In this document: piece by piece, positions 1-64,000 of the stretch | How the letters are laid out: the number at the start of each line of letters is the position of its first letter | Position numbering within the stretch: position 1 is the stretch's first letter | Assembly: GCA_003212315.1 (NCBI GenBank) | Contig: QCQB01000008.1 | Span: forward strand, 1 to 64,000 | Direction: 5' to 3' | Source of the DNA: SAR116 cluster bacterium AG-447-C21 | Lineage (GTDB): Bacteria > Pseudomonadota > Alphaproteobacteria > Thalassobaculales > Thalassobaculaceae | Length of the DNA stretch: 64,000 bases | The notes under the pieces: model-generated | Databases searched by the model: none | Told to the model about the DNA's origin: nothing | Seen by the model: the letters and a program-made list of their open reading frames with translations, nothing else | Program-made: the position numbers and the translations under genes

Positions 1-74
1 CGCATTTAAAGGTTAAACTTGCTATAAGCTTAGCAAGGGAAAATGGGATCGAGATGGATGGATATGAGAGATAA
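1..74 (+). CDS. 3' end of a gene cut by the window edge, possibly HPr kinase (hprK)
   Basis: An open frame enters from the left edge, reads about 23 residues (HLKVKLAISLARENG near its start) and stops at 72-74, overlapping the first codons of rapZ. In alphaproteobacteria the short HPr kinase/phosphorylase gene commonly sits just upstream of rapZ and the PTS genes, and its C-terminus is often a helix of this kind. The identity is inferred from gene order only; the fragment is too short to carry a diagnostic motif. Confidence 0.35.
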   Translation, partial: HLKVKLAISLARENGIEMDGYER

Positions 75-957
75 AAAACCAATGGACCCATTTCAACAGA
101 ATGTGGTCTTAGTGACCGGCCTTTCCGGTGCCGGACGCTCTACATGCTTAAAAATATTGGAGGATTATGGTTTTGAGGCCATCGATAATATACCCCTTAG
201 CTTCATACCAGCTTTATTAAGTCACAGCAGCTCAAATTCAGTATCAGAAAAGAAACTTAAAATAGCGATAGGAATCGATGTAAGGACCAGAGATTTTGAT
301 GAAAAAACACTATTAGATAGTGCCAATCAGGTTACCTCTACTAGCCTCTCTGTATCTATAGTATTCTTAGATTGCGATAATGATACACTAATCAAGCGTT
401 TTACAGAGACACGGCGCAAACATCCCCTCTCCGATGACTTGCCCGTAATAGAGGGGATAAAAATAGAGAGGCAACTATTATCGGGGATCTGCAAAAAAGC
501 GGATTTAATGATAGACACTTCGCATCTAACACTTTCGCAGCTCAATCTAATATTGAACAAGAGGCTCGGACTTGAAAAAGGAAGCAAACTTACTCTTAGT
601 ATTTTATCATTTGGTTTTCGAAACGGACTGCCAAATGAGGCCGACACAATAATTGATGTTCGATTTCTATCCAATCCCCATTATAATGACGAGCTTCGAC
701 TATTAGATGGCAGGGATAAAAAAATTGCACACTTCATAGAGAACGATCCAAGGTTTTCAATATTTATTAACGGTTTCGAGAACTTTTTAGATCCCTTAAT
801 CCCCTATTATGCAGATGAAGGAAAAAGTTACCTTACAATAGCTATTGGCTGTACAGGAGGCAAACATCGATCAGTTTTTGTTGCAGAACGTCTCTATGCT
901 TGGTTAAAACAGAAAGATTATAAAGTTACTTTGAAGCATCGCGACTTGATTGAATAA
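43..957 (+). CDS. rapZ: RapZ, RNase adapter / nucleotide-binding regulator
   Basis: RapZ family protein. In enterobacteria RapZ is an RNA-binding adaptor that delivers the sRNA GlmZ to RNase E to control glucosamine-6-phosphate synthase; in alphaproteobacteria its target is less clear. The N-terminal half has a Walker A loop (GLSGAGRST, about residues 26-34) for nucleotide binding. The C-terminal half has the family's DVRFLSNP and IGCTGGKHRS motifs. At 304 residues it is slightly longer than usual (about 285). ATG codons at 58 and 64 are in frame and are equally possible starts, since the first ATG has its purine-rich site only about two bases away. It is followed by the PTS genes, the usual alphaproteobacterial order, which suggests a link to PTS signalling. 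Confidence 0.93.
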   Translation: MGSRWMDMRDKKPMDPFQQNVVLVTGLSGAGRSTCLKILEDYGFEAIDNIPLSFIPALLSHSSSNSVSEKKLKIAIGIDVRTRDFDEKTLLDSANQVTSTSLSVSIVFLDCDNDTLIKRFTETRRKHPLSDDLPVIEGIKIERQLLSGICKKADLMIDTSHLTLSQLNLILNKRLGLEKGSKLTLSILSFGFRNGLPNEADTIIDVRFLSNPHYNDELRLLDGRDKKIAHFIENDPRFSIFINGFENFLDPLIPYYADEGKSYLTIAIGCTGGKHRSVFVAERLYAWLKQKDYKVTLKHRDLIE

Positions 958-992
958 CATCTACTTACCGATTTCGAAGCCGGAGCTAAATA

Positions 993-1421
993 ATGACCGA
1001 TGATACTTCTAAAGACATGATAGGAGTAGTTTTAGTGACCCATGGCAATCTAGCGACAGAGCTGGTTAAAGTTATGGAGCATGTTGTAGGTCCACAGGAT
1101 CAACTAGCGACTATTACCATTGACCCCGATGATGATATGGAAAAACGTCGAGAAGACATACTAAATTCAGTGCAATTTGTAGATAAAGGGCTAGGTGTGA
1201 TTATACTTACAGATATGTTTGGCGGGACTCCTTCGAATCTGGCAATATCTATAATGGAACAAGCAAAAATTGACATAATAGCTGGAGTAAATCTTCCTAT
1301 GTTGATTAAACTCGCCAGCGTTCGTTCAACCGAGACTATTTCAGACGCAGTAGCACAAGCCCGGGAAGCGGGGCAAAAATATATTATGGTTGCATCGCAA
1401 GTACTAGGATCAACCGGATGA
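993..1421 (+). CDS. PTS EIIA component, mannose (EIIA-Man) type
   Basis: Small cytoplasmic phosphocarrier of the mannose-family EIIA fold, 142 residues. The phospho-accepting histidine is His17 in the motif VLVTHGNLA, and GGTPSNLA lies in the middle of the domain as in ManX and DhaM. A GGAG ribosome site lies seven bases before the ATG. It overlaps the HPr gene by four bases (ATGA), so the two are translationally coupled. No EIIB, EIIC or EIID gene is nearby, so it probably acts as the terminal signalling EIIA of a regulatory PTS rather than in sugar uptake. Confidence 0.92.
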   Translation: MTDDTSKDMIGVVLVTHGNLATELVKVMEHVVGPQDQLATITIDPDDDMEKRREDILNSVQFVDKGLGVIILTDMFGGTPSNLAISIMEQAKIDIIAGVNLPMLIKLASVRSTETISDAVAQAREAGQKYIMVASQVLGSTG

Positions 1422-1705
1422 ATTATCAGAAAGTTGTTAAAATCGATAAAGTTTTAACCATTTTGAACCGAAGAGGCCTTCATGCACGTGCTGCTGCAAA
1501 ATTTACTGAAACAATCGCCGCTTTTTCCTGTGAGGTTACCGTAAGTAAAAACAATGAAACTGTTTCAGGAAGTTCAATTATGGGTTTACTGATGCTAGCA
1601 GCCTCCAAAGGCACCTCTATTCACATAAGTATGGCCGGGATAGATGCAGAAAGAGCCATGCAGAAGGTTGTTGAACTGGTGGACAATAAATTTTATGAAG
1701 AATGA
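1418..1705 (+). CDS. ptsH: HPr phosphocarrier protein
   Basis: HPr-fold protein of 95 residues. It accepts phosphate from enzyme I at His22 (motif RRGLHARAA) and passes it to EIIA. The regulatory serine segment GSSIMGLL (Ser53) is present, the site phosphorylated by HPr kinase in organisms that have one; this fits a possible hprK just outside the left edge. The start overlaps the EIIA stop, and the stop overlaps the likely enzyme I start, so EIIA, HPr and EI form one tightly coupled unit. Confidence 0.95.
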   Translation: MNYQKVVKIDKVLTILNRRGLHARAAAKFTETIAAFSCEVTVSKNNETVSGSSIMGLLMLAASKGTSIHISMAGIDAERAMQKVVELVDNKFYEE

Positions 1706-3479
1706 TAAAGCTGAAAGCGAGATGAAGGTCAAGGAGGAACAGTTTCTTCATGGTATTGGCGTATCAAGTGAAATAACGATAGGAACCGCCCATGTTATTC
1801 AATCTGGGCTAGGTCAACTGCCAGAATACAATATAGTTGAAAGTGACATTAAAAATGAACAAAAACGTTTCAGAACGGCAGTTTCACGAGCCCAAAAACA
1901 AATAACTAGACTTAAAGTTAAAACTAACAAGCTAAGCGATGCTAGCGCTGACGAATTGCGTCTTCTGCTAGATGCCCACGCTGCAATGTTAACCTCGAAG
2001 AGAATGGTGATAGGTATTGAGACGGTTATCGAAGAACGAAGAATAAATGCCGAGTCCGCAGTTCAAATGGTTGTCCATGAAATAGCGCAAGGTTTCACAC
2101 AAGTTAAAGATCCTTTTTTATCAGCTCGCCTACAAGATATTAATGATGTCGGGTCGCGAATTCTGAGACAATTGATGCAAACTCCGTATCAAGCCTTTTC
2201 TCAAATTCCTGAGGGCTCTGTGTTAATTGCTGAGGAATTGAGCCCAGCGGACACTGCATTGATTGACCCTCTAAAAATAGCTGGATTTATCACCCAACAG
2301 GGTGGTTCGGAAAGTCATACAGCTATAATGGCTCGCTCAATGAACCTTCCTGCTATTTTAGGGACACAAAACCTCCTTGCAACAATCAGATCAGGACAAA
2401 CTCTGGTAGTTGATGGAGAAAATGGCAAAATAATTATTGATCCCACTCCGGAAACTTTAAATGAATACCGGAGAAAAATAGAAGCCAGAAGACGCCTAAA
2501 CAGACAGCTCGCACGCCTTAGATCACTACCGGCCCTAACCCAAGATAAAACGCGGGTGAGCATGCAAGCAAACATAGAGCTTGCCAGAGATATCGATGGT
2601 GCTTTGAATGCCGGTGCTGAGGGCATAGGTCTACTTCGAACTGAATTCATGTTTTTAAACCGAAACAGCCTACCGAATGAGGAAGAACAATATACGTTGC
2701 TCAAAGCTATTGTGGAGGGCATGCAGGGACGTCCGGTGACAATCAGAACATTCGATCTTGGCGGCGATAAGTTACCAACGCTGCTCGATCGCAAATACAC
2801 AATGAGTGCCAACCCAATGCTGGGTTTGAGAGCAGTACGTCTATCCATTAAAGAGCAAAAATTATTTGAAGTTCAACTGACCGCTATTTTGCGAGCAAGT
2901 GAATATGGACCACTCAAGATACTTCTCCCAATGATTTCAAGTGTCGAGCAAATCAGAAAAGTTAAACAAATATTGAATAGGGTAATAGTAAAATTAAAAA
3001 AGCGTAATCCTAGTTTGAACCTGACGATGCCGCCATTAGGAGCTATGATCGAAATACCAGCTGCGGCACTCATTGCTGATTCCCTCGCTCACGAAGTTGA
3101 TTTTTTCGCCATTGGAACTAATGATTTAACTATGTACACCCTTGCCATCGATCGGGGAGATGAACAAGTAGCAAATCTATTTAATCCACTACACCCATCC
3201 GTGCTTCGTTTAATTCAGTTCACACTTGAGGCCGCTAGAAGAAATAATAAACCGGCAAGTGTGTGCGGAGAAATTGCAGGAGACCCAAGATTCGCACCTC
3301 TACTGATAGGGCTTGGGGTTCGAGAACTTTCAATGGCATGGCAAAGTATCCCACGGGTTAAGCAACGTATCAGAGTATTAAAGACTGGCCCCGCAACACG
3401 ACGTGCTTTCGCCATCCTCGATCAGACAGATGAAGATAAAGTCGCAGCACTCCTCGACGATTTTAATGAGGATCTCTAA
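1695..3479 (+). CDS. ptsI: PTS enzyme I (PEP-protein phosphotransferase)
   Basis: Transfers phosphate from phosphoenolpyruvate to HPr. The phosphohistidine is in GGSESHTAIMAR (His208 counting from the ATG at 1695). The PEP-binding barrel shows GIGLLRTEFMF, the metal-site motif GTNDLTMYTLAIDR, and the catalytic cysteine in SVCGEIAGDP. There is no N-terminal GAF domain, so this is not the classical nitrogen-type PtsP, although it probably serves a regulatory chain. ATG 1695 overlaps the HPr stop by 11 bases and gives 594 residues. ATG 1722 would give 585, also within family range. Earlier in-frame codons lie inside HPr and are unlikely. Confidence 0.94.
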   Translation: MKNDKAESEMKVKEEQFLHGIGVSSEITIGTAHVIQSGLGQLPEYNIVESDIKNEQKRFRTAVSRAQKQITRLKVKTNKLSDASADELRLLLDAHAAMLTSKRMVIGIETVIEERRINAESAVQMVVHEIAQGFTQVKDPFLSARLQDINDVGSRILRQLMQTPYQAFSQIPEGSVLIAEELSPADTALIDPLKIAGFITQQGGSESHTAIMARSMNLPAILGTQNLLATIRSGQTLVVDGENGKIIIDPTPETLNEYRRKIEARRRLNRQLARLRSLPALTQDKTRVSMQANIELARDIDGALNAGAEGIGLLRTEFMFLNRNSLPNEEEQYTLLKAIVEGMQGRPVTIRTFDLGGDKLPTLLDRKYTMSANPMLGLRAVRLSIKEQKLFEVQLTAILRASEYGPLKILLPMISSVEQIRKVKQILNRVIVKLKKRNPSLNLTMPPLGAMIEIPAAALIADSLAHEVDFFAIGTNDLTMYTLAIDRGDEQVANLFNPLHPSVLRLIQFTLEAARRNNKPASVCGEIAGDPRFAPLLIGLGVRELSMAWQSIPRVKQRIRVLKTGPATRRAFAILDQTDEDKVAALLDDFNEDL

Positions 3480-3522
3480 AAATCATCTGCCATATATTAG
3501 ACAGTTCATAAGAGGATACGAT

Positions 3523-4575
3523 ATGGAACAAATACGAGTGGGTTTAATCGGAGCTGGAGGCAACACTAAATCTCGACATATACCCGGTTTTAATAAAATA
3601 AAAGGTATACAATTACTATCCGTCGCAAATCGATCTACTGAATCTTCTGAACAAGTGGCCAAAGAATTCAATATTGCAGAAACTGCAAAAAATTGGCGAG
3701 TTCTTCTTGAGGACGATCGAATTGACGCAGTATGCATAGGCACTTGGCCCAATATGCACTGCCCTATCACTATTTCGGCCCTTAATCATGGAAAGCACGT
3801 CTTATGCGAGGCTCGAATGGCACTTAATTCTAAAGAAGCACACGAAATGTTAGATGCCTCTCGATATCAACCAGATCTTATCGCACAAATTGTTCCTGCA
3901 CCACATACCCTTGAATTTGACACTACGATAAAAAAATTACTCGCGGACGACTTCATTGGAGATTTAATAACATTAGATGGACGGGTTAGTTTTGGAGCTG
4001 ATTACCCAAACTTTTCCTCTGACTTACATTGGCGACATAATCGTAATTTTTCAGGCAATAATATTATGAATATGGGCATCTGGTATGAAGCAATCATGAG
4101 GTGGGTCGGACCAGCAAACAGCGTATTTGCTGTAGGAACATCCGTAGTATCACACCGCCAAAATGCTGATGGAAGTCGGGTCCCAACATCCATCCCCGAT
4201 CACATTGATATTATTGGGACTTTTGAACAAGGAGGGCAAATGCGTTTGAATATTTCCTCCGTAATCGGCAGTTTAGAAAATGAAGTAGATATCTATCTTT
4301 GCGGTACAAAAGGAACAATAAGACTAGTTCAAGCAAAGGGAGAGAGAAAGCAACTCTATGCAGGCAATATTGGCGCTGATGTCCTCGAAAAAATTGTAGT
4401 GAACGATAAGGATAGAGGGAAATGGCGGGTGGAAGAAGAATTTATAAATGCTATTCGCGGAAAAGAAAAAATCTCGCATACAGATCTTGATACTGCAGTA
4501 AAATATATGGAATGGACGGATGCTGTTACCGAATCTCTAAAGACTGGGTGTATGATAAAACTCCCTCTAGGATAA
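3523..4575 (+). CDS. Gfo/Idh/MocA-family NAD(P)-dependent oxidoreductase
   Basis: N-terminal Rossmann fold with GLIGAGGN (residues 7-14) and the family's second domain; 350 residues. Members oxidise or reduce sugars, inositols and related compounds with NAD(P). The start is the ATG at 3523, preceded by AGAGGA; the frame is open further upstream but has no ribosome site. The usual EKP motif, whose lysine is catalytic in most members, is replaced by Glu-Ala-Arg at residues 96-98 (LCEARMAL). The substrate is therefore unclear and the chemistry may differ from classical members. It starts 43 bases after enzyme I and may be co-transcribed with it. Confidence 0.85.
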   Translation: MEQIRVGLIGAGGNTKSRHIPGFNKIKGIQLLSVANRSTESSEQVAKEFNIAETAKNWRVLLEDDRIDAVCIGTWPNMHCPITISALNHGKHVLCEARMALNSKEAHEMLDASRYQPDLIAQIVPAPHTLEFDTTIKKLLADDFIGDLITLDGRVSFGADYPNFSSDLHWRHNRNFSGNNIMNMGIWYEAIMRWVGPANSVFAVGTSVVSHRQNADGSRVPTSIPDHIDIIGTFEQGGQMRLNISSVIGSLENEVDIYLCGTKGTIRLVQAKGERKQLYAGNIGADVLEKIVVNDKDRGKWRVEEEFINAIRGKEKISHTDLDTAVKYMEWTDAVTESLKTGCMIKLPLG

Positions 4576-4618
4576 TGATTGAACAAAATCTAGTTTTCAA
4601 TAGGACTTGGTTATCAAT

Positions 4619-5785
4619 ATGTTTATAAACCCCAACGTCATTAATGCTATCGAACCTCCAATAGCAGAAGCGCAATCATGGATAATTGGCCGAAGTTTTC
4701 CTGAAGAAAAACCCCTAATTAATTTAGCACAAGCTGTACCTAGTTACCCTCCAGCCCAAAGCTTGCAAGAACACCTCGCTACCCGAACCAGATTGTTTCA
4801 AACAGCACAGTATACAGAAATTGCTGGGACACCTGAGCTTCGATCATCATTATCCACACACATGAATAAAGTTTATAAAGGCAACACCTCATTGAATAAT
4901 GTTTTAATCTCCTCTGGCTGTAATCAAGCATACTGTCTCACTATTATGGCTCTAGCTAAAGCAGGTGATGAAATAATACTTCCCGAGCCGTACTATTTTA
5001 ATCATTTAATGTGGTTAGAAATGCTTGGTATAAAAGCGAAACTTATGCCGTTTAAACCCGACCAAAATGGCATTCCTACTCCGCTAGATGCCGAACGGCT
5101 CCTAACAAAAAAAACTAAGGCAATAGTATTGATATCACCAAACAATCCAACTGGGGCTATCTATCCCCCCGATATAATTACAAGCTTTTACGAATTCGCT
5201 CGCGAAAAGGAAATTGCTTTAATTATTGATGAAACCTACAAGGATTTTTTAGGCAGCATTCAACCACATTCTTTATTTCAAAAGAAACAATGGGAGGAAA
5301 CCTTCATTCAAATCTATAGTTTTTCTAAAGTATTTAGCTTAACTGGATATCGCGTTGGCTCTATAATTGCCGGCGAAAAAACAATCCAGTCCATCACCAA
5401 AATCATGGATACGCTTGCTATATGTGCACCACGAATTTCACAAGACGCCGCATTATTTGGTCTCGCTAATTTATCCAACTGGGTATCTAAGAAACAAAAG
5501 ATCATCAAAGAACGATGCGATTTTGTTCAAGGATTATTTCAATCTAAAGACATAAATTTTGAAGTTGTGAGCTGCGGTGCCTATTTCGCCTATATCAAGC
5601 ATCCATTTGTTGAACTATCGGCGCGCCAAGTTGCAATGAAATTGGCAAAACAAGCGAACATCCTTTGCCTGCCAGGAACATTTTTTGGTCCTAATCAGGA
5701 ACATTTTCTTAGATTTGCATTTGCAAATGCCAGCATAGAAGAGATGACGCTTGTTGAAGAACGCCTGCGGCAATACTATGATTAG
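4619..5785 (+). CDS. PLP-dependent aminotransferase, class I/II
   Basis: Fold-type I aminotransferase of 388 residues. The PLP lysine lies in YSFSKVFSLTGYRVG (Lys237). The cofactor ring is held by the aspartate and tyrosine of IIDETY, and SPNNPTG is the usual asparagine motif. Substrates in this family are amino acids with their 2-oxoacids; the exact pair cannot be read from sequence. ATG 4619 is preferred over an in-frame TTG at 4607 because the AGGA at 4602-4605 would sit only two bases before the TTG. It follows the Gfo/Idh-type gene by 43 bases on the same strand. Confidence 0.88.
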   Translation: MFINPNVINAIEPPIAEAQSWIIGRSFPEEKPLINLAQAVPSYPPAQSLQEHLATRTRLFQTAQYTEIAGTPELRSSLSTHMNKVYKGNTSLNNVLISSGCNQAYCLTIMALAKAGDEIILPEPYYFNHLMWLEMLGIKAKLMPFKPDQNGIPTPLDAERLLTKKTKAIVLISPNNPTGAIYPPDIITSFYEFAREKEIALIIDETYKDFLGSIQPHSLFQKKQWEETFIQIYSFSKVFSLTGYRVGSIIAGEKTIQSITKIMDTLAICAPRISQDAALFGLANLSNWVSKKQKIIKERCDFVQGLFQSKDINFEVVSCGAYFAYIKHPFVELSARQVAMKLAKQANILCLPGTFFGPNQEHFLRFAFANASIEEMTLVEERLRQYYD

Positions 5786-5796
5786 GAAAAGCCTCT

Positions 5797-5862
5797 ACGG
5801 GAGTATGAACCAAATAAATAAAGCGCAAAACTAGATATCGATACTCAATTACTTGCTCCCGT
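5797..5862 (+). promoter_or_regulatory. Possible structured RNA leader upstream of ahcY
   Basis: In the 148-base gap before ahcY, ACGGGAG at 5797-5803 is complementary to CTCCCGT at 5856-5862. The overlapping GAGTAT at 5801-5806 is complementary to ATACTC at 5841-5846. The two pairings share three bases and so would compete. Neither is followed by a T-run, so a simple terminator is unlikely. The segment does not match the SAH or SAM riboswitch consensus sequences I can recall. Confidence 0.35.
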
Positions 5863-5933
5863 TCAAAGGGACTGCTATATGCCAACCTAAATAAAAAATT
5901 TGAATAGTTGTAGAGCTTGTTGTGGATAAAAAA

Positions 5934-7229
5934 ATGACTGAATACTCCGATTATAAAGTAGCCGATATATCCCTTGCTGAGTGGGGGCGCCGTGAAATAA
6001 AAATAGCTGAAACAGAGATGCCAGGTCTGATGGCAGTTAGAGACGAGTACGGAGCATCGAAGCCACTAAAAGGCGCTAGAATAATTGGTTGCCTTCATAT
6101 GACTATTCAAACAGCCGTACTAATTGAAACTCTAACCCATCTAGGTGCAGAAGTAAGGTGGAGTTCATGTAACATTTTTTCCACCCAAGATCATGCAGCC
6201 GCAGAAATAGCGGCAACAGGGGTTCCAGTATTTGCTTGGAAAGGTGAGACCGAAGAAGAGTACGAGTGGTGCATAAAACAGACAATAGAAGCACCTAATG
6301 GTTGGAAACCGAATATGTTACTGGATGACGGGGGAGATCTAACTAAAATAGTTCACGAAGATTACCCAGAACTACTTGATGAAATAAGAGGGGTCTCCGA
6401 AGAAACCACGACTGGCGTTCTCAGATTAGTAGAAATGCAGGAAGCCGGAACTCTGAAATTACCTGCATTTAACGTCAACGACAGTGTTACAAAATCAAAA
6501 TTTGATAATCTTTATGGATGTAGGGAAAGCCTTACTGATGGAATACGCAGAGCAACAGATGTGATGCTTTCAGGTAAGGTGGCAGTGGTGAACGGATATG
6601 GGGATGTTGGAAAGGGTTCCGCCTCCAGTTTAAGGAACGGCGGAGCCCGAGTAATCGTGACTGAAGTCGATCCTATCTGTGCACTTCAAGCCGCTATGGA
6701 GGGGTATGAAGTTGCCACCATGGATGAATACGCATCCAAAGCTGATATTTTTGTCACAGCAACGGGAAACAAAGATATAATTTCGATCGATCATATGCGA
6801 GAAATGAAAGATAGAGCGATAGTTTGTAATATTGGCCATTTTGACACAGAGATACAGGTTGAGGCCCTTCGAAACTTTAAGTGGCATCCCGTAAAACCAC
6901 AGGTTGATGAAGTAGAGTTTCCTGATGGGAAAAGAATATTGCTACTAGCTGAGGGACGCTTGGTAAATCTTGGATGCGCTACAGGCCATCCGAGTTTTGT
7001 TATGAGCGCATCATTTACCAACCAAGTTTTGGCGCAAATAGAACTCTGGGCAAATGTTGGGAAGTATAAGAATGAAGTTTATGTGCTGCCTAAGGCCCTT
7101 GACGAAAAAGTTGCAGAGCTGCACCTAGCAAGGGTTGGCGCAAAGCTCACAAAAATGAGCGAGGAACAAGCGAGTTATATTGGTGTAACACCGCAGGGGC
7201 CATTCAAAGGGGAAAATTATCGTTATTAG
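5934..7229 (+). CDS. ahcY: Adenosylhomocysteinase (SAH hydrolase)
   Basis: Splits S-adenosylhomocysteine into adenosine and homocysteine, removing the inhibitory product of methyltransferases. Family motifs are clear: [13 protein letters not shown] near the start, LLDDGGDLT, the NAD-binding [23 protein letters not shown], and the conserved C-terminal Tyr-Arg-Tyr that closes the active site. ATG 5934 matches the usual family start and has GGAT six bases upstream; a GTG at 5922 would add four residues. It stands alone as a transcription unit, with a possible structured leader at 5797-5862. Confidence 0.97.
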
Positions 7230-7336
7230 GATAATCCATAAAATACAGACAATTTTGGTGACACTAATCGAAGAAAATACACCATGCTCCTAAGAACGAT
7301 CAAAGGTTTTTAACCAAAAATAAAAAGGAGCTTGTT

Positions 7337-7711
7337 TTGGCTGTACGCATTCACAACCAAGCCGATGTTTTCATATCGAAAAATTCAAGCCTTCCAATTG
7401 CGAGGATTATCACACAAAGCACCGGATCTGGTGCATGCGAGTTATGGGAACAACCCCTGCAACCTGGGGATGTCATCCCGATGCATTACCATCTAGTGGA
7501 AGAGACTATCACTTTTGCGAGCGGGAAAATCAGTGTCATTTTAGATGGAGACACCTATGAGATAAACGCCGACCTGAATGGAACTTCTTCTATTTTACTT
7601 CCAAGTAGGCTTCATCATGAAATTCGAAACATTGGAGACACGGCGACGTCCATGTTAGCATTTTTTCCCAGTGTGAACCCAGAAATTTTTCCAGTTAGAA
7701 AATCCGTATGA
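7337..7711 (+). CDS. Small cupin-domain protein
   Basis: A single cupin beta-barrel domain of 124 residues. The first cupin motif is visible as MHYHLVEETITFASG, with two histidines and a glutamate as potential metal ligands; the second is LPSRLHHEIRN. The start is TTG with a strong AGGAG site (7326-7330) six bases upstream; no better ATG exists. Single-domain cupins range from isomerases to dioxygenases to ligand sensors, so no reaction is assigned. It lies between ahcY and an rRNA methyltransferase with no obvious functional link. Confidence 0.82.
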   Translation: MAVRIHNQADVFISKNSSLPIARIITQSTGSGACELWEQPLQPGDVIPMHYHLVEETITFASGKISVILDGDTYEINADLNGTSSILLPSRLHHEIRNIGDTATSMLAFFPSVNPEIFPVRKSV

Positions 7712-7748
7712 TTATTCTAGAAATACAGAGTATTCACTATTCTATAAG

Positions 7749-9104
7749 ATGAATAAACGTCGTATAAAAAACAAAAAAACCACTAAGCGTTTTCCTAGTC
7801 ATACTGCGACAATGGAATTAGTTATCGATCGTATAGGCGGTAAAGGCGATGGGATATCCAATAATTTATCCTCCAATAACAATGGTAACGTAAAAGAAAA
7901 TCAGTCCTACTTTATTCCCGGCACCCTACCCGGGGAACATATAATCACGCGTCCTATTTTCAAAACAGCGGAAGGTGTTTTTGGACAACTTTTGGAAATC
8001 ACAAAAGCCTCTACTGAAAGAGTCTCAGCACCATGCACATATTTTGGGATATGTGGGGGATGTTCTCTTCAGCACTGGGATACTGCTCCATATCAGGAAT
8101 GGAAGATAAATCGCATCAAAAATGTCACTAAAAAAGTTATTTCTCCCAACACCGTCTTCTCTAAGTTAATACCATCAGAGACGCAAGCACGGAGACGGGC
8201 AGATATATCTATAAAACGACTTGAAACAAAATCGGTTTTAGGGTTTCACGAACGAGACAGTCACAGAATTGTTGATATTAAGAGTTGCGACTTATTAGAT
8301 CCAGAAATCATAAATTTGAGTAATGCACTCCGCCCCATTTCTCATTTGTTGGTACCAATAGGTGAAAGCTCAAGGATTAGCATCAATAAGCTCGACAATG
8401 GTTTGGATATTTTGATTTATCTGCAATCCGAGCCTTCATTAGAGGGATTAGAAGCTTTTAACAAATTAGCTCACGCTCATAATTTGTCTCGAATATCGAT
8501 GAAAATTGCATCAGCTGCTGACATCATACCTATTATCGAAAAGAGAATGCCGCACATAGAATTTTCAGGGGTGAAAATATCGCCGCCTCCCGGTGCTTTC
8601 CTTCAAGCGACCAAACGGGGAACACAATCAATTACTCAAGCAGTCTTGTCAGGTGTTACTGGTAAAAAAACCATTCTGGAACTATTTTCTGGATGTGGAA
8701 CCCTGACTATACCATTACATCATAAGGCGACTGTTCATGCTGTCGAAGGTGATCCCTTTTCCGCCGACGCTCTCAAAAGGGGTACTGTCAAAGCTGCAAT
8801 TGACAACAAAATATCAGTTGAAATTCGTGATCTATTAAGAAACCCCATTCCAGCGGATGAGTTATCAAAGTATGACGCGGTCGTATTTGATCCGCCCCGG
8901 TCAGGCGCTAAAAAACAGGTGGAGGAAATAGTCAAAAATGGCCCTGCCACAGTTGTGGCGGTATCATGTAATCCAAATACATTTGCACGAGACAGCCAAA
9001 TTTTAGTAAACGGCGGCTATCAATTAAAAAAAATTACCTCAATAGATCAATTTCTATGGTCGCCACACGTCGAACTAGTAGCCGAATTTTATCGGGAAAA
9101 ATAA
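7749..9104 (+). CDS. RlmD/TrmA-family RNA (uracil-5-)-methyltransferase
   Basis: SAM-dependent enzyme that methylates a uridine in rRNA or tRNA at C5; 451 residues. An N-terminal TRAM-like RNA-binding segment is followed by a cysteine-rich stretch (CTYFGICGGCSLQHW, plus a later Cys) expected to hold a [4Fe-4S] cluster. The C-terminal methyltransferase domain has FSGCGTLTIPL for SAM binding, DPPRSGA, and the catalytic cysteine motif SCNPNTFARD. The exact target base cannot be assigned. Only one base separates it from the next gene, so the two are co-transcribed. Confidence 0.93.
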   Translation: MNKRRIKNKKTTKRFPSHTATMELVIDRIGGKGDGISNNLSSNNNGNVKENQSYFIPGTLPGEHIITRPIFKTAEGVFGQLLEITKASTERVSAPCTYFGICGGCSLQHWDTAPYQEWKINRIKNVTKKVISPNTVFSKLIPSETQARRRADISIKRLETKSVLGFHERDSHRIVDIKSCDLLDPEIINLSNALRPISHLLVPIGESSRISINKLDNGLDILIYLQSEPSLEGLEAFNKLAHAHNLSRISMKIASAADIIPIIEKRMPHIEFSGVKISPPPGAFLQATKRGTQSITQAVLSGVTGKKTILELFSGCGTLTIPLHHKATVHAVEGDPFSADALKRGTVKAAIDNKISVEIRDLLRNPIPADELSKYDAVVFDPPRSGAKKQVEEIVKNGPATVVAVSCNPNTFARDSQILVNGGYQLKKITSIDQFLWSPHVELVAEFYREK

Positions 9105-9105
9105 A

Positions 9106-9342
9106 ATGGTAAAACGTGGAGAAATCCAGAAGCGGTCCGTCATGCTATCTGGTCACGCAACCAGTATTTCAATTGAAACTGAATTCTGGGATATCCTAAA
9201 GGATATTGCCGCGCATAAAGGCGTGTCCATAAATTATTTACTCTCCGAGATCGACGAAGGACGAACGACTAACCTATCGAGTGCTGCTAGAGTCTACGTG
9301 CTAAAATACTTAATATCAAAAGAACAAAAGTTTGATAATTAA
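9106..9342 (+). CDS. Ribbon-helix-helix domain protein (COG4321 type)
   Basis: A 78-residue protein. The strand HATSISIETEFWDIL followed by two helices matches the ribbon-helix-helix fold used by small DNA-binding repressors. This family is widespread in alphaproteobacteria and mostly uncharacterised. It follows the RNA methyltransferase after one base and is probably translated from the same message. A perfect 10-base palindrome, TTAACGTTAA (9347-9356), lies just after its stop codon; whether it is a binding site for the protein is unknown. Confidence 0.8.
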   Translation: MVKRGEIQKRSVMLSGHATSISIETEFWDILKDIAAHKGVSINYLLSEIDEGRTTNLSSAARVYVLKYLISKEQKFDN

Positions 9343-9359
9343 ATAATTAACGTTAAGAA

Positions 9360-9974
9360 TTATATGATTTGACAAACATCTTCAAAATTAAAACGGGGAG
9401 CACGATCGAATAACTTTTCCTTCCGACCATAACCGATATTACATAAAAAATTTGATTTCACAGCCGTACCGGAGAAGAATTCTTTATCGACGAGATCGTT
9501 ATCAAAGCCAGACATGGGACCACAATCAAGGCCAAGTGCCCTTGCAGCCATGATCAGATATGCGCCTTGCATCGAGCAATTCCTAAATGCAGTACTCAGC
9601 ACAAAATCAGGATTATTATTAAATAGGCCACTCATATCTTTAAAGGGAAATAATTTTGGCAGTTGCCTCCAACAATCAAGATCATGGCCAATAATCGCAC
9701 ATACAGGAGCTGTCATAGTCTTCTCTACGTTTCCCGAAACCAAGGCAGGTTTTAACCTCTCTTTACCCTGTTCAGTCATGACAAAAATAATACGCGCTGG
9801 GGAAATATTCATACTTGTTGGAGCCATTTTCATCAAATCAAATAACCGCCTCAAAACGGTTTCGGATACTGCACGGTCTTGCCAAACATTATGAGTGCGG
9901 GCATTATCAAATAGTAAGTTCAAACCTGCAGGTCCTAGACTGTTGATTTCTTTGCAGGACGAGTCTTTTGTCAT
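9360..9974 (-). CDS. RutE-like malonic semialdehyde reductase / nitroreductase-family flavoenzyme
   Basis: Nitroreductase-fold FMN enzyme of 204 residues, very similar over its whole length to RutE and related reductases: DNARTHNVW, MKMAPTSMNISPARI, GPMSGFD and the final NIGYG region are all in place. RutE reduces malonic semialdehyde, the toxic end-product of Rut pyrimidine degradation, to 3-hydroxypropionate. No other rut gene is in the window, so the source of its substrate is unknown. ATG 9974 is preferred because AAAGGA lies seven bases upstream; an ATG at 9998 would add eight residues. Confidence 0.85.
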   Translation of the reverse strand: MTKDSSCKEINSLGPAGLNLLFDNARTHNVWQDRAVSETVLRRLFDLMKMAPTSMNISPARIIFVMTEQGKERLKPALVSGNVEKTMTAPVCAIIGHDLDCWRQLPKLFPFKDMSGLFNNNPDFVLSTAFRNCSMQGAYLIMAARALGLDCGPMSGFDNDLVDKEFFSGTAVKSNFLCNIGYGRKEKLFDRAPRFNFEDVCQII

Positions 9975-10027
9975 TTTGTATTCCTTTGTTAAAGACATGT
10001 GAGCAGTATATAAAACTCATCATAATT

Positions 10028-10054
10028 TAAACAGTCCTTTCTACTGGCTGTTTA
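10028..10054. promoter_or_regulatory. Inverted repeat in a divergent promoter region
   Basis: TAAACAG at 10028-10034 and CTGTTTA at 10048-10054 form a perfect 7-base inverted repeat with a 13-base spacer. It lies between the divergent RutE-like gene and the TauE-like exporter gene. The spacing, two helical turns centre to centre, suits a dimeric regulator. No cognate regulator is adjacent. Confidence 0.35.
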
Positions 10055-10089
10055 GTTCGATATCGTTAACCTGTATGCAGAATTAAAAA

Positions 10090-10860
10090 ATGGAAATAAT
10101 ACTAGACTATTTTCCTGCCGACCTTACGCCTATAGAAGTGGTGGGGTTAATTATCTTTAGTTATTTTACGTCTGCAGTCACCGCTACGGTTGGTATCGGT
10201 GGTGGTGTTATGATGCTAATGGCAATGGCTTCTATAATGCCTATAATTTCAGTAATACCTGTCCATGGAGCTGTTCAAATGGGTTCAAACGGTGGTCGGG
10301 CCTGGTTAATGCGCGATCACCTTAATTGGAACATATTTTTATATTTCTTTATTGGATCTTTAGTTGGTGCGGCGATCGCCTCACAAGTCGTGATAGCACT
10401 CCCAAAAGATATATTACGATTAGTATTGGGAGTTTTTGTAATTTGGATTGTTTGGGGTCCAAAACCCGAGAAGAGGAATGTAAACCCGAAATCATTTATT
10501 CCAATTGGGATTGGGACAACATTTGCCAGCATGTTCGTAGGGGCAACTGGATTATTGATAGGCGCATTTATGGCCCCAAAAATACTAGGAAAGATGACCG
10601 CGGTCAGCACTCATGCTATTTGTGGAATGCTGCAACACGGTCTCAAAATTGTGGTTTTTGGTTTACTTGGCTTCGCTTTTTCAGAATGGCTCCTCCTGAT
10701 TTTAGCGATGGTAGGGACTGGTTTTTTGGGTACTTTCACTGGTCGTTTTATATTAGACAAAATTCCTGAAAAGGTTTTCGTCATCCTTTTCAAATCTATT
10801 CTTACTCTACTATCCGCTCGTCTAATATATCTGGCATCAGTCGAACTCTGGGTAAAATAA
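10090..10860 (+). CDS. Sulfite exporter TauE/SafE-family membrane protein
   Basis: Integral inner-membrane protein of 256 residues with about eight hydrophobic segments, beginning with a GLIIFSYFTSAVTATVGIGG helix. The glycine-rich GIGGG repeat and its counterpart near residue 150 (FVGATGLLIG) match the two-half TauE/SafE fold. Family members export small anions such as sulfite or sulfoacetate, or import related organic acids; the substrate is not determined. It is divergent from the RutE-like gene and shares an intergenic inverted repeat with it. No convincing ribosome site precedes the ATG. Confidence 0.88.
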   Translation: MEIILDYFPADLTPIEVVGLIIFSYFTSAVTATVGIGGGVMMLMAMASIMPIISVIPVHGAVQMGSNGGRAWLMRDHLNWNIFLYFFIGSLVGAAIASQVVIALPKDILRLVLGVFVIWIVWGPKPEKRNVNPKSFIPIGIGTTFASMFVGATGLLIGAFMAPKILGKMTAVSTHAICGMLQHGLKIVVFGLLGFAFSEWLLLILAMVGTGFLGTFTGRFILDKIPEKVFVILFKSILTLLSARLIYLASVELWVK

Positions 10861-10868
10861 GTTTCAAG

Positions 10869-11840
10869 TTAGGACCAAACTTCATCTAAAAATTTGAACC
10901 AATTTTCACCCAATACTTTTCGGATCCTATTTTCTGACCAACCCGCTTCTTCCATTACAGGAATAAAATTTCCAAAGCTGCCTAAACTCTCTAGACCTTT
11001 TGGCATACTTGGAACTCTCTTGTGTGGTGTCGACGTTGGTTTACCCTTACCTTTGTCAGATGACAAGTAAGTGAAGAAATCGATGTCTTGATCTTGAACC
11101 CAATCCGTTCCAATACCAACGCGGTTCTCACCTACTATATTGATCACATAATCAATTGCAGACACACAATCTGCCAACGTGCTGTCCTCACCCTTTGGAA
11201 GAAATGGGGTATAACTAGCGAACCCTACAAATCCATCTGATTTGCCTATGGCACGCAATTGCTCGTCTGTCTTATTCCTGGCATGTTGTTTAAGCATTGG
11301 ACAGCAATGCGTATAAGCAACAGGGCTTTTTGAATACTTAATTGCGTCATCGCTAGTCTTGGGCCCAACATGGGATAGATCAATCAATATTCCCAAATCA
11401 TTCATTGCACTGACAACCTCGTGCCCAAAGTCTGTTAAACCACTATCGTTAGTTTCCCAGCACCCCGCGCCAACTAGATTCTGAGAATTATAAGTCAACT
11501 GAATAATCCTTACTCCAAGGTCTCGAAAAAGGATCAAATTATCGAGATCATTATCAATCCCACTTGTATTCTGCCAGCCAAGAATAATTCCTACTTTTCC
11601 ATCTACTTTGGCCTGCTCAATATCTTTGACATCATGAACCTGGATGAGAATGTCATCCCACTCCCGAAACCAATATTTCCATTGCGCTATGTTAGACATC
11701 GTATCTTGGAAATTATGCCAAACGCTGCAGGTACAATTGGCTGCTGTTATCCCACCCTTTTTCATATCTTCAAAAACAGCTCTCGAAAACTTGGATATCA
11801 CCAAACCATCTATGAAAATTGCGTCCTTATATGTATCCAT
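10869..11840 (-). CDS. Peptidase M19 (renal dipeptidase) relative with an altered metal site
   Basis: TIM-barrel hydrolase of 323 residues related to membrane dipeptidase, which cleaves dipeptides with a two-zinc centre. His157 (DLSHV), His178 (THC) and Asp246 (IGTDW) correspond to known metal or catalytic positions. The N-terminal DGHND zinc motif is replaced by Asp-Gly-Leu-Val (residues 11-14). The position of the bridging glutamate appears to be Gly-Trp-Gln (88-90). It therefore probably holds one metal or none in the usual place and may act on something other than a dipeptide. It shares its strand with the next upstream gene after a 43-base gap. Confidence 0.82.
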   Translation of the reverse strand: MDTYKDAIFIDGLVISKFSRAVFEDMKKGGITAANCTCSVWHNFQDTMSNIAQWKYWFREWDDILIQVHDVKDIEQAKVDGKVGIILGWQNTSGIDNDLDNLILFRDLGVRIIQLTYNSQNLVGAGCWETNDSGLTDFGHEVVSAMNDLGILIDLSHVGPKTSDDAIKYSKSPVAYTHCCPMLKQHARNKTDEQLRAIGKSDGFVGFASYTPFLPKGEDSTLADCVSAIDYVINIVGENRVGIGTDWVQDQDIDFFTYLSSDKGKGKPTSTPHKRVPSMPKGLESLGSFGNFIPVMEEAGWSENRIRKVLGENWFKFLDEVWS

Positions 11841-11883
11841 GTTTTAATCCAAAAAAGTTTCCTAAAAATAACCTTCCAGTATC

Positions 11884-13329
11884 TTAGACATCTGGCATCC
11901 AATATTTATTCTGAGGAATCTCATCACCGAATAACTCTGGTTCCTCGTAGTCGCAAAGTTCGGAAAAATGATGTGTATAATCTTCTACAAAGATATCAGA
12001 GGCGATTGAACGGGCTAAACGCTCCGCTCCGTCAGTAACCGCTGGTATATCACCACTCACATTTCCATGACTGACCGTAGCCGCAAATGTAAATTCATGT
12101 AAGTCCTTTAAATATTCTGCTTCACCAACGGTTTTTTCTTGTAATTCGAAACTGCTGCCAAGATCTGGGAAATCTAAAAACTCGTCAAAATATTGTTCTT
12201 GAGCTGGAATAGTATCTCTGAATGTCCGTATTTTCTCTGAAAACTCTTTTAAATATTTGGGAGATGTAACATTAATTTTAAATCCGGTACCCAATATAAT
12301 ATTGTCCAAAATATATTCTTTAGCGTTGGTAGAAATATGAATTTTCTCCCCCTGCTTTTCAGCTTTAATGATTTCCGAGCCAAGGCATAGATGCACATTC
12401 GGATGTTGCCAAACACGCAAAACAGAATCTCTGGGAGGCGCAATTCGATATTTAAAAACGTAGGACAGCAAACTTAACCTATCCGTAATTGGTAGTGCCG
12501 GGAATCCATGTGTGAACCCTGGATATCCAGCGCTTTTCATTTTATTAATCCGAGGTATTGTAGGGGAGCGTACGAATAAAAAGACATTACTGGCTCCTGC
12601 CTCGAGTGCTGAAGCAGCATTATCAACAGCAGATGCGCTGATACCAATGACACCAATATCCTTGCCTGCCATTGATTGGAAATCAATTTTCTCAGAGCTA
12701 TGTTTACAACAATCTCCTCGGAACGGTTCTAGTGATTTTGGAACGCGAGGTTCAGCCATTCCTTCGCGTCCAGTGGCAAGGACTATTTTACGAGCATAAA
12801 CTAATTGGGTGGTTCCTTTATGCTTGATCGTAATTTCAAATGAATGCGTCAGGGGAGTAATGTTAATGACTTCCGTCTCATTTTCGATACTCAGATTTAA
12901 AACCTTGCGATACCAAATCAAATAATCCATCCACATCAAAGTGGGTATTTTTCCCAAAGCGTCCCATGAAGCTTTACCCCATTGAGCCTCATACCAAGAT
13001 TGGAAAGTAAGACTGGGTATACCCAAAGCAGGTCCTGCAAGAGTTTTGGGGGATCTCAAAGTTTCCATCCGAGCATAGTTGATCCAGGGTCCTTCTCTTC
13101 CTTCCTTCTGGAGATCGAAGGTTCTTATATTTTTGATACCAGCCCTAAGTAACGCAAAATTTGCTACAAGACCGCACATTCCACCTCCAATAACAACGAC
13201 ATCCTTAATAGGCTCACCACCGGGCGCAACACGCGGTTTCACCCAGTCCTTGGGGGGATACTGAAGCATGTAAAGGTCTTGGTTGACTCTATCTTTAAGC
13301 AAATCAAGGTTATTTAGGATTTTAGTCAA
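11884..13329 (-). CDS. FAD-dependent monooxygenase-like oxidoreductase
   Basis: Flavoprotein of about 481 residues with two dinucleotide-binding loops: VVIGGGMCGLVANFA near residue 48 for FAD and GVIGISASAVDNA in the middle for NAD(P)H. This arrangement resembles flavin-containing and Baeyer-Villiger-type monooxygenases, but I do not see the full BVMO fingerprint, so the reaction is open. The chosen start is the TTG at 13329, which has GGAG six bases upstream; an in-frame TTG at 13341 overlaps that site. It is divergent from the racemase-like gene and probably co-transcribed with the M19 relative. Confidence 0.8.
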   Translation of the reverse strand: MTKILNNLDLLKDRVNQDLYMLQYPPKDWVKPRVAPGGEPIKDVVVIGGGMCGLVANFALLRAGIKNIRTFDLQKEGREGPWINYARMETLRSPKTLAGPALGIPSLTFQSWYEAQWGKASWDALGKIPTLMWMDYLIWYRKVLNLSIENETEVINITPLTHSFEITIKHKGTTQLVYARKIVLATGREGMAEPRVPKSLEPFRGDCCKHSSEKIDFQSMAGKDIGVIGISASAVDNAASALEAGASNVFLFVRSPTIPRINKMKSAGYPGFTHGFPALPITDRLSLLSYVFKYRIAPPRDSVLRVWQHPNVHLCLGSEIIKAEKQGEKIHISTNAKEYILDNIILGTGFKINVTSPKYLKEFSEKIRTFRDTIPAQEQYFDEFLDFPDLGSSFELQEKTVGEAEYLKDLHEFTFAATVSHGNVSGDIPAVTDGAERLARSIASDIFVEDYTHHFSELCDYEEPELFGDEIPQNKYWMPDV

Positions 13330-13432
13330 ACCACGCTCCAAACGTTAATATCTGATATTATTTTATAGCATTTTATTTTGTCCAGTTGCATTCTTAGCAA
13401 ACTATCATTTTTGATCAAACTGGAGAATGAAC

Positions 13433-14089
13433 GTGTCCCCTCGAATTGTTTTAATCCATGCTATCGAGATGGCTATAAACCCAATTATGAGGGCATTTGA
13501 GGTCCATTGGCCAGAAGTAGAAATAATAAATATATTAGACGACTCTTTGAGCAGGGACAGAGCCAAGTCAGATGCCTTAGATTGCAAAATGATGGACCGA
13601 TTTCTTAAACTTGGTGATTATGCCCTATCCATAGATGCTGACGGAATATTGTTCACTTGTTCAGCATTTGGACCTGCAATAGAAGCCGTGGCAAAACAGC
13701 ACGAAATACCGGTTTTAAAACCTAATGAAGCCATGTTTTCGATGGCCTTGAAACAAGGCAAAAATATCGGGATGTTGGTTACTTTCGAAAATAGTATAAA
13801 AGTCATGAGACAGGAATTTTATGAAATGGCAAAAGCTATAAACAATACCGCAACACTAAATGTGACATTAGTGGAAGATGCCATTTCTTCCTTAAAACAG
13901 GGACTTGTAGACGAGCACAATCGATTAATTGCTCAAACTGCACAAGAACTAAAGGACTGTGACGTGCTAATGCTCGCACAATTTTCGATGGCAAATGCTT
14001 GGAGCGCTGTATCAGAACAACTCGATATACCTATATTGACAGCACCAGATACTGCAGCAAAATTAATGAAACAAAAAGTTCTTGGATAA
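13433..14089 (+). CDS. Aspartate/glutamate (hydantoin) racemase-superfamily protein
   Basis: About 218 residues with the two-domain Asp/Glu racemase fold. Family enzymes invert a chiral carbon with two facing cysteines. The first is present in LFTCSAFGPA (Cys76). At the second position, normally a GC(A/T) motif, the sequence reads LAQFSMA (Gln183), so simple two-base racemisation is unlikely; isomerase- or decarboxylase-like members also use altered pairs. GTG 13433 is chosen because GGAG lies seven bases upstream, whereas the ATG at 13427 is only one base from it. It heads a run of four plus-strand amide-related genes. Confidence 0.75.
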   Translation: MSPRIVLIHAIEMAINPIMRAFEVHWPEVEIINILDDSLSRDRAKSDALDCKMMDRFLKLGDYALSIDADGILFTCSAFGPAIEAVAKQHEIPVLKPNEAMFSMALKQGKNIGMLVTFENSIKVMRQEFYEMAKAINNTATLNVTLVEDAISSLKQGLVDEHNRLIAQTAQELKDCDVLMLAQFSMANAWSAVSEQLDIPILTAPDTAAKLMKQKVLG

Positions 14090-14107
14090 CGCAGGAAAGG
14101 TAGATTT

Positions 14108-15457
14108 TTGAAAGATTTAAATAGACTATCCGCGGTTGAAGCCGCTGAAGGAATAAGGACTAAAAAATTCACAAGCGAGGAACTTATAAGGGATTGCCTT
14201 TCTCACATCAACGAACGTGAAAACGATATTCAAGCCTGGTCATACGTAAATACGGAGCTTGCTATACGGCAGGCTCAAAAAGCCGACAGGCATCAAAGTG
14301 AAGGAGGAAGTTTAGGGGCTCTACATGGTATACCAATTGGCATTAAAGATGTAATAGATACTAAAGATATGCCAACCGAAAATGGGTCACCTATTTTTGA
14401 GGGAAGGCGTCCACAACATGATGCCTTATGTGTCGCTGCGCTTCGACGCGCAGGCGCTGTGGTAATGGGTAAAACAGTGACCACTGAATTTGCCAATATA
14501 AATCCTAGCAAAACCCGGAACCCCCATAACATAGAGCATTCACCAGGCGGTTCATCGGCTGGATCCGGAGCAAGTGTCGCTGATTTTCATATACCTCTTG
14601 CGCTTGGAACCCAAACCGGTGGCTCTGTTATTCGCCCTGCATCTTTCAATGGGGTTTTTGGTTTAAAACCCACACTTGGGCTTATCCCCAGAAATGGTTT
14701 ATTTTTGCAATCCCATACGTTAGATACGATAGGCGTTTACGGAAGAACACTTGAAGATTTAGTTTTGATTTTAGATAGCATTTCAATACCTGACCCAAGT
14801 GATAGGCATAGTTACACGGGAAGTGTTCCGTCTTACCAAAAGGAATATTTAAAATATTCAGGACACTTCCCAAAATTTGCTTTTTTGGAAACACCGGCCT
14901 GGGCTGAAGCCTATCCAGCCTCAAAGAGCGCTATCATCAAAATGACTGAGATATTAGGACGAAGCTGCAAGAAGGAAATATTACCAAGCCCCTTTGAAAA
15001 TATCATCGATTTTCACGCGGCAATATTCGCATCAGAAAATGCCCATTACTATGGAAAATACCTAGATACTCATCCTCGTTTACTAAGTGAAAAGTTACGC
15101 ACCCGACTAGAATCAAACAAAGACATTACGGCAAGAGCATATTTGGCGGCTTTAGAGGCTCGCGAATTAATTTATCAGTCAGTCGAAGCTCTTCTTGAAA
15201 ATTATGATTCAATACTGTGCTTGGCCGCTCCAGGCCCGGCACCACATGGATTTGAGACGACTGGTTCCGCTGTTTTCAATGGACTTTGGACGTTTTTGGG
15301 AGTTCCATGCCTTTCTATACCATTATTAACCGTTGACGGCTTACCCCAAGGAGTTCAATTGGTTGGGAAAAGAGGTGAGGAGGAGAAATTATTCAGAAGC
15401 GCTCGCGATTTATGTAAAAAATTAGATGGAAAACTAGACGAAAACTATACAAACTAG
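14108..15457 (+). CDS. Amidase signature (AS) family amidohydrolase
   Basis: Hydrolyses a carboxamide, 449 residues. The Ser-cisSer-Lys triad is readable: Lys80 in GIPIGIKDV, Ser149 in SPGGSSAGSG, and nucleophile Ser173 in GTQTGGSVIRPAS. The start is TTG at 14108 with AGGAAAGG seven bases upstream. It lies 18 bases after the racemase-like gene and 53 before the formamidase-like gene, on the same strand. It is not part of a gatCAB set, so a catabolic role is likely; the natural amide is unknown. Confidence 0.9.
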   Translation: MKDLNRLSAVEAAEGIRTKKFTSEELIRDCLSHINERENDIQAWSYVNTELAIRQAQKADRHQSEGGSLGALHGIPIGIKDVIDTKDMPTENGSPIFEGRRPQHDALCVAALRRAGAVVMGKTVTTEFANINPSKTRNPHNIEHSPGGSSAGSGASVADFHIPLALGTQTGGSVIRPASFNGVFGLKPTLGLIPRNGLFLQSHTLDTIGVYGRTLEDLVLILDSISIPDPSDRHSYTGSVPSYQKEYLKYSGHFPKFAFLETPAWAEAYPASKSAIIKMTEILGRSCKKEILPSPFENIIDFHAAIFASENAHYYGKYLDTHPRLLSEKLRTRLESNKDITARAYLAALEARELIYQSVEALLENYDSILCLAAPGPAPHGFETTGSAVFNGLWTFLGVPCLSIPLLTVDGLPQGVQLVGKRGEEEKLFRSARDLCKKLDGKLDENYTN

Positions 15458-15510
15458 AGTGGGATTACAACTTGTTGCCGTGTTTAATTTTTGATTAAAG
15501 GAGATACTCT

Positions 15511-16446
15511 TTGGCAAAGGCTCATCGTCTTATTGCATCCACCTCAACAGTACATTGGGGTTACTTTGAATCAGAACTTAAACCTGCGTTAGAAGTTGAT
15601 TCCGGCGATATCGTGACTATCGAGACAGTATCCGGCGGCGCCGACGTTTTGCCGGGTCCGGGATATTATGTGCCGCCAGAGCTATTAGAAATTCACGATA
15701 ACGTGCCACGAAAAATGCTTGGTCATATTTTAACCGGCCCCATCAGGGTAAACACTGCCAAAATTAATCAGGTACTTCAGATTGATATTATTGATATTAA
15801 GTTGCGTCAGGATTGGGGATATAATTTTATTCGACCACTTTCAGGGGGCTTACCCGGCGAGTTTCATGAAACCACTAAAATGACAATCAGGTTAGATAAT
15901 GACGCGCAAGAAGGCGAACTACCGTGGGGAACTCGCTTGCCTTTAAGGCCTTTTTTTGGAGTGATGGGGTGTGCACCACCACCGCAGTGGGGAATGATAA
16001 GTTCCATTCAACCTAGAGCTCATGGCGGCAATATGGATAATAAAGAATTGATAGCAGGAACCACTCTTTATCTGCCTATTTTTGTTGATGGCGCAAATTT
16101 CTCAGCTGGCGATGGTCACGGTTGTCAAGGTGATGGAGAAGTGTGCGTCACCGCAATTGAAACGGCATTAGAAGGTACTTTTCGACTAACTGTGCGAGAC
16201 GATATGAGCATTACTTTGCCATATGCGGAGAACGAGACACATATAATCACCATGGCCTTTGACGAAGATTTAGATGACGCCGCAAAGGAAGCACTTCGCC
16301 AAATGATAGGGTTAATAACCCAACGCACTAATTTATCCAAAGCTCAAGCTTATTCATTGTGTTCGTTAACAGCAGATTTACGCGTTACCCAAATCGTGAA
16401 TGGTAATAAGGGAATTCATGCAATAATACCCAAATCAGTAATTTAG
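15511..16446 (+). CDS. Acetamidase/formamidase-family protein
   Basis: About 311 residues of the acetamidase/formamidase fold, which hydrolyses short amides to ammonia and a carboxylate. Motifs include VHWGYFESELKPAL near the start, the His-rich GDGHGCQGDGEVC segment expected to bind metal, and PRAHGGNMDNKEL. The TTG start has AAAGGAG seven bases upstream. The stop is 9 bases before the deacetylase-like gene, so the two are in one operon. Together with the adjacent amidase it points to stepwise amide nitrogen release. Confidence 0.88.
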   Translation: MAKAHRLIASTSTVHWGYFESELKPALEVDSGDIVTIETVSGGADVLPGPGYYVPPELLEIHDNVPRKMLGHILTGPIRVNTAKINQVLQIDIIDIKLRQDWGYNFIRPLSGGLPGEFHETTKMTIRLDNDAQEGELPWGTRLPLRPFFGVMGCAPPPQWGMISSIQPRAHGGNMDNKELIAGTTLYLPIFVDGANFSAGDGHGCQGDGEVCVTAIETALEGTFRLTVRDDMSITLPYAENETHIITMAFDEDLDDAAKEALRQMIGLITQRTNLSKAQAYSLCSLTADLRVTQIVNGNKGIHAIIPKSVI

Positions 16447-16455
16447 GAGGCACTG

Positions 16456-17352
16456 ATGTTAAAAACTCACGGTAGATATGATTATTCAAGCTTACCCAAT
16501 AGAGTTCAATACGAATGGCCAAACGGCACAAAATTGGCAGTTTATGTAGCTATGAATATCGAAGCCTTCAGTTATGGAGAGGGGAAAGGAGCAGCAATAG
16601 CACCGCCGGAGCAAGCCATGAGCCATAGCATATACTCATGGAGAGACTACGGTAATAGAGTAGGGTTTTGGCGCTTAATGGATATGTTTGATGATTTGCA
16701 AATCCCCGTGCAGCATCAAATTAATACTGCAATATACGATGAATGCCCAGATATCCCAGAACGTATTCGCAGCCGAAATGATGAGTTCTTAGGCCATGGT
16801 TACACGAACTCGGAAGAGCAAGGAGGTTTATCCGAACAGAAAGAAAAAGATCTTATAACTGAATGCACCGCCACTATAACAAAACATGAAGGAAAAGCTC
16901 CTACCGGCTGGATGAGCCCATGGTTATCCAATAGTGAGACCACTATGGACCTTTTGCAAGAAGCAGGCTATCGCTACGTGATGGATTGGACCATGGATGA
17001 TCAGCCGATTTGGATTAAAACCAGAGGAGGGAAAATATTATCCATGCCTTATCCAGTCGAGGCAAACGATAATCGTGGTATCGTTTGGTATAGATACACT
17101 TCTTCTGAATTCACTGACATGCTGATTGATAATTTCGATGAAATGTTGGAACAGACTCAGCGTGACGGGCATCCTTTGGTGTGCCCAATATCATTGCATC
17201 CTTTTGTGGTTGGACGACCTTACAGAATAAGACAACTTCGACGAGCTTTGGAACATATTTTAAAATATAAAGATCGTATTTGGCTCACAAGACCAGGGGA
17301 TATTTGCCAACATATAGAGAACTTACCCGAAGGAACTGTTCCCACGAGTTAG
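16456..17352 (+). CDS. Polysaccharide deacetylase-fold hydrolase, PuuE (allantoinase)-like
   Basis: NodB-fold protein of 298 residues. The combination of AVYVAMNIEAFSYGEG, FLGHGYTNSEEQ, GWMSPWLSNSETT and SLHPFVVGRPYRIRQL resembles the metal-independent PuuE-type allantoinases and related deacylases more than chitin deacetylases. Such enzymes open cyclic ureides or remove acyl groups. A strong GGAGG lies just upstream of the ATG. Its 3' end overlaps the opposing decarboxylase gene by four bases. Location with an amidase and a formamidase suggests ureide or hydantoin breakdown, which is inference. Confidence 0.8.
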   Translation: MLKTHGRYDYSSLPNRVQYEWPNGTKLAVYVAMNIEAFSYGEGKGAAIAPPEQAMSHSIYSWRDYGNRVGFWRLMDMFDDLQIPVQHQINTAIYDECPDIPERIRSRNDEFLGHGYTNSEEQGGLSEQKEKDLITECTATITKHEGKAPTGWMSPWLSNSETTMDLLQEAGYRYVMDWTMDDQPIWIKTRGGKILSMPYPVEANDNRGIVWYRYTSSEFTDMLIDNFDEMLEQTQRDGHPLVCPISLHPFVVGRPYRIRQLRRALEHILKYKDRIWLTRPGDICQHIENLPEGTVPTS

Positions 17353-18800
17353 TCACTATTAATTCTGGCAGAATCGATTTGATTAAGATTACTTGATATT
17401 CTTTTTATAAGTGACCATGCGTTTTCTACGTGTTTAAGCTGGGTATTAGTCTGTCCAATCGACCAACGAATAGTAAATTTCCCACGAACTCGATTTTGAG
17501 TAAAGTAGACGCGGCCGCTATCGTTTAATCGATTCAATAGATCTTCATTTAAAAGATCAATATCCGCTGATTTTGTAATATTTTTCGGTCGAAACCTAAA
17601 ATTTAATAAGGATAAAGACCTCGGTGATACCAATTCAAACTCAGGATCCTCATCTATCCAAGTAGCAGCGTATTCGGCCAATTTAATATGATTTCGGATG
17701 ATCTTCTGAAGACCTTTAACACCATAAGAGCGTATCACAAACCAGAGTTTTAAGGCCCTAAACCGCCGCCCCAGAGGAACGCTCCAATCGCGATAGTCAA
17801 TCACCTGATCTTGTTCTCTACTTTTTAGATATTCCGGAAGGATTGATAGAGTACGAATAAGCAATTCCGGTTGTTTTACATAATGCGCTGAACAATCAAA
17901 ATTCGTTAATAGCCATTTATGTGGATTGAAAACAATACTATCTGCCATTTCAATTCCCTCTGCCATCCATCGTTCTTCAGGCAAGATTAAAGCAGAGCCA
18001 GCCCACGCAGCATCAACATGCAAAAAAATTTCATATTCTTTGCAGAGTTGGCCAATAGCCTTCAGCGGATCGGTAGCACCGACGCCCGTGGTACCCATTG
18101 ATGCAACTACACATGCAGGGATATGTCCATTCGATATATCCTCTAGAACGTTGCGCCTTAGTGCTTCAGGACACATCTCAAAGCTATTACCCGTGCGGAT
18201 AAGTCGGACGCTATCTTTGCCAAAGCCTGCGATCTTTGCACCCTTTTCTGTGGAAGAGTGTGCCTCTTCCGAAGTATACACTATCAGTGATGACGACAAC
18301 GAGTTCATCCCCTCTTTATTAGTTCGCCAGTCAGTAGCTTTTTCCCGTGCGGTCAAGAGAGCACATAATGTAGCACTTGAAGCAGAGTCCTGAATCACGC
18401 CGTGCAAATCAGTTGGTAAACCTGTCATCTTTTGCAACCAGCCCGTTATTCGCGTTTCCATTTCAGTAGCAGCAGGGCTAGTCTGCCACAACATACATTG
18501 CGCTCCCAACGTCGAAGTTAACATCTCAGCAAGTACTGATGGAGGACTGGAATTGGCAGGAAAGTAAGCAAAAAAACTTGGGTGCTGCCAGTGTGTCATT
18601 CCCGGGATAATTTTTTTCTTAAAATCCTCGAAAATATTTTCCATGGGCTCACCATCAAGTGGAGGCTCGTCATCGAGGAGTGACAAAATATCTCCAGGGT
18701 TGACCTGGGATCGCACGTCAAAATTTTCAACAGAGTCCATATAATCGGCCATCCAGTCAATCAAAGCATGTCCATTTTTGCGGAATTCTTCAGACTTCAT
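17349..18800 (-). CDS. Pyridoxal-dependent aromatic amino acid decarboxylase family
   Basis: Group II PLP decarboxylase of 483 residues, closest in pattern to DOPA/tryptophan/tyrosine decarboxylases. It shows the substrate-side motif WQHPSFFAYFPA (71-82), His181 stacking on PLP, Asp263 in HVDAAWAG and the PLP lysine Lys295 in NPHKWLLTNFDCS. It would release CO2 from an aromatic amino acid to give an amine. Its ATG overlaps the queG stop by four bases (ATGA), so it is translationally coupled to a tRNA-modification gene, an unexpected pairing. Substrate preference cannot be read safely. Confidence 0.9.
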   Translation of the reverse strand: MKSEEFRKNGHALIDWMADYMDSVENFDVRSQVNPGDILSLLDDEPPLDGEPMENIFEDFKKKIIPGMTHWQHPSFFAYFPANSSPPSVLAEMLTSTLGAQCMLWQTSPAATEMETRITGWLQKMTGLPTDLHGVIQDSASSATLCALLTAREKATDWRTNKEGMNSLSSSLIVYTSEEAHSSTEKGAKIAGFGKDSVRLIRTGNSFEMCPEALRRNVLEDISNGHIPACVVASMGTTGVGATDPLKAIGQLCKEYEIFLHVDAAWAGSALILPEERWMAEGIEMADSIVFNPHKWLLTNFDCSAHYVKQPELLIRTLSILPEYLKSREQDQVIDYRDWSVPLGRRFRALKLWFVIRSYGVKGLQKIIRNHIKLAEYAATWIDEDPEFELVSPRSLSLLNFRFRPKNITKSADIDLLNEDLLNRLNDSGRVYFTQNRVRGKFTIRWSIGQTNTQLKHVENAWSLIKRISSNLNQIDSARINSD

Positions 18801-19957
18801 ATAGAACCTCTTGATCCAGAATTCATCGAACTTTCTGAATTATAATCAATATTTAAAGCCATATACCACTCTTCACGAACAGTTTTATCCATTTCTGATT
18901 TGAGATGTTGGACTGATAATTCTTTCATTTTGTTAATGGGTAAAATTCTTCCTAATACCCAGACGCACATTGCGCGAACGATACTAGATGGATCATTCAA
19001 TAAATTTAACAAATCAATTGACGGGGCTCTAATAGAAGAATTACCTAACGCAATTAAAACATTTCGAATAAATCTATCCCGGCCAATGCGCTTGATAGGG
19101 GAACCACTAAATTTTTCTCTGAATAAGGAATCATCGAGGCTAAGGAAATCTTCTAAAAGCGGTAAATTTAGATCCTCTCTAGGGATGAATGCAGCTTCCC
19201 TAGCCATCTTTGAAAATTTGTTCCACGGACAAACCGCTAAACAATCATCACAGCCATAAATACGATTACCCATTTTCTCCCGATATTCGAGGGGTATGTG
19301 ACCCTTGTGCTCTATTGTAAGATAGGAAATACAGCGACTAGCATCAAGCATATACGGTTCTGGAAAAGCGTTAGTTGGACAGATATCAAGACATTTCGTA
19401 CAAGATCCGCAGTGATCTACTTCCATTTCATCTGGATCTAATTTTAAAGTAGTAAAAATTTCACCCAGAAATAACCAGGAACCAAAGCTTTGATTAACAA
19501 GATTGGAGTGCTTGCCTTGCCAACCTATTCCGGCAGCCTGACCAAGTGGCTTTTCTAATATGGGAGCAGTATCAACAAAAACCTTTAAATCACAGTTGAA
19601 CTCTTTGCCTAACCATCTTCCCAGTTTTTTTAATCGTTTTTTTATAACGTTGTGATAGTCCTTATTTCTGGCGTAGACGGAGATATTCGCTCTATTGATA
19701 GATCTCAAGTCATCTAAAGGATTGACTTTAGGCCCATAGTTCATAGCAACAGCAATAACGGAACGAACATCTGGCCACAATGTACGGGGGTCTTGTCTTC
19801 TTTCGAGGTGATCTGACATCCATGTCATATCCCCGTGCTGTCCCAAGGAGACGAATGCTTCGAGCCGTGCTTTTTCCCGAAAACCCATCTTAGCTTGAGC
19901 AAAACCTATGGCGTCGAATCCCTCTTCTTTGGCTCTCGTTCTTATACGCTCTTTCAT
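18797..19957 (-). CDS. queG: Epoxyqueuosine reductase QueG
   Basis: Last step of queuosine synthesis: cobalamin-dependent reduction of epoxyqueuosine in tRNA. The general acid is Asp129 in FVDTAPILEKPLG. The two [4Fe-4S] clusters are held by Cys183/186/189/193 and Cys209/236/239/243 (CDDCLAVCPWN). The C-terminal HEAT-like segment completes a normal 386-residue protein. It lies 39 bases after tgt on the same strand and overlaps the downstream decarboxylase. The enzyme requires vitamin B12. Confidence 0.96.
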   Translation of the reverse strand: MKERIRTRAKEEGFDAIGFAQAKMGFREKARLEAFVSLGQHGDMTWMSDHLERRQDPRTLWPDVRSVIAVAMNYGPKVNPLDDLRSINRANISVYARNKDYHNVIKKRLKKLGRWLGKEFNCDLKVFVDTAPILEKPLGQAAGIGWQGKHSNLVNQSFGSWLFLGEIFTTLKLDPDEMEVDHCGSCTKCLDICPTNAFPEPYMLDASRCISYLTIEHKGHIPLEYREKMGNRIYGCDDCLAVCPWNKFSKMAREAAFIPREDLNLPLLEDFLSLDDSLFREKFSGSPIKRIGRDRFIRNVLIALGNSSIRAPSIDLLNLLNDPSSIVRAMCVWVLGRILPINKMKELSVQHLKSEMDKTVREEWYMALNIDYNSESSMNSGSRGSI

Positions 19958-19996
19958 TTATCCCCTTCAGTTGATGCTTAAGTAAAGCAAAGAGCC

Positions 19997-21130
19997 TTAT
20001 AGTCTCTCGATTGCTTTTATATCTCCTTTTGTTTGCATCTCCATGAAAGATTGAACAAAATTGTCCAATTTGTTTATGGATATTGCCTGCCTTAAACCGT
20101 TCATCAATTCCTGATAGTAATGTAAATTATGCCAAGTTAATAACATCGCTCCAAGGATTTCACCCGACCTCACCAAGTGATGTAAGTACCCACGGCTAAA
20201 ACCATTACAAGCAGGACACTCACACAGCTCATCTAACGGCCTTGGATCGGCAGAGTGCCGAGCATTTCTTATATTAACCTGGCCATTTCTTGTAAATGCC
20301 TGCCCTGTCCTGCCCGATCGAGTTGGAAGCACACAATCAAACATATCCACCCCCCTAATAACACCCGCCACTAAATCTATTGGTTTTCCCACGCCCATTA
20401 GGTATCGTGGTTTGTTTTCCGGCAGAACTGATGCTGTTATATCAAGAATTCGGGTCATTTCCTGATGTCCTTCGCCAACCGCCAACCCCCCGATAGCGTA
20501 ACCATCAAATCCAATTTCTGTAAGAGCATCCACCGAATTTAATCGAAGTTTTTCAAAAGTGCTTCCTTGAACAATTCCAAAAAGACCATATCCTTTTTTT
20601 TGTTTAAATGCTTTTTTAGAACGCTCCGCCCAACGCATTGACATTAACATGGATTCCTCTGCTATCGTCTCTGCAACGGGGTACGGCGTGCATTCATCAA
20701 AAGCCATTGTAATATCCGCATCCAAACTTCTTTGTATTTCAATCGAGCTTTCGGGAGTGAGCTTATGATAAGACCCGTCGATGTGGCTTCTAAACCTAAC
20801 ACCATCTTCATCAATTTTCCTTAACGTCGCTAACGACATCACCTGATAACCGCCAGAGTCGGTCAGGATTGGTCCCGGCCAACCCATAAAATCATGTAAA
20901 CCCCCAAACTCCTCAATTCGCTTTGCACCAGGCCTCAACATCAAGTGATATGTATTTCCAAGTACAATTTCTGCCCCAGTAGCCTTTACAGATTCTGGTA
21001 ACATTGCTTTTACAGTGGCTGCCGTTCCAACAGGCATGAAGGCAGGGGTATTTATTACGCCATGAGCGGTTTCTAATTTTCCACATCTAGCGGCGCCATC
21101 TATCGAGCTCAAAGAAAAGCGAAGTGTCAT
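19997..21130 (-). CDS. tgt: tRNA-guanine transglycosylase
   Basis: Exchanges the wobble guanine of GUN anticodons for preQ1. The sequence has Asp91 in [12 protein letters not shown], nucleophile Asp265 in [21 protein letters not shown] for base recognition, and the zinc site Cys303/305/308 with a histidine near 334. The length of 377 residues is normal. It is the first gene of a minus-strand unit tgt, queG and the decarboxylase. Confidence 0.97.
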
Positions 21131-21184
21131 TTGGTTTTATGCCTAATTTGAAAATTGTAATGCTGCTTATATTCTTTCAAAATC

Positions 21185-21868
21185 CTATCGATTATTTCCA
21201 AACATCAAATTATAAACGCCTATATTGATATCGGAAGGTTCTAATTCAAACTCAGATAACCCTGCCTCAATCAATTTGTTTGCGTGATGTGATAAGACTT
21301 TGTTATCTTGCGCTTCAATAAGGATAATCCATTCAGGTGTTTCATTCTCGGGAATTTCCATGCCCTGAGCCCTTCGCCCCTCGTTGACAACAGATAAATT
21401 ATTCTCAACTAAAACAGCGCCAATTATTCCAGGTGTCGAAACAATATTTGGTAAAAGATTATCTCCCAAGTTATCTCTAAGTTGTGACATAATTTCTATT
21501 CCTGGAAAAAATCGAGCTGCCAAACAGGCGCCTCCAAAACCATGTGATAAATCGATAGTAACGCTAGCAGTGATACGATCAAATTTCGTGAAGGTAGACA
21601 TGACCTTCTTGGACCAATCAGACTGATCTTTTAATAATTCCATATATTCAGGATCGGCGAGGTCCTCGACCTTATCAGTCTCATAAGTCGCAAAATATTT
21701 TATATCCGCATTGCTATTTGCATCAACATAACGCCGCGCCCTATGAAAACCCGGCATCCAAACCCGTTCATCTATATGCTCTCGATTATACCATTCATTG
21801 AAATCCTCCTCTACCTCAGGCGGGGTCTCACTAAAAGTAATCAGCATTCCTTTACCATAAAGCGACAT
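21185..21868 (-). CDS. Uncharacterised protein, two dimeric alpha/beta-barrel (EthD-like) repeats
   Basis: A 227-residue cytoplasmic protein of unknown function. Residues 5-105 contain FNEWYNREHIDE and MPGFHRARRY, typical of EthD-like or antibiotic-monooxygenase-type ferredoxin folds. Residues 113-225 repeat the same strand-helix order (GGACLAARFFP, PGIIGAVLVE, EWIILIEAQD). A single polypeptide could thus form the barrel that relatives build as dimers. It has GTGGAG as ribosome site and is the last gene of the E1 alpha/beta operon. It may handle a reactive intermediate of that pathway; this is speculation. Confidence 0.7.
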   Translation of the reverse strand: MSLYGKGMLITFSETPPEVEEDFNEWYNREHIDERVWMPGFHRARRYVDANSNADIKYFATYETDKVEDLADPEYMELLKDQSDWSKKVMSTFTKFDRITASVTIDLSHGFGGACLAARFFPGIEIMSQLRDNLGDNLLPNIVSTPGIIGAVLVENNLSVVNEGRRAQGMEIPENETPEWIILIEAQDNKVLSHHANKLIEAGLSEFELEPSDINIGVYNLMFGNNR

Positions 21869-21881
21869 AAATTTTCTCCAC

Positions 21882-22700
21882 TTATTTCAAGACTAGGGTA
21901 TCGATAAATGTTTTGAGAGACATCCCGATCTCACCTCCAGCTTTGGAGGCTATATTATTTAGATTTGACAAAATACCATCGTTATAGACAGACGAGCCAT
22001 CTCCAATACACGCTGACATACCACTAACGGTGCCGGCAATAATCCCTCTGTTATTCAGTGGCTCTAATCTGGTCAGCCCGGCATCTTCTTTACCTCTGCC
22101 TGCATCATGGAAGAAAGCTGCAAATGCTTGACATCTCAGAGCACTTTCGGAGTCTGGGGCGGGAATCCCACCGTGGCTACCTGTGACAACGATAGAGCCT
22201 TTATCTCTTTCTTTAACAAGGGAGGCAGAATCCATAAGAACCACTCGCCTTTTACCTCCGTCAACGGCAAGTTCTATTCGAGCCTCAGAATACTCAGGCG
22301 TACTTCGTTTGATTATCCTCGCTTTGCATAATTTATAAGCCGCCTCAAGAGCAGTCATCCCTACTGTGACGCCTAAATTCTTGGCCTCTAAATTGATAAA
22401 AGAGACAATACCATCGTTAACATGACTTTCTGCATTTCCAATGCAGCACGACAAAGTGTCAATCGCTGCATATGGAATCCCCAATTCTTGGCAATAATCA
22501 CCACCGGCTACGCCAGAATTATTTTTTGCAAAACCTGCGTCGTTCAGGATAACACCGCGGACCTCCTCTTTTACCGCTAAGTATGTTGCGTATATCCCGC
22601 CGTGTGATCCCCCTATTATGACTCTGTTCACACATTCAGAGCCTATTTTGGTGACGGAATTAGCAACAACAATCTTATCATCGATTATTCGGTTCTGCAT
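21882..22700 (-). CDS. Uncharacterised protein with an internally duplicated GSHGG / CIG-NDGI domain
   Basis: A 272-residue protein I cannot assign to a named family. It consists of two diverged copies of one domain. Each copy has GSHGG (residues 31-35 and 174-178), then DAG followed by a lysine and glycine (54-56 and 199-201), then Cys-Ile-Gly with Ser, Asn-Asp-Gly-Ile and a closing Asn (86-103 and 231-248), then a GM before a helix. Spacing between motifs is nearly identical (55 and 57 residues from GSHGG to CIG). There is no signal peptide or membrane segment. It lies between the E1 beta gene and the EthD-like gene, all in one operon, so it probably serves the same pathway. Confidence 0.7.
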   Translation of the reverse strand: MQNRIIDDKIVVANSVTKIGSECVNRVIIGGSHGGIYATYLAVKEEVRGVILNDAGFAKNNSGVAGGDYCQELGIPYAAIDTLSCCIGNAESHVNDGIVSFINLEAKNLGVTVGMTALEAAYKLCKARIIKRSTPEYSEARIELAVDGGKRRVVLMDSASLVKERDKGSIVVTGSHGGIPAPDSESALRCQAFAAFFHDAGRGKEDAGLTRLEPLNNRGIIAGTVSGMSACIGDGSSVYNDGILSNLNNIASKAGGEIGMSLKTFIDTLVLK

Positions 22701-22740
22701 TTAACAACATCCTGAAAATCAAAATAAAATTAAATCCTTT

Positions 22741-23721
22741 TCAGTTTCCGCTATCCATCATGATGGTAGCTACATCAACAATGTTAGTGGCGGTCACTCG
22801 TATCATATCTTCTAAAGGTGGCGCATACGAAATGGGTACACGTGGTGCTGCACAACGACGAACCGGATGTTTCAAGGCTTTAAACATATGCTCTGAAACA
22901 GTTGCCGCAATTTCCGCTCCAAAACCTCCTACAGAAACACTTTCATGAGTTACTAGTAACCTTCCTGTTTTTTCTACAGAAGAAAAAACAGCCTCCTTAT
23001 CCCAAGGCCATAAGGTTCTCAAATCAATAACCTCGGCTGAAATCCCTTTTGTCTGCAAATTTTCGGCTGCCTCAGAAGCAACGTGCAACTGTGCCGACCA
23101 AGACACAATTGAGATATCGGCACCTTCCCGCTCAATTCTGGCTTTTCCAAATGGCAACAAAATGTCTTCATCTGGCACCTCGCCTTTTATACCCCAAATA
23201 TTTTTATGTTCAAGATATACGACCGGATCATCAGACCGAATTGCTGATTTCAATAAACCTTTATTATCGGCCGGCGTTGAAGGTACAACAACCACGAGAC
23301 CAGGAATATGTGTATACCAACTCTCTAATGACTGACTATGCTGTGCTGCCGAAGACCTCCATATACCCATAGGTTCTCTTATAACCATCGGCACATTGGT
23401 CTGCCCACCAAGCATATAGCGCGCTTTTGCAGCCTGATTGACGAGTTCATCAACTGCACAAAGGGCAAAGTCAGCGAAGCGCATCTCAACCACTGGGCGC
23501 GTGCCAGCCATTGCAGCACCGACACTCGCCCCCATTATGGCGGCCTCGGAAATCGGTGCATCAGAAATTCGCTCCGACCCAAATTCTTCAACAAGACCTT
23601 TATATTGCCCAAAGACACCCCCTCTTCCCAGGTCCTCTCCTACTGCCCACACTAAAGGGTCTCTGCGCATCTCTTCTGCTAGTGCCGCCTTCGCTGCATC
23701 GGCGTAAGTCATAACCGTCAT
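22741..23721 (-). CDS. 2-oxoacid dehydrogenase E1 component, beta subunit
   Basis: Transketolase-fold beta subunit of a pyruvate, acetoin or branched-chain type 2-oxoacid dehydrogenase; 326 residues. Visible motifs are WAVGEDLGRGGVFGQY, the ISEAAIMGASVGAAMAG region with the cofactor glutamate, VVEMRFADF, and a C-terminal domain with TLWPWD and VTHESVSVGGFGAEI. Its start overlaps the alpha-subunit stop by one base (TAATG), so the subunits are co-translated. No lipoyl E2 or E3 gene is in the window. Confidence 0.93.
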   Translation of the reverse strand: MTVMTYADAAKAALAEEMRRDPLVWAVGEDLGRGGVFGQYKGLVEEFGSERISDAPISEAAIMGASVGAAMAGTRPVVEMRFADFALCAVDELVNQAAKARYMLGGQTNVPMVIREPMGIWRSSAAQHSQSLESWYTHIPGLVVVVPSTPADNKGLLKSAIRSDDPVVYLEHKNIWGIKGEVPDEDILLPFGKARIEREGADISIVSWSAQLHVASEAAENLQTKGISAEVIDLRTLWPWDKEAVFSSVEKTGRLLVTHESVSVGGFGAEIAATVSEHMFKALKHPVRRCAAPRVPISYAPPLEDMIRVTATNIVDVATIMMDSGN

Positions 23722-24761
23722 TAAAAGGCCTCCTCTCTGGGATCACCACTATCCTGAACATCCTCATATGCAAGTTGCAACTCTGGCCATGGCGCTTGCT
23801 TTGCCTCATCATAGATCGCTCGCATTTCACTAAGAGCATCCGTCTGGTGTCCTTCTAAATCCTCATCTAGGACTCCCGCATTTTTGAGTAAATCTCTGCA
23901 CTTAGAGATAGGGTCATTTCTCCAAGCTTCATCAACATCTTTTTGCTCTCTATACAGAGCAGGATCTGATGCTGTATGTCCATGTAATCGATAAGTGTTG
24001 CAAAGAATAAAGCGAGGTCCACCACCAGATCTAATTTCTTCAATATTTTGTCTAACACATTCATCGACTTCAACGATGTCGTTACCATCGACTTCTTCGG
24101 CGGGAATGCCTAATGATTGCGCTCGCTGTTTACCACCCTCTCCAGAGGTCATAGCTTCTGTTACTGTTGTAGAGGCAAAACCATTTTTTTCACATACAAA
24201 AAGCACTGGTAACTTGAAAACACCAGCCCAATTCAACCCTTCCAAAAATGGGCCTCTATTGATTGCTCCGTCCCCGAATATACAACATGATATATTATTT
24301 CCTCCTTTTAATTTGATAGCATGGGCCGCCCCAGAGGCTATATTGATGTTAGCGGAAACTACGCCGTTGGCACCAAGCATGCCTACACTAAAATCAGCAA
24401 TATGCATTGAGCCGCCTTTACCCTTACATATGCCCCCTCTTCTACCAAGCAACTCAAGCATCATTGATTGAGGATTTGCGCCTTTTGCCAGCGTATGTCC
24501 ATGGCCCCGATGTGTACTCAATAAAAAGTCGTCTTTTTCTAGGTTTTGGCAAACGCCCGAGGCTATAGCTTCTTGTCCTATTGATAAATGAATAGCACCT
24601 AAAACCAAACCATCAGCATTTGCAGTAGCAGCAGTCTCTTCGAACGCCCGGATTCTGTTCATCATTTTATGATGGTTGAAATATCGCTCAATATCTAAAT
24701 TTAAAGGAATACTTGAAGACAAAAAAATCTCCTTCGCTATTACATCATACCTTAACACCAT
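23721..24761 (-). CDS. 2-oxoacid dehydrogenase E1 component, alpha subunit
   Basis: ThDP-binding subunit of 346 residues. It has STHRGHGH (82-89), the diphosphate-magnesium motif beginning GDGAINRGPFLEG (163 onward) and CEKNGFASTT. Similar proteins are the alpha subunits of acetoin or pyruvate dehydrogenases, which decarboxylate a 2-oxoacid or cleave acetoin and pass the acyl group to a lipoyl protein. GGGGAG precedes the ATG. It is the first gene of a four-gene minus-strand operon. Its substrate is unknown. Confidence 0.92.
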   Translation of the reverse strand: MVLRYDVIAKEIFLSSSIPLNLDIERYFNHHKMMNRIRAFEETAATANADGLVLGAIHLSIGQEAIASGVCQNLEKDDFLLSTHRGHGHTLAKGANPQSMMLELLGRRGGICKGKGGSMHIADFSVGMLGANGVVSANINIASGAAHAIKLKGGNNISCCIFGDGAINRGPFLEGLNWAGVFKLPVLFVCEKNGFASTTVTEAMTSGEGGKQRAQSLGIPAEEVDGNDIVEVDECVRQNIEEIRSGGGPRFILCNTYRLHGHTASDPALYREQKDVDEAWRNDPISKCRDLLKNAGVLDEDLEGHQTDALSEMRAIYDEAKQAPWPELQLAYEDVQDSGDPREEAF

Positions 24762-24809
24762 TAGCTCCCCTAATAGGCATCAGTAAAGGCCTAATCTCAA
24801 ACAAATTTA

Positions 24810-24839
24810 TTGGACAGAATAACAACAAGCACTTATTAA
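24810..24839 (+). promoter_or_regulatory. Candidate promoter for the YhhQ-type transporter and queA
   Basis: TTGGAC at 24810-24815 and TATTAA at 24834-24839 are separated by 18 bases and lie 35 bases before the transporter start. They resemble sigma-70 -35 and -10 boxes. No ribosome site is obvious before the ATG at 24875. Confidence 0.35.
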
Positions 24840-24874
24840 ACGGTATCCTTAACTTTTACGATGTGTAAATTATA

Positions 24875-25420
24875 ATGATACTAAATCAAAAAGGCTTAAT
24901 AGCTCTTATAATAGGAATGGCTTTAGTAGTCGTAATCTCCAATATAGCAGTGAGTTTTCCTATTAATGACTGGTTGACTTGGGGGGCACTTACATACCCC
25001 ATCGCTTTCCTTGTGACTGATATGACTAATCGATTATTTGGCGTATCGAGAGCCCGGACGGTTGTCTACGCGGGATTTTTAATAGGAGTTATTTTGTCAT
25101 TATGGGCAGCTGACATGCGTATCGCATTAGCATCGGGATCTGCTTTTTTGATAGCCCAGCTTTTAGATATAACTATTTTTGACAAATTAAGGCAAAAAAC
25201 TTGGTGGAAAGCACCACTGATATCAACGATAATTTCATCCGCCGTCGACACACTTTTGTTTTTCTCAATAGCTTTCATGGCTACTGGATTACCATGGGTT
25301 ACCTGGGCGATTGGCGACTATGGAGCTAAACTCGCAATGGCAGCGATCTTGCTGATGCCATTTCGATTTTTCGTATCACTTGTGCCTACGAGTTCTAATA
25401 AGAGTTTTGATCAGGTATAA
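24875..25420 (+). CDS. VUT/YhhQ-family queuosine precursor transporter
   Basis: Membrane protein of 181 residues with about six hydrophobic segments. It carries the family's SNIAVSFP, ALTYPIAFLVTDMTNRLFG and AQLLDITIFDKLR motifs. YhhQ-type transporters bring preQ0/preQ1 into the cell for queuosine salvage. It sits six bases upstream of queA, which supports that role, and is on the opposite strand to tgt and queG. No queC, queD, queE or queF lies in this window. Confidence 0.9.
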   Translation: MILNQKGLIALIIGMALVVVISNIAVSFPINDWLTWGALTYPIAFLVTDMTNRLFGVSRARTVVYAGFLIGVILSLWAADMRIALASGSAFLIAQLLDITIFDKLRQKTWWKAPLISTIISSAVDTLLFFSIAFMATGLPWVTWAIGDYGAKLAMAAILLMPFRFFVSLVPTSSNKSFDQV

Positions 25421-25426
25421 ATTTTC

Positions 25427-26464
25427 ATGAGGGTAGATATTTTTGACTATGATTTGCCCGTTGAGAAAATAGCAACGTCACCGGTGAGACCTCGCGACGC
25501 ATCAAGGTTACTAGACTTAACCGGGGGCAGATTAGCAGATAAAACCATCCTAGATCTCCCCGGTATTCTTCAGCCCAATGACCTTTTAGTGATAAACGAT
25601 ACCCGCGTTATTCCCTCTCGACTAAAAGGTCTTAGAGACAGTGTTAAAATTGAAATTACTTTACATAAACAGATCGAAAACGGAATTTGGGCTGCCTTTG
25701 CACGGCCGGCAAAGCGCCTAAAACAAGGTGATAAAATCGTATTCACCAACACGTTTAAAGCTACCGTGCGATCACGCAATGCCGGGGAAGTGATCTTGGA
25801 CTTCCAAAGCGATGATCAGACAATTTTAGACGAATTACAAAAAATTGGAAGAATGCCACTCCCTCCCTACATCAAACGATCAGAGCTCTCTAAATCAGAA
25901 TTAGATCAACAAGACTATCAATCGATTTTTGCAGAGCGGCTAGGAGCAGTTGCAGCGCCAACTGCCAGTCTTCATTTTACACCCGCCCTTCTCAACGAGA
26001 TAAAGTTGCAGGGCGTCAAACAAGTTAATATTACACTGCATGTGGGAGCGGGAACATTTTTGCCCATAACGGCTTCCGACTCTGATGACCATAGAATGCA
26101 TTCGGAATGGGCTGAATTAACTAACGATGCTATCTCTTTGATAAAAGAAACTAAAAAAAGTGGAGGCAGGGTAATCGCCCTAGGAACAACAGTTTTAAGA
26201 GTTTTAGAAACGGCTGCATTGAATGGAGAGTTGCGAGCATTTTCCGGTGAAACCGATCTTTTTATAACACCAGGTTTTACGTTCAATGTTGTTGATCTAC
26301 TTTTGACAAATTTCCATCAACCACGATCTACTCTGATAATGTTAGTAGCGGCTTTTGCCGGAACAGATCGGATTTTAGAGGCTTACGAATATGCAAAAAA
26401 TAAAGGGTATCGATTTCTTTCCTATGGAGATGCATGTCTGATCGAAGATATGAATAAAGTTTGA
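25427..26464 (+). CDS. queA: S-adenosylmethionine:tRNA ribosyltransferase-isomerase
   Basis: Adds the epoxycyclopentanediol ring to preQ1 in tRNA using the ribosyl group of SAM. Family motifs MRVDIFDYDLP, INDTRVIPSRLKG, QTIFAERLGAVAAPTA-like YQSIFAERLGAVAAPTA, LHVGAGTFLP and TNFHQPRSTLIMLV are all present. The length of 345 residues is normal. It follows the precursor transporter by six bases and so is expressed with it. Confidence 0.97.
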   Translation: MRVDIFDYDLPVEKIATSPVRPRDASRLLDLTGGRLADKTILDLPGILQPNDLLVINDTRVIPSRLKGLRDSVKIEITLHKQIENGIWAAFARPAKRLKQGDKIVFTNTFKATVRSRNAGEVILDFQSDDQTILDELQKIGRMPLPPYIKRSELSKSELDQQDYQSIFAERLGAVAAPTASLHFTPALLNEIKLQGVKQVNITLHVGAGTFLPITASDSDDHRMHSEWAELTNDAISLIKETKKSGGRVIALGTTVLRVLETAALNGELRAFSGETDLFITPGFTFNVVDLLLTNFHQPRSTLIMLVAAFAGTDRILEAYEYAKNKGYRFLSYGDACLIEDMNKV

Positions 26465-26542
26465 AAATCTAAAAAAGTGTTTAATAGAGTAACAACCACA
26501 AGTTACTTTTATTGGAATACTCTAAGAAATGTGGAGATTATT

Positions 26543-27844
26543 GTGAAAAATGCTGCAGGCTTTCTTAGGTCATTGTTTGACGCGGCTGTTGCTGCTGCGG
26601 ATCCTATCAACTCGCTTTCAGCACACCTTATTAACTTACAGAACAGTCCTCCAAAAGGAAAAACTATAGTTCTTGGGGCAGGGAAAGCTGGCGGCTCTAT
26701 GGCAAAAGCTTTGGAAGATTTTTGGGTCAAATACTTTCCGGAAAAACCAATTGAAGGGCTCGTTATAACGCGTTATGGGCATAGTGTAGATTGCAAATAT
26801 ATCGATATTATTGAGGCATCGCATCCTGTACCGGACGAAGCCGGGGTAAGGGGGGCCGAACGATTATTCTCTCTAACTTACAATTTAACAAAGGATGACC
26901 TTGTTATTTGTCTAATATCAGGAGGCGCGTCGGCCCTCTTGTCTTTACCAGCTAAAGGGATAACAGCTTCAGAAAAGCAAGATTTAACTACTCAATTACT
27001 TCGATCAGGGGCTACAATCCATGAAATAAATGCAGTACGAAAACACCTCTCCGCAATAAAAGGTGGTCGTCTTGCAAAGGCAATTGCTCCAGCTAAAATA
27101 ATGACATTCTGCATATCTGATGTTCCGGGCGATGAATTAGATGTGATTGGTTCGGGACCAACGGTAGGGGACCCAACTTTTTTCGCCGATGCCCTTCACG
27201 TTTTAAACAAATATAATATCCAAGCATCCGCTAATATACTAAATCATCTGCATACAGCTAGTGATGAAACACCAAAACCTAATAGTGAAATTTTTAATAA
27301 TTGCCAAAACATACTAGTGGCCACACCTCAAATGGCCTTAGAGGCGGCATCGAAGGTTGCTATTTCTTCTGGAGTTACACCTCTAATCATTGGCGACTCT
27401 ATAGAGGGGGAAGCTCGCGATGTAGCGAGTGTCCATGCCGGTATTATCAGCCAAATCTTGCGCCATAACCAACCAGCAACAGCACCGTTAGTACTATTAT
27501 CTGGAGGTGAAACCACAGTCACTGTTAGAGGGTCGGGCCGGGGAGGCAGGAATGTCGAATTCCTTCTTGCATTAGCCACAAAACTTAAAGAGCGCTCTAA
27601 AACTCAATTGAACAGGGTGTCTGCAATTGCCTGTGACACCGACGGGATTGATGGTACAGAAAAAAATGCTGGTGCTTTATACTTGCCCGATACCATCGAA
27701 AGAGCATATGCAGCTGATCTGTCACCAGAAGACTATCTCAACAATAATGATGGTTATACATTTTTTGAGAAACTTGGAGACCTTGTCGAAACAGGACCAA
27801 CCTTGACTAATGTGAATGATTTTCGTGCTATTTTGGTTTTATAA
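26543..27844 (+). CDS. Glycerate 2-kinase, MOFRL/TtuD family
   Basis: Phosphorylates D-glycerate, typically at O2, feeding it into glycolysis. The N-terminal DUF4147 domain shows LGAGKAGGSMAKA and EASHPVPDE, ISGGASALLSLP and the GSGPTVGDPT loop. The C-terminal MOFRL domain shows LSGGETTVTVRGSGRGGRN and CDTDGIDGTE. GTG 26543 is preferred because GGAG lies six bases upstream; this gives 433 residues, while the open frame upstream to 26477 has no ribosome site. It could serve tartronate-semialdehyde or hydroxypyruvate-derived pathways. Confidence 0.92.
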   Translation: MKNAAGFLRSLFDAAVAAADPINSLSAHLINLQNSPPKGKTIVLGAGKAGGSMAKALEDFWVKYFPEKPIEGLVITRYGHSVDCKYIDIIEASHPVPDEAGVRGAERLFSLTYNLTKDDLVICLISGGASALLSLPAKGITASEKQDLTTQLLRSGATIHEINAVRKHLSAIKGGRLAKAIAPAKIMTFCISDVPGDELDVIGSGPTVGDPTFFADALHVLNKYNIQASANILNHLHTASDETPKPNSEIFNNCQNILVATPQMALEAASKVAISSGVTPLIIGDSIEGEARDVASVHAGIISQILRHNQPATAPLVLLSGGETTVTVRGSGRGGRNVEFLLALATKLKERSKTQLNRVSAIACDTDGIDGTEKNAGALYLPDTIERAYAADLSPEDYLNNNDGYTFFEKLGDLVETGPTLTNVNDFRAILVL

Positions 27845-27902
27845 TTTCGTGCTGTATACTGGACTTCATATTACACAGAATTAGAGATGTCTGGGGACCA
27901 CA

Positions 27903-28610
27903 TTGCTAAAATCACAATTCACTGCGAGAGACTGGGGATCAAACGCCAAATATTTATCCCCCTCATATAAATCTACTATTTTACGAAGTCCAAACAAACC
28001 TCTAATTCCATTAAAACAAACCCTATCAGAGATAACTGGACCGGTTTTTGGACATCACTCAATAAAACCTCTTGATAATGATCTTACCCAGAATGGGGTC
28101 ACTGATGGCGGAGAACCATTGGGAGAACGCATAATTGTGTCCGGAAAAGTTATTGATGAGAAAGGAAGTCCACAACGCGGTACACTAATTGAAATTTGGC
28201 AATGCAATAGTGCAGGTAGATATATTCACTTAAATGATCAACACAATGCGCCACTCGATCCCAATTTTTTTGGAGGCGGGAGATGCATGACTGATGAGAA
28301 CGGTTACTATAAATTTTACACCATCAAACCTGCTGCATACCCATGGGGTAATCATACGAATGCTTGGCGGCCAGCGCATATTCATTTCTCATTATTCGGC
28401 CCGGCCTATGTTACGCGTTTAATTACGCAATCCTATTTCCCTGGTGACCCTCTTCTCGAATTAGATCCGATATTTATGGCAACCCCAAAATCAAGCAGAA
28501 ACCTTTTAATAAAACAGTTTTCTATAGACACAACAGAAGAGGGATTTGCACTTGGCTATAATTTCGACTTCATTCTGCGTGGCCCCAATGCGACACCTAT
28601 GGAAAACTGA
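27903..28610 (+). CDS. pcaH: Protocatechuate 3,4-dioxygenase beta-subunit (PcaH) type intradiol dioxygenase
   Basis: Non-haem Fe(III) enzyme that cleaves a catecholic ring between the hydroxyls; 235 residues. The four iron ligands align with the characterised enzyme in spacing: Tyr107 (NSAGRYIH), Tyr146 (AYPWGN), His159 and His161 (WRPAHIHFS). TTG 27903 is the likely start, with GGGGA a few bases upstream. Three bases separate it from the alpha subunit. The rest of the beta-ketoadipate pathway is not in the window, so the natural catechol could differ from protocatechuate. Confidence 0.9.
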   Translation: MLKSQFTARDWGSNAKYLSPSYKSTILRSPNKPLIPLKQTLSEITGPVFGHHSIKPLDNDLTQNGVTDGGEPLGERIIVSGKVIDEKGSPQRGTLIEIWQCNSAGRYIHLNDQHNAPLDPNFFGGGRCMTDENGYYKFYTIKPAAYPWGNHTNAWRPAHIHFSLFGPAYVTRLITQSYFPGDPLLELDPIFMATPKSSRNLLIKQFSIDTTEEGFALGYNFDFILRGPNATPMEN

Positions 28611-28613
28611 TCA

Positions 28614-29207
28614 ATGTCTTTAAAACAAACGCCGTCGCAAACTATTGGTCCATTTTTCTCTTATGGACTAACCCCAGAACAGTCCAACTATCCTAATCTT
28701 TCAAGTTTATCTTCAAATTCTTTGCTGACGGACTCCACCATTGGTGAGAAAATTAGATTGGAAGGTAAGATATTTGATGGAGCGGGAGATATTGTCTCAG
28801 ATGCGATGATTGAAATTTGGCAAGCAGATGCTGAAGGTTGTTACCCAGATCAACAAAGTTCCGGTAAATCTAATTCTAGTTTTGCAGGTTTTGGCAGATG
28901 CGATACCGGCGTGGATAGACAAAACAAATATATTTTCGAGACAATTAAACCTGGCCAAATAGACACTGAGACAGCACCGCATATTAATGTTACGATTTTC
29001 ATGCGAGGACTACTCCTTCATCTTTTTACGCGAATTTACTTTTCTGATGAAATTAGATCTAACTCCACTGACACAGTGCTCTCCGCCGTTCCTGTTGCAA
29101 GACAAAAAACTTTGATAGCGAGAAAGGTGGCTGGGGTAATACCCGCTACTTATGTTTTCGATGTATTTCTCCAAGGAGAGAACGAAACTGTTTTTTTCGA
29201 TATTTAA
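28614..29207 (+). CDS. pcaG: Protocatechuate 3,4-dioxygenase alpha-subunit (PcaG) type protein
   Basis: Partner subunit of 197 residues that shares the intradiol fold (QTPSQTIGPFF, MIEIWQADAEG, GFGRCDT, HINVTIFMRGLL) but lacks the set of iron ligands, as expected for alpha subunits. In known enzymes it forms alpha-beta protomers and shapes the substrate pocket. It starts three bases after the beta-subunit stop without its own clear ribosome site, so translation is coupled. Confidence 0.88.
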   Translation: MSLKQTPSQTIGPFFSYGLTPEQSNYPNLSSLSSNSLLTDSTIGEKIRLEGKIFDGAGDIVSDAMIEIWQADAEGCYPDQQSSGKSNSSFAGFGRCDTGVDRQNKYIFETIKPGQIDTETAPHINVTIFMRGLLLHLFTRIYFSDEIRSNSTDTVLSAVPVARQKTLIARKVAGVIPATYVFDVFLQGENETVFFDI

Positions 29208-29350
29208 GCTCCATTTCATAAATCATTGGTCGGACCTCCAGCTAGCGAAAATCTTGTTTGTGCTTTTCCCAAAGAAACCAGATGATTTTATGGCGACATT
29301 TAAAAGATCCGGATAAGCTCGAACAGTAAATTATTAATGGATGTTACAAT

Positions 29351-30208
29351 ATGGAGTTTAGAAAAATCGAGGTATTACCTATCTCAGGTAATATAGGGGC
29401 ATTGATAAACGGGGCACAAATAAATGCACTGAATGATGAGACATTTGAAGAAGTCTATCAGGCATGGTTGGATCATTGCGTTATCTTCTTCCGCGATCAA
29501 AAGATCACACCACGAGAACAAATTGATTTTGCACAACGTTTTGGTGAAATTCACTTTCATCCATACATGAAAGGCCTTGATGACCACCCGGAAATCTTGG
29601 AAATCATTAAAGAACCGGGAGATGGGTATACTTTTGGCTCAGTCTGGCACACTGATCAGATGTTCAACCCGCAGCCTGCAAAAGCTACCATGCTTTACGC
29701 CCATGAAGTCCCAAAAACGGGAGGTGATACTATGTTTTCCAATCAATATCTTGCCTATGAGACCTTATCAGAGCCCATGAGAGACATGCTTAATAACGTA
29801 AAAACGTTCAATGTTGGAGATGGATTTCGGAGAGGAATAGGCAAAGCTAAACGGATTGACCGATACGCCAAAAACCCGACAATGCAAGCCAAAATACGAG
29901 ATCCCGGTAATATACCTACAGAAGCAGTTCATCCCTTAATTCGAACTCATCCCGAAACAAAAAGGAAATCTCTTTATATTGGAAGTCACACACAAACATT
30001 AGATGGTTTTGATGCAGAGGAAGCTGACTCGATCATAGACTTTCTGAGGAATCATTCACAGCGCCATGAATTCACTTGTCGTTTTCGCTGGGAAGCTGGT
30101 TCAATAGCTCTATGGGATAATCGTTGTGTTCAACATAAAGCACTTGCAGACTACGATGAAAAACGAAGAACACATAGAATTACAATTGCTGGTGAAATAC
30201 CTATGTAA
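29351..30208 (+). CDS. TauD/TfdA-family Fe(II)/2-oxoglutarate dioxygenase
   Basis: Couples oxidative decarboxylation of 2-oxoglutarate to hydroxylation of a substrate; 285 residues. The iron triad is His100 and Asp102 (VWHTDQMF) and His262 (CVQHKA), with an arginine in RRTHRITIAGE to bind the 2-oxoglutarate carboxylate. Members act on taurine, sulfonates, aryloxyacetates and many others; the substrate is not predictable. It begins a plus-strand pair with a luciferase-like gene 12 bases downstream, preceded by a 143-base gap. Confidence 0.9.
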   Translation: MEFRKIEVLPISGNIGALINGAQINALNDETFEEVYQAWLDHCVIFFRDQKITPREQIDFAQRFGEIHFHPYMKGLDDHPEILEIIKEPGDGYTFGSVWHTDQMFNPQPAKATMLYAHEVPKTGGDTMFSNQYLAYETLSEPMRDMLNNVKTFNVGDGFRRGIGKAKRIDRYAKNPTMQAKIRDPGNIPTEAVHPLIRTHPETKRKSLYIGSHTQTLDGFDAEEADSIIDFLRNHSQRHEFTCRFRWEAGSIALWDNRCVQHKALADYDEKRRTHRITIAGEIPM

Positions 30209-30220
30209 GTGGAGGTATAA

Positions 30221-31174
30221 ATGGATTTTGGATTACACCTCGGCGTTAGAGGACCTGCGGCTCAACCTGACTCACTTCGTATTATCGCAGAGGAAGCCGA
30301 ACTATTAGGCTTTACCCATTTAGGACTGAGTGACCATATTGTTATCGCCAACATGGTTAATTCTCCATATCCTTATACAAAAACAGGTAAGTGGTTTGCG
30401 GAGGATAATGGTGAATGCCTAGAGCAACTTACTACTCTTAGTTTCATAGCGGCCGCGACAAGCCATCTACGGTTACTTACATCGGTAATGGTTCTTCCTC
30501 ACCGACCACCAATTCTTACAGCCAAAATGCTCAATACAATAGACGTGTTATCTAAGGGACGTCTCACCGTTGGATTAGGTGTTGGCTGGATGGAGGAAGA
30601 AATAGCACTTTTAAATGGCCCCGATTTCAAAAAAAGAGGCAGTGCTGCTAATGAATATATTGAAGCATTTAAGATACTTTGGACCGATGATACACCCACC
30701 TATAATGGAAACCATGTCAGTTTTTCAGATATGAAGTTTTTTCCCAAACCTACTCAAGCCCCTCACCCTCCATTGTGGGTTGGGGGTGAAGCGCGGTTAG
30801 CCCGTGAAAGAGCTGGACGGCTGGGCGATGGTTGGTACCCAGTTGGCAATAATCCAAATGCACTATTCGACACGCCAGAACGTTACGCCAATGGATTAAA
30901 AGATGTTCACGAGACAGCTATTGCCAGCGACCGCAATCCGGCAAAAATTGCCTGTGGGATTTATATTATTTGGTATAATTTGGGCCAAACAGAACATGAC
31001 TCTCTCGGTAAAAGACGCAGCTTCACAGGATCTGCGCAGGATATATTAAGGGATATCGCCGCGTATGAAAAAATTGGACTTCAACACTTAGTGATTGGGG
31101 GAGAGAGCGATAATTTAGAAGCTTGTCTCCAACGAATGCGAGTTTTTAATAAAGAGGTAATGCAATACGTTTAG
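30221..31174 (+). CDS. Luciferase-like (LLM class) oxidoreductase
   Basis: TIM-barrel flavin or F420 enzyme of 317 residues. It has the class features LGLSDHIVIAN, LRLLTSVMVLPHRPPILTAK, GRLTVGLGVGWMEEE and LWVGGEA. Such proteins are monooxygenases, desulfonases or F420-dependent dehydrogenases. GGAGG precedes the ATG. Coupling to the TauD-type gene suggests both act on one substrate. One of three LLM-class genes in this window; alphaproteobacteria often annotate these as F420-dependent although cofactor use is uncertain. Confidence 0.88.
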   Translation: MDFGLHLGVRGPAAQPDSLRIIAEEAELLGFTHLGLSDHIVIANMVNSPYPYTKTGKWFAEDNGECLEQLTTLSFIAAATSHLRLLTSVMVLPHRPPILTAKMLNTIDVLSKGRLTVGLGVGWMEEEIALLNGPDFKKRGSAANEYIEAFKILWTDDTPTYNGNHVSFSDMKFFPKPTQAPHPPLWVGGEARLARERAGRLGDGWYPVGNNPNALFDTPERYANGLKDVHETAIASDRNPAKIACGIYIIWYNLGQTEHDSLGKRRSFTGSAQDILRDIAAYEKIGLQHLVIGGESDNLEACLQRMRVFNKEVMQYV

Positions 31175-31231
31175 TTATCTGAAGATATGAATTAAACAAG
31201 GCATAATGTAATTTTGAGTTTGAGAATAGAC

Positions 31232-31831
31232 ATGAGTGATACCGCAAAAAGACGCCTAATCATTGGAATAAGTGGAGCATCTGGAATTATTTATGGTATT
31301 CGTCTGTTAGACCTTATACGCAATATGCCTGATGAATTTCGCCCCGAGTCTCATTTGGTAATGTCAAGATCTGCTGAAATAACGTTAGCTTATGAAACCA
31401 AAATGAAGGTAACGGATGTTCATCGATTAGCCGATGTTGTCTACGCGAATAAGGATATAGGAGCATCACTAGCTTCTGGTTCATTCAAAACGATGGGGAT
31501 GATCATTGCTCCGTGCTCGGTAAAAACTCTGGCTGAAATTGCAACTGGAGTGACTGACACCTTAATTTCAAGGGCCGCCGATGTCATTCTAAAAGAACGC
31601 CGCCGGCTCGTTTGTATGGTGCGAGAAACGCCATTGCACTCCGGACATTTAAAAAATATGCTTGCTTTAACAGAAATGGGAGCCATCATCGCCCCGCCCG
31701 TGCCAGCTTTTTATGCAAAGCCTAAATCACTTGATGAGATGATTGACCATACAATAGGTCGAGTATTTGATCTTTTTGAAATAGAAACTAACACCGTGAG
31801 GCGATGGAAAGACGATAAAGTCAAGTTATAA
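31232..31831 (+). CDS. UbiX-family flavin prenyltransferase
   Basis: Makes prenylated FMN, the cofactor of UbiD-type decarboxylases; about 199 residues. Visible are GISGASGIIYGIRLL for FMN binding, MIIAPCSVKTLAEIATG, VCMVRETPLH and MGAIIAPPVPAFY. ATG 31232 is preferred; an in-frame TTG at 31214 would add six residues. No UbiD decarboxylase gene is adjacent or elsewhere in the window. It could serve ubiquinone synthesis or an aromatic-acid decarboxylase coded elsewhere; the nearby intradiol dioxygenase suggests the latter but does not prove it. Confidence 0.92.
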   Translation: MSDTAKRRLIIGISGASGIIYGIRLLDLIRNMPDEFRPESHLVMSRSAEITLAYETKMKVTDVHRLADVVYANKDIGASLASGSFKTMGMIIAPCSVKTLAEIATGVTDTLISRAADVILKERRRLVCMVRETPLHSGHLKNMLALTEMGAIIAPPVPAFYAKPKSLDEMIDHTIGRVFDLFEIETNTVRRWKDDKVKL

Positions 31832-31864
31832 AGCGCTAAGTAATAAATGCAAACCGACTAAATC

Positions 31865-33211
31865 TCACCTTTTAATTGCTGTTTCTATAGTTTTTGCTAT
31901 TTCCAAAAGTCTATCATCTCCATCACTTTCACCCATCACCATAAGACCAACTGGGGCGGTCTCTGGCTCGTGGATTGGTAATGAAACAGCACATCTATCC
32001 AAGAAATTACCAAATGAGCAATTCCGCAACATTAATAAGTTCATTTGATGATAAAAATCATCGGAGTTCTCTAGATCTTTTAAAATCGGGGCTATTACTG
32101 GTACCGTCGGCATCAATAGCGCGTCAAAATTTCTCGTAATTTTATTGCTCGTTTCGCAAATTGTTCTCCTGGCATTCATAAGCTCTATATACTCATGGGC
32201 CGTCATTTGTTCGCCTCGCTTAATCCTAACAGCTACCCTGGGGTCAAAGCTGTTCTCATCTCTTTTTAATAAATCATGCAATGCGACAAATGCTTCAATT
32301 GCGGCATAACCTCCTTTTGAATTAGCTTTCGGGATCTCCAATAAAACGTCAAATGGAATATCAATTATTTTTGCACCCAAATTAGAGAGCAGGCTCGTAA
32401 CTCTCTGAAAATCGTTCGCTACCTTATCCTCAATATCATCAAAAACCAGAGTTTGAGGAACCGCTAAAGTTAATGTTTCTATTGGCCTATCTGCAATGTT
32501 ACCCGTTATCTCGCCACGCATAACTTGATCGAGTATGGCACAACAGTTTACGCTTCTTGCGAGCGGCCCTATAGAATCCAAAGTTGTGGACAAAGGAAAG
32601 GCACCCGACGTGGAAACCCGAGCGGCTGTAGGTTTAAATCCTGTAAGGCCACACAGTGCCGAAGGTATTCGGACAGACCCCCCTGTATCGGTTCCTATAC
32701 CTGCAACAGCCATGTTATCACTCACCGAAACAGCCGCGCCACTTGAAGAACCACCGGGTATCCGTGCCTCATCTCTATTCCAAGGGTTTAAAGGGGTGCC
32801 ATAATGTGGGTTTATACCAAGACCAGAAAAAGCAAATTCCGTCATGTTGGTGCGGCCTATCAAAATTGCACCAGCTGAACGTAATTTTTTTATGATATCT
32901 GCGTCTCTTGCGGCTGGAGCACTGTTTTTACGAACTCGAGAACCAGCCATGGTAGTTTCGCCAGCAACATCAAACAAATCTTTGATGGATATAGGCATAC
33001 CAGCTATTGGCGACAGAACGAGCCCTTCTGCTCTCAACTTATCTATTCCGATCGCCTGAGCTTTTGCTTGATCCGCATACGTTTTAGTAAAAGTGGTTTG
33101 CCCCTGACCTTCATCGTTATCAATTTCTTTTAAAGCAGAAGTTACTAACTCCAAACTAGTTACTTTACCTAGATCAAGTAATTTACCTATTTCTTCGATG
33201 GTTCCATTCAT
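31865..33211 (-). CDS. Amidase signature (AS) family amidohydrolase
   Basis: Second AS-family amidase in the window, 448 residues. The triad is Lys77 (MPISIKDL), Ser155 (IPGGSSSGAA) and nucleophile Ser179 (GTDTGGSVRIPSA). Its N-terminus and C-terminus differ from the amidase at 14108, so the two are separate paralogs rather than a recent duplication. It converges on the UbiX-type gene and follows the TIGR02444 gene on the same strand after 74 bases. Substrate unknown. Confidence 0.9.
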   Translation of the reverse strand: MNGTIEEIGKLLDLGKVTSLELVTSALKEIDNDEGQGQTTFTKTYADQAKAQAIGIDKLRAEGLVLSPIAGMPISIKDLFDVAGETTMAGSRVRKNSAPAARDADIIKKLRSAGAILIGRTNMTEFAFSGLGINPHYGTPLNPWNRDEARIPGGSSSGAAVSVSDNMAVAGIGTDTGGSVRIPSALCGLTGFKPTAARVSTSGAFPLSTTLDSIGPLARSVNCCAILDQVMRGEITGNIADRPIETLTLAVPQTLVFDDIEDKVANDFQRVTSLLSNLGAKIIDIPFDVLLEIPKANSKGGYAAIEAFVALHDLLKRDENSFDPRVAVRIKRGEQMTAHEYIELMNARRTICETSNKITRNFDALLMPTVPVIAPILKDLENSDDFYHQMNLLMLRNCSFGNFLDRCAVSLPIHEPETAPVGLMVMGESDGDDRLLEIAKTIETAIKR

Positions 33212-33285
33212 AATTTTACTCTCACCATATTCTTCACTTTTAATTTACTTTACGGGTCCAGAGGCATTCTAATTTGACATCTATA

Positions 33286-33792
33286 CTATTCTTTTACAAA
33301 GGTGGTATCTATCAATATTTCGAAAGCTGACTCTATCTCTTGATTCATGGATAGGCTTGCGGCTTTGAGATATGATTTCATATTTAACGCCGTTAACTCG
33401 GCTTCATTATGAGCGTTATCAGAATGTTTATTGCAGAACTTACTCAAAGCATCTATCAAAATCACTTGTTCCAGACCTTCGGCTTCTAATTCAATTAATA
33501 ATATTTTAGGTGCCAAATTCTCTGAGTTTGGGATGTCGACGTTTTTCTTCGCAAACCTCCGTGCCTGACGCAAAGGACCTATCAAATGATCACGACACGG
33601 CATTACCTTCTGGATAAGCACAAAAAACTCCCTATCCGTTAAAAACCATTGATGCTTACTAAGCCAAAAGCAGAGCAAAAGAAGGTTAACGTCTAACCCA
33701 AAACGGTCCTGCAAAAAGAGAAACGTGGCTGTTAATGGTTCATAAATTTTTTTGGAATAATTCCAAAACTGCTCTGCTTTCTTCATGTCCAT
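33286..33792 (-). CDS. TIGR02444 / DUF2390 family protein
   Basis: A 168-residue mostly helical protein. FWNYSKKIYEP at the start and QDRFGLDVNLLLLCFWLSK match the TIGR02444 family, which is common in proteobacteria and has no assigned function. No signal peptide or metal motif is visible. It has its own candidate promoter upstream (33822-33850) and may be co-transcribed with the amidase downstream. Confidence 0.78.
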   Translation of the reverse strand: MDMKKAEQFWNYSKKIYEPLTATFLFLQDRFGLDVNLLLLCFWLSKHQWFLTDREFFVLIQKVMPCRDHLIGPLRQARRFAKKNVDIPNSENLAPKILLIELEAEGLEQVILIDALSKFCNKHSDNAHNEAELTALNMKSYLKAASLSMNQEIESAFEILIDTTFVKE

Positions 33793-33821
33793 TCTGATCG
33801 ATAAATCCTAGATGAGTATTT

Positions 33822-33850
33822 AGTATGGTTTTCGAAAATACTATGGTCAA
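33822..33850 (-). promoter_or_regulatory. Candidate promoter for the TIGR02444 gene
   Basis: On the minus strand TTGACC (33850-33845) and CATACT (33827-33822) are 17 bases apart, a good sigma-70 arrangement, about 30 bases before the start codon. Confidence 0.4.
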
Positions 33851-33999
33851 AACGGCCGTATTAAACTACCCCCAAATACTATTTTAATAATTGCTTGTGA
33901 CAAGGAATTGAATCCACAAATCGGTTAACTATTTATAGAACATTTTAAGTCATCTGATATGATAAAACATTGGAATTTAGGAATTATAAATTTTTTAAC

Positions 34000-34030
34000 T
34001 TGAAAAAACCTCAATATTTTGTCTTATACT
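34000..34030 (+). promoter_or_regulatory. purE: Candidate promoter for purE-purK
   Basis: TTGAAA at 34000-34005 is followed by CTTATACT; reading CTTATA at 34023-34028 gives a 17-base spacer and TATACT at 34025-34030 a 19-base spacer. The rest of the 263-base gap from 33793 is AT-rich and holds no gene that I can see. An 8-base palindrome ACGGCCGT lies near 33852. Confidence 0.45.
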
Positions 34031-34055
34031 CCTCCTTTTTCGCAAGGTTATATTC

Positions 34056-34568
34056 ATGGTTTACGCCGATGACGATAGGTCTACCCCAATAGTTGGAATT
34101 ATAATGGGGAGCCAGTCTGACTGGCCCACAATGAAAAATGCGGCGCTTATATTAGATGAGCTTGGCATTCCCTATGAAAAACGCATAATTTCGGCTCATA
34201 GAACTCCCAAACGAATGACCGATTACGCAGAAAATGCGCGAGAACGAGGCCTTAAAATTATAGTAGCAGGAGCAGGAGGCGCAGCACATTTGCCAGGAAT
34301 GGTAGCGGCCCAGACGACATTACCTGTCCTTGGGGTTCCGGTTGAAAGTAAAGCTTTGAGTGGAATGGATAGCCTACTTTCCATTGTCCAGATGCCCAAG
34401 GGAGTTCCAGTCGGTGCTTTAGCTATAGGAATGGCAGGGGCCGCTAATGCAGCTTTATTGGCTGCGTCTATCTTATCCATAAACGACACAATAATAGCCA
34501 AATCTCTCAAGGAGTGGCGAAATGCTCAAACCGAGGCTGTCGACGATGTACCAAGCGAAAATATATGA
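34056..34568 (+). CDS. purE: N5-carboxyaminoimidazole ribonucleotide mutase
   Basis: Moves the carboxyl group of N5-CAIR to give CAIR in purine synthesis. [21 protein letters not shown] and the [11 protein letters not shown] loop are typical of class I PurE, which works with PurK. The length of 170 residues is normal. Its stop overlaps the purK ATG by four bases. Confidence 0.97.
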
Positions 34569-35647
34569 AAAATAATTCTTTAGATATTTTCCCTCCCGGT
34601 TCCATTATCGGTATAATGGGCGGAGGACAATTAGGCAGAATGACTGCATTAGCGGCTGCTAATCTCGGCTACAGGTGTCACATTTATACAGAGGAGACTG
34701 ATAGTCCCGCAGCCCAGGTCTCAGCAACGACAACGGTTGCCTCCTATAAAGATCACGACGCGCTGACCCAGTTTGCTAAATCGGTCGATCTAATTACTTA
34801 CGAATTTGAAAATATTCCCATGTCTTCAATTACTCTTTTAAATAACATAAGGTCTATAAGACCGTCACCTTCCATTTTAGAGATATCTCAACACAGGGGA
34901 AAAGAGAAAGAATTTGCGGTACAGCATGGGGTAAACGTAGCGCCGTATAAAATTATCGAGAAAATATCTGATTTAGAATCGGCTATAAAAACGATAGGAA
35001 CGCCAAGCGTACTTAAAACATGCCGTTTTGGTTATGATGGCAAAGGTCAAATTGTTATCAATGAGCCTGAGGAAATGCATTCCGCATGGAACCAGTTATC
35101 GAGTGACGACCTAGTCTTGGAACAATTTGTAGAGTTTGAAAAAGAGATATCTATCATTATAGCAAGAGATACAAACCACAAAACAAAAGCTTATCAAGCG
35201 GCTGAAAATAATCATGTTGATCATATTTTAGATGCAACTACGGTGCCTGCTGATATTACAGATAAAACTGCATCTATGGCTGCCGATATTGGTTTAAAAC
35301 TAGCTGAATCTCTGGATTTAATTGGTCTTCTAGCCGTGGAAATGTTTGTCATGGGAGATGGAACAGTCGTTATGAATGAAATCGCCCCGCGCCCCCATAA
35401 TTCTGGGCATTGGACACAAGATGGGGCGCAAACCAGCCAATTCGAGCAATTTGTTAGGGCTATCACTGGACAACCACTTGGTGAAACAAAAATGACTCGG
35501 CCAGTAAAAATGCAAAACCTTATCGGAGATGCAGTTAAGCAATTACCAAGTTTCTTTACTAATCCTAAAGCTAAAATTCACCTTTATGGAAAAAAAGAGG
35601 TACGTCCCGGAAGGAAAATGGGGCATGTGAATATCTTGGAACCATAG
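34565..35647 (+). CDS. purK: N5-carboxyaminoimidazole ribonucleotide synthase
   Basis: ATP-grasp enzyme that makes N5-CAIR from AIR, bicarbonate and ATP. It shows [13 protein letters not shown] at the N-terminus, [14 protein letters not shown] in the ATP-grasp domain and [17 protein letters not shown] near the metal site. The ATG at 34565 overlaps the purE stop (ATGA), giving 360 residues; the frame is open further upstream inside purE but that is not used. Purine operon partner of purE. Confidence 0.97.
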
Positions 35648-35659
35648 GATTAGTCTATC

Positions 35660-37570
35660 TTAATAATTTTCCGATTTGAATTCTGGAATTATTTTCTTTA
35701 GAAGTCCTATAGAAGTTTTTTTATCATCAGCATAAACGGCCTCTTTCAGTTGTCTAAGTTCTGCTTCCAATGTTGTCATTTCTTGGAACCGTGGGGCGGC
35801 TGCGTTAATACCTGTTACGGAGGTGGGAGTTAACGGTTCTTCAGGATGGAATAATTCTTCATGCAATTTCTCTCCTGACCGAATGCCCGTAAAGTCTATT
35901 TTGATGTCTTCATGAGGCTTGAGCCCAGATAACCTTATAAGTTGCTCGGCTAAATCTAATATTTTGAGAGGCTGCCCCATTTCGAGAACACTTATCCCTC
36001 CTTTTTCGCTAGAATTTTGGGATTTCGGAAGAGCCGCAGCTTGGAGGACCAGCGAAACAGCTTCCCTTACCGTCATAAAATAACGGGTCATTTCTGGATG
36101 AGTAACGGTGACTGGCCCACCGGCGGCAATCTGTCTTTCGAACAATGGAATTACCGAACCTGTTGACCCCAGCACATTACCAAAACGAACCGTTAGAAAA
36201 CGCGTCTTATGTTTTTCAGCAGTATCGAAGCTTTGGCAAATAGACTCTGCAGCCCGTTTAGTCGCCCCCATAATATTTGTAGGATCGACGGCTTTATCCG
36301 TGGAAATAAGCACCATAGTTTTTACACTATTTTTTAAAGCAGCCCTCGCTACATTCCACGTACCTATGACATTGGTATTGATCCCCTCAATTGGATTACT
36401 TTCGACCAATGGCACATGTTTTAATGCTGCTGAATGAATAACAATATCAGGAGAAAATTCATTCATTACTTTTTGGATTTTTACTTCATCACGAACATCT
36501 CCTAAAATAACTTGAGGTTTAAGGTGAGGGTATAACTCACTTAGGGTAAGCTCTATCTGATAGATTAGAAATTCCGAATTATCCAAAATAATAATTTCAC
36601 TTGGCTCTAAGCTGGCTATTTGCCGCGCCAACTCGCTGCCAATGGTCCCTCCCGCCCCTGTTATTAGGACCTTACTGCCATTAAAAAGTGCTTCTACATT
36701 TGTCATATCTAGGATTTTTTGTGGTCTTCCAAGCACATCTTCCACCTCAATCGGTTTTATAGAAAAGCTGTTACTATCGGTGACTATTTTTCCCAACTCC
36801 GTTAGATCTGGAACCCGGGAAACTGGGACCCCAATCTCCTCTGCAGCTAAGGTGATTTGTCTCACCGCCTCTCCCTTTATTTTTGAATTTGTTATCACTA
36901 TCCTTTGTGGACCAATCCCCCTATTACATAGATCTTTAAAAACTCTGGATATTTCATCAATATTCCCAAGAATCGGAACACCACGAATATTTCTTCCAAT
37001 ACGACCACCTTCTTCGTCAATAATTCCTACCACCCTATACGGAATTTGATTTCCTCTTGTCATTTCTCGAATAAATACGTCGGTTCCATCGCCCGCGCCA
37101 ATAAGTAAAACGGGGGTTCGTTTATGACCATTCTTCTCAAGTAGGACGCTCAACTCACCATCTTTACAGAACCGGTAGACAAACCTCGGCGCAGCAATCA
37201 TTACCGTTAATACGAATATCTGGATAAAAAGAAACGATCTGGGTAATTCATCCAATCGATTGTAAATGAATTGGCAGGCTACAAAAACTATTACAGTTAA
37301 GATTACCGCACGAAATATTCGGCCAAGATCTCCAATCGATGCATAACGCCAGATAATCCTATCTAAACGCATCCACAAGAATACAACAGCAGAAACAATA
37401 GTAAAAATTGTAATACCACTGAAAATTGTGTCCCGTGGCCAAGAAATAATGTCGGAACCCAATCTTAAATACAGTGCAACAATAAACGATATAGCAGACA
37501 TAGCTACATCGTGTGCATAGCTAAACAAGACCCGTCTTAACCTATCTATAGTCAAGATATTCTTCCTCAC
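35660..37570 (-). CDS. Membrane-bound nucleoside-diphosphate-sugar 4,6-dehydratase (PglF/WbpM/CapD family)
   Basis: A 636-residue enzyme. About four membrane helices fill residues 15-130, then a first Rossmann-like domain (LLIGAGDGTDVF) and a C-terminal SDR domain with ITGAGGTIGSELARQI. In the active site the usual YxxxK is replaced by Met-x-x-x-Lys in NIMGATKRAAE, the pattern of UDP-GlcNAc 4,6-dehydratases. It would make a 4-keto-6-deoxy sugar for surface glycans. GTG 37570 is used; a TTG at 37555 with AGGAAG upstream is an alternative. Last gene in the surface-sugar group. Confidence 0.9.
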   Translation of the reverse strand: MRKNILTIDRLRRVLFSYAHDVAMSAISFIVALYLRLGSDIISWPRDTIFSGITIFTIVSAVVFLWMRLDRIIWRYASIGDLGRIFRAVILTVIVFVACQFIYNRLDELPRSFLFIQIFVLTVMIAAPRFVYRFCKDGELSVLLEKNGHKRTPVLLIGAGDGTDVFIREMTRGNQIPYRVVGIIDEEGGRIGRNIRGVPILGNIDEISRVFKDLCNRGIGPQRIVITNSKIKGEAVRQITLAAEEIGVPVSRVPDLTELGKIVTDSNSFSIKPIEVEDVLGRPQKILDMTNVEALFNGSKVLITGAGGTIGSELARQIASLEPSEIIILDNSEFLIYQIELTLSELYPHLKPQVILGDVRDEVKIQKVMNEFSPDIVIHSAALKHVPLVESNPIEGINTNVIGTWNVARAALKNSVKTMVLISTDKAVDPTNIMGATKRAAESICQSFDTAEKHKTRFLTVRFGNVLGSTGSVIPLFERQIAAGGPVTVTHPEMTRYFMTVREAVSLVLQAAALPKSQNSSEKGGISVLEMGQPLKILDLAEQLIRLSGLKPHEDIKIDFTGIRSGEKLHEELFHPEEPLTPTSVTGINAAAPRFQEMTTLEAELRQLKEAVYADDKKTSIGLLKKIIPEFKSENY

Positions 37571-37608
37571 GTTAAATTAACTGAAAGCGAGTGAAATAAA
37601 GTGATTTG

Positions 37609-38565
37609 TTACATTAATTTTTGTTTTATATGAAACACGGTCTTCCTTAAACCTTCTTCAGTATTGAATGGAGGGTTCCAACCAAGAGTGTTTAATATTT
37701 CACTATTGTCAATTTCTAAAGATCCAAAAATTCGGTTGGCATGTTTTGGTAGAAAGAATGTCAAAATTTTCTGAATGATATGTCTGTTACAACTTGATAA
37801 ATGCACGTTTTTATTCAGGTTCGCCAATATTACCGAGCATAACGTAGTGGTAGACGGCATCAGTGGATCTCGAACAAAGAAAATATGGGATTCTGTAGTA
37901 AGATCATCCACACAGTAGCTTATAGCTGATGCAAGATTTTCAATAAAAATTAAAGACCTCTTGTTTTTTAAACCACCCAGGGGCAAAAACCCAACCGGCA
38001 ACCAATCCAAAAACTTTATCATCGAATAGATATTCCCAGAATTTCCTGGGCCATAGACAATTGGTGGTCGAATAACAGTTAACGGTAGATCCTTTTTTCT
38101 ACTTATTTGGAAGAGACCAAGCTCTGCTTGCAATTTACTTTTGCCGTAAGAAGTTTTTGGAGAAGGAATACTATCAGTTTTAAAAACTTCATCCTGTGTA
38201 AATTCTCCATTAACTTTAGTTGAACTGATGAAAATCATTCTTCGGACAGCATTTTTTGCCGCAGCTTCAGCTATTGATAAGCTGCCATCAACTATCACTT
38301 CTTCATATTCCCTAATTTGTTGTTTATTAGCTTTATCGGTTGCGATAGGTGACGCTAAATGCAGAACCACATCAATATCAGCAAGTAACATCCGCCAATC
38401 CTGTTCCGCATCCGCACTAGAAACGTGTGTGATTTTATCAATGAAAGGTAATTCATTTATCCCGGCATCGCGAATAAAACCATGAACATAATATCCCTTC
38501 TTCGAGAGCACTCTGCTTACAGCCCTCCCCACGAAACCATTTGCGCCTATGATTGCAACACGCAT
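37609..38565 (-). CDS. NAD-dependent epimerase/dehydratase (WbpV-like sugar-nucleotide reductase)
   Basis: Extended SDR protein of 318 residues. AIIGANGFVGRAVSRVL binds NAD(P); the catalytic YGKSK motif follows SSTKVNGE. In surface-glycan clusters this family, beside a WecA/WbpL-type transferase and a 4,6-dehydratase, often reduces the 4-keto intermediate to UDP-QuiNAc or a related sugar. This pathway placement is inferred from neighbours. Sits 38 bases upstream of the dehydratase on the same strand. Confidence 0.85.
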   Translation of the reverse strand: MRVAIIGANGFVGRAVSRVLSKKGYYVHGFIRDAGINELPFIDKITHVSSADAEQDWRMLLADIDVVLHLASPIATDKANKQQIREYEEVIVDGSLSIAEAAAKNAVRRMIFISSTKVNGEFTQDEVFKTDSIPSPKTSYGKSKLQAELGLFQISRKKDLPLTVIRPPIVYGPGNSGNIYSMIKFLDWLPVGFLPLGGLKNKRSLIFIENLASAISYCVDDLTTESHIFFVRDPLMPSTTTLCSVILANLNKNVHLSSCNRHIIQKILTFFLPKHANRIFGSLEIDNSEILNTLGWNPPFNTEEGLRKTVFHIKQKLM

Positions 38566-38581
38566 ACCCTAGTTCCCAAAA

Positions 38582-39604
38582 TCAGCTAACTTTTTGTTTT
38601 CTTAACATCCAAAGAAAAAGAATTCCTATTACGATCCCACTGGCAATTAAAGCAAAGATTGGCTTAGACCCAGCTAACATCAAAGCTATCAATAACAATA
38701 ATATATTTACCACCAATACCGCTAGACATACGGTTGAATGGGAAGCACCATTTTGAACTGCTTTTTGATAAAAATGATCCCTATGTGCTTCAAATATATT
38801 TTTTCTTTTAAGTATTCGCCCCCCTAATGTTATCGAGGCATCAGCTAAATAATACCCTGGCAAAATCAAAATTATAACTAGCAAGCTATGATGAGATATA
38901 GTCTCCGGTGTAATCGAGATGAGACACCATCCAATCAAATATCCTAGTGGGATACTGCCAACGTCACCCAGAAAAACTTTAGCGGGAGCCCAATTCCAGA
39001 CAAGAAAACCCAAGGCAGACGCCATGAATACTATTGATGGTCCAAGCACTTGCTCATTGATAATCCCGGTCACTGAAAAAACAGCTAACCCGAGACCTAA
39101 CACAAAAACTTCAACACCTGTTAAACCATCAATTCCGTCCATAAAATTAAATAAATTTATGAACCACAGCCATAAAAGTCCTGTAAGTAATATATCTAGT
39201 TCTATATCCAACCAGTTTCTAAATATTCCTCCTGTTTCGGAAATAATCCAAAACCCCGGGAACATAAAAACAATCTGGAAGATCAATTTTGAGGCTGCAG
39301 GCAAACCTCGAATATCGTCTATAAAACAGACTATGGCTAAGCCGAAAGAACTGCCAAGAATAATTACATCATGGGAGTTTAGAGTTTGAGTGAAAGTACG
39401 ATCAACTATCCATCCAATTATAATAGAACTGACGATACCTATCCCGCCCCCTCTTGGGGTAGATATAATATGGCTACTTCTTTCATTTGGAATATCCAAA
39501 ATATTATTTTTTTTTAATAATTTGACTAAAAACCCAGTTAGAATGACACTACAGCCAAAAACTACAACAGCGACTGCGATTAGCCGTACCGTATCATCCG
39601 TCAT
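38582..39604 (-). CDS. Glycosyltransferase 4 family, WecA/WbpL-like undecaprenyl-phosphate sugar-1-phosphate transferase
   Basis: Polytopic membrane enzyme of 340 residues with about ten hydrophobic segments. The catalytic loops are DIPNERSSH, FIDDIRGLP, NFMDGIDGLTG and LGDVGSIPLGYL, as in MraY/WecA relatives. It would load the first sugar-phosphate onto undecaprenyl phosphate to begin a surface polysaccharide. ATG 39604 is preferred to an in-frame TTG at 39619. It lies 16 bases from the epimerase gene, so the three glycan genes form one unit. Confidence 0.9.
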   Translation of the reverse strand: MTDDTVRLIAVAVVVFGCSVILTGFLVKLLKKNNILDIPNERSSHIISTPRGGGIGIVSSIIIGWIVDRTFTQTLNSHDVIILGSSFGLAIVCFIDDIRGLPAASKLIFQIVFMFPGFWIISETGGIFRNWLDIELDILLTGLLWLWFINLFNFMDGIDGLTGVEVFVLGLGLAVFSVTGIINEQVLGPSIVFMASALGFLVWNWAPAKVFLGDVGSIPLGYLIGWCLISITPETISHHSLLVIILILPGYYLADASITLGGRILKRKNIFEAHRDHFYQKAVQNGASHSTVCLAVLVVNILLLLIALMLAGSKPIFALIASGIVIGILFLWMLRKQKVS

Positions 39605-39642
39605 AGTTTGTTCGCACAACGACTATATTTATGTAAATCAAT

Positions 39643-40437
39643 TTACTTAGTCTCTGCATTAGTTCTGAGATCTTGTTGAAAATCGAAAGTATCTGGATTA
39701 ATTATCAATTCACTTACGGAGAGGCTCGCTGCTTTTAAAAGCTCGTTGCCTTTCTCTTTCGAGGCATAGGTTGGGTCACCAATAACTCCATTACTCGTAA
39801 CATGACTTAACGACCGCCACCTATAAGCGCTGCGGCCTGCTTTTATAAACGATAAATCAGATGACCCCTTGCAACTAGCAAGATCCGCAGTGTCAACTAA
39901 TTCTGGTTCTAACGACATCATCATTGATGTTTCTGCCTCACAGGCATGCAACACGTTATGCTGGGCCGTCAAGATTTTAGAAAACCTTTCCTCAGCCTCT
40001 AACCAGTACGTAGCCGCAACAATAGGAAGCCCCAGTTCCAAAGTAATATCTTGAGCTATGATCTCACTGGCGCTTATATTTCCACCGTGACCATTTAAAA
40101 TTAAAAATTTTGTAAACCCATTCCGCGATACACTCTCTATAACTCCTCGTATCACCATATGGAATGTTGTGGTATCTAACGTTACGGTCCCACCAAATTC
40201 CATATGATGCTCTGATAATCCATGCCATATAGTCGGAAGAACCAAAGTTGGTTGACCTGACTTACTACTCTCAATGGCAGATAGACGGCCCACCTCCGCC
40301 ACCAAACGACTATCGACCATTACTGGAAGATGCGGACCATGTTGCTCAATAGCGGCTATTGGTAATATAACGACAGTCTGCTGTTCTGCTAACTCCCTGA
40401 TTTGATGAGCTTTTAAGCGTGACCACTCTACTTCCAT
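39643..40437 (-). CDS. Creatininase-family metal-dependent amidohydrolase
   Basis: A 264-residue protein. Glu31, His33 and Asp42 (AAIEQHGPHLPVMVD) together with LNGHGGN and CEAETS form the two-metal site of the creatininase family. Members include creatininase, formamide hydrolases and MftE-type peptidases; no choice can be made here. A strong GGGAGG precedes the ATG. It lies between the heparinase-like gene and the glycan genes on the same strand. Confidence 0.88.
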   Translation of the reverse strand: MEVEWSRLKAHQIRELAEQQTVVILPIAAIEQHGPHLPVMVDSRLVAEVGRLSAIESSKSGQPTLVLPTIWHGLSEHHMEFGGTVTLDTTTFHMVIRGVIESVSRNGFTKFLILNGHGGNISASEIIAQDITLELGLPIVAATYWLEAEERFSKILTAQHNVLHACEAETSMMMSLEPELVDTADLASCKGSSDLSFIKAGRSAYRWRSLSHVTSNGVIGDPTYASKEKGNELLKAASLSVSELIINPDTFDFQQDLRTNAETK

Positions 40438-40496
40438 AAATATAAACCTCCCACCACATATTAAATTAAACTAATCAGTAATTTTATTTACAGGTT

Positions 40497-42110
40497 CTAA
40501 TCTTCGCGGCGAAACGCCCATTTGACAATAATTTTCCCCTCATCGCGGATCCCTTCTAAACACTTATTCACAACAAGCTGTTCGGATTTTTGGCGCAACG
40601 CAGAACCAAAATAAATACTATCCTCCAATTTTAAGTTACCATCTGTCCTAAAACTCCACACATTCCCAGAGTGAGGACGCAATAGTGCGGACGACCCTCT
40701 CTGAATAAGTGACGTTCTTACCCTAGGATGAAGGTGAAATCTTATAATTGCGTTCAATGGTAGATCACCTGGTTCTCCAGTGTAAATCAACTGATCTTCA
40801 CCACGAATGTCATTGCCCGATGACGCTAAATAGAAACTTCTATGATGCATAATTCCCATATTTGGCAGATACCCATTATGGCTTCCATCCAGTAATATAT
40901 CACCATCGACTGTTTCTCTATTGAATGAAACGGTAATAGCCTGGGGAACTCTAGCGGTCGTTTTGGCAATATGAGAGGCATTGATATTATCAATCGTAAG
41001 CATGGAGTGAGCTACAGACGACTTCAAAGGTTCTTTTAACGCTGTGTCTCCCGGGCTAGTGCCACAATTTACCACGAGCCTCTGTTTTCCAATGCTGAGT
41101 TCGAATGAAAGGGGACTTGCATGGGAACTGAGGCCGTTATCTTCCGTTGTCCCAGTGTCAACTATTAAAATAGACTTCCCGGCGCTAAGCCTTTGAAAAC
41201 CGGTAGCCGGGGCATCCGTTACTGTTTTCCTCCGCGATTCCGATAAGGCTATCACAGCTTCGAACAAAGACACTCCACCTTCCTTAGAGCCATGAAACAG
41301 TGCCAGTTTACCATCCCCATGTCTCCACAACCGCAGCATCGCTGCCATACTAGCGATTTTTTCCGTTAATTCATTTGGTATATCTCGATTAGATGCTCTG
41401 AAGCAATTTCGGATATCTATCAATGCCATAACAAACTCAATTTGTATGGCTGGAGAACGAGATATATGCCCACCATCTGGATTGATTTGAACAATTAATT
41501 CTTTTAACAACCACCGTTCTAATAAAGCGATACGATCAAGGCTCAGATTAAAAGCAACAAGCGCCGTAATCAGGCCTTTTATTGCTCGTATACGTTTTAT
41601 GCCAATATCTGTGTAATGAAAATCGGATATTCCATGTTCTAATTGACGATGAACACTTTCCAAAACCCTAGAACGAAATTCTTCATTCGCAGACCCACAA
41701 AAAAAATCATACATACCAATCCAAGCTGATATGCGTTCCCCTAAGACATCACCTCTCCAATATAACGAATGCCATTTTTCACACTCATCTAACCAACTCC
41801 CCACCATTTGTCGTGCAGTTAACCTGGCAGCTTCCCCGCCTTGTGCGCGCAAGTGACGAAGCCACGAAAACCCATGAAGAGACTCTAAACTTAGAGGATC
41901 ATCTGGCATTATTTTCCAAAGCTGTTTATGCGAGCTAGCAACCACGCCTACTATTTTGCCATCAATAATTTCTCGACCCACTTCAGGTTCCCCCGGCCAT
42001 AGATCGTTAATGGCAATGTTAATTTCTCTTGAAGCGAATTTCCGTAAACGCCAACCGTAAAAAGGAGTGTTAAAGTAAAATTCCCTTAAGGGTCTTAGTA
42101 ATTTTGACAT
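40497..42110 (-). CDS. Heparinase II/III-family protein
   Basis: A 537-residue protein with an alpha-toroid N-terminal half and a C-terminal beta-sandwich (GLSSHASPLSFELS, LVVNCGTSPGD). This alphaproteobacterial branch is regularly found next to rsmB and purine genes and its substrate is unknown; despite the name, heparin cleavage is not implied. No signal peptide is visible at the N-terminus. It follows rpe by eight bases. Confidence 0.85.
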   Translation of the reverse strand: MSKLLRPLREFYFNTPFYGWRLRKFASREINIAINDLWPGEPEVGREIIDGKIVGVVASSHKQLWKIMPDDPLSLESLHGFSWLRHLRAQGGEAARLTARQMVGSWLDECEKWHSLYWRGDVLGERISAWIGMYDFFCGSANEEFRSRVLESVHRQLEHGISDFHYTDIGIKRIRAIKGLITALVAFNLSLDRIALLERWLLKELIVQINPDGGHISRSPAIQIEFVMALIDIRNCFRASNRDIPNELTEKIASMAAMLRLWRHGDGKLALFHGSKEGGVSLFEAVIALSESRRKTVTDAPATGFQRLSAGKSILIVDTGTTEDNGLSSHASPLSFELSIGKQRLVVNCGTSPGDTALKEPLKSSVAHSMLTIDNINASHIAKTTARVPQAITVSFNRETVDGDILLDGSHNGYLPNMGIMHHRSFYLASSGNDIRGEDQLIYTGEPGDLPLNAIIRFHLHPRVRTSLIQRGSSALLRPHSGNVWSFRTDGNLKLEDSIYFGSALRQKSEQLVVNKCLEGIRDEGKIIVKWAFRRED

Positions 42111-42118
42111 TATCAGGC

Positions 42119-42781
42119 TTACCGATTTCTTAATTGCTCGATAGCCTTGGAGTAAGGCACTCCTTCCAATCGAAAAACAGAAGACCCAGCTACTAATATA
42201 TCCGCTCCAGCCTCTATCGACATTTTACCTGTTTTTTCGTTAATGCCTCCATCAACGGAAAGGCCAACCGGACGCTCAAGTTGATCAATTTTATCCCTAA
42301 TAGATGAAATTTTACTTAATTGGCTTTCTAAAAATCTTTGTCCTCCAAATCCAGGGTTTACGGTCATAACAAGAACCAAATCGAGAAGATCCCACAAATT
42401 ATCAAGCATCTCTATTGGCGTGCCCGGATTCAATGCAACGCCAGCTTTGATACCAAACCCTTGGATTTTTTGGAGAGTATTATGAATATGGGGCCCAGCT
42501 TCAACATGAACCGTCAACATATCTGACCCAGCTGCAACGAAAGCCTCTATGTAACTATCAACCGGCTCTATCATTAGATGCACATCAAATGGTAAGGAAC
42601 TAAATTTTCGTATCGAAGCAATAATATCTGGACCGAATGAGATATTTGGAACGAAATGGCCATCCATCACATCAAGATGAATGAGATCTGCCCCCATTTG
42701 CGAAACCGCTACAACCTCCTCACCCAACTTCGAAAAATCGGCAGCTAAAAGTGAGGGCGCTATACGAGGTTTATCTACCAT
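42119..42781 (-). CDS. rpe: Ribulose-phosphate 3-epimerase
   Basis: Interconverts ribulose 5-phosphate and xylulose 5-phosphate in the pentose phosphate pathway. TIM-barrel motifs are IAPSLLAADFSKLG, IHLDVMDGHFVPNISFG with metal ligands, VMTVNPGFGGQ and SVDGGIN. The length of 220 residues is normal. It lies between rsmB and the heparinase-like gene in the same direction. Confidence 0.97.
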   Translation of the reverse strand: MVDKPRIAPSLLAADFSKLGEEVVAVSQMGADLIHLDVMDGHFVPNISFGPDIIASIRKFSSLPFDVHLMIEPVDSYIEAFVAAGSDMLTVHVEAGPHIHNTLQKIQGFGIKAGVALNPGTPIEMLDNLWDLLDLVLVMTVNPGFGGQRFLESQLSKISSIRDKIDQLERPVGLSVDGGINEKTGKMSIEAGADILVAGSSVFRLEGVPYSKAIEQLRNR

Positions 42782-42844
42782 AGGTTTATGAGGTAACAGG
42801 TTGCAGGATAATTCGCAAGAGTGCGATGTTAGGTTTAAGAAAAA

Positions 42845-44140
42845 TCATTTACATATTAAACGCGACGCAAAAAACCCGTCGATTCCACCTAATTCTTTAA
42901 GAAAAAATGGCAATATTCTGAGGTCTCCCTTTTCATTAATAAAACAACTATACCCGCCCACTTCCTCTTTACTGATGGATTGACGCTCAAATGACCGATT
43001 AAGCTTTAAAAATTTCTCGATTTGTTGCTCGCCTTCCTCAGTTTGTATAGAACATGTGCAAAAAATAAGTTTGCCGCCCGGTTTCAGCAATTGAGCACCC
43101 GCTAGTAAAAGCTTCCATTGTAATTTCAATAGTTTTGCTAAATCATTGGTAGTCTTCGAATGTAAGATATCCGGATGCCTTCGAATTGTTCCCGTAGCAG
43201 AGCAAGGCGAGTCTATAAGTACCGCATCAAACTTTTTCTTTGGCTCCCATTCTGCAGCATCGGCGACTACTATATCAGCTTTCAAATTGAGCCGATTGAG
43301 ATTTTGTTCAAGGCGCTTCGTTCTACTAGTGGAGCGGTCAACGGCTATTACATCAGCACCCGCATTGGCTAGCTGAGCAGTCTTCCCACCTGGTGCAGCA
43401 CAGATATCTGCCACTTGCAACCCCGCCACATCGCCCAGAAGGAAAACCGGGATAGCTGCTGCCGCATCTTGAACCCACCACTCTCCTTCAGAAAAGCCCG
43501 CCATTTCTTCGACACGTCCATCAAACCTTCGGCGCAAGGATCCCAAAGAAAGAACGCTGGCATCTAATTTAGATGCCCATTTCTGGTGATTACTTTTAAT
43601 TGTGATGTCTAGCATCGGTTCCTGTAAGATTGCTTCTATTATCTTTTCTGTTGTAACTCTCCCATATGCATCTTCCCAACTCTGTGTCATCCAGGTTGGC
43701 ACGTTATTTTTTTCCGGGATTTGCTCGAGTGCACTTTCTCCTTCAGTAACAATTTTCCGTAAAATAGCGTTAGTTAAACCCTTTAGCTTTGGGAAACGCC
43801 TAGATCCAACCAATGTTACAGCGCTATCAACCGCCGCATGAGGCGGGAACTTTAAAAACAGAATTTCGGTAACTGCTACCCTTAAAATATCGTGAACAAC
43901 CGTAGCATTTTTTGGCAATGGCTTGTTCAAAAAACCTTCTAAAAGCAGATCGATTTGCCCTAATCGACGAAGGGCTGTTGTTACAATTTTTCTTACAAAT
44001 CTTCTATCCCGGCCAGATAATTTTTGAAATCCATCATGAAGGCTCATAGCGTCATCAAAAGACTTTTTTTTCGCCGTAACTGACCTCAGAAGGTCAAATG
44101 CTACACTTCGTGACGCTGAAATTTCGCGTTTTATGATCAT
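42845..44140 (-). CDS. rsmB: 16S rRNA m5C methyltransferase RsmB (Sun/Fmu family)
   Basis: Methylates C5 of a cytosine in 16S rRNA (position 967 in E. coli). An N-terminal NusB-like RNA-binding domain (about residues 1-140) precedes a SAM domain with ICAAPGGKTAQLA, DSPCSATGTIRRHPDI and CTCSIQTEEGE; the two cysteines of the last motifs are catalytic. The length of 431 residues is normal. First gene of a long minus-strand run. Confidence 0.94.
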   Translation of the reverse strand: MIIKREISASRSVAFDLLRSVTAKKKSFDDAMSLHDGFQKLSGRDRRFVRKIVTTALRRLGQIDLLLEGFLNKPLPKNATVVHDILRVAVTEILFLKFPPHAAVDSAVTLVGSRRFPKLKGLTNAILRKIVTEGESALEQIPEKNNVPTWMTQSWEDAYGRVTTEKIIEAILQEPMLDITIKSNHQKWASKLDASVLSLGSLRRRFDGRVEEMAGFSEGEWWVQDAAAAIPVFLLGDVAGLQVADICAAPGGKTAQLANAGADVIAVDRSTSRTKRLEQNLNRLNLKADIVVADAAEWEPKKKFDAVLIDSPCSATGTIRRHPDILHSKTTNDLAKLLKLQWKLLLAGAQLLKPGGKLIFCTCSIQTEEGEQQIEKFLKLNRSFERQSISKEEVGGYSCFINEKGDLRILPFFLKELGGIDGFFASRLICK

Positions 44141-44232
44141 CGATTAACCATCGCTTTAAATTATGCCATCCATAGCTTGGGTTCGACCACAATTGGTCTT
44201 GAATTTATCTCACATTAAACTAAATTCGTGTT

Positions 44233-44436
44233 ATGACACCGACTACACGAACATTCACTGAAAAAGTAACACCTGAGTCTCAGAAAACCAATCGCCCCAT
44301 CAAAGTGGTGAAGCCCGCCGATCTTAGTCCCAAGGCTAACTCAAGTAACGTTGAAAAGGAGTTCGGGGGATACGATGGCCCCGAACCTACACGCTTCGGA
44401 GATTGGGAACACAAGGGCCGTTGCACCGATTTCTGA
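44233..44436 (+). CDS. DUF1674 / SdhAF4-like protein
   Basis: A 67-residue protein with the conserved C-terminal motif EFGGYDGPEPTRFGDWEHKG and a closing RCTDF. The mitochondrial homolog SDHAF4 protects the flavinated SdhA subunit during succinate dehydrogenase assembly; a similar bacterial role is inferred. The basic, proline-rich first half looks disordered. Divergent from rsmB, a neighbourhood often seen in alphaproteobacteria. Confidence 0.88.
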   Translation: MTPTTRTFTEKVTPESQKTNRPIKVVKPADLSPKANSSNVEKEFGGYDGPEPTRFGDWEHKGRCTDF

Positions 44437-44559
44437 TAAGATTATCTTCCCATAATTTTGCTCGCAAACCGTTATTATGTTTCCGTGTGAATACCCCTAA
44501 ACGAGTGACCAAAGACGATCGGCAGTTCGTTTTTCCAATCTGATGTCCTCCAATGGAAC

Positions 44560-46125
44560 CTATCCAACCCCAACCGCTCCTGATAGCGGGGAATGGGTAT
44601 GTGCTCCACCAATGAGAGTATCCTTTCCAAGGATCTGAACTCCAGAAGGTACGGCATACATGGATGGGAATGCACTCGGGAACCAAGGCTCTGCTGAGGA
44701 TACCTTTTCCAATGATTTTTGTACCTTCATATCAAAACGGGGGTCATAAATAATCTTGTTTATTCCGCTTACGTCGAACCTTGGCTCATCTAGCGCTGTA
44801 TCTAGATCCATATTAAAATCGTTAATATACGAAGCAAGTTGAAATACAGCTGGAAGAATTTTCCTTCCGCCTGAAGCACCCAAACCAAAAACCGGGCGTC
44901 CTTGTTTTGTTGCAATCATTGGGCACATGTTAGAAAGTGGCTTTTTACCAGCTGCGATAGAATTAGGTCTATCCGGCCTGGGATCAAACCAATTAATTCC
45001 ATTATTCAGAAGTATTCCACTCGTTGGAGCTACGTACCTCGAGCCGAACCTAGATAAAAGGGTTGTAGTCATTATCACCATATTACCATAGTGATCGACT
45101 GCACTGATATTAGTCGTACAACTTCGGTCTCCCACATCGCCGGAATGTCCCATTGTTTCAAATCTTTTTCGATACGCCTCAATCAAAGCTTTAGCAGTGA
45201 ATGCATGACTATCTGGAGATGGTTTGTCCATATCGAATTCTGGAATATTTTCTAGAGCATCTAGAAACGTGGGTCCCGCCGACATGCCAGGTAATAAATT
45301 ATAGACTAGACTTCCTCTAATTGCCGTAATTGGATCAACAACCTTAGCCGAGTAATCTATTAAATCTTGCTTTGATAATTTACCACCCGCATTTTGTACA
45401 TCCGCGACTAAACTTTCTGCAAGTTCCCCTTGATAAAAATATTCAGGACCATTTTCTTTTAGCGTCTTTAATGTGCGCGCCAGCTTTTCCAATTTCAAAT
45501 ATGTGTATTCATTGTCAGCTGACACAGTAGGAACAAAACCGTCCGGCAACCAATCGTCTCTCGACTGACTATATAGATTTAATAGCTTTGCTTCTGCCGC
45601 GACATTCAATGTCGTCCACCAAGTCTTCCGGTGCCCCCTTTTTGCTAAGTCCAAGGCAGGAGCAATAAGTTCACCCCAGCTTTTTGTTGCGAATTGCTCC
45701 ACTGCAAGGCCATAACCGGCGACAGCCCCAGGAACAGCTACCGATTTAGCTCCATGAAGATTTGTGTCCCCCGCGACCGCAGGCCAACCAAAAAGATCTG
45801 CGCCAATGTCGCCACTTAGGGGGTAGTCAGCCAAATCAGTCATTTTCGGAGATATCATTCCAAAGTCAATAACACGAACCCTATTTTCATTCGCAAGATA
45901 GAGCATCATAAAACCGCCACCACCTAGACCACTCATCCACGGCTCAGTTACTGAAAGTGCAAATGCTGTTGCAATTGCACCATCTATAGCATTCCCTCCA
46001 CTTTCGATTATCCTAGCTCCTATCGAAGCCGCTTCAATCTCTTGAGCAACAACGACTCCCTTCGAACCGGTCACTTTTGGCTTACATACTGTCCATGTCT
46101 CATAAGGGTATGACATCTTTTGCAT
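44560..46125 (-). CDS. Gamma-glutamyltransferase-family Ntn hydrolase
   Basis: A 521-residue proenzyme. The cleavage and nucleophile site is Thr337 in CTTNISAVDHYGN, and NAIDGAIATAFALSVTEP and GLGGGGFMM are in the large subunit. Members transfer or hydrolyse gamma-glutamyl groups, or act on cephalosporin-type acyl amides. There is no clear signal peptide, so a cytoplasmic role is likely. The C-terminus GGAHTHSPLSGAVGVG matches the family end. The 123-base gap to DUF1674 holds nothing that I recognise. Confidence 0.9.
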   Translation of the reverse strand: MQKMSYPYETWTVCKPKVTGSKGVVVAQEIEAASIGARIIESGGNAIDGAIATAFALSVTEPWMSGLGGGGFMMLYLANENRVRVIDFGMISPKMTDLADYPLSGDIGADLFGWPAVAGDTNLHGAKSVAVPGAVAGYGLAVEQFATKSWGELIAPALDLAKRGHRKTWWTTLNVAAEAKLLNLYSQSRDDWLPDGFVPTVSADNEYTYLKLEKLARTLKTLKENGPEYFYQGELAESLVADVQNAGGKLSKQDLIDYSAKVVDPITAIRGSLVYNLLPGMSAGPTFLDALENIPEFDMDKPSPDSHAFTAKALIEAYRKRFETMGHSGDVGDRSCTTNISAVDHYGNMVIMTTTLLSRFGSRYVAPTSGILLNNGINWFDPRPDRPNSIAAGKKPLSNMCPMIATKQGRPVFGLGASGGRKILPAVFQLASYINDFNMDLDTALDEPRFDVSGINKIIYDPRFDMKVQKSLEKVSSAEPWFPSAFPSMYAVPSGVQILGKDTLIGGAHTHSPLSGAVGVG

Positions 46126-46234
46126 TTTATCGTGGCCTTTCTTTTAAATATATAAACTCTTTATTATATTTGTTTCCCACTTTATCTTGTTAGAGTAGGC
46201 GCAGACTACTGTACTAGGGATATTAATACAGATT

Positions 46235-46849
46235 ATGAAGAAGACTATTTATATCATATTAACGCTTATAGTACTTTTTCCTTTGACAGCTCAGGGGCAA
46301 AATACAAAGGCAGCCCCGTCGGCGGAAAGTGGAACAGAACAAAATAATGATACCGATAAATGTGGGGCAATCGCTGAAGGAGGCCCCACAATCGAAAAAC
46401 TATCGCGATTAGAGGGTGCAATGTCTGTACGGAACCTAGAATTCAAATATTTTGATAAATTTTTGTTCAATCTAACCGACCAAGACTTCAACGAATTGAA
46501 GACACTTAAACCAAACTGTGATGGGTCTTCAGAGGAAATAGCGGTTATGATTTTTGATAAATTAAAACAAAAAATATCAGAAGCTAAAGAAACGAGAGAT
46601 AATACCATAAAGTGGATGGAAAAGACCAAGAAAGAGCTTCAATCTCTATCCGTATCTCCAACAGCCGTAAAAAAAATTCACAATACCTGGAAGGAAATGG
46701 AGAGCCGGAGTCAAGAAATGCTTGATGGTGATCTAAAGTATTTTGCAAAATTTCTTAATCAAATCCGGCGGAGAATTTATGAGGAAAGTGCGAAACAACC
46801 TTCCGATCTAATAAAGCCTTTTTATCCAATAAAAAACTTAAATGACTGA
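46235..46849 (+). CDS. Exported protein of unknown function
   Basis: A 204-residue protein with a clear signal peptide (MKKTIYIILTLIVLFPLTAQG, probable cleavage after Ala or Gly near residue 21), a low-complexity linker, then a largely helical, charged domain that may form coiled coils. Two cysteines (CGAI and NCDG) could form a disulfide in the periplasm. No known family is recognised. A hairpin at the stop codon probably ends its message. It stands alone between two minus-strand genes. Confidence 0.65.
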   Translation: MKKTIYIILTLIVLFPLTAQGQNTKAAPSAESGTEQNNDTDKCGAIAEGGPTIEKLSRLEGAMSVRNLEFKYFDKFLFNLTDQDFNELKTLKPNCDGSSEEIAVMIFDKLKQKISEAKETRDNTIKWMEKTKKELQSLSVSPTAVKKIHNTWKEMESRSQEMLDGDLKYFAKFLNQIRRRIYEESAKQPSDLIKPFYPIKNLND

Positions 46850-46880
46850 GATCTTGATAGATCTTTCTCTACTATTTTTT
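46849..46880 (+). terminator. Rho-independent-like terminator of the exported-protein gene
   Basis: AGATCT at 46849-46854 and again at 46859-46864 pair with a four-base loop, followed by a T-rich stretch ending in six T. The stem begins inside the TGA stop codon and the tail reaches the end of the converging phosphatase-like gene. Confidence 0.5.
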
Positions 46881-48369
46881 AACTAACTCTTCTTCCGCCC
46901 CTCAAGTAAGGGGCCTTTATGCCCTCCACATTTGCAATGCACATCTCCTGACTATAGTGACCTGAACTCGCCATCAAATTAGTTTCGCTCCAAGTTGGTT
47001 CAAATTCACCATTTAAAAATGCTTCTTTGAGCGGGCGGCCCATAGCAGTTTTTGGTATTTTAATGCCTAATCCATGAAAAATAGTTGGCAAGATATCCAC
47101 AATCCCAGTTGGGATATCAAATATCTTCTGTCGGTTCATTTGATCTCCACCCAAGGTCATAAAGTTATTTATTTCAATCCTACTTAATCCACCATGAATT
47201 CCACCGCCGTTTGGAATATCGGGATTATCCGCATAACATGATCCAGCATAACCGTATTGATTAACTTTTTCTGTTGTCCGTAACATATAATTGATATCTG
47301 GCGATCTTTCACTTAGCGCATTGATTTCAGCCATAGAAAATGTCCCGTGACTTCCATCACGTGTAAAGGTAAGGCCGCACCAGTCCTGTGCATGCAAAAA
47401 CTCGATTATTTTTTTTACTAACTTTGGATCACGATCTCTTACTGTAATTTGGCCGCTGTAACTGGCTTTTACCGCAACGTCAATATCATCGATAATCGAT
47501 ACTCCTGCTTTAAAGCCTGCGCACTTTAACTCATCGATAACACTCACCTGTTTTTGCTTAGAAATTTGGGCATGGTCTGAGCATACGATTACGTTCCACC
47601 CGTCAGACCGCCCTTCGGCATTCCACCATTTCATGATTTTTCCAAAGCATTGATCTAAACACTCAAGGCTAGATAGACTAGCCTTGGAACCAATGCCCTC
47701 ATAGTGAAATGACAAGTCCGGTTCATTGTACCAGATTACTTGAACATCTACTGATCGATCCAATAGAAAATGCTCTAATAAAATTTGCGTTGCATATTGA
47801 CTAACTTTATTGTTAGGAAAACTCTGTTTTGGAACTTTTCCAAATTTTTCTATGATACCATCATAGTCAGCGAGTTCACTCGAGATATCGGCTCCCCAAA
47901 TAGAGAATAATCGTTGTTGGAGATCATCAGCATTTAAATTAAGCAATCTAGCATTACCAATTTTCCCTGTGGTAATGACGGAATAATTCTTATTTTCTTT
48001 TGCTAATAATTCTCCAAGTGATGGAGTTTTCTGGAGGCTTCCATAAATTCTTTTTGCTTCCTCCATCTTTGCCATATCAGAAGTATCGAGTGGACCATCA
48101 AAACCAAGTATTGGGTCATAAAAACTATTCGCCATAATACCGTGGCCAAAATTTCCTTCCTTTGATGCGTCAGATACCGAACCTCCGCAGTAGGCTCCCG
48201 TTACAAAACTTGAGACTTGAACCCGCGTCTCTGATGGAAAGGTCGACGAACTATTAGGATAATCGACCCATTCATTTCGAAATTCATTAAGATTAGGCAT
48301 AATATTTGATTTAACAAAGTCTCGGCGCAATCCATCAAAAAGGCAAAATAAGAACTTTGTTTTTTTCAT
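46879..48369 (-). CDS. Alkaline-phosphatase-superfamily phosphodiesterase/nucleotide pyrophosphatase-like protein
   Basis: A 496-residue protein. Asp12 (LFDGLRRD) and the nucleophile Thr43 (STFPSETRV) followed by VICSDHAQ and DGSHGTFS give the two-zinc site of the NPP-like branch of the alkaline phosphatase superfamily. Expected activity is hydrolysis of a phosphodiester, pyrophosphate or phosphonate ester. No signal peptide is visible, which is unusual for this group. The 250-base gap upstream is shared with hemF. Confidence 0.85.
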   Translation of the reverse strand: MKKTKFLFCLFDGLRRDFVKSNIMPNLNEFRNEWVDYPNSSSTFPSETRVQVSSFVTGAYCGGSVSDASKEGNFGHGIMANSFYDPILGFDGPLDTSDMAKMEEAKRIYGSLQKTPSLGELLAKENKNYSVITTGKIGNARLLNLNADDLQQRLFSIWGADISSELADYDGIIEKFGKVPKQSFPNNKVSQYATQILLEHFLLDRSVDVQVIWYNEPDLSFHYEGIGSKASLSSLECLDQCFGKIMKWWNAEGRSDGWNVIVCSDHAQISKQKQVSVIDELKCAGFKAGVSIIDDIDVAVKASYSGQITVRDRDPKLVKKIIEFLHAQDWCGLTFTRDGSHGTFSMAEINALSERSPDINYMLRTTEKVNQYGYAGSCYADNPDIPNGGGIHGGLSRIEINNFMTLGGDQMNRQKIFDIPTGIVDILPTIFHGLGIKIPKTAMGRPLKEAFLNGEFEPTWSETNLMASSGHYSQEMCIANVEGIKAPYLRGGRRVS

Positions 48370-48619
48370 CTCAACTCACAAACCATCAATATCGAACTTA
48401 AAATTAAATGATCAGAATGTCATCAAGATATTATTCTATTAAATTTAACACTCAATTTGATTTAAATTTAATATAACCGACAAACTAATTCATCAAACTC
48501 TACAGAGTTCTGTTTTTATTTTTAAAGGTTATTTTCACCAGTGGTCAGTAAAAAAACTACAGTCAACCTATATAAATATGATAATAACTGCCATCTGAAA
48601 AAAGATTTTGGAGCATATA

Positions 48620-49480
48620 ATGTACCTTTCCACCAGCGATCAGAAAAAAGAGGCAACCGAATGGTTTATCTCTTTAAGGGACCAAATATGTTCAGCTTTC
48701 GAGAAGTTGGAGGAGGATTATAATGGCCCCAACAAATCGATGGCGCCAGGAAAGTTCGCTCGCAAGCACTGGGATAGGGATGGCGGTGGCGGTGGCGTAA
48801 TGTCAATAATGGAAGGACGTTTATTTGAAAAGGTAGGAGTGAATGTATCAACAGTTATGGGTACATTTTCCCAAGAATTTAGTAAAGAGATCACCGGGGC
48901 ACAAGACGACCCACGATTTTGGGCATCCGGAATTTCTGTTGTCGCACATATGTGGTCCCCTCATGTCCCCGCCGTACACATGAATACGCGGCATATTACA
49001 ACCACAAAATCATGGTTTGGCGGGGGCAGTGATTTAACGCCTATGGTTCGCAATGATGATGATAAAGAAATATTCCATAGCGCATTTGAGGCCACCTGTA
49101 ATAGATATGATCTGACATATTATCCTAGATTTAAGAAGTGGTGCGATGAGTATTTTTACCTCGCACACCGAAATGAACCCAGAGGCATAGGCGGTATCTT
49201 TTATGATCAGTTAGATGATAACTTCGAGTCTGATTTTCTCTTCACCAAAGATATAGGATCAACATTCAACACAGTCTTCCCTAAAATTGTACAACGTCAT
49301 ATGGATGATACATGGACAGAGAAACAAAGAGAAATGCAATTAATAAAAAGAGGACGCTACGTTGAATTTAATTTACTACATGATCGCGGCACGCTTTTTG
49401 GACTAAAGACGGGCGGCAATGTTGAGGCGATTTTAATGAGCTTACCGCCCCAGGTTGCCTGGCCCGCTCCATCACTATAA
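48620..49480 (+). CDS. hemF: Oxygen-dependent coproporphyrinogen III oxidase
   Basis: Converts coproporphyrinogen III to protoporphyrinogen IX using O2, in haem synthesis. WFGGGSDLTPM, the NMHTRH-like MNTRHITTTKSW and RRGRYVEFNLLHDRGTLFGL-like RGRYVEFNLLHDRGT are diagnostic. ATG 48620 has TTGGAGC upstream, giving 286 residues; a TTG at 48608 is part of that ribosome site. The presence of HemF points to aerobic life. Confidence 0.96.
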   Translation: MYLSTSDQKKEATEWFISLRDQICSAFEKLEEDYNGPNKSMAPGKFARKHWDRDGGGGGVMSIMEGRLFEKVGVNVSTVMGTFSQEFSKEITGAQDDPRFWASGISVVAHMWSPHVPAVHMNTRHITTTKSWFGGGSDLTPMVRNDDDKEIFHSAFEATCNRYDLTYYPRFKKWCDEYFYLAHRNEPRGIGGIFYDQLDDNFESDFLFTKDIGSTFNTVFPKIVQRHMDDTWTEKQREMQLIKRGRYVEFNLLHDRGTLFGLKTGGNVEAILMSLPPQVAWPAPSL

Positions 49481-49572
49481 ATGGCCTAATGATGCTCTGG
49501 CCGTGAAAAAAGTGTAATGATTTCGTTTTTTAACTACCCTTATCGGCAATACTGAAAATTTCCTTTTTTAGA

Positions 49573-50337
49573 TTAGCTATATTCTAATTCAGCACATCCC
49601 AGTCCTTCAAAAACTGCGCTTATTTTCTCTTGGCTATTCGCGAAGTCAACACCATTCCATGATCCAGTTGTAATGATATCTCCTTTCTTAAGACCTCTCT
49701 TCGAAAGTAATGGATACCTCTCACTAAGGTGACCACCTAGCCACGCAATTAACGCAAAGGGGTCACCCCCAGGAAAACCTTTATCTGCCGCCTTTACCTT
49801 TTTTCCTATTGTTAAACTTGCATGGAAATCTGGAAAATGTTCAAGCTTATCCAGTTCAATCTCACCACCGACAATCAATGCCTCGTTAGATTGACTATCC
49901 GCAAGAGCCCAGATGGGATCTTTCACAGGCCATTCGTGATACCGTGTTTCGACGGCTTCTATCGCAACCATGGCAGTGCCAATTGCAGCTTTCACCTCAG
50001 ATGAATTGTAAGGCCCTTCATCTGCTGGTAAATCTACCGCTAAACGAAACGCTACTTCACACTCCACAGCTTTTAACCTTAATGATTTTGATAACTGTGT
50101 TGGCGATGTATATAGATTTTCTCTGGTTATAGCGGCACATGTTGGTGGAAATTCTTTTGAACTTGGGCCCACTTTCCAAGCGACAATTTCTGCACCCCTC
50201 GATATCAATATTTCATCCTGAATAGCGAAAGCTTCTGCAATACTCTTTGGTGCAGAATCGTCAGGAAAATCAACTAAGGGTTGGTTTGTCTCTCTCGCAT
50301 TAATGAGCGCCTCAGCCGCTAATTTTACTTTTTCCAT
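49573..50337 (-). CDS. 2-keto-4-pentenoate hydratase (MhpD-like, FAH superfamily)
   Basis: A 254-residue protein of the 2-oxopent-4-enoate hydratase group: IAEAFAIQDEIL, AWKVGPSS, the metal-binding CEVAFRLA and GDIITTGSWNG. In meta-cleavage pathways it hydrates 2-oxopent-4-enoate to 4-hydroxy-2-oxovalerate. No aldolase or dehydrogenase partner is adjacent, so it may belong to a dispersed pathway or act on another 2-oxo acid. AGGAG precedes the ATG. Confidence 0.85.
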   Translation of the reverse strand: MEKVKLAAEALINARETNQPLVDFPDDSAPKSIAEAFAIQDEILISRGAEIVAWKVGPSSKEFPPTCAAITRENLYTSPTQLSKSLRLKAVECEVAFRLAVDLPADEGPYNSSEVKAAIGTAMVAIEAVETRYHEWPVKDPIWALADSQSNEALIVGGEIELDKLEHFPDFHASLTIGKKVKAADKGFPGGDPFALIAWLGGHLSERYPLLSKRGLKKGDIITTGSWNGVDFANSQEKISAVFEGLGCAELEYS

Positions 50338-50343
50338 AGGCTC

Positions 50344-51549
50344 CTACCTTTCATTTATATAATGGTCTCTAACCCACTTCAAACAATCTTCCTTATTATA
50401 TTTGAAGCCACTAAGTATCCACCAACGCTCCACTTTCTTAAGAAGGTTACCTACTTCAATACCCGGCTTCATACCTAATTTCAAAAGGTCTAATCCTCTT
50501 AACGGAAATGTTGGAACCGACCAGTTCTGTGCTATCGTGTTCGCCACGTCTCGCATCTTTTTATATTTTGGATTTAAGGCAGTTTTAATTAAAAGTAGAC
50601 CTAAAAGATCCATTTTTCGCATTTCGTAAAAAAGCCTTTTTATTTCTTTTGGTTCCTCTGAAACATCTATTTCCTTTTCACAATAAAAGGTAAGATGATC
50701 CGCCATCCTATTTGATAACTTCAATGTCTCAATCACTTTTTCTGTAGGTGTAGTAAGTAAAATAGCGAGCCTTCTAATTGGATCTGAATCTGCGCCTTCT
50801 AAAACTACAAGACGACTAAACTCGGACATTCTCAGCCTTCCTGGAAAAATTTTACTCATTATTTTATTTTCTGACATTTTACTGAGTGCAGTGAAAGCAT
50901 TAGTCGAAAGCATTATTTTAAATAGCTCGCTCTGTATACGTTCGCCCGATAAGGCCTTAAGTTCACCTGCAAATTTCTTACATGCCGCTAAGCCGTCACG
51001 ATCAATTTGTTCTTGTCCAAAATATGCGTAGAACCTAAAAAATCTGAGAATCCTTAGAAAATCTTCTTGAATACGGCGCGACGCGTCACCAACAAAACAA
51101 ACCCGTCCTCTAATCACATCCTTATAACCACCAACAGGATCGAAAATATTCCCATGTTTATCCATAAATAAAGCATTCATCGTAAAGTCACGCCGAGCGG
51201 CATCCTCAGCCCAACTATCCGTGAATGAAATTTCAGCGTGGCGCCCATCGGTTTTTAAGTCACGTCTTAAACTTGTAATTTCAAAAACCTGATCATCCAA
51301 AAACGCAGATACTGTGCCATGTTTGATCCCTGTGGGACGGACCATGATATTTGAGGACGAAAGAAGTTGAATGATCTTGTCCGGGCTATGGCGAGTTGCA
51401 ATATCAATATCTAAAACAGGACGGCCTAGAATAGAGTCTCTAACGCAGCCACCAACAAAACGAGATTGATTATTACCAGCATCAATGATCTGTATCAGAG
51501 ACTTGACCGAGGCTTTATTTAGCCAATCATGATTTGATGCTACTCTCAT
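50344..51549 (-). CDS. CCA tRNA nucleotidyltransferase / poly(A) polymerase family protein
   Basis: Adds or repairs the CCA end of tRNA; 401 residues. The head domain has FVGGCVRDSILG and the metal aspartates Asp47 and Asp49 (LDIDIA), then RRDFTMNAL and RRIQEDFLRILRFFRFYAYF. It overlaps the NUDIX gene by four bases, a cluster seen in many alphaproteobacteria. The class (CCA-adding or poly(A) polymerase) cannot be split by sequence reading alone, but CCA-adding is likely. Confidence 0.92.
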   Translation of the reverse strand: MRVASNHDWLNKASVKSLIQIIDAGNNQSRFVGGCVRDSILGRPVLDIDIATRHSPDKIIQLLSSSNIMVRPTGIKHGTVSAFLDDQVFEITSLRRDLKTDGRHAEISFTDSWAEDAARRDFTMNALFMDKHGNIFDPVGGYKDVIRGRVCFVGDASRRIQEDFLRILRFFRFYAYFGQEQIDRDGLAACKKFAGELKALSGERIQSELFKIMLSTNAFTALSKMSENKIMSKIFPGRLRMSEFSRLVVLEGADSDPIRRLAILLTTPTEKVIETLKLSNRMADHLTFYCEKEIDVSEEPKEIKRLFYEMRKMDLLGLLLIKTALNPKYKKMRDVANTIAQNWSVPTFPLRGLDLLKLGMKPGIEVGNLLKKVERWWILSGFKYNKEDCLKWVRDHYINER

Positions 51550-52220
51550 TTAGATTCCAGAACGTCCAGCATCATGTTTGCAAAATGCACAAGCATTCCT
51601 GCTGTAGCACCCCAGATATAAAAATCGGGATGGGGAAGTACATAAAAATGTCTCATCTTATTCTGCCATTCTTTACTTTGGCGCTCATGGTTTCTTCGGT
51701 CCAATACGAACGATATTGGAACCTCAAATACATCAGCTACTTCGACAGAATTTATATTTAAATCAAATGGTGGGGATACAAGCCCAACGACCGGCGTTAC
51801 GACAAAACCTGTTCGGGTTACATAATTATCCAATTTACCTATTATCTCAACGTGCCGTCTATTGAGGCCAATTTCTTCTTCTGTTTCCCTTAAAGCAGTA
51901 TCAACAATATCAATATCAGTCTCTTCCACTCGCCCTCCTGGAAAGCTAACCTGACCTGCATGATGAGAAAGGGCATCAGAACGTCTAGTTAATAGCACCG
52001 TTGGATGCCCCGGCCGGCCAATCACTGGAACTAAAACCGAAGCTGGGTTTTGTCGAATAGGGGTATCCATGCCAGGGTTCAAGCTGTGGTCACCATTATC
52101 TTGGCTCGCTTTGAGACGGTTAGATTTTCTCTTAGCCTCGACAAATAAGTCTTTAAAGTCAGATAACGTAGTTAATCCGAATCTATTTGCCCCAACTGGA
52201 AGAATATTCCCTTGCTCCAT
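51546..52220 (-). CDS. NUDIX hydrolase, CoA pyrophosphatase-like
   Basis: A 224-residue protein with a complete NUDIX box (residues 95-117, from GGRVEE to RETEEEIG) and the UPF0035-type surroundings HHAGQVSFPGG found in CoA pyrophosphatases. Expected to cleave CoA or a CoA derivative into 4'-phosphopantetheine and 3',5'-ADP. The ATG at 52220 lies 49 bases inside the DUF1285 gene, a large overlap; a later start is possible. Confidence 0.88.
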   Translation of the reverse strand: MEQGNILPVGANRFGLTTLSDFKDLFVEAKRKSNRLKASQDNGDHSLNPGMDTPIRQNPASVLVPVIGRPGHPTVLLTRRSDALSHHAGQVSFPGGRVEETDIDIVDTALRETEEEIGLNRRHVEIIGKLDNYVTRTGFVVTPVVGLVSPPFDLNINSVEVADVFEVPISFVLDRRNHERQSKEWQNKMRHFYVLPHPDFYIWGATAGMLVHFANMMLDVLESK

Positions 52221-52762
52221 ATACCCAAAAACCTTTTACCGTCTATAATACGTTCATCCGCTACATCAATTAGTTCATAAAATACTGACCGTGTGATTTT
52301 AGCCTCCAGCCCATCTCTGACAACAATATACGGATTGGGTTCTTCCGTCTCAGGGTCTACATCGACTCTGAGTGGATGTTCCAATCCACATGTAACAATT
52401 TCGTCTAAGTTCGTTCTAAATGAGAAATCAGTATTAAAAGGCTTATTCTCGTTAGAAATAACACGCTGCACCTCAACCGCTAAAAATGGGGCATCTTCGA
52501 CTTCAATCATACCTTTTTCCACTGGCGTAACCAACCAGTAGCTCTCATCTTCTTCTTTGCGTAATACACTGGCGAACAACTTTACTAGTGGAAGACGCTT
52601 GATAGGTGCTCCCTGATGATACCACACACCATCTTTTGCTATGCGCATCTCAAAGTCCTTAATCGGTATAGATGATACCAAATCTGTTCTTCTTTCAACT
52701 TGTTTAGTAATTTCTGTTAATTCCACATCACTCGATTTAGCTTTTTTGTAAGACCCAGCCAT
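52172..52762 (-). CDS. DUF1285-family protein
   Basis: A 196-residue protein of the DUF1285 family, common in alpha- and gammaproteobacteria with unknown function. WYHQGAPIKRLPLVKLFASVLRKEED and RDGLEAKITRSVFYEL regions fit the family. It leads the DUF1285, NUDIX, CCA-adding group. No transmembrane segment is seen. Confidence 0.85.
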   Translation of the reverse strand: MAGSYKKAKSSDVELTEITKQVERRTDLVSSIPIKDFEMRIAKDGVWYHQGAPIKRLPLVKLFASVLRKEEDESYWLVTPVEKGMIEVEDAPFLAVEVQRVISNENKPFNTDFSFRTNLDEIVTCGLEHPLRVDVDPETEEPNPYIVVRDGLEAKITRSVFYELIDVADERIIDGKRFLGIWSKGIFFQLGQIDSD

Positions 52763-52809
52763 GCGACAATAGACCTATTTATGAACGGTATTTCTAGCTT
52801 TTATATTTA

Positions 52810-52834
52810 TTGTGAGCCGTGCATATCGGCACAA
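52810..52834. other. Stem-loop between pyruvate kinase and DUF1285
   Basis: TTGTGAGCCG at 52810-52819 pairs with CGGCACAA at 52827-52834 with a two-base bulge and a seven-base loop. No T-run follows on either strand, so it may be an RNA processing or stabilising structure rather than a terminator. Confidence 0.35.
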
Positions 52835-52857
52835 TGATCCAGAAAAAACAAATCGTG

Positions 52858-54288
52858 TCAGGGAACTCTCTCTATTCGTAATACATTTGTTGATCCTGGC
52901 TTTCCCATCGGCACTCCCGCTGTAATCACGATCTGATCACCTTGTTCCGCAAATCCTTGCGATTTTGATACATCTAATGCCCGCTTAACAACCGCTGAAA
53001 ACCTTTCCTCTTCATCGATATGTACAGAATGCACCCCCCAAGCCATACCTAACCTTCTGGCGGTCGCTATGCTAGATGTGACACATAATATCGGAACAGA
53101 AGGCCTTTCTCGAGCTGCTCTGAGTGTTGTGGAACCAGAAGTAGTATAAGTAATAATACAAGAAGCGCTTACAGTTTGGGCAACCTGGCGGGCCGCAAGT
53201 GTTATTGCATCTGAAACCGTTGGCTCGGGTGTTTCTTGACTTTCTTCAATCAAAACCTGATGAGCTTCGTCTCCCTCCACCTCTAAAATGATACGGTTCA
53301 TCATATCAACAGATTCGAGAGGAAATTCTCCAGCCGCTGTTTCCGCTGATAGCATTACAGCATCGGCTGAATCGTAGACGGCAGTAGCCACATCGGAAGC
53401 TTCGGCTCGAGTTGGTGCCGGAGCATGGACCATTGAATCCAGCATTTGAGTCGCTACAACAACAGGCTTACCCCAATGTCTACACAATTTAACAATTCTT
53501 TTTTGTATGCCAGGAACTTTTTCTGGAGGAAGTTCTACACCTAGGTCTCCGCGGGCCACCATAACAGCATCCGACATTTTGACCAACTCATCCAAATGTT
53601 CAATTGCCGCGGGTTTCTCTAGTTTTATCAAAACGGATGCACGCCCATTAATTAATTCTCTTGCCTCAGCAACATCCTTAGGTCGCTGTACAAATGATAA
53701 AGCTATCCAATCAAACCCGAGGCTGAGGGCAAATTCTAAATCCCCTCTGTCCTTTTCACTAAGTGAAGAAAGACCCAATGTAACCCCTGGAACATTTACT
53801 CCTTTTCGGTTTGATAGGGTGCCTCCAGTTATAACCTTTGTCTCTATCGAACTTTCTGTCGCATTTTGTACACGAAGTCTTATTTTTCCGTCGTCAAGAA
53901 GAAGGTCCATACCAACGACAGCCGCATCAAAGATTTCCTGATGCGGTAGTTGTACGCGTCGACCCGATCCAGCTGCCTCCTCTAAATCCAAAACAAACGA
54001 AGACCCTACGTTGAGTTCTATCTCATCATTTTCAAATACGCCTATTCGAAGTTTTGGCCCCTGCAAATCCGCCATGATGGCCACAGGCCAATCTAATTCT
54101 TTTTCTAATTGTCTTATGGCATTGAACCGCGATCTGTGGTCTTCGTGACTTCCATGACTGAAATTTAACCGGAACACATCCACTCCAGCTTTGATCATGG
54201 AACGTATCTGTCGCTTCGTCCGAGAAGAGGGACCAAGCGTTGCAACAATTTTTGTGTTTCGATACCTACGCATTCGTTTACCTGTCAT
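52858..54288 (-). CDS. pyk: Pyruvate kinase
   Basis: Last step of glycolysis, phosphoenolpyruvate plus ADP to pyruvate and ATP. The 476-residue sequence has KIVATLGPSSRT, FRLNFSHG, the metal-site MVARGDLGVELP and ATQMLDSM, and the C-terminal allosteric domain. ATG 54288 is used; ATG 54273 is possible. It is separated from the upstream luciferase-like gene by a terminator at 54359-54388. Confidence 0.97.
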   Translation of the reverse strand: MTGKRMRRYRNTKIVATLGPSSRTKRQIRSMIKAGVDVFRLNFSHGSHEDHRSRFNAIRQLEKELDWPVAIMADLQGPKLRIGVFENDEIELNVGSSFVLDLEEAAGSGRRVQLPHQEIFDAAVVGMDLLLDDGKIRLRVQNATESSIETKVITGGTLSNRKGVNVPGVTLGLSSLSEKDRGDLEFALSLGFDWIALSFVQRPKDVAEARELINGRASVLIKLEKPAAIEHLDELVKMSDAVMVARGDLGVELPPEKVPGIQKRIVKLCRHWGKPVVVATQMLDSMVHAPAPTRAEASDVATAVYDSADAVMLSAETAAGEFPLESVDMMNRIILEVEGDEAHQVLIEESQETPEPTVSDAITLAARQVAQTVSASCIITYTTSGSTTLRAARERPSVPILCVTSSIATARRLGMAWGVHSVHIDEEERFSAVVKRALDVSKSQGFAEQGDQIVITAGVPMGKPGSTNVLRIERVP

Positions 54289-54358
54289 AACACGTTATAA
54301 GATCACGCTGGGGGACATCTCTATGCCGTTATCTAAATACTAATTTATTACAAAATAG

Positions 54359-54388
54359 AGAAAAATCCAAAATACCACCAGATTTTGG
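54359..54388 (-). terminator. Rho-independent terminator of the luciferase-like gene at 54409
   Basis: On the minus strand CCAAAAT (54388-54382) and ATTTTGG (54373-54367) form a perfect 7-base stem with an 8-base loop, followed by ATTTTTCTC. The stem begins 21 bases after the stop codon. Confidence 0.6.
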
Positions 54389-54408
54389 TCGTTTTCAAAC
54401 CATAATCT

Positions 54409-55245
54409 CTACTTTAATAGATATTGATAAGTATCCAACAACTTAAGAATATGATCCTTATTTTCAGACGGCAACGCAAACAGAGCCCTGTCAATTCCTG
54501 CTTTTCTGTAAGAATTAATCGTTTCCTCGTTTGGCGGGGCACCAAAAACACTTACAGAGAGGGTGTTCATGTCTCTGCCGCTTTCCGCCGCCATATTTTT
54601 TAGCCTTTGCATGCTCTCACCTGCGTCGAAGCCACCTCGTCCCCTTGGAAACCATCCATCACAATAATCTACGACCCGTTTTAATGTATAATCCGTTTCT
54701 CCTCCCATCAATATCGGGGGATATGGTTTCTGAACCGGCTTAGGATATGCCCAACTTTTATCAAAATTTATATACTCCCCATGAAATTCTGCTTCCTCAT
54801 CGACCCAGAGAGATTTCATAGCTAGAACATGTTCTTTCATCATTGCAAATCGCGTTTTATAAGTGACTCCATGGTTCTCCATCTCATCCACGTTCCAGCC
54901 ACCACCCAGACCCAAAACAAAACGGCCTTTAGACATTAAATCCAGGCTAGCAATTGATTTAGCCGTCACAATAGGATCGCGCTGTGGCAGCAAACATATA
55001 CCAGTGCCTATTTTTAAATTTCTTGTACTTGCTGCAGCAAAACCCAGCGAAACAAATGGATCCAGCGTATGAGAATATTGCTTCGGCAATTCACCTCCAC
55101 CGGGAAATGGCGACCGTCTGCTTGTAGGAATATGAGTATGCTCTGGTACAAAGAGTGACTCATAGCCACGTTCCTCGAGTTCCCGAGCTAGTTCGCTTAT
55201 ATTAATGCTATAATCTGTATCGAAAATGAAAACACCTATATCCAT
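54409..55245 (-). CDS. Luciferase-like (LLM class) oxidoreductase
   Basis: Flavin or F420 TIM-barrel enzyme of about 278 residues. Class motifs are LFVPEHTHIP, LKIGTGICLLPQRDPIVTAK, GRFVLGLGGGWNVDE and ILMGGET. ATG 55245 (MDIGVFIF) is the family-like start; a GTG at 55257 would add four residues. It stands alone, with a terminator after it and a divergent serine hydrolase before it. Substrate unknown. Confidence 0.86.
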   Translation of the reverse strand: MDIGVFIFDTDYSINISELARELEERGYESLFVPEHTHIPTSRRSPFPGGGELPKQYSHTLDPFVSLGFAAASTRNLKIGTGICLLPQRDPIVTAKSIASLDLMSKGRFVLGLGGGWNVDEMENHGVTYKTRFAMMKEHVLAMKSLWVDEEAEFHGEYINFDKSWAYPKPVQKPYPPILMGGETDYTLKRVVDYCDGWFPRGRGGFDAGESMQRLKNMAAESGRDMNTLSVSVFGAPPNEETINSYRKAGIDRALFALPSENKDHILKLLDTYQYLLK

Positions 55246-55405
55246 GCCAAAACCCACTTATCCATTAACCATTTTTAACTAATGTTGTATTAGACAAGAC
55301 ACTTGCCAACATGTCCATCCAACAGATGTTAAAATAATAGCGTCCGGCATCTTTATGCTTGTATTGCAGCACTAAATTTTAATGATTTGAATATTAAAAG
55401 TGATT

Positions 55406-56593
55406 ATGGTGCTTTGTATGAAAATGCACGTCTTAGATAAGTTACTTAAATCCTCGGTTGAAAAAGGCGATCTGCAGGGTGTTGCTGCTATAATTTCAAA
55501 TGAAAATCAACATCTCTACGCAGCAGGATTTGGGATAAGCGGTCCCGGCAGATCTCAAACCATGACTACTGATACAGTATTATGGATCGCTTCCATGACA
55601 AAAGCTGTTACTGCAGTGGCCGCCATGCAACTTGTAGAACGCGGGCTTCTTAAGCTAGATGAACCTGCTTTTACTTTGTTACCTGAACTTAAGAATATTC
55701 AGGTATTGCAAGGATTTGATGAAACCGGGGCTCCCAGGCTACGCCCCCCTAAATCTAATATTACACTAAGGAACTTGATGACTCATACTGCTGGCTTTGG
55801 ATATGATGTCTGGCATCAACAAATAAAAGACTTCGTTGAAGCAAAGAATATTATTTCACGATCTTCTGGTTCGCGCGCGGCACTAATGACACCTTTAATG
55901 TTCGATCCAGGTACCGACTGGGCTTATAGCATCTCTATTGATTGGGTGGGTTTAATGATAGAAGAGGCCACAAAACAAAAACTTGGAGAATTTCTAAAAA
56001 CTAATATTTTTGAGCCCCTAGGAATGAAATCGACGGGTTTCTTCATCGACAAAAATATGAGCAATTGTCTCGCAACCATGTATAGGCGGGAAAATAATAC
56101 CTTAACACCAGATCTCAAATTTAAAATAAAACAAAATCCTGAAGTTGAGGCAGGTGGTGGTGGACTATACTCCACATTGAATGACTACATCCTGTTTTTA
56201 AGGATGTTATTGAATGATGGAAGAGCCGATAACTTACAAATTCTGCGCCCTGAAACTATAGAAGTGATGTTTTCTCATCATATCGGAAGCAATGTTGATA
56301 TGAAAATGTACTCTACGAATAAAGCAATATCTAGAGATGTAAACTTTTTCCCCGGGACACCAAAATCCTGGGGATTATCTTTTATGATCAATCAGGAGAA
56401 GGCGGAAACTGGGAGGGCAGCCAATTCCCTGGGATGGGCGGGATTGTCCAACTGTTACTTCTGGTTGGATCCAAAAAATAAAATAGCGGGAGTTTTTGGT
56501 ACTCAAATTTTACCGTTTATCGATAAAAAAGCTTTCCCCTTATATATGACGTTCGAGAAAACGGTATACCGATCGCTATTAGAAGAATATTGA
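55406..56593 (+). CDS. Serine hydrolase, class C beta-lactamase / esterase (EstB-like) fold
   Basis: A protein of about 395 residues. The catalytic Ser63 and Lys66 lie in WIASMTKAV, and WAYSISIDW supplies the tyrosine of the second motif; EAGGGGLYST is near the third. No signal peptide is present, so a cytoplasmic esterase or lactamase-like hydrolase is more likely than an antibiotic-resistance enzyme. Alternative ATGs at 55418 and 55424 are in frame and cannot be excluded. First gene of a plus-strand run to 62444. Confidence 0.87.
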   Translation: MVLCMKMHVLDKLLKSSVEKGDLQGVAAIISNENQHLYAAGFGISGPGRSQTMTTDTVLWIASMTKAVTAVAAMQLVERGLLKLDEPAFTLLPELKNIQVLQGFDETGAPRLRPPKSNITLRNLMTHTAGFGYDVWHQQIKDFVEAKNIISRSSGSRAALMTPLMFDPGTDWAYSISIDWVGLMIEEATKQKLGEFLKTNIFEPLGMKSTGFFIDKNMSNCLATMYRRENNTLTPDLKFKIKQNPEVEAGGGGLYSTLNDYILFLRMLLNDGRADNLQILRPETIEVMFSHHIGSNVDMKMYSTNKAISRDVNFFPGTPKSWGLSFMINQEKAETGRAANSLGWAGLSNCYFWLDPKNKIAGVFGTQILPFIDKKAFPLYMTFEKTVYRSLLEEY

Positions 56594-56655
56594 TATAAAG
56601 AGAAAGAGTTGAAAAAATTAATAGAGCAACATCTACTAGCAGGCAAAGTCGGAAC

Positions 56656-57642
56656 ATGACGGATATACCTATCATAGACCTCTCCACTTTAGGAGATGCC
56701 AATCCCTCTAGCCAAAAACTGATCGCAAACGATTTGCGACAAGCACTTCGTAAAAATGGTTTCTTTATAATTATCAATCACGGTATTCCTCAGGAGCTCA
56801 TCGATCAAACTTTTTCAGAGGCTAAACGTTTTCATGACCAGTCAATGGAGGCCAAAAAAGCGGTACTAATGAATGAACACAATAATGGTTACATGGCAAT
56901 GGGCCGTTATAAGATAACAACTTCCAGGGCAAGCGAGGATGGCGCAGAACCAGATCTTAATGAAGCATTTTTCATAAAAAGAGAGAGAAAACCAGATGAT
57001 CCGCTGGTGCTAGAGGGACGAAGATTCGCGGGTCCTAATGAGTGGCCAAAAGATCTACCTGGCTTTAAAGACAATCTTCTTCAATATACCAAAGCTGTGG
57101 ATCAGTTGGCTCAAACCTTACTTGGACCTCTCGCAATCTCTCTAGACATGCCGGCCGACACCTTCATGGAAGCGTTTTCTGAAAGTCAATTTTCATTTCG
57201 TCTCTCTCACTATCCAAAAGTCTCAAAGTTAACCGCCAAACAATATGGCATAGCACCTCACACTGACTCAAATTTTTTAACATTCCTAGCGCAGACAAGT
57301 ATTCCCGGATTACAGATACAAGCACAAAACAAACAATGGATAGATGTGCCTTTTGTGCCTCAATCATTTGTCGTCAATAGCGGAGACATGCTACACCGTT
57401 GGACCAACGGGTATTATAAATCTACGCCGCATCGAGCAATGCCACCACAAAAAGAAGCAAGATACGCCATACCCTTTTTCTTTGGGCCTCACCTAAACAC
57501 AGAAATTGAGTGTTTGCGATCTTGTCACTCTGCACAGAACCCACCTCAATATCCGCCGATATCATATAATGATTATATTAGTTGGTGGTACGACAAAAAT
57601 TACAACGCAAACGCCCAAGAAGACTTGGCAAACAATGGCTAA
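56656..57642 (+). CDS. Isopenicillin-N-synthase-like Fe(II)/2-oxoglutarate oxygenase
   Basis: A 328-residue enzyme of the DIOX-N plus 2OG-Fe(II) type. IPIIDLSTLG and GFFIIINHGIP form the N-terminal domain; the iron triad is His202, Asp204 (APHTDSN) and His259. The 2-oxoglutarate RxS motif reads Arg269-Tyr-Ala (RYAIPFF), so the serine is replaced. Likely acts on a small organic molecule; the substrate cannot be told. Lies 62 bases after the serine hydrolase. Confidence 0.88.
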   Translation: MTDIPIIDLSTLGDANPSSQKLIANDLRQALRKNGFFIIINHGIPQELIDQTFSEAKRFHDQSMEAKKAVLMNEHNNGYMAMGRYKITTSRASEDGAEPDLNEAFFIKRERKPDDPLVLEGRRFAGPNEWPKDLPGFKDNLLQYTKAVDQLAQTLLGPLAISLDMPADTFMEAFSESQFSFRLSHYPKVSKLTAKQYGIAPHTDSNFLTFLAQTSIPGLQIQAQNKQWIDVPFVPQSFVVNSGDMLHRWTNGYYKSTPHRAMPPQKEARYAIPFFFGPHLNTEIECLRSCHSAQNPPQYPPISYNDYISWWYDKNYNANAQEDLANNG

Positions 57643-57724
57643 TTTTGAGAGATGAGATGTATTTCTATCAATCCAAAGTCTACAAAGAAAACTATTTAGT
57701 TTCTATTTTAAGGCGCCAATAATA

Positions 57725-59407
57725 ATGGGTTCAGTGGCTCAACTTTTAGCGGATAGTTTGGAAGCACACAGTATAGATCAGGTGTTTTGTGTTCCTGGAG
57801 AAAGTTATATTGGGCTAACTAGTGCTTTGGTTGAGAGAGAAAAAGTCCGCATCATTGTATGCCGCCACGAAGCTGGTGCTGCATTCATGGCAACAGCAGA
57901 TGGAAGACTTCAAAATAGGGCTGGCGTCGTTTTAGTTAGCAGGGGTCCCGGATTAGCAAATGGTTTGGTTGCGATACACTCCGCATATCATGACGCGACA
58001 CCATTAGTTGTCATTATAGGACAGGTAGAGAGAGCCGATTTTGGAAGGCTTGCACTGCAAGAACAGAATTACTCTTTACTTTTGGCGGACATCACTAAAT
58101 CCGTCATAGAGGTGAACCAACCTGAAATGGCTTCAGAAGCTATTGCTAGAGCATTTCATATGGCGGAAAGCAGTACACAGGGACCGGTGGCGGTAGTTAT
58201 TCCAGAAGATCTTTTTGATGAGGAAACGCATGCTCCTGTGATTATGCCGGCGCCCAAATTATCATCGTCTCCAAGACAAGAGGACCTTGATAAACTAGCC
58301 AAGATGATTTCTCGAGCTGAACGTCCATTGATATTGGTTGGCGGTGCTCTTCTGGCAGAGTCATTGGACAATGCAGATGTTTTAAGCGATCTCAACACGC
58401 TGTCAGAAAGCTGGGTATTGCCTATAAGCCCAACACACCGTCGGCCTCAACTCTTTGATTCAAAGCACCCTAACTATGGCGGTTATATGGGCATTAGAGT
58501 CCCCTCGTCTTTACTTGACCATATGAAAACAACGGATCTAATGGTAGTTTTGGGGGAGCGTATGACAGATACAGTCAGCCAGTCCTATAAATTTCCTTTG
58601 GCTCCCACACCTCAATTCTTTATGGTCCATATTTGGCCTGATGCTGATGAAATTGGTCGGGTATGGCATCCAAATCTAGGTATTCCAGCTAGTCCACATA
58701 ACGTAATAAAAGGGTTACTCCACAAAAGCATTCCAAAAGATATCGACAAAAGAAAAAACTGGGTTGAAACGCTAAATAAAGAGCACAAAAAATTATTATC
58801 CAAAGAATGGAACCCGACAACCGACGGCGTAAATTTCGCAGCAGTAGTATGTGAAGTTGATAAATATCTAGAGAAAGATGCAACAATTACTTCTGATGCG
58901 GGTAACTTCGGGAGTTTTATTCATCGCTATATTAGTTTTGGGCAAAAACATGTTTTTTTATCATCGGTTGTTGGCGCTATGGGATCAGGAATGCCGATGG
59001 CCGTCGCGGCTGGGTTGCGTCGACCCGGCACACAGACTGTTTGTTTTATTGGCGACGGCGGTATTTTGATGATGGGAAATGAAATAGCAACGGCCGTCCA
59101 ATATGGCGTGAACCCAATTATAATTATAGCCGATAATTCAATGTATGGAACTATAGGAATGCATTCTTATGTTAGATATCCTGACAAACCATTTATGCAA
59201 GGAACTAAGCTTACTAATCCGGATTTTGCAGCCTGGGCAAGATCTTTTGGAGCCGAAGGAATCACTATCCAAACTGAAGCTGATGTATCTGTCGCCATCG
59301 ACAAAGCTTTTAGCATACGAGTAAAACCTGTGGTAGTTCACTGCCACACTTCAGCTGTTCAAATGAGCGCATGGAGGAAATATGAACGTTCGGAAACTCT
59401 AACATGA
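57725..59407 (+). CDS. ThDP-dependent enzyme, acetolactate synthase large-subunit-like
   Basis: A 560-residue protein with the three-domain acetohydroxyacid-synthase / decarboxylase layout. Glu49 (CRHEAGAAFMA) activates ThDP, and GDGGILMMGNEIATAVQY is the diphosphate-magnesium motif. No ilvN-type regulatory subunit is adjacent, and its context is catabolic, so it may be a 2-oxoacid decarboxylase, carboligase or sulfoacetaldehyde-type lyase. It overlaps the Ldh-family gene by four bases. Confidence 0.88.
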   Translation: MGSVAQLLADSLEAHSIDQVFCVPGESYIGLTSALVEREKVRIIVCRHEAGAAFMATADGRLQNRAGVVLVSRGPGLANGLVAIHSAYHDATPLVVIIGQVERADFGRLALQEQNYSLLLADITKSVIEVNQPEMASEAIARAFHMAESSTQGPVAVVIPEDLFDEETHAPVIMPAPKLSSSPRQEDLDKLAKMISRAERPLILVGGALLAESLDNADVLSDLNTLSESWVLPISPTHRRPQLFDSKHPNYGGYMGIRVPSSLLDHMKTTDLMVVLGERMTDTVSQSYKFPLAPTPQFFMVHIWPDADEIGRVWHPNLGIPASPHNVIKGLLHKSIPKDIDKRKNWVETLNKEHKKLLSKEWNPTTDGVNFAAVVCEVDKYLEKDATITSDAGNFGSFIHRYISFGQKHVFLSSVVGAMGSGMPMAVAAGLRRPGTQTVCFIGDGGILMMGNEIATAVQYGVNPIIIIADNSMYGTIGMHSYVRYPDKPFMQGTKLTNPDFAAWARSFGAEGITIQTEADVSVAIDKAFSIRVKPVVVHCHTSAVQMSAWRKYERSETLT

Positions 59408-60519
59408 GCGATGAAGATCTTCTAAACCCACCGCGCTTTGAAGCCCAACTTTTAAAAAAGCAGATTATTTCAATATTAACTGCCTGGGGCATGGCTTTGG
59501 AAGAAGCCGATATCGCGTCAACTGTGATGATAGAGACTGACTTACGTGGTGTAGATTCTCATGGCATTAATATGCTTCGCCAATATGAAGAAACGTTTAA
59601 ACGTGGAGCATTAAATATTAAAGCCCAAACAAAGATCATTCGCGATCGATCGACTACAGCGCTACTTGATGCTGACAGAGGGTTAGGCCATCCCGTTTCG
59701 GTTCAGGCAATGGAAATGGCCATAAAAAAAGCAGAAAGTTATGATGTGGGTATAGTTTGCGTTAGAAATTCGCATCATTTTGGTGCGGCGGGGTACTATG
59801 CCGAAATAGCCGCACGTCAAGGTTTCATTGGAATAGTAACAACATCAACTCGCGGTATTTCAATGGTTCCAACTCGGGGAACGCAACCTGTATTGGGTAC
59901 TAATCCGTTCGCGTTTGCAGCACCAGCCGGAAAATACGATCCGTTAGTGTTAGACTTCGCCACGACGGTGGCTGCCGTGAATAAGGTAAAAGTGCGTAAA
60001 CTTAGAGAATTACAATTGCCCGACGGCTGGGTCAATGACGGCGATGGTCGTACCATCTTTGACCCAAATGAGGCCATACGTATTTTCGAAAATAAAAGTT
60101 TTGGGGGGCTAAATCCAGTTGGAGGAATTGGAGAGACTTTAGGCGGACATAAAGGCTACGGGCTTGCGATATTTTCCCACATCCTTAGTGGAGCTATGCC
60201 TGGAGCGTCATTCTCTCCCGTGCGAGTAAAGAATAGTAATGCTGATACACCAGATGATTTAGGACATTACTTTCAAGCAATTAATCCTGAAAGTTTCAGA
60301 ACAAAGGAAGAGTATGAAAATGATATCGAGGTCGTGATAGAAACCCTTCGATCAGTAAGACCGAGCGATCCAGATAAACCCGTTTTGGTTCCGGGTGAAC
60401 CAGAACAAATCAGCCGGAAAGACCGTCAGAAAAATGGTATTCCTGTTAATAGAAATTTACGAAACTTAATTAAGGAAATTACCCAGAATGCTGGGGTTGA
60501 ATACCTTCTTAACCAATAA
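59404..60519 (+). CDS. Ldh-family (malate / L-lactate / ureidoglycolate) NAD(P) dehydrogenase
   Basis: A 371-residue member of the non-Rossmann malate/L-lactate/sulfolactate dehydrogenase family. SHGINMLRQYEE, NSHHFGAAGYYAE, GTNPFAFAAP and the GGHKGYGLAI loop mark the active site. Members oxidise 2-hydroxy acids such as malate, lactate, ureidoglycolate or sulfolactate. Its start overlaps the ThDP enzyme stop (ATGA), so the two share a pathway. Confidence 0.9.
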   Translation: MSDEDLLNPPRFEAQLLKKQIISILTAWGMALEEADIASTVMIETDLRGVDSHGINMLRQYEETFKRGALNIKAQTKIIRDRSTTALLDADRGLGHPVSVQAMEMAIKKAESYDVGIVCVRNSHHFGAAGYYAEIAARQGFIGIVTTSTRGISMVPTRGTQPVLGTNPFAFAAPAGKYDPLVLDFATTVAAVNKVKVRKLRELQLPDGWVNDGDGRTIFDPNEAIRIFENKSFGGLNPVGGIGETLGGHKGYGLAIFSHILSGAMPGASFSPVRVKNSNADTPDDLGHYFQAINPESFRTKEEYENDIEVVIETLRSVRPSDPDKPVLVPGEPEQISRKDRQKNGIPVNRNLRNLIKEITQNAGVEYLLNQ

Positions 60520-60564
60520 TACTACCCATTAGGTCCGTAATATTAAGACAAAAAGGACAATAAT

Positions 60565-61491
60565 ATGAAGCTAGCATATTTTGATAATTTTCAACTCGGT
60601 GTACTGACTGATGAAGGACTTGTTGATGTTTCACACATCATCATGGATATTCCGCATACGAACCCGGGAAATCTAATGAATGGTCTTATAGAAGATTTCG
60701 AAAACTATAGATCAAAACTTGAGACCGCTGCAGAAAAAGGTGTCGCTTTCCCGTTGGATTCGATAAAGATACAACCCCCATTACCAAAGCCGGGCGCCAT
60801 AGATTGTATGGCCGTTAACTATATGGAAAATGGTACATTAAAAGAAAAACCGCAGATAAATGGCTTTCATAAATCTCCATCAGCAATCATTGGTAACGGG
60901 GATACTATGATTTTACCCGATGTGCCTGCCACAATCTTTGAGGGGGAGGCAGAGTTAGGACTTATCATTGGTAAAAGGGCGAGTAATGTCAGCGAGTCTG
61001 ATGCTATGGACCACGTTTTTGGTTATCTAAATTTCATTGATGGCTCCGCGCGTGGCCTGCCACCAGACCGTAATGTTTTCTTCCAAGTAAAATCGCGAGC
61101 AACGTTTGCTCCGATCGGTCCTTTTATAGTTACTGCAGACGAGATCCCGGACCCTCAGAACCTTTCTGTAAAGCTCTGGGTAAATGGAGAACTCAAACAG
61201 GATTTTAATACAAACGATATGGCCCATAAAATTCCTAAAGCCATATCATGGCTAAGTTCAATACATGCCCTAGAACCAGGAGATCTAATAGCGACTGGCA
61301 CGAACCACAGAGGCCTGAGCTCTTTTCAGCATGGAGACAAAATTGAGCTAGAGGTAGAAATGCTTGGTCGCCTATCGATCAATGTTCAAGATGATTTAAG
61401 GCGAACCTGGGGGAGAGAAACGAGACTAGATAGAAAGAATGCCGGCTACGAAACACCCACACCACAATTAACCGGGAAATATGCAAAATAG
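60565..61491 (+). CDS. Fumarylacetoacetate hydrolase (FAH)-family protein
   Basis: A 308-residue protein. KPGAIDCMAVNY is in the place of the family's substrate loop, and FEGEAELGLIIGK, with two glutamates, followed by an aspartate in FIDGSARGLPPDR, forms the metal site. Fits hydrolases, hydratases or isomerases of 2,4-dioxo or 2-oxo acids. AAGGAC lies just upstream of the ATG. It is in line with the Ldh- and LLM-type genes and probably completes the same route. Confidence 0.88.
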   Translation: MKLAYFDNFQLGVLTDEGLVDVSHIIMDIPHTNPGNLMNGLIEDFENYRSKLETAAEKGVAFPLDSIKIQPPLPKPGAIDCMAVNYMENGTLKEKPQINGFHKSPSAIIGNGDTMILPDVPATIFEGEAELGLIIGKRASNVSESDAMDHVFGYLNFIDGSARGLPPDRNVFFQVKSRATFAPIGPFIVTADEIPDPQNLSVKLWVNGELKQDFNTNDMAHKIPKAISWLSSIHALEPGDLIATGTNHRGLSSFQHGDKIELEVEMLGRLSINVQDDLRRTWGRETRLDRKNAGYETPTPQLTGKYAK

Positions 61492-61502
61492 GATTACAAA
61501 CT

Positions 61503-62444
61503 ATGGCAGACATCAAACAGTTCGGTTTGGACTTGGGGATATATGGACCACTGGCAGAGCCAGAAATAGTAATTAATCTAGCTAAATATGCGGAGACCGC
61601 GGGTTTCAGCTCTATTTGGCTTGCCGATCATGTAGTATTTCCCAAACACTTTGATTCTAAATACCCTTATAGCGCCACTGGCGGGTTCCCTGCACCGATC
61701 GAAGATCCATTACTAGAACCTATTGCAACAATGGCCGTTTTAGCTGGATCGACAACGGATATTCGAATTGGAACGGCAGTTTTGATAATCCCCTATCGAA
61801 ATCCAGTTTTGCTTGCGCGCATGTTAATTACAATAGACCAATTTTCAGGTGGACGTATCACACTAGGAGCAGGCGTAGGCTGGTTAAAAGAAGAATTCGA
61901 AACTTTAAACACAGCTGATTTTGCCCTACGGGGCAGAGTTACCGACGAGTATTTGGAGATTTTCAAAAGTTTATGCAGTGGACAGGAAGTATCCTATCAC
62001 GGAGAAACATACCAATTTGATACGGTTTATTCAGTCCCAGGATCAATTCAAAAACCCAATCCACCTATTTTAATAGGTGGCATTGCTAATCCTGCCTTAA
62101 GACGCGTAATAAAATATGGGGATGGCTGGCTAGCCGTTGCTTTAGATCCTATTCGGATGAAAGAACGCATCGAAACCCTGAAAAAACTGTGTGTAAATAG
62201 TGGCCGGCGGTTTGAAGACTTAGATCTCGTTTATAAGATATTTATCAATCCGGGAGAGCCTAAAAAGGGCCCGTTTGGAGAACGCGAGATAGGAAGTGGC
62301 TCCGAGGCTCAAATAATAGATGACTTAAAAAGTATACTTGAATCGGGCTTCAATAATGTAGTGGTCCGCTACCGTGGAGATAATGCCAAAGAACAACGAA
62401 CCCAAATGGAACGGTTTGCCGAAGAAATAGTTCCAAAACTATAG
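61503..62444 (+). CDS. Luciferase-like (LLM class) oxidoreductase
   Basis: Third member of this class in the window, 313 residues. IWLADHVVFPKH, IRIGTAVLIIPYRNPVLLARM, GRITLGAGVGWLKEE and ILIGGIANP are as expected. It is clearly similar in layout to the one at 30221 (GLDLG start and long insertion before the first barrel helix). It follows the FAH-type gene by 11 bases, last in the plus-strand run. Confidence 0.88.
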   Translation: MADIKQFGLDLGIYGPLAEPEIVINLAKYAETAGFSSIWLADHVVFPKHFDSKYPYSATGGFPAPIEDPLLEPIATMAVLAGSTTDIRIGTAVLIIPYRNPVLLARMLITIDQFSGGRITLGAGVGWLKEEFETLNTADFALRGRVTDEYLEIFKSLCSGQEVSYHGETYQFDTVYSVPGSIQKPNPPILIGGIANPALRRVIKYGDGWLAVALDPIRMKERIETLKKLCVNSGRRFEDLDLVYKIFINPGEPKKGPFGEREIGSGSEAQIIDDLKSILESGFNNVVVRYRGDNAKEQRTQMERFAEEIVPKL

Positions 62445-62477
62445 CCAAGTTCGAGGGTATTGACTGCTGTCTCTGTT

Positions 62478-62506
62478 AAAAAAGCCGCTTTATTATTAAA
62501 AGCGAC
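62478..62506 (-). terminator. Rho-independent terminator of rpsU
   Basis: On the minus strand a stem formed by GTCGCTTT and AAAGCGGC (one mismatch, seven-base loop) is followed by TTTTTT. On the plus strand the same stem is followed by a more distant T-rich run, so it may also stop the luciferase-like operon. Confidence 0.65.
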
Positions 62507-62543
62507 TTATTCTCCTTTTTTGTGAGAACCGGACGTAGCTAGC

Positions 62544-62747
62544 CTAGTAGCCTTCTCTCTCGAGTCTTTTACGCATCAGTTTTCTATGTCGGCGTGTCGC
62601 CTCAGCTTCCTCGCGCACGCGCCTTTCTGAGGGTTTTTCGTAGTTTCTGCGAAGTTTCATTTCCCTGAAAATACCCTCACGTTGCATTTTCTTCTTTAAT
62701 GCTCTGAGAGCTTGATCAACATTATTATCTCGAACGGAAACTTGCAC
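62544..62747 (-). CDS. rpsU: 30S ribosomal protein S21
   Basis: A 67-residue basic protein typical of S21: [38 protein letters not shown]. It helps the small subunit pair with the Shine-Dalgarno region. The start is GTG with a near-perfect GGAGGTGG site. Candidate promoter upstream at 62820-62848. Confidence 0.95.
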
Positions 62748-62819
62748 TGAAAACCACCTCCACCAATTATTTTTCTATGTACTCGTACGATTTTAACCAG
62801 TTTTAACCGCGGACGCGTT

Positions 62820-62848
62820 AAATAGCACAGTTTTAGTTATAATGCCAA
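62820..62848 (-). promoter_or_regulatory. rpsU: Candidate promoter for rpsU, overlapping a plus-strand -10 box for def
   Basis: On the minus strand TTGGCA (62848-62843) and CTATTT (62825-62820) are 17 bases apart. A perfect TATAAT on the plus strand (62838-62843) sits inside the same segment, 57 bases before def, though without a convincing -35. The two divergent genes may share overlapping promoters. Confidence 0.4.
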
Positions 62849-62900
62849 GCTACTTATTTCACTACTTTACCAATTAACGGTGAGGCCTTATATCAAATGA

Positions 62901-63476
62901 ATGGCTATTAGACCAATAATTAGGATGGGAAATCCAATTCTTAGACTGAAGGCTGATGCTGTAAAGCCTGAGCATGCTGATTCGTTAGTCTCAATAATAC
63001 CAGATATGATCGCGACCATGCGCGATGCCGGCGGCGTTGGATTGGCGGCGCCGCAGATTGGGATCAGTCTTCGTCTGATGGTTTTTGAGGTACCTGCAAG
63101 TCGCGCCACAAATCTGAATGGCGATAAGCCTAGCGGCGTTCAGGTTTTAATAAATCCTGATGTCACCCCCGCAACTTCGGAGAAAGAATTAGGGTGGGAG
63201 GGATGTCTCTCGATTCCTGAGTTGCGCGGAGAAGTGCCACGGTATAAACAAATAAACTATACCGGATTTAATGGAGAAGGCAGGCCCATAGAGGCTTTTG
63301 CGGCTGGTTTTCACGCCCGAGTAGTGCAGCATGAAATGGATCATCTCGATGGGATTTTGTACCCGGATAGAATGACAGATTTGACACGTTTTGGTTATGT
63401 CGATGAATTCGCTAAAATACAGGAACAAAATTTTTCACCCGATACAGACAATAAAGACGGTAGAGCCAATGGATAA
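62901..63476 (+). CDS. def: Peptide deformylase
   Basis: Removes the N-formyl group from nascent proteins. The three motifs are GVGLAAPQIG, EGCLSIP (cysteine metal ligand) and QHEMDHLDG (two histidine ligands and the catalytic glutamate). The length of 191 residues fits the type I enzymes. Divergent from rpsU; its stop overlaps the next gene by eight bases. Confidence 0.96.
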   Translation: MAIRPIIRMGNPILRLKADAVKPEHADSLVSIIPDMIATMRDAGGVGLAAPQIGISLRLMVFEVPASRATNLNGDKPSGVQVLINPDVTPATSEKELGWEGCLSIPELRGEVPRYKQINYTGFNGEGRPIEAFAAGFHARVVQHEMDHLDGILYPDRMTDLTRFGYVDEFAKIQEQNFSPDTDNKDGRANG

Positions 63477-64000
63477 CATGGACAAAAAAAGACAAGAGTT
63501 AAAAGATAAACTCTTGGAGGCATCCCTGCCCCATATTATTTTTGATGGTTGGAGTATGAAATCACTCCAAGCAGCAACTTCAGATTTGGGTATAAAAGAG
63601 GGTATGATTTATACGGTATTTGTTGATCCCGAAAGTGAGTTGGTAGAGCATTTTTCGGATTGGGCCGACCGCAGAATGATTGCTCGCCTGGATAAAATAG
63701 ACCTTGAATCAATGAAAATCCGAGAACGGATTACAATAGCGGTGCGAATGAGGTTAGAGGGGTTATCTGGCCACGAAGAAGCGTTGAGGCGTTCTATTTT
63801 TAAATCTTCGCCGAGGTGTCTTTACAAAACAGTTGACCTAATATGGCGAAGAGCGGGTGACAAAGCGGTTGATTTTAACTTTTATTCAAAACGCGCACTG
63901 TTAGCCACAGTCCTCTCCTCTACAACTTTATATTGGCTCGATGATAAATCTGAAAATCACGCCAAGACGTGGGAATTTTTGGACCGTCGAATTTCTGAGG
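63469..64000 (+). CDS. COQ9-family protein, cut by the right window edge
   Basis: About 177 residues are visible and the frame runs off the end. The N-terminal part resembles a TetR-like helical domain; the later RCLYKTVDLIWRRAGD, FNFYSKRALLATVL and LYWLDDKSE segments are typical of bacterial COQ9 homologs, which bind lipid and assist ubiquinone synthesis in mitochondria. ATG 63469 overlaps the def stop; ATG 63478 is the alternative. Confidence 0.88.
   Translation, partial: MDNMDKKRQELKDKLLEASLPHIIFDGWSMKSLQAATSDLGIKEGMIYTVFVDPESELVEHFSDWADRRMIARLDKIDLESMKIRERITIAVRMRLEGLSGHEEALRRSIFKSSPRCLYKTVDLIWRRAGDKAVDFNFYSKRALLATVLSSTTLYWLDDKSENHAKTWEFLDRRISE

Follow-up and report, generated by a model that had tools for sequence, protein, structure and literature searches.

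Gene organization of the locus

The window analysed here is a 64,000-nucleotide stretch (positions 1 to 64,000 of contig QCQB01000008.1, GenBank assembly GCA_003212315.1) of SAR116 cluster bacterium AG-447-C21. The genome is that of a SAR116 relative, and the closest contigs, L001 and L002, were 92–93% identical. The gene under study encodes a two-domain protein and lies in a minus-strand gene run opened by E1 alpha (Table 1). The stop of E1 alpha overlaps the start of E1 beta by one base, E1 beta is located 40 nt upstream of the two-domain gene, and the gene for an EthD/DUF4286-like protein follows 13 nt downstream. The window E1 alpha and the other, PDH-like E1 alpha of the same genome shared 33% identity and are distinct genes. 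No E2 or E3 genes were seen near the window E1 pair. E2 was not found in the whole window genome either, which says little since the genome is 83% complete.

Table 1. Positions of the two-domain protein gene, its domain copies and the adjacent genes in the window.
Feature	Position	Strand	Basis and remarks
E1 alpha (E1_dh)	23721..24761	minus	Pfam/NCBIfam; ThDP motif GDG...N intact
E1 beta (Transket_pyr + Transketolase_C)	22741..23721	minus	Pfam/NCBIfam
Two-domain protein gene	21882..22700	minus	ORF; 272 aa, ATG start
Domain copy 1, ~residues 5-133	22302..22688	minus	D1/D2 profile match and family conservation
Domain copy 2, ~residues 148-272	21885..22259	minus	Single-domain relatives align to copy 2
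EthD/DUF4286-like protein, 227 aa	21185..21868	minus	DUF4286 4e-5, 24.2 bits (cut-off 25.8)

The preliminary description had drawn a role for the protein from its place between the E1 pair and the EthD-like gene. The E1 part of this setting recurs across taxonomic families (see below), while the EthD-like neighbor is lineage-specific: it adjoins the family only in L001, L002, and L046 (SAR116 and a family relative). The likeness to EthD/DUF4286 covers the N-terminal half of the 227-aa protein, and in L046 its gene is followed by hydantoinase A/B genes. The module is flanked by queuosine-like genes (window 18797-21130 and 25427-26464; tgt-, queG-, and queA-like by reading of the sequence). The tgt- and queG-like genes are downstream of the module, and the queA-like gene is beyond the divergent side. 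In the related genome G380 (L046), counterparts of the tgt- and queG-like genes lie within a few kb of the family member.

Distribution of the family

Homologues of the two-domain protein were present in 48 of 385 sampled genomes of the class Alphaproteobacteria. Thus, about one in eight of these genomes, SAR116 marine bacteria included, carries this nameless family. Further homologues were located on plasmids of haloarchaea, Rhodococcus, Rhizobium, Aminobacter, Methylovirgula, and Ponticoccus, where they are labelled as hypothetical proteins, if annotated at all. The window protein matched no Pfam family above the cut-off and no NCBIfam family, and a sequence search of the PDB gave no significant match, in agreement with the earlier failure to assign it to a named family. 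A literature search found no paper on the family, and scanning of viral contigs with the family alignments yielded no relatives. It is a real, widespread, unnamed bacterial protein family. One member, L021 (G194:C131:11557-12336), was a six-frame match with one in-frame TAG, yet a 274-aa open frame is called in L117; a start-site or assembly issue in G194 is possible.

Structure prediction was poor. The AlphaFold model of the full protein, built with a three-sequence alignment, had a pLDDT of 34. For domain 2, with the domain 1 rows serving as the alignment, pLDDT was 49 and pTM 0.50, with alternating strands and helices. A Foldseek search of the PDB with this domain 2 model retrieved nothing at E 0.001 or better.

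Internal duplication

All motifs and spacings listed in the preliminary description were found in the window protein. GSHGG occupies residues 31-35 in copy 1 and 174-178 in copy 2 of the 272-aa protein; DAG is at 54-56 (with K59/G63) and 199-201 (with K204/G208), CIG at 86-88 and 231-233 (55 and 57 residues from GSHGG, respectively), and NDGI at 95-98 and 240-243. Aligned against each other by BLASTP, the two halves of the window protein were 29% identical over 110 aa (E 7.5e-14). Comparison of the D1 and D2 family profiles, each based on one half of 44 family proteins, gave E 5.2e-45 over 127 columns (hhalign). These two values place the duplication far beyond chance, and the proposal of tandem copies of one domain holds for the family as well as for the window protein.

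The family pattern of copy 1 is DS.T...GSHGG...NDAG...G...SC[CR]IG...G..S..N, and that of copy 2 is DS.S...GSHGG...[NH]DAG...G...SA[RC]IGD...G..S..N. In the domain tree, first copies and second copies form separate groups, so the duplication predates the spread of the family. Judged by these comparisons of sequence, both copies derive from one old duplication. Single-copy relatives of about 131 aa are also present (L066, L067, and L072-L075). L067 (G713) and L066 (G605) are single-domain homologues from outside Alphaproteobacteria; the L067 gene has an SDR gene on one side and a 344-aa gene on the other, closely packed on one strand.

Conserved residues

Conservation was counted on 44 aligned family proteins. 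The consensus of one copy is DS.(T/S)L...D.G.VVV.GSHGG......FNDAG.G.D.AG...L..L...GIAA..V...SARIGD......G.IS..N..A...G...GM. Invariant or nearly invariant positions were S32, D54, G56, G63, G88, G97, S100, and N103 in copy 1 and D157, S158, S175, H176, D199, G201, G233, G242, S245, and N248 in copy 2. In the NDGI motif, Gly alone is invariant across the family.

An active or ligand site in each copy, with Cys among its residues, had been suggested earlier. Ser, His, Asp, and Asn are indeed conserved, and their conservation supports S32/S175, H33/H176, D54/D199, and N103/N248 as a putative ligand or active site of each copy. The Cys part of the suggestion fell away. The positions of Cys86 and Cys231 are each occupied by Arg in 35 of the 44 proteins, and Cys was found in only 2 and 3 of them, respectively; a catalytic Cys is thus unsupported. 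The window protein has Cys at both Arg positions, and its activity may be shifted as a result.

Linkage with two ThDP enzymes

The linkage survey covered 54 loci, each over a stretch of sequence around the family gene. The E1 pair was found in 20 of them and an acetolactate-synthase-like (ALS-like) ThDP enzyme in 18; 13 loci had both, and 25 had at least one of the two. Gene order in the module varied among the linked loci. In five loci (L047, L048, L060, L082, and L085), the stop of the homologue overlaps the ALS-like start. Several linked operons include IclR regulators and TRAP DctPQM transporters.

For co-occurrence, we compared 42 genomes that encode the two-domain protein with 38 alphaproteobacterial genomes that lack it. 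ALS-like orthologs were delimited at ≥580 bits and ≥60% identity (all other matches had ≤328 bits), and E1 beta orthologs at >400 bits. The ALS-like ortholog was present in 33/42 genomes with the protein vs. 0/38 without it, where the strongest match had 304 bits. The E1 beta ortholog, part of a PDH-E1-like alpha/beta pair, was present in 34/42 vs. 0/38. Fisher tests, which ignore kinship and use controls unmatched for genome size, gave p 1.8e-14 for the ALS-like enzyme and 3.2e-15 for E1 beta. In families f1, f29, and f42, one genome had all three genes and its sampled sister none. Among 396 genomes surveyed phylum-wide, a single one carried the ALS-like ortholog, and this one has the two-domain protein. 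Both ThDP partners were missing in eight genomes with the protein. In seven genomes (G380, G080, G195, G197, G290, G082, and G044), the ALS-like gene was distant or on another contig, so proximity does not explain the co-occurrence. The surroundings of such unlinked ALS-like genes gave no common pathway; succinate dehydrogenase (SAR116), methylmalonyl-CoA mutase (G380), and xanthine-dehydrogenase-type (G044) genes were found there. Most of the larger clade of the protein tree consists of members that have a ThDP module (4 label changes against 14 expected).

No ALS-like gene was found in the window genome, which is 83% complete. The genomes of both sister SAR116 contigs, L001 and L002, encode the ALS-like enzyme at 61% identity, and the absence from the window genome is therefore probably a gap. 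In family f67 (L064, L083, and L084), the homologue adjoins a DTW-domain gene, and another ThDP enzyme is encoded close by, a fused pair of the 2-oxoacid:ferredoxin (indolepyruvate-type) oxidoreductase kind (716 + 501 aa; TPP_enzyme_C, POR, and DUF6537).

The co-occurrence and linkage of the two-domain protein with the ALS-like enzyme and the E1 pair are new here. The functional tie to E1 alpha/beta, for which conservation of the neighborhood had been named as the check, is strongly supported, holds across at least 14 taxonomic families, and takes in a second ThDP enzyme as well.

Substrate clues

At about 60% identity (E 1e-137), the L062 DctP matches PDB 4p8b, which we take to be a TRAP binding protein from Ralstonia eutropha in complex with (S)-2-acetolactate. 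This ligand could be a carry-over from purification. 2-Acetolactate is reported as a ligand in a screen of TRAP binding proteins (review, PMC5812351). In haloarchaea and in L065, one rhizobial-type alphaproteobacterial genome, OiaK-like and OiaX-like genes adjoin the family, and on the haloarchaeal plasmids TRAP and IclR genes accompany them. These neighbors scored 445–536 bits vs. equivalog cut-offs of 700, and hence their substrate may differ. In structure, 3-oxo-isoapionate is an acetolactate that carries two additional hydroxyls. In the apiose pathway, 3-oxo-isoapionate-4-phosphate serves as a substrate of RuBisCO-like proteins (PMC6302742). No OiaK/OiaX-like genes of the D-apionate pathway were found in the window. 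From what these clues have in common, we infer a 2-hydroxy-2-alkyl-3-oxo acid as the candidate substrate.

Proposed role and alternatives

Its almost constant co-occurrence with two thiamine-dependent enzymes in Alphaproteobacteria suggests that the protein probably performs one step of an undescribed pathway for the breakdown of a small branched keto acid. Our best reading, which we hold tentatively, is that of an uncharacterised enzyme in a catabolic module for 2-hydroxy-2-alkyl-3-oxo acids. It would be a soluble enzyme with an internal duplication, from a family not yet described, acting in one module with the ALS-like ThDP enzyme and an E1 pair that has no E2/E3 genes nearby. The TRAP transporter would import a small branched 2-hydroxy-2-alkyl-3-oxo acid of the acetolactate type, and the ThDP enzymes would cleave its C-C bonds. 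The two-copy protein may bind the acid or a cleavage product via the Asp/Ser/His/Asn/Arg set of each copy and catalyze a non-redox step to feed or clear the ThDP enzymes, such as acyl migration or epimerisation, decarboxylation, or hydrolysis. Among these candidate reactions, we favor an isomerisation of the hydroxy-keto acid, at a low level of confidence. In haloarchaea and the rhizobial-type genome, the protein would have the same role beside OiaK/OiaX-like enzymes acting on a hydroxylated analogue. The eight genomes that lack both ThDP partners count against the module reading, as do the Rhodococcus, hydantoinase, and aromatic-catabolism contexts of the family, which point to wider use. There is a small chance that the family represents a new enzyme fold and an undescribed step of a branched hydroxy-keto acid pathway widespread in Alphaproteobacteria and haloarchaea, e.g., an acetolactate-type isomerisation without metal and NADPH. 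The tie to two ThDP ortholog groups, and partly to TRAP transporters, turns an orphan protein into a testable member of a pathway, and the module context supplies a defined set of candidate substrates.

The near-perfect co-occurrence with the ALS-like enzyme, the stop-start overlaps, and the pseudo-symmetric two-copy build would also fit a partner subunit of that enzyme with a regulatory or non-catalytic function, comparable in role to the acetolactate synthase small subunit and unrelated to it in sequence. We consider this unlikely, because the two genes are far apart or on different contigs in several genomes, haloarchaeal and Rhodococcus members occur without any ThDP partner, and the polar residues are conserved in the manner of a ligand site. 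The mixed neighbors of the family (VOC, RidA-family, hydantoinase, aromatic and acyl-CoA pathways, SDRs) could be accounted for by an enzyme that clears or repairs reactive small carbonyls in general and was recruited to many catabolic operons in which dicarbonyls or 2-hydroxy-3-oxo acids are set free. That explanation seems doubtful to us, since the tight alphaproteobacterial link to two particular ortholog groups calls for a specific role. It is very improbable that the ThDP link is indirect, with the gene belonging to a neighboring pathway and traveling jointly by chance or shared transfer. Linkage by itself could come from gene blocks, and relatives are not independent, but the co-occurrence persists at long distance, across about 16 families, and with variable gene order.

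A further alternative is that the protein belongs, as a remote and duplicated member, to the DUF1805 (YunC/TA1206) superfamily and shares its function. DUF1805 was matched by 35 of the 44 members (best E 1.1e-7), and hhalign with the pooled profile gave P 3.5e-4, compared to 0.47–0.87 for reversed or shuffled columns; the single-domain profile matched over 80 columns with P 5.8e-4. The DUF1805 alignment used here consisted of database sequences alone. The window protein, however, reached 19.3 bits against DUF1805 (PF08827), where the Pfam gathering cut-off is 29.5, and the pooled hhalign match spans only 29 columns. Moreover, IMS (Y-family DNA polymerases) was matched equally well (33/44 members, best 7e-9), and the two matches lie within or overlap one helical stretch of the window protein, which points to a common local motif. 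We therefore regard membership as rather improbable and read the DUF1805 likeness as a local motif found in both or, at most, as unproven distant kinship. IMS was dropped as an identity because the match is weak and local.

Comparison with known systems

The two-domain family resembles DUF1805 (YunC, TA1206/1qw2) in the C-terminal helix motif A..lGi..GM...eA..l and in the N-D close to the central strand. DUF1805 is a single domain without the GSHGG or SARIGD motif, and its match to the family is local and below the cut-off. The strand-GGSHG-helix stretch weakly resembles the GxSxG elbow of alpha/beta hydrolases (UPF0227/YqiA, E 0.01). S32 is invariant within GGSHGG, and the elbow match itself is below the cut-off (16.2 vs. 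21 bits; 4 of 44 members only). The family unit of about 130 aa is too short for the alpha/beta hydrolase fold, and UPF0227 was rejected as a weak local match.

The module partners of the two-domain protein belong to superfamilies of ThDP enzymes, of the acetolactate synthase and acetoin dehydrogenase E1 types, and the ALS-like partner reaches the cut-off of none of the listed families; the two-domain protein itself matches neither a ThDP-enzyme nor an ACT domain. In the D-apionate/3-oxo-isoapionate pathway (OiaK, OiaX), we know of no named member of the two-domain family. Some family members adjoin OiaK/OiaX-like genes, and the substrate of that pathway is a hydroxylated acetolactate.
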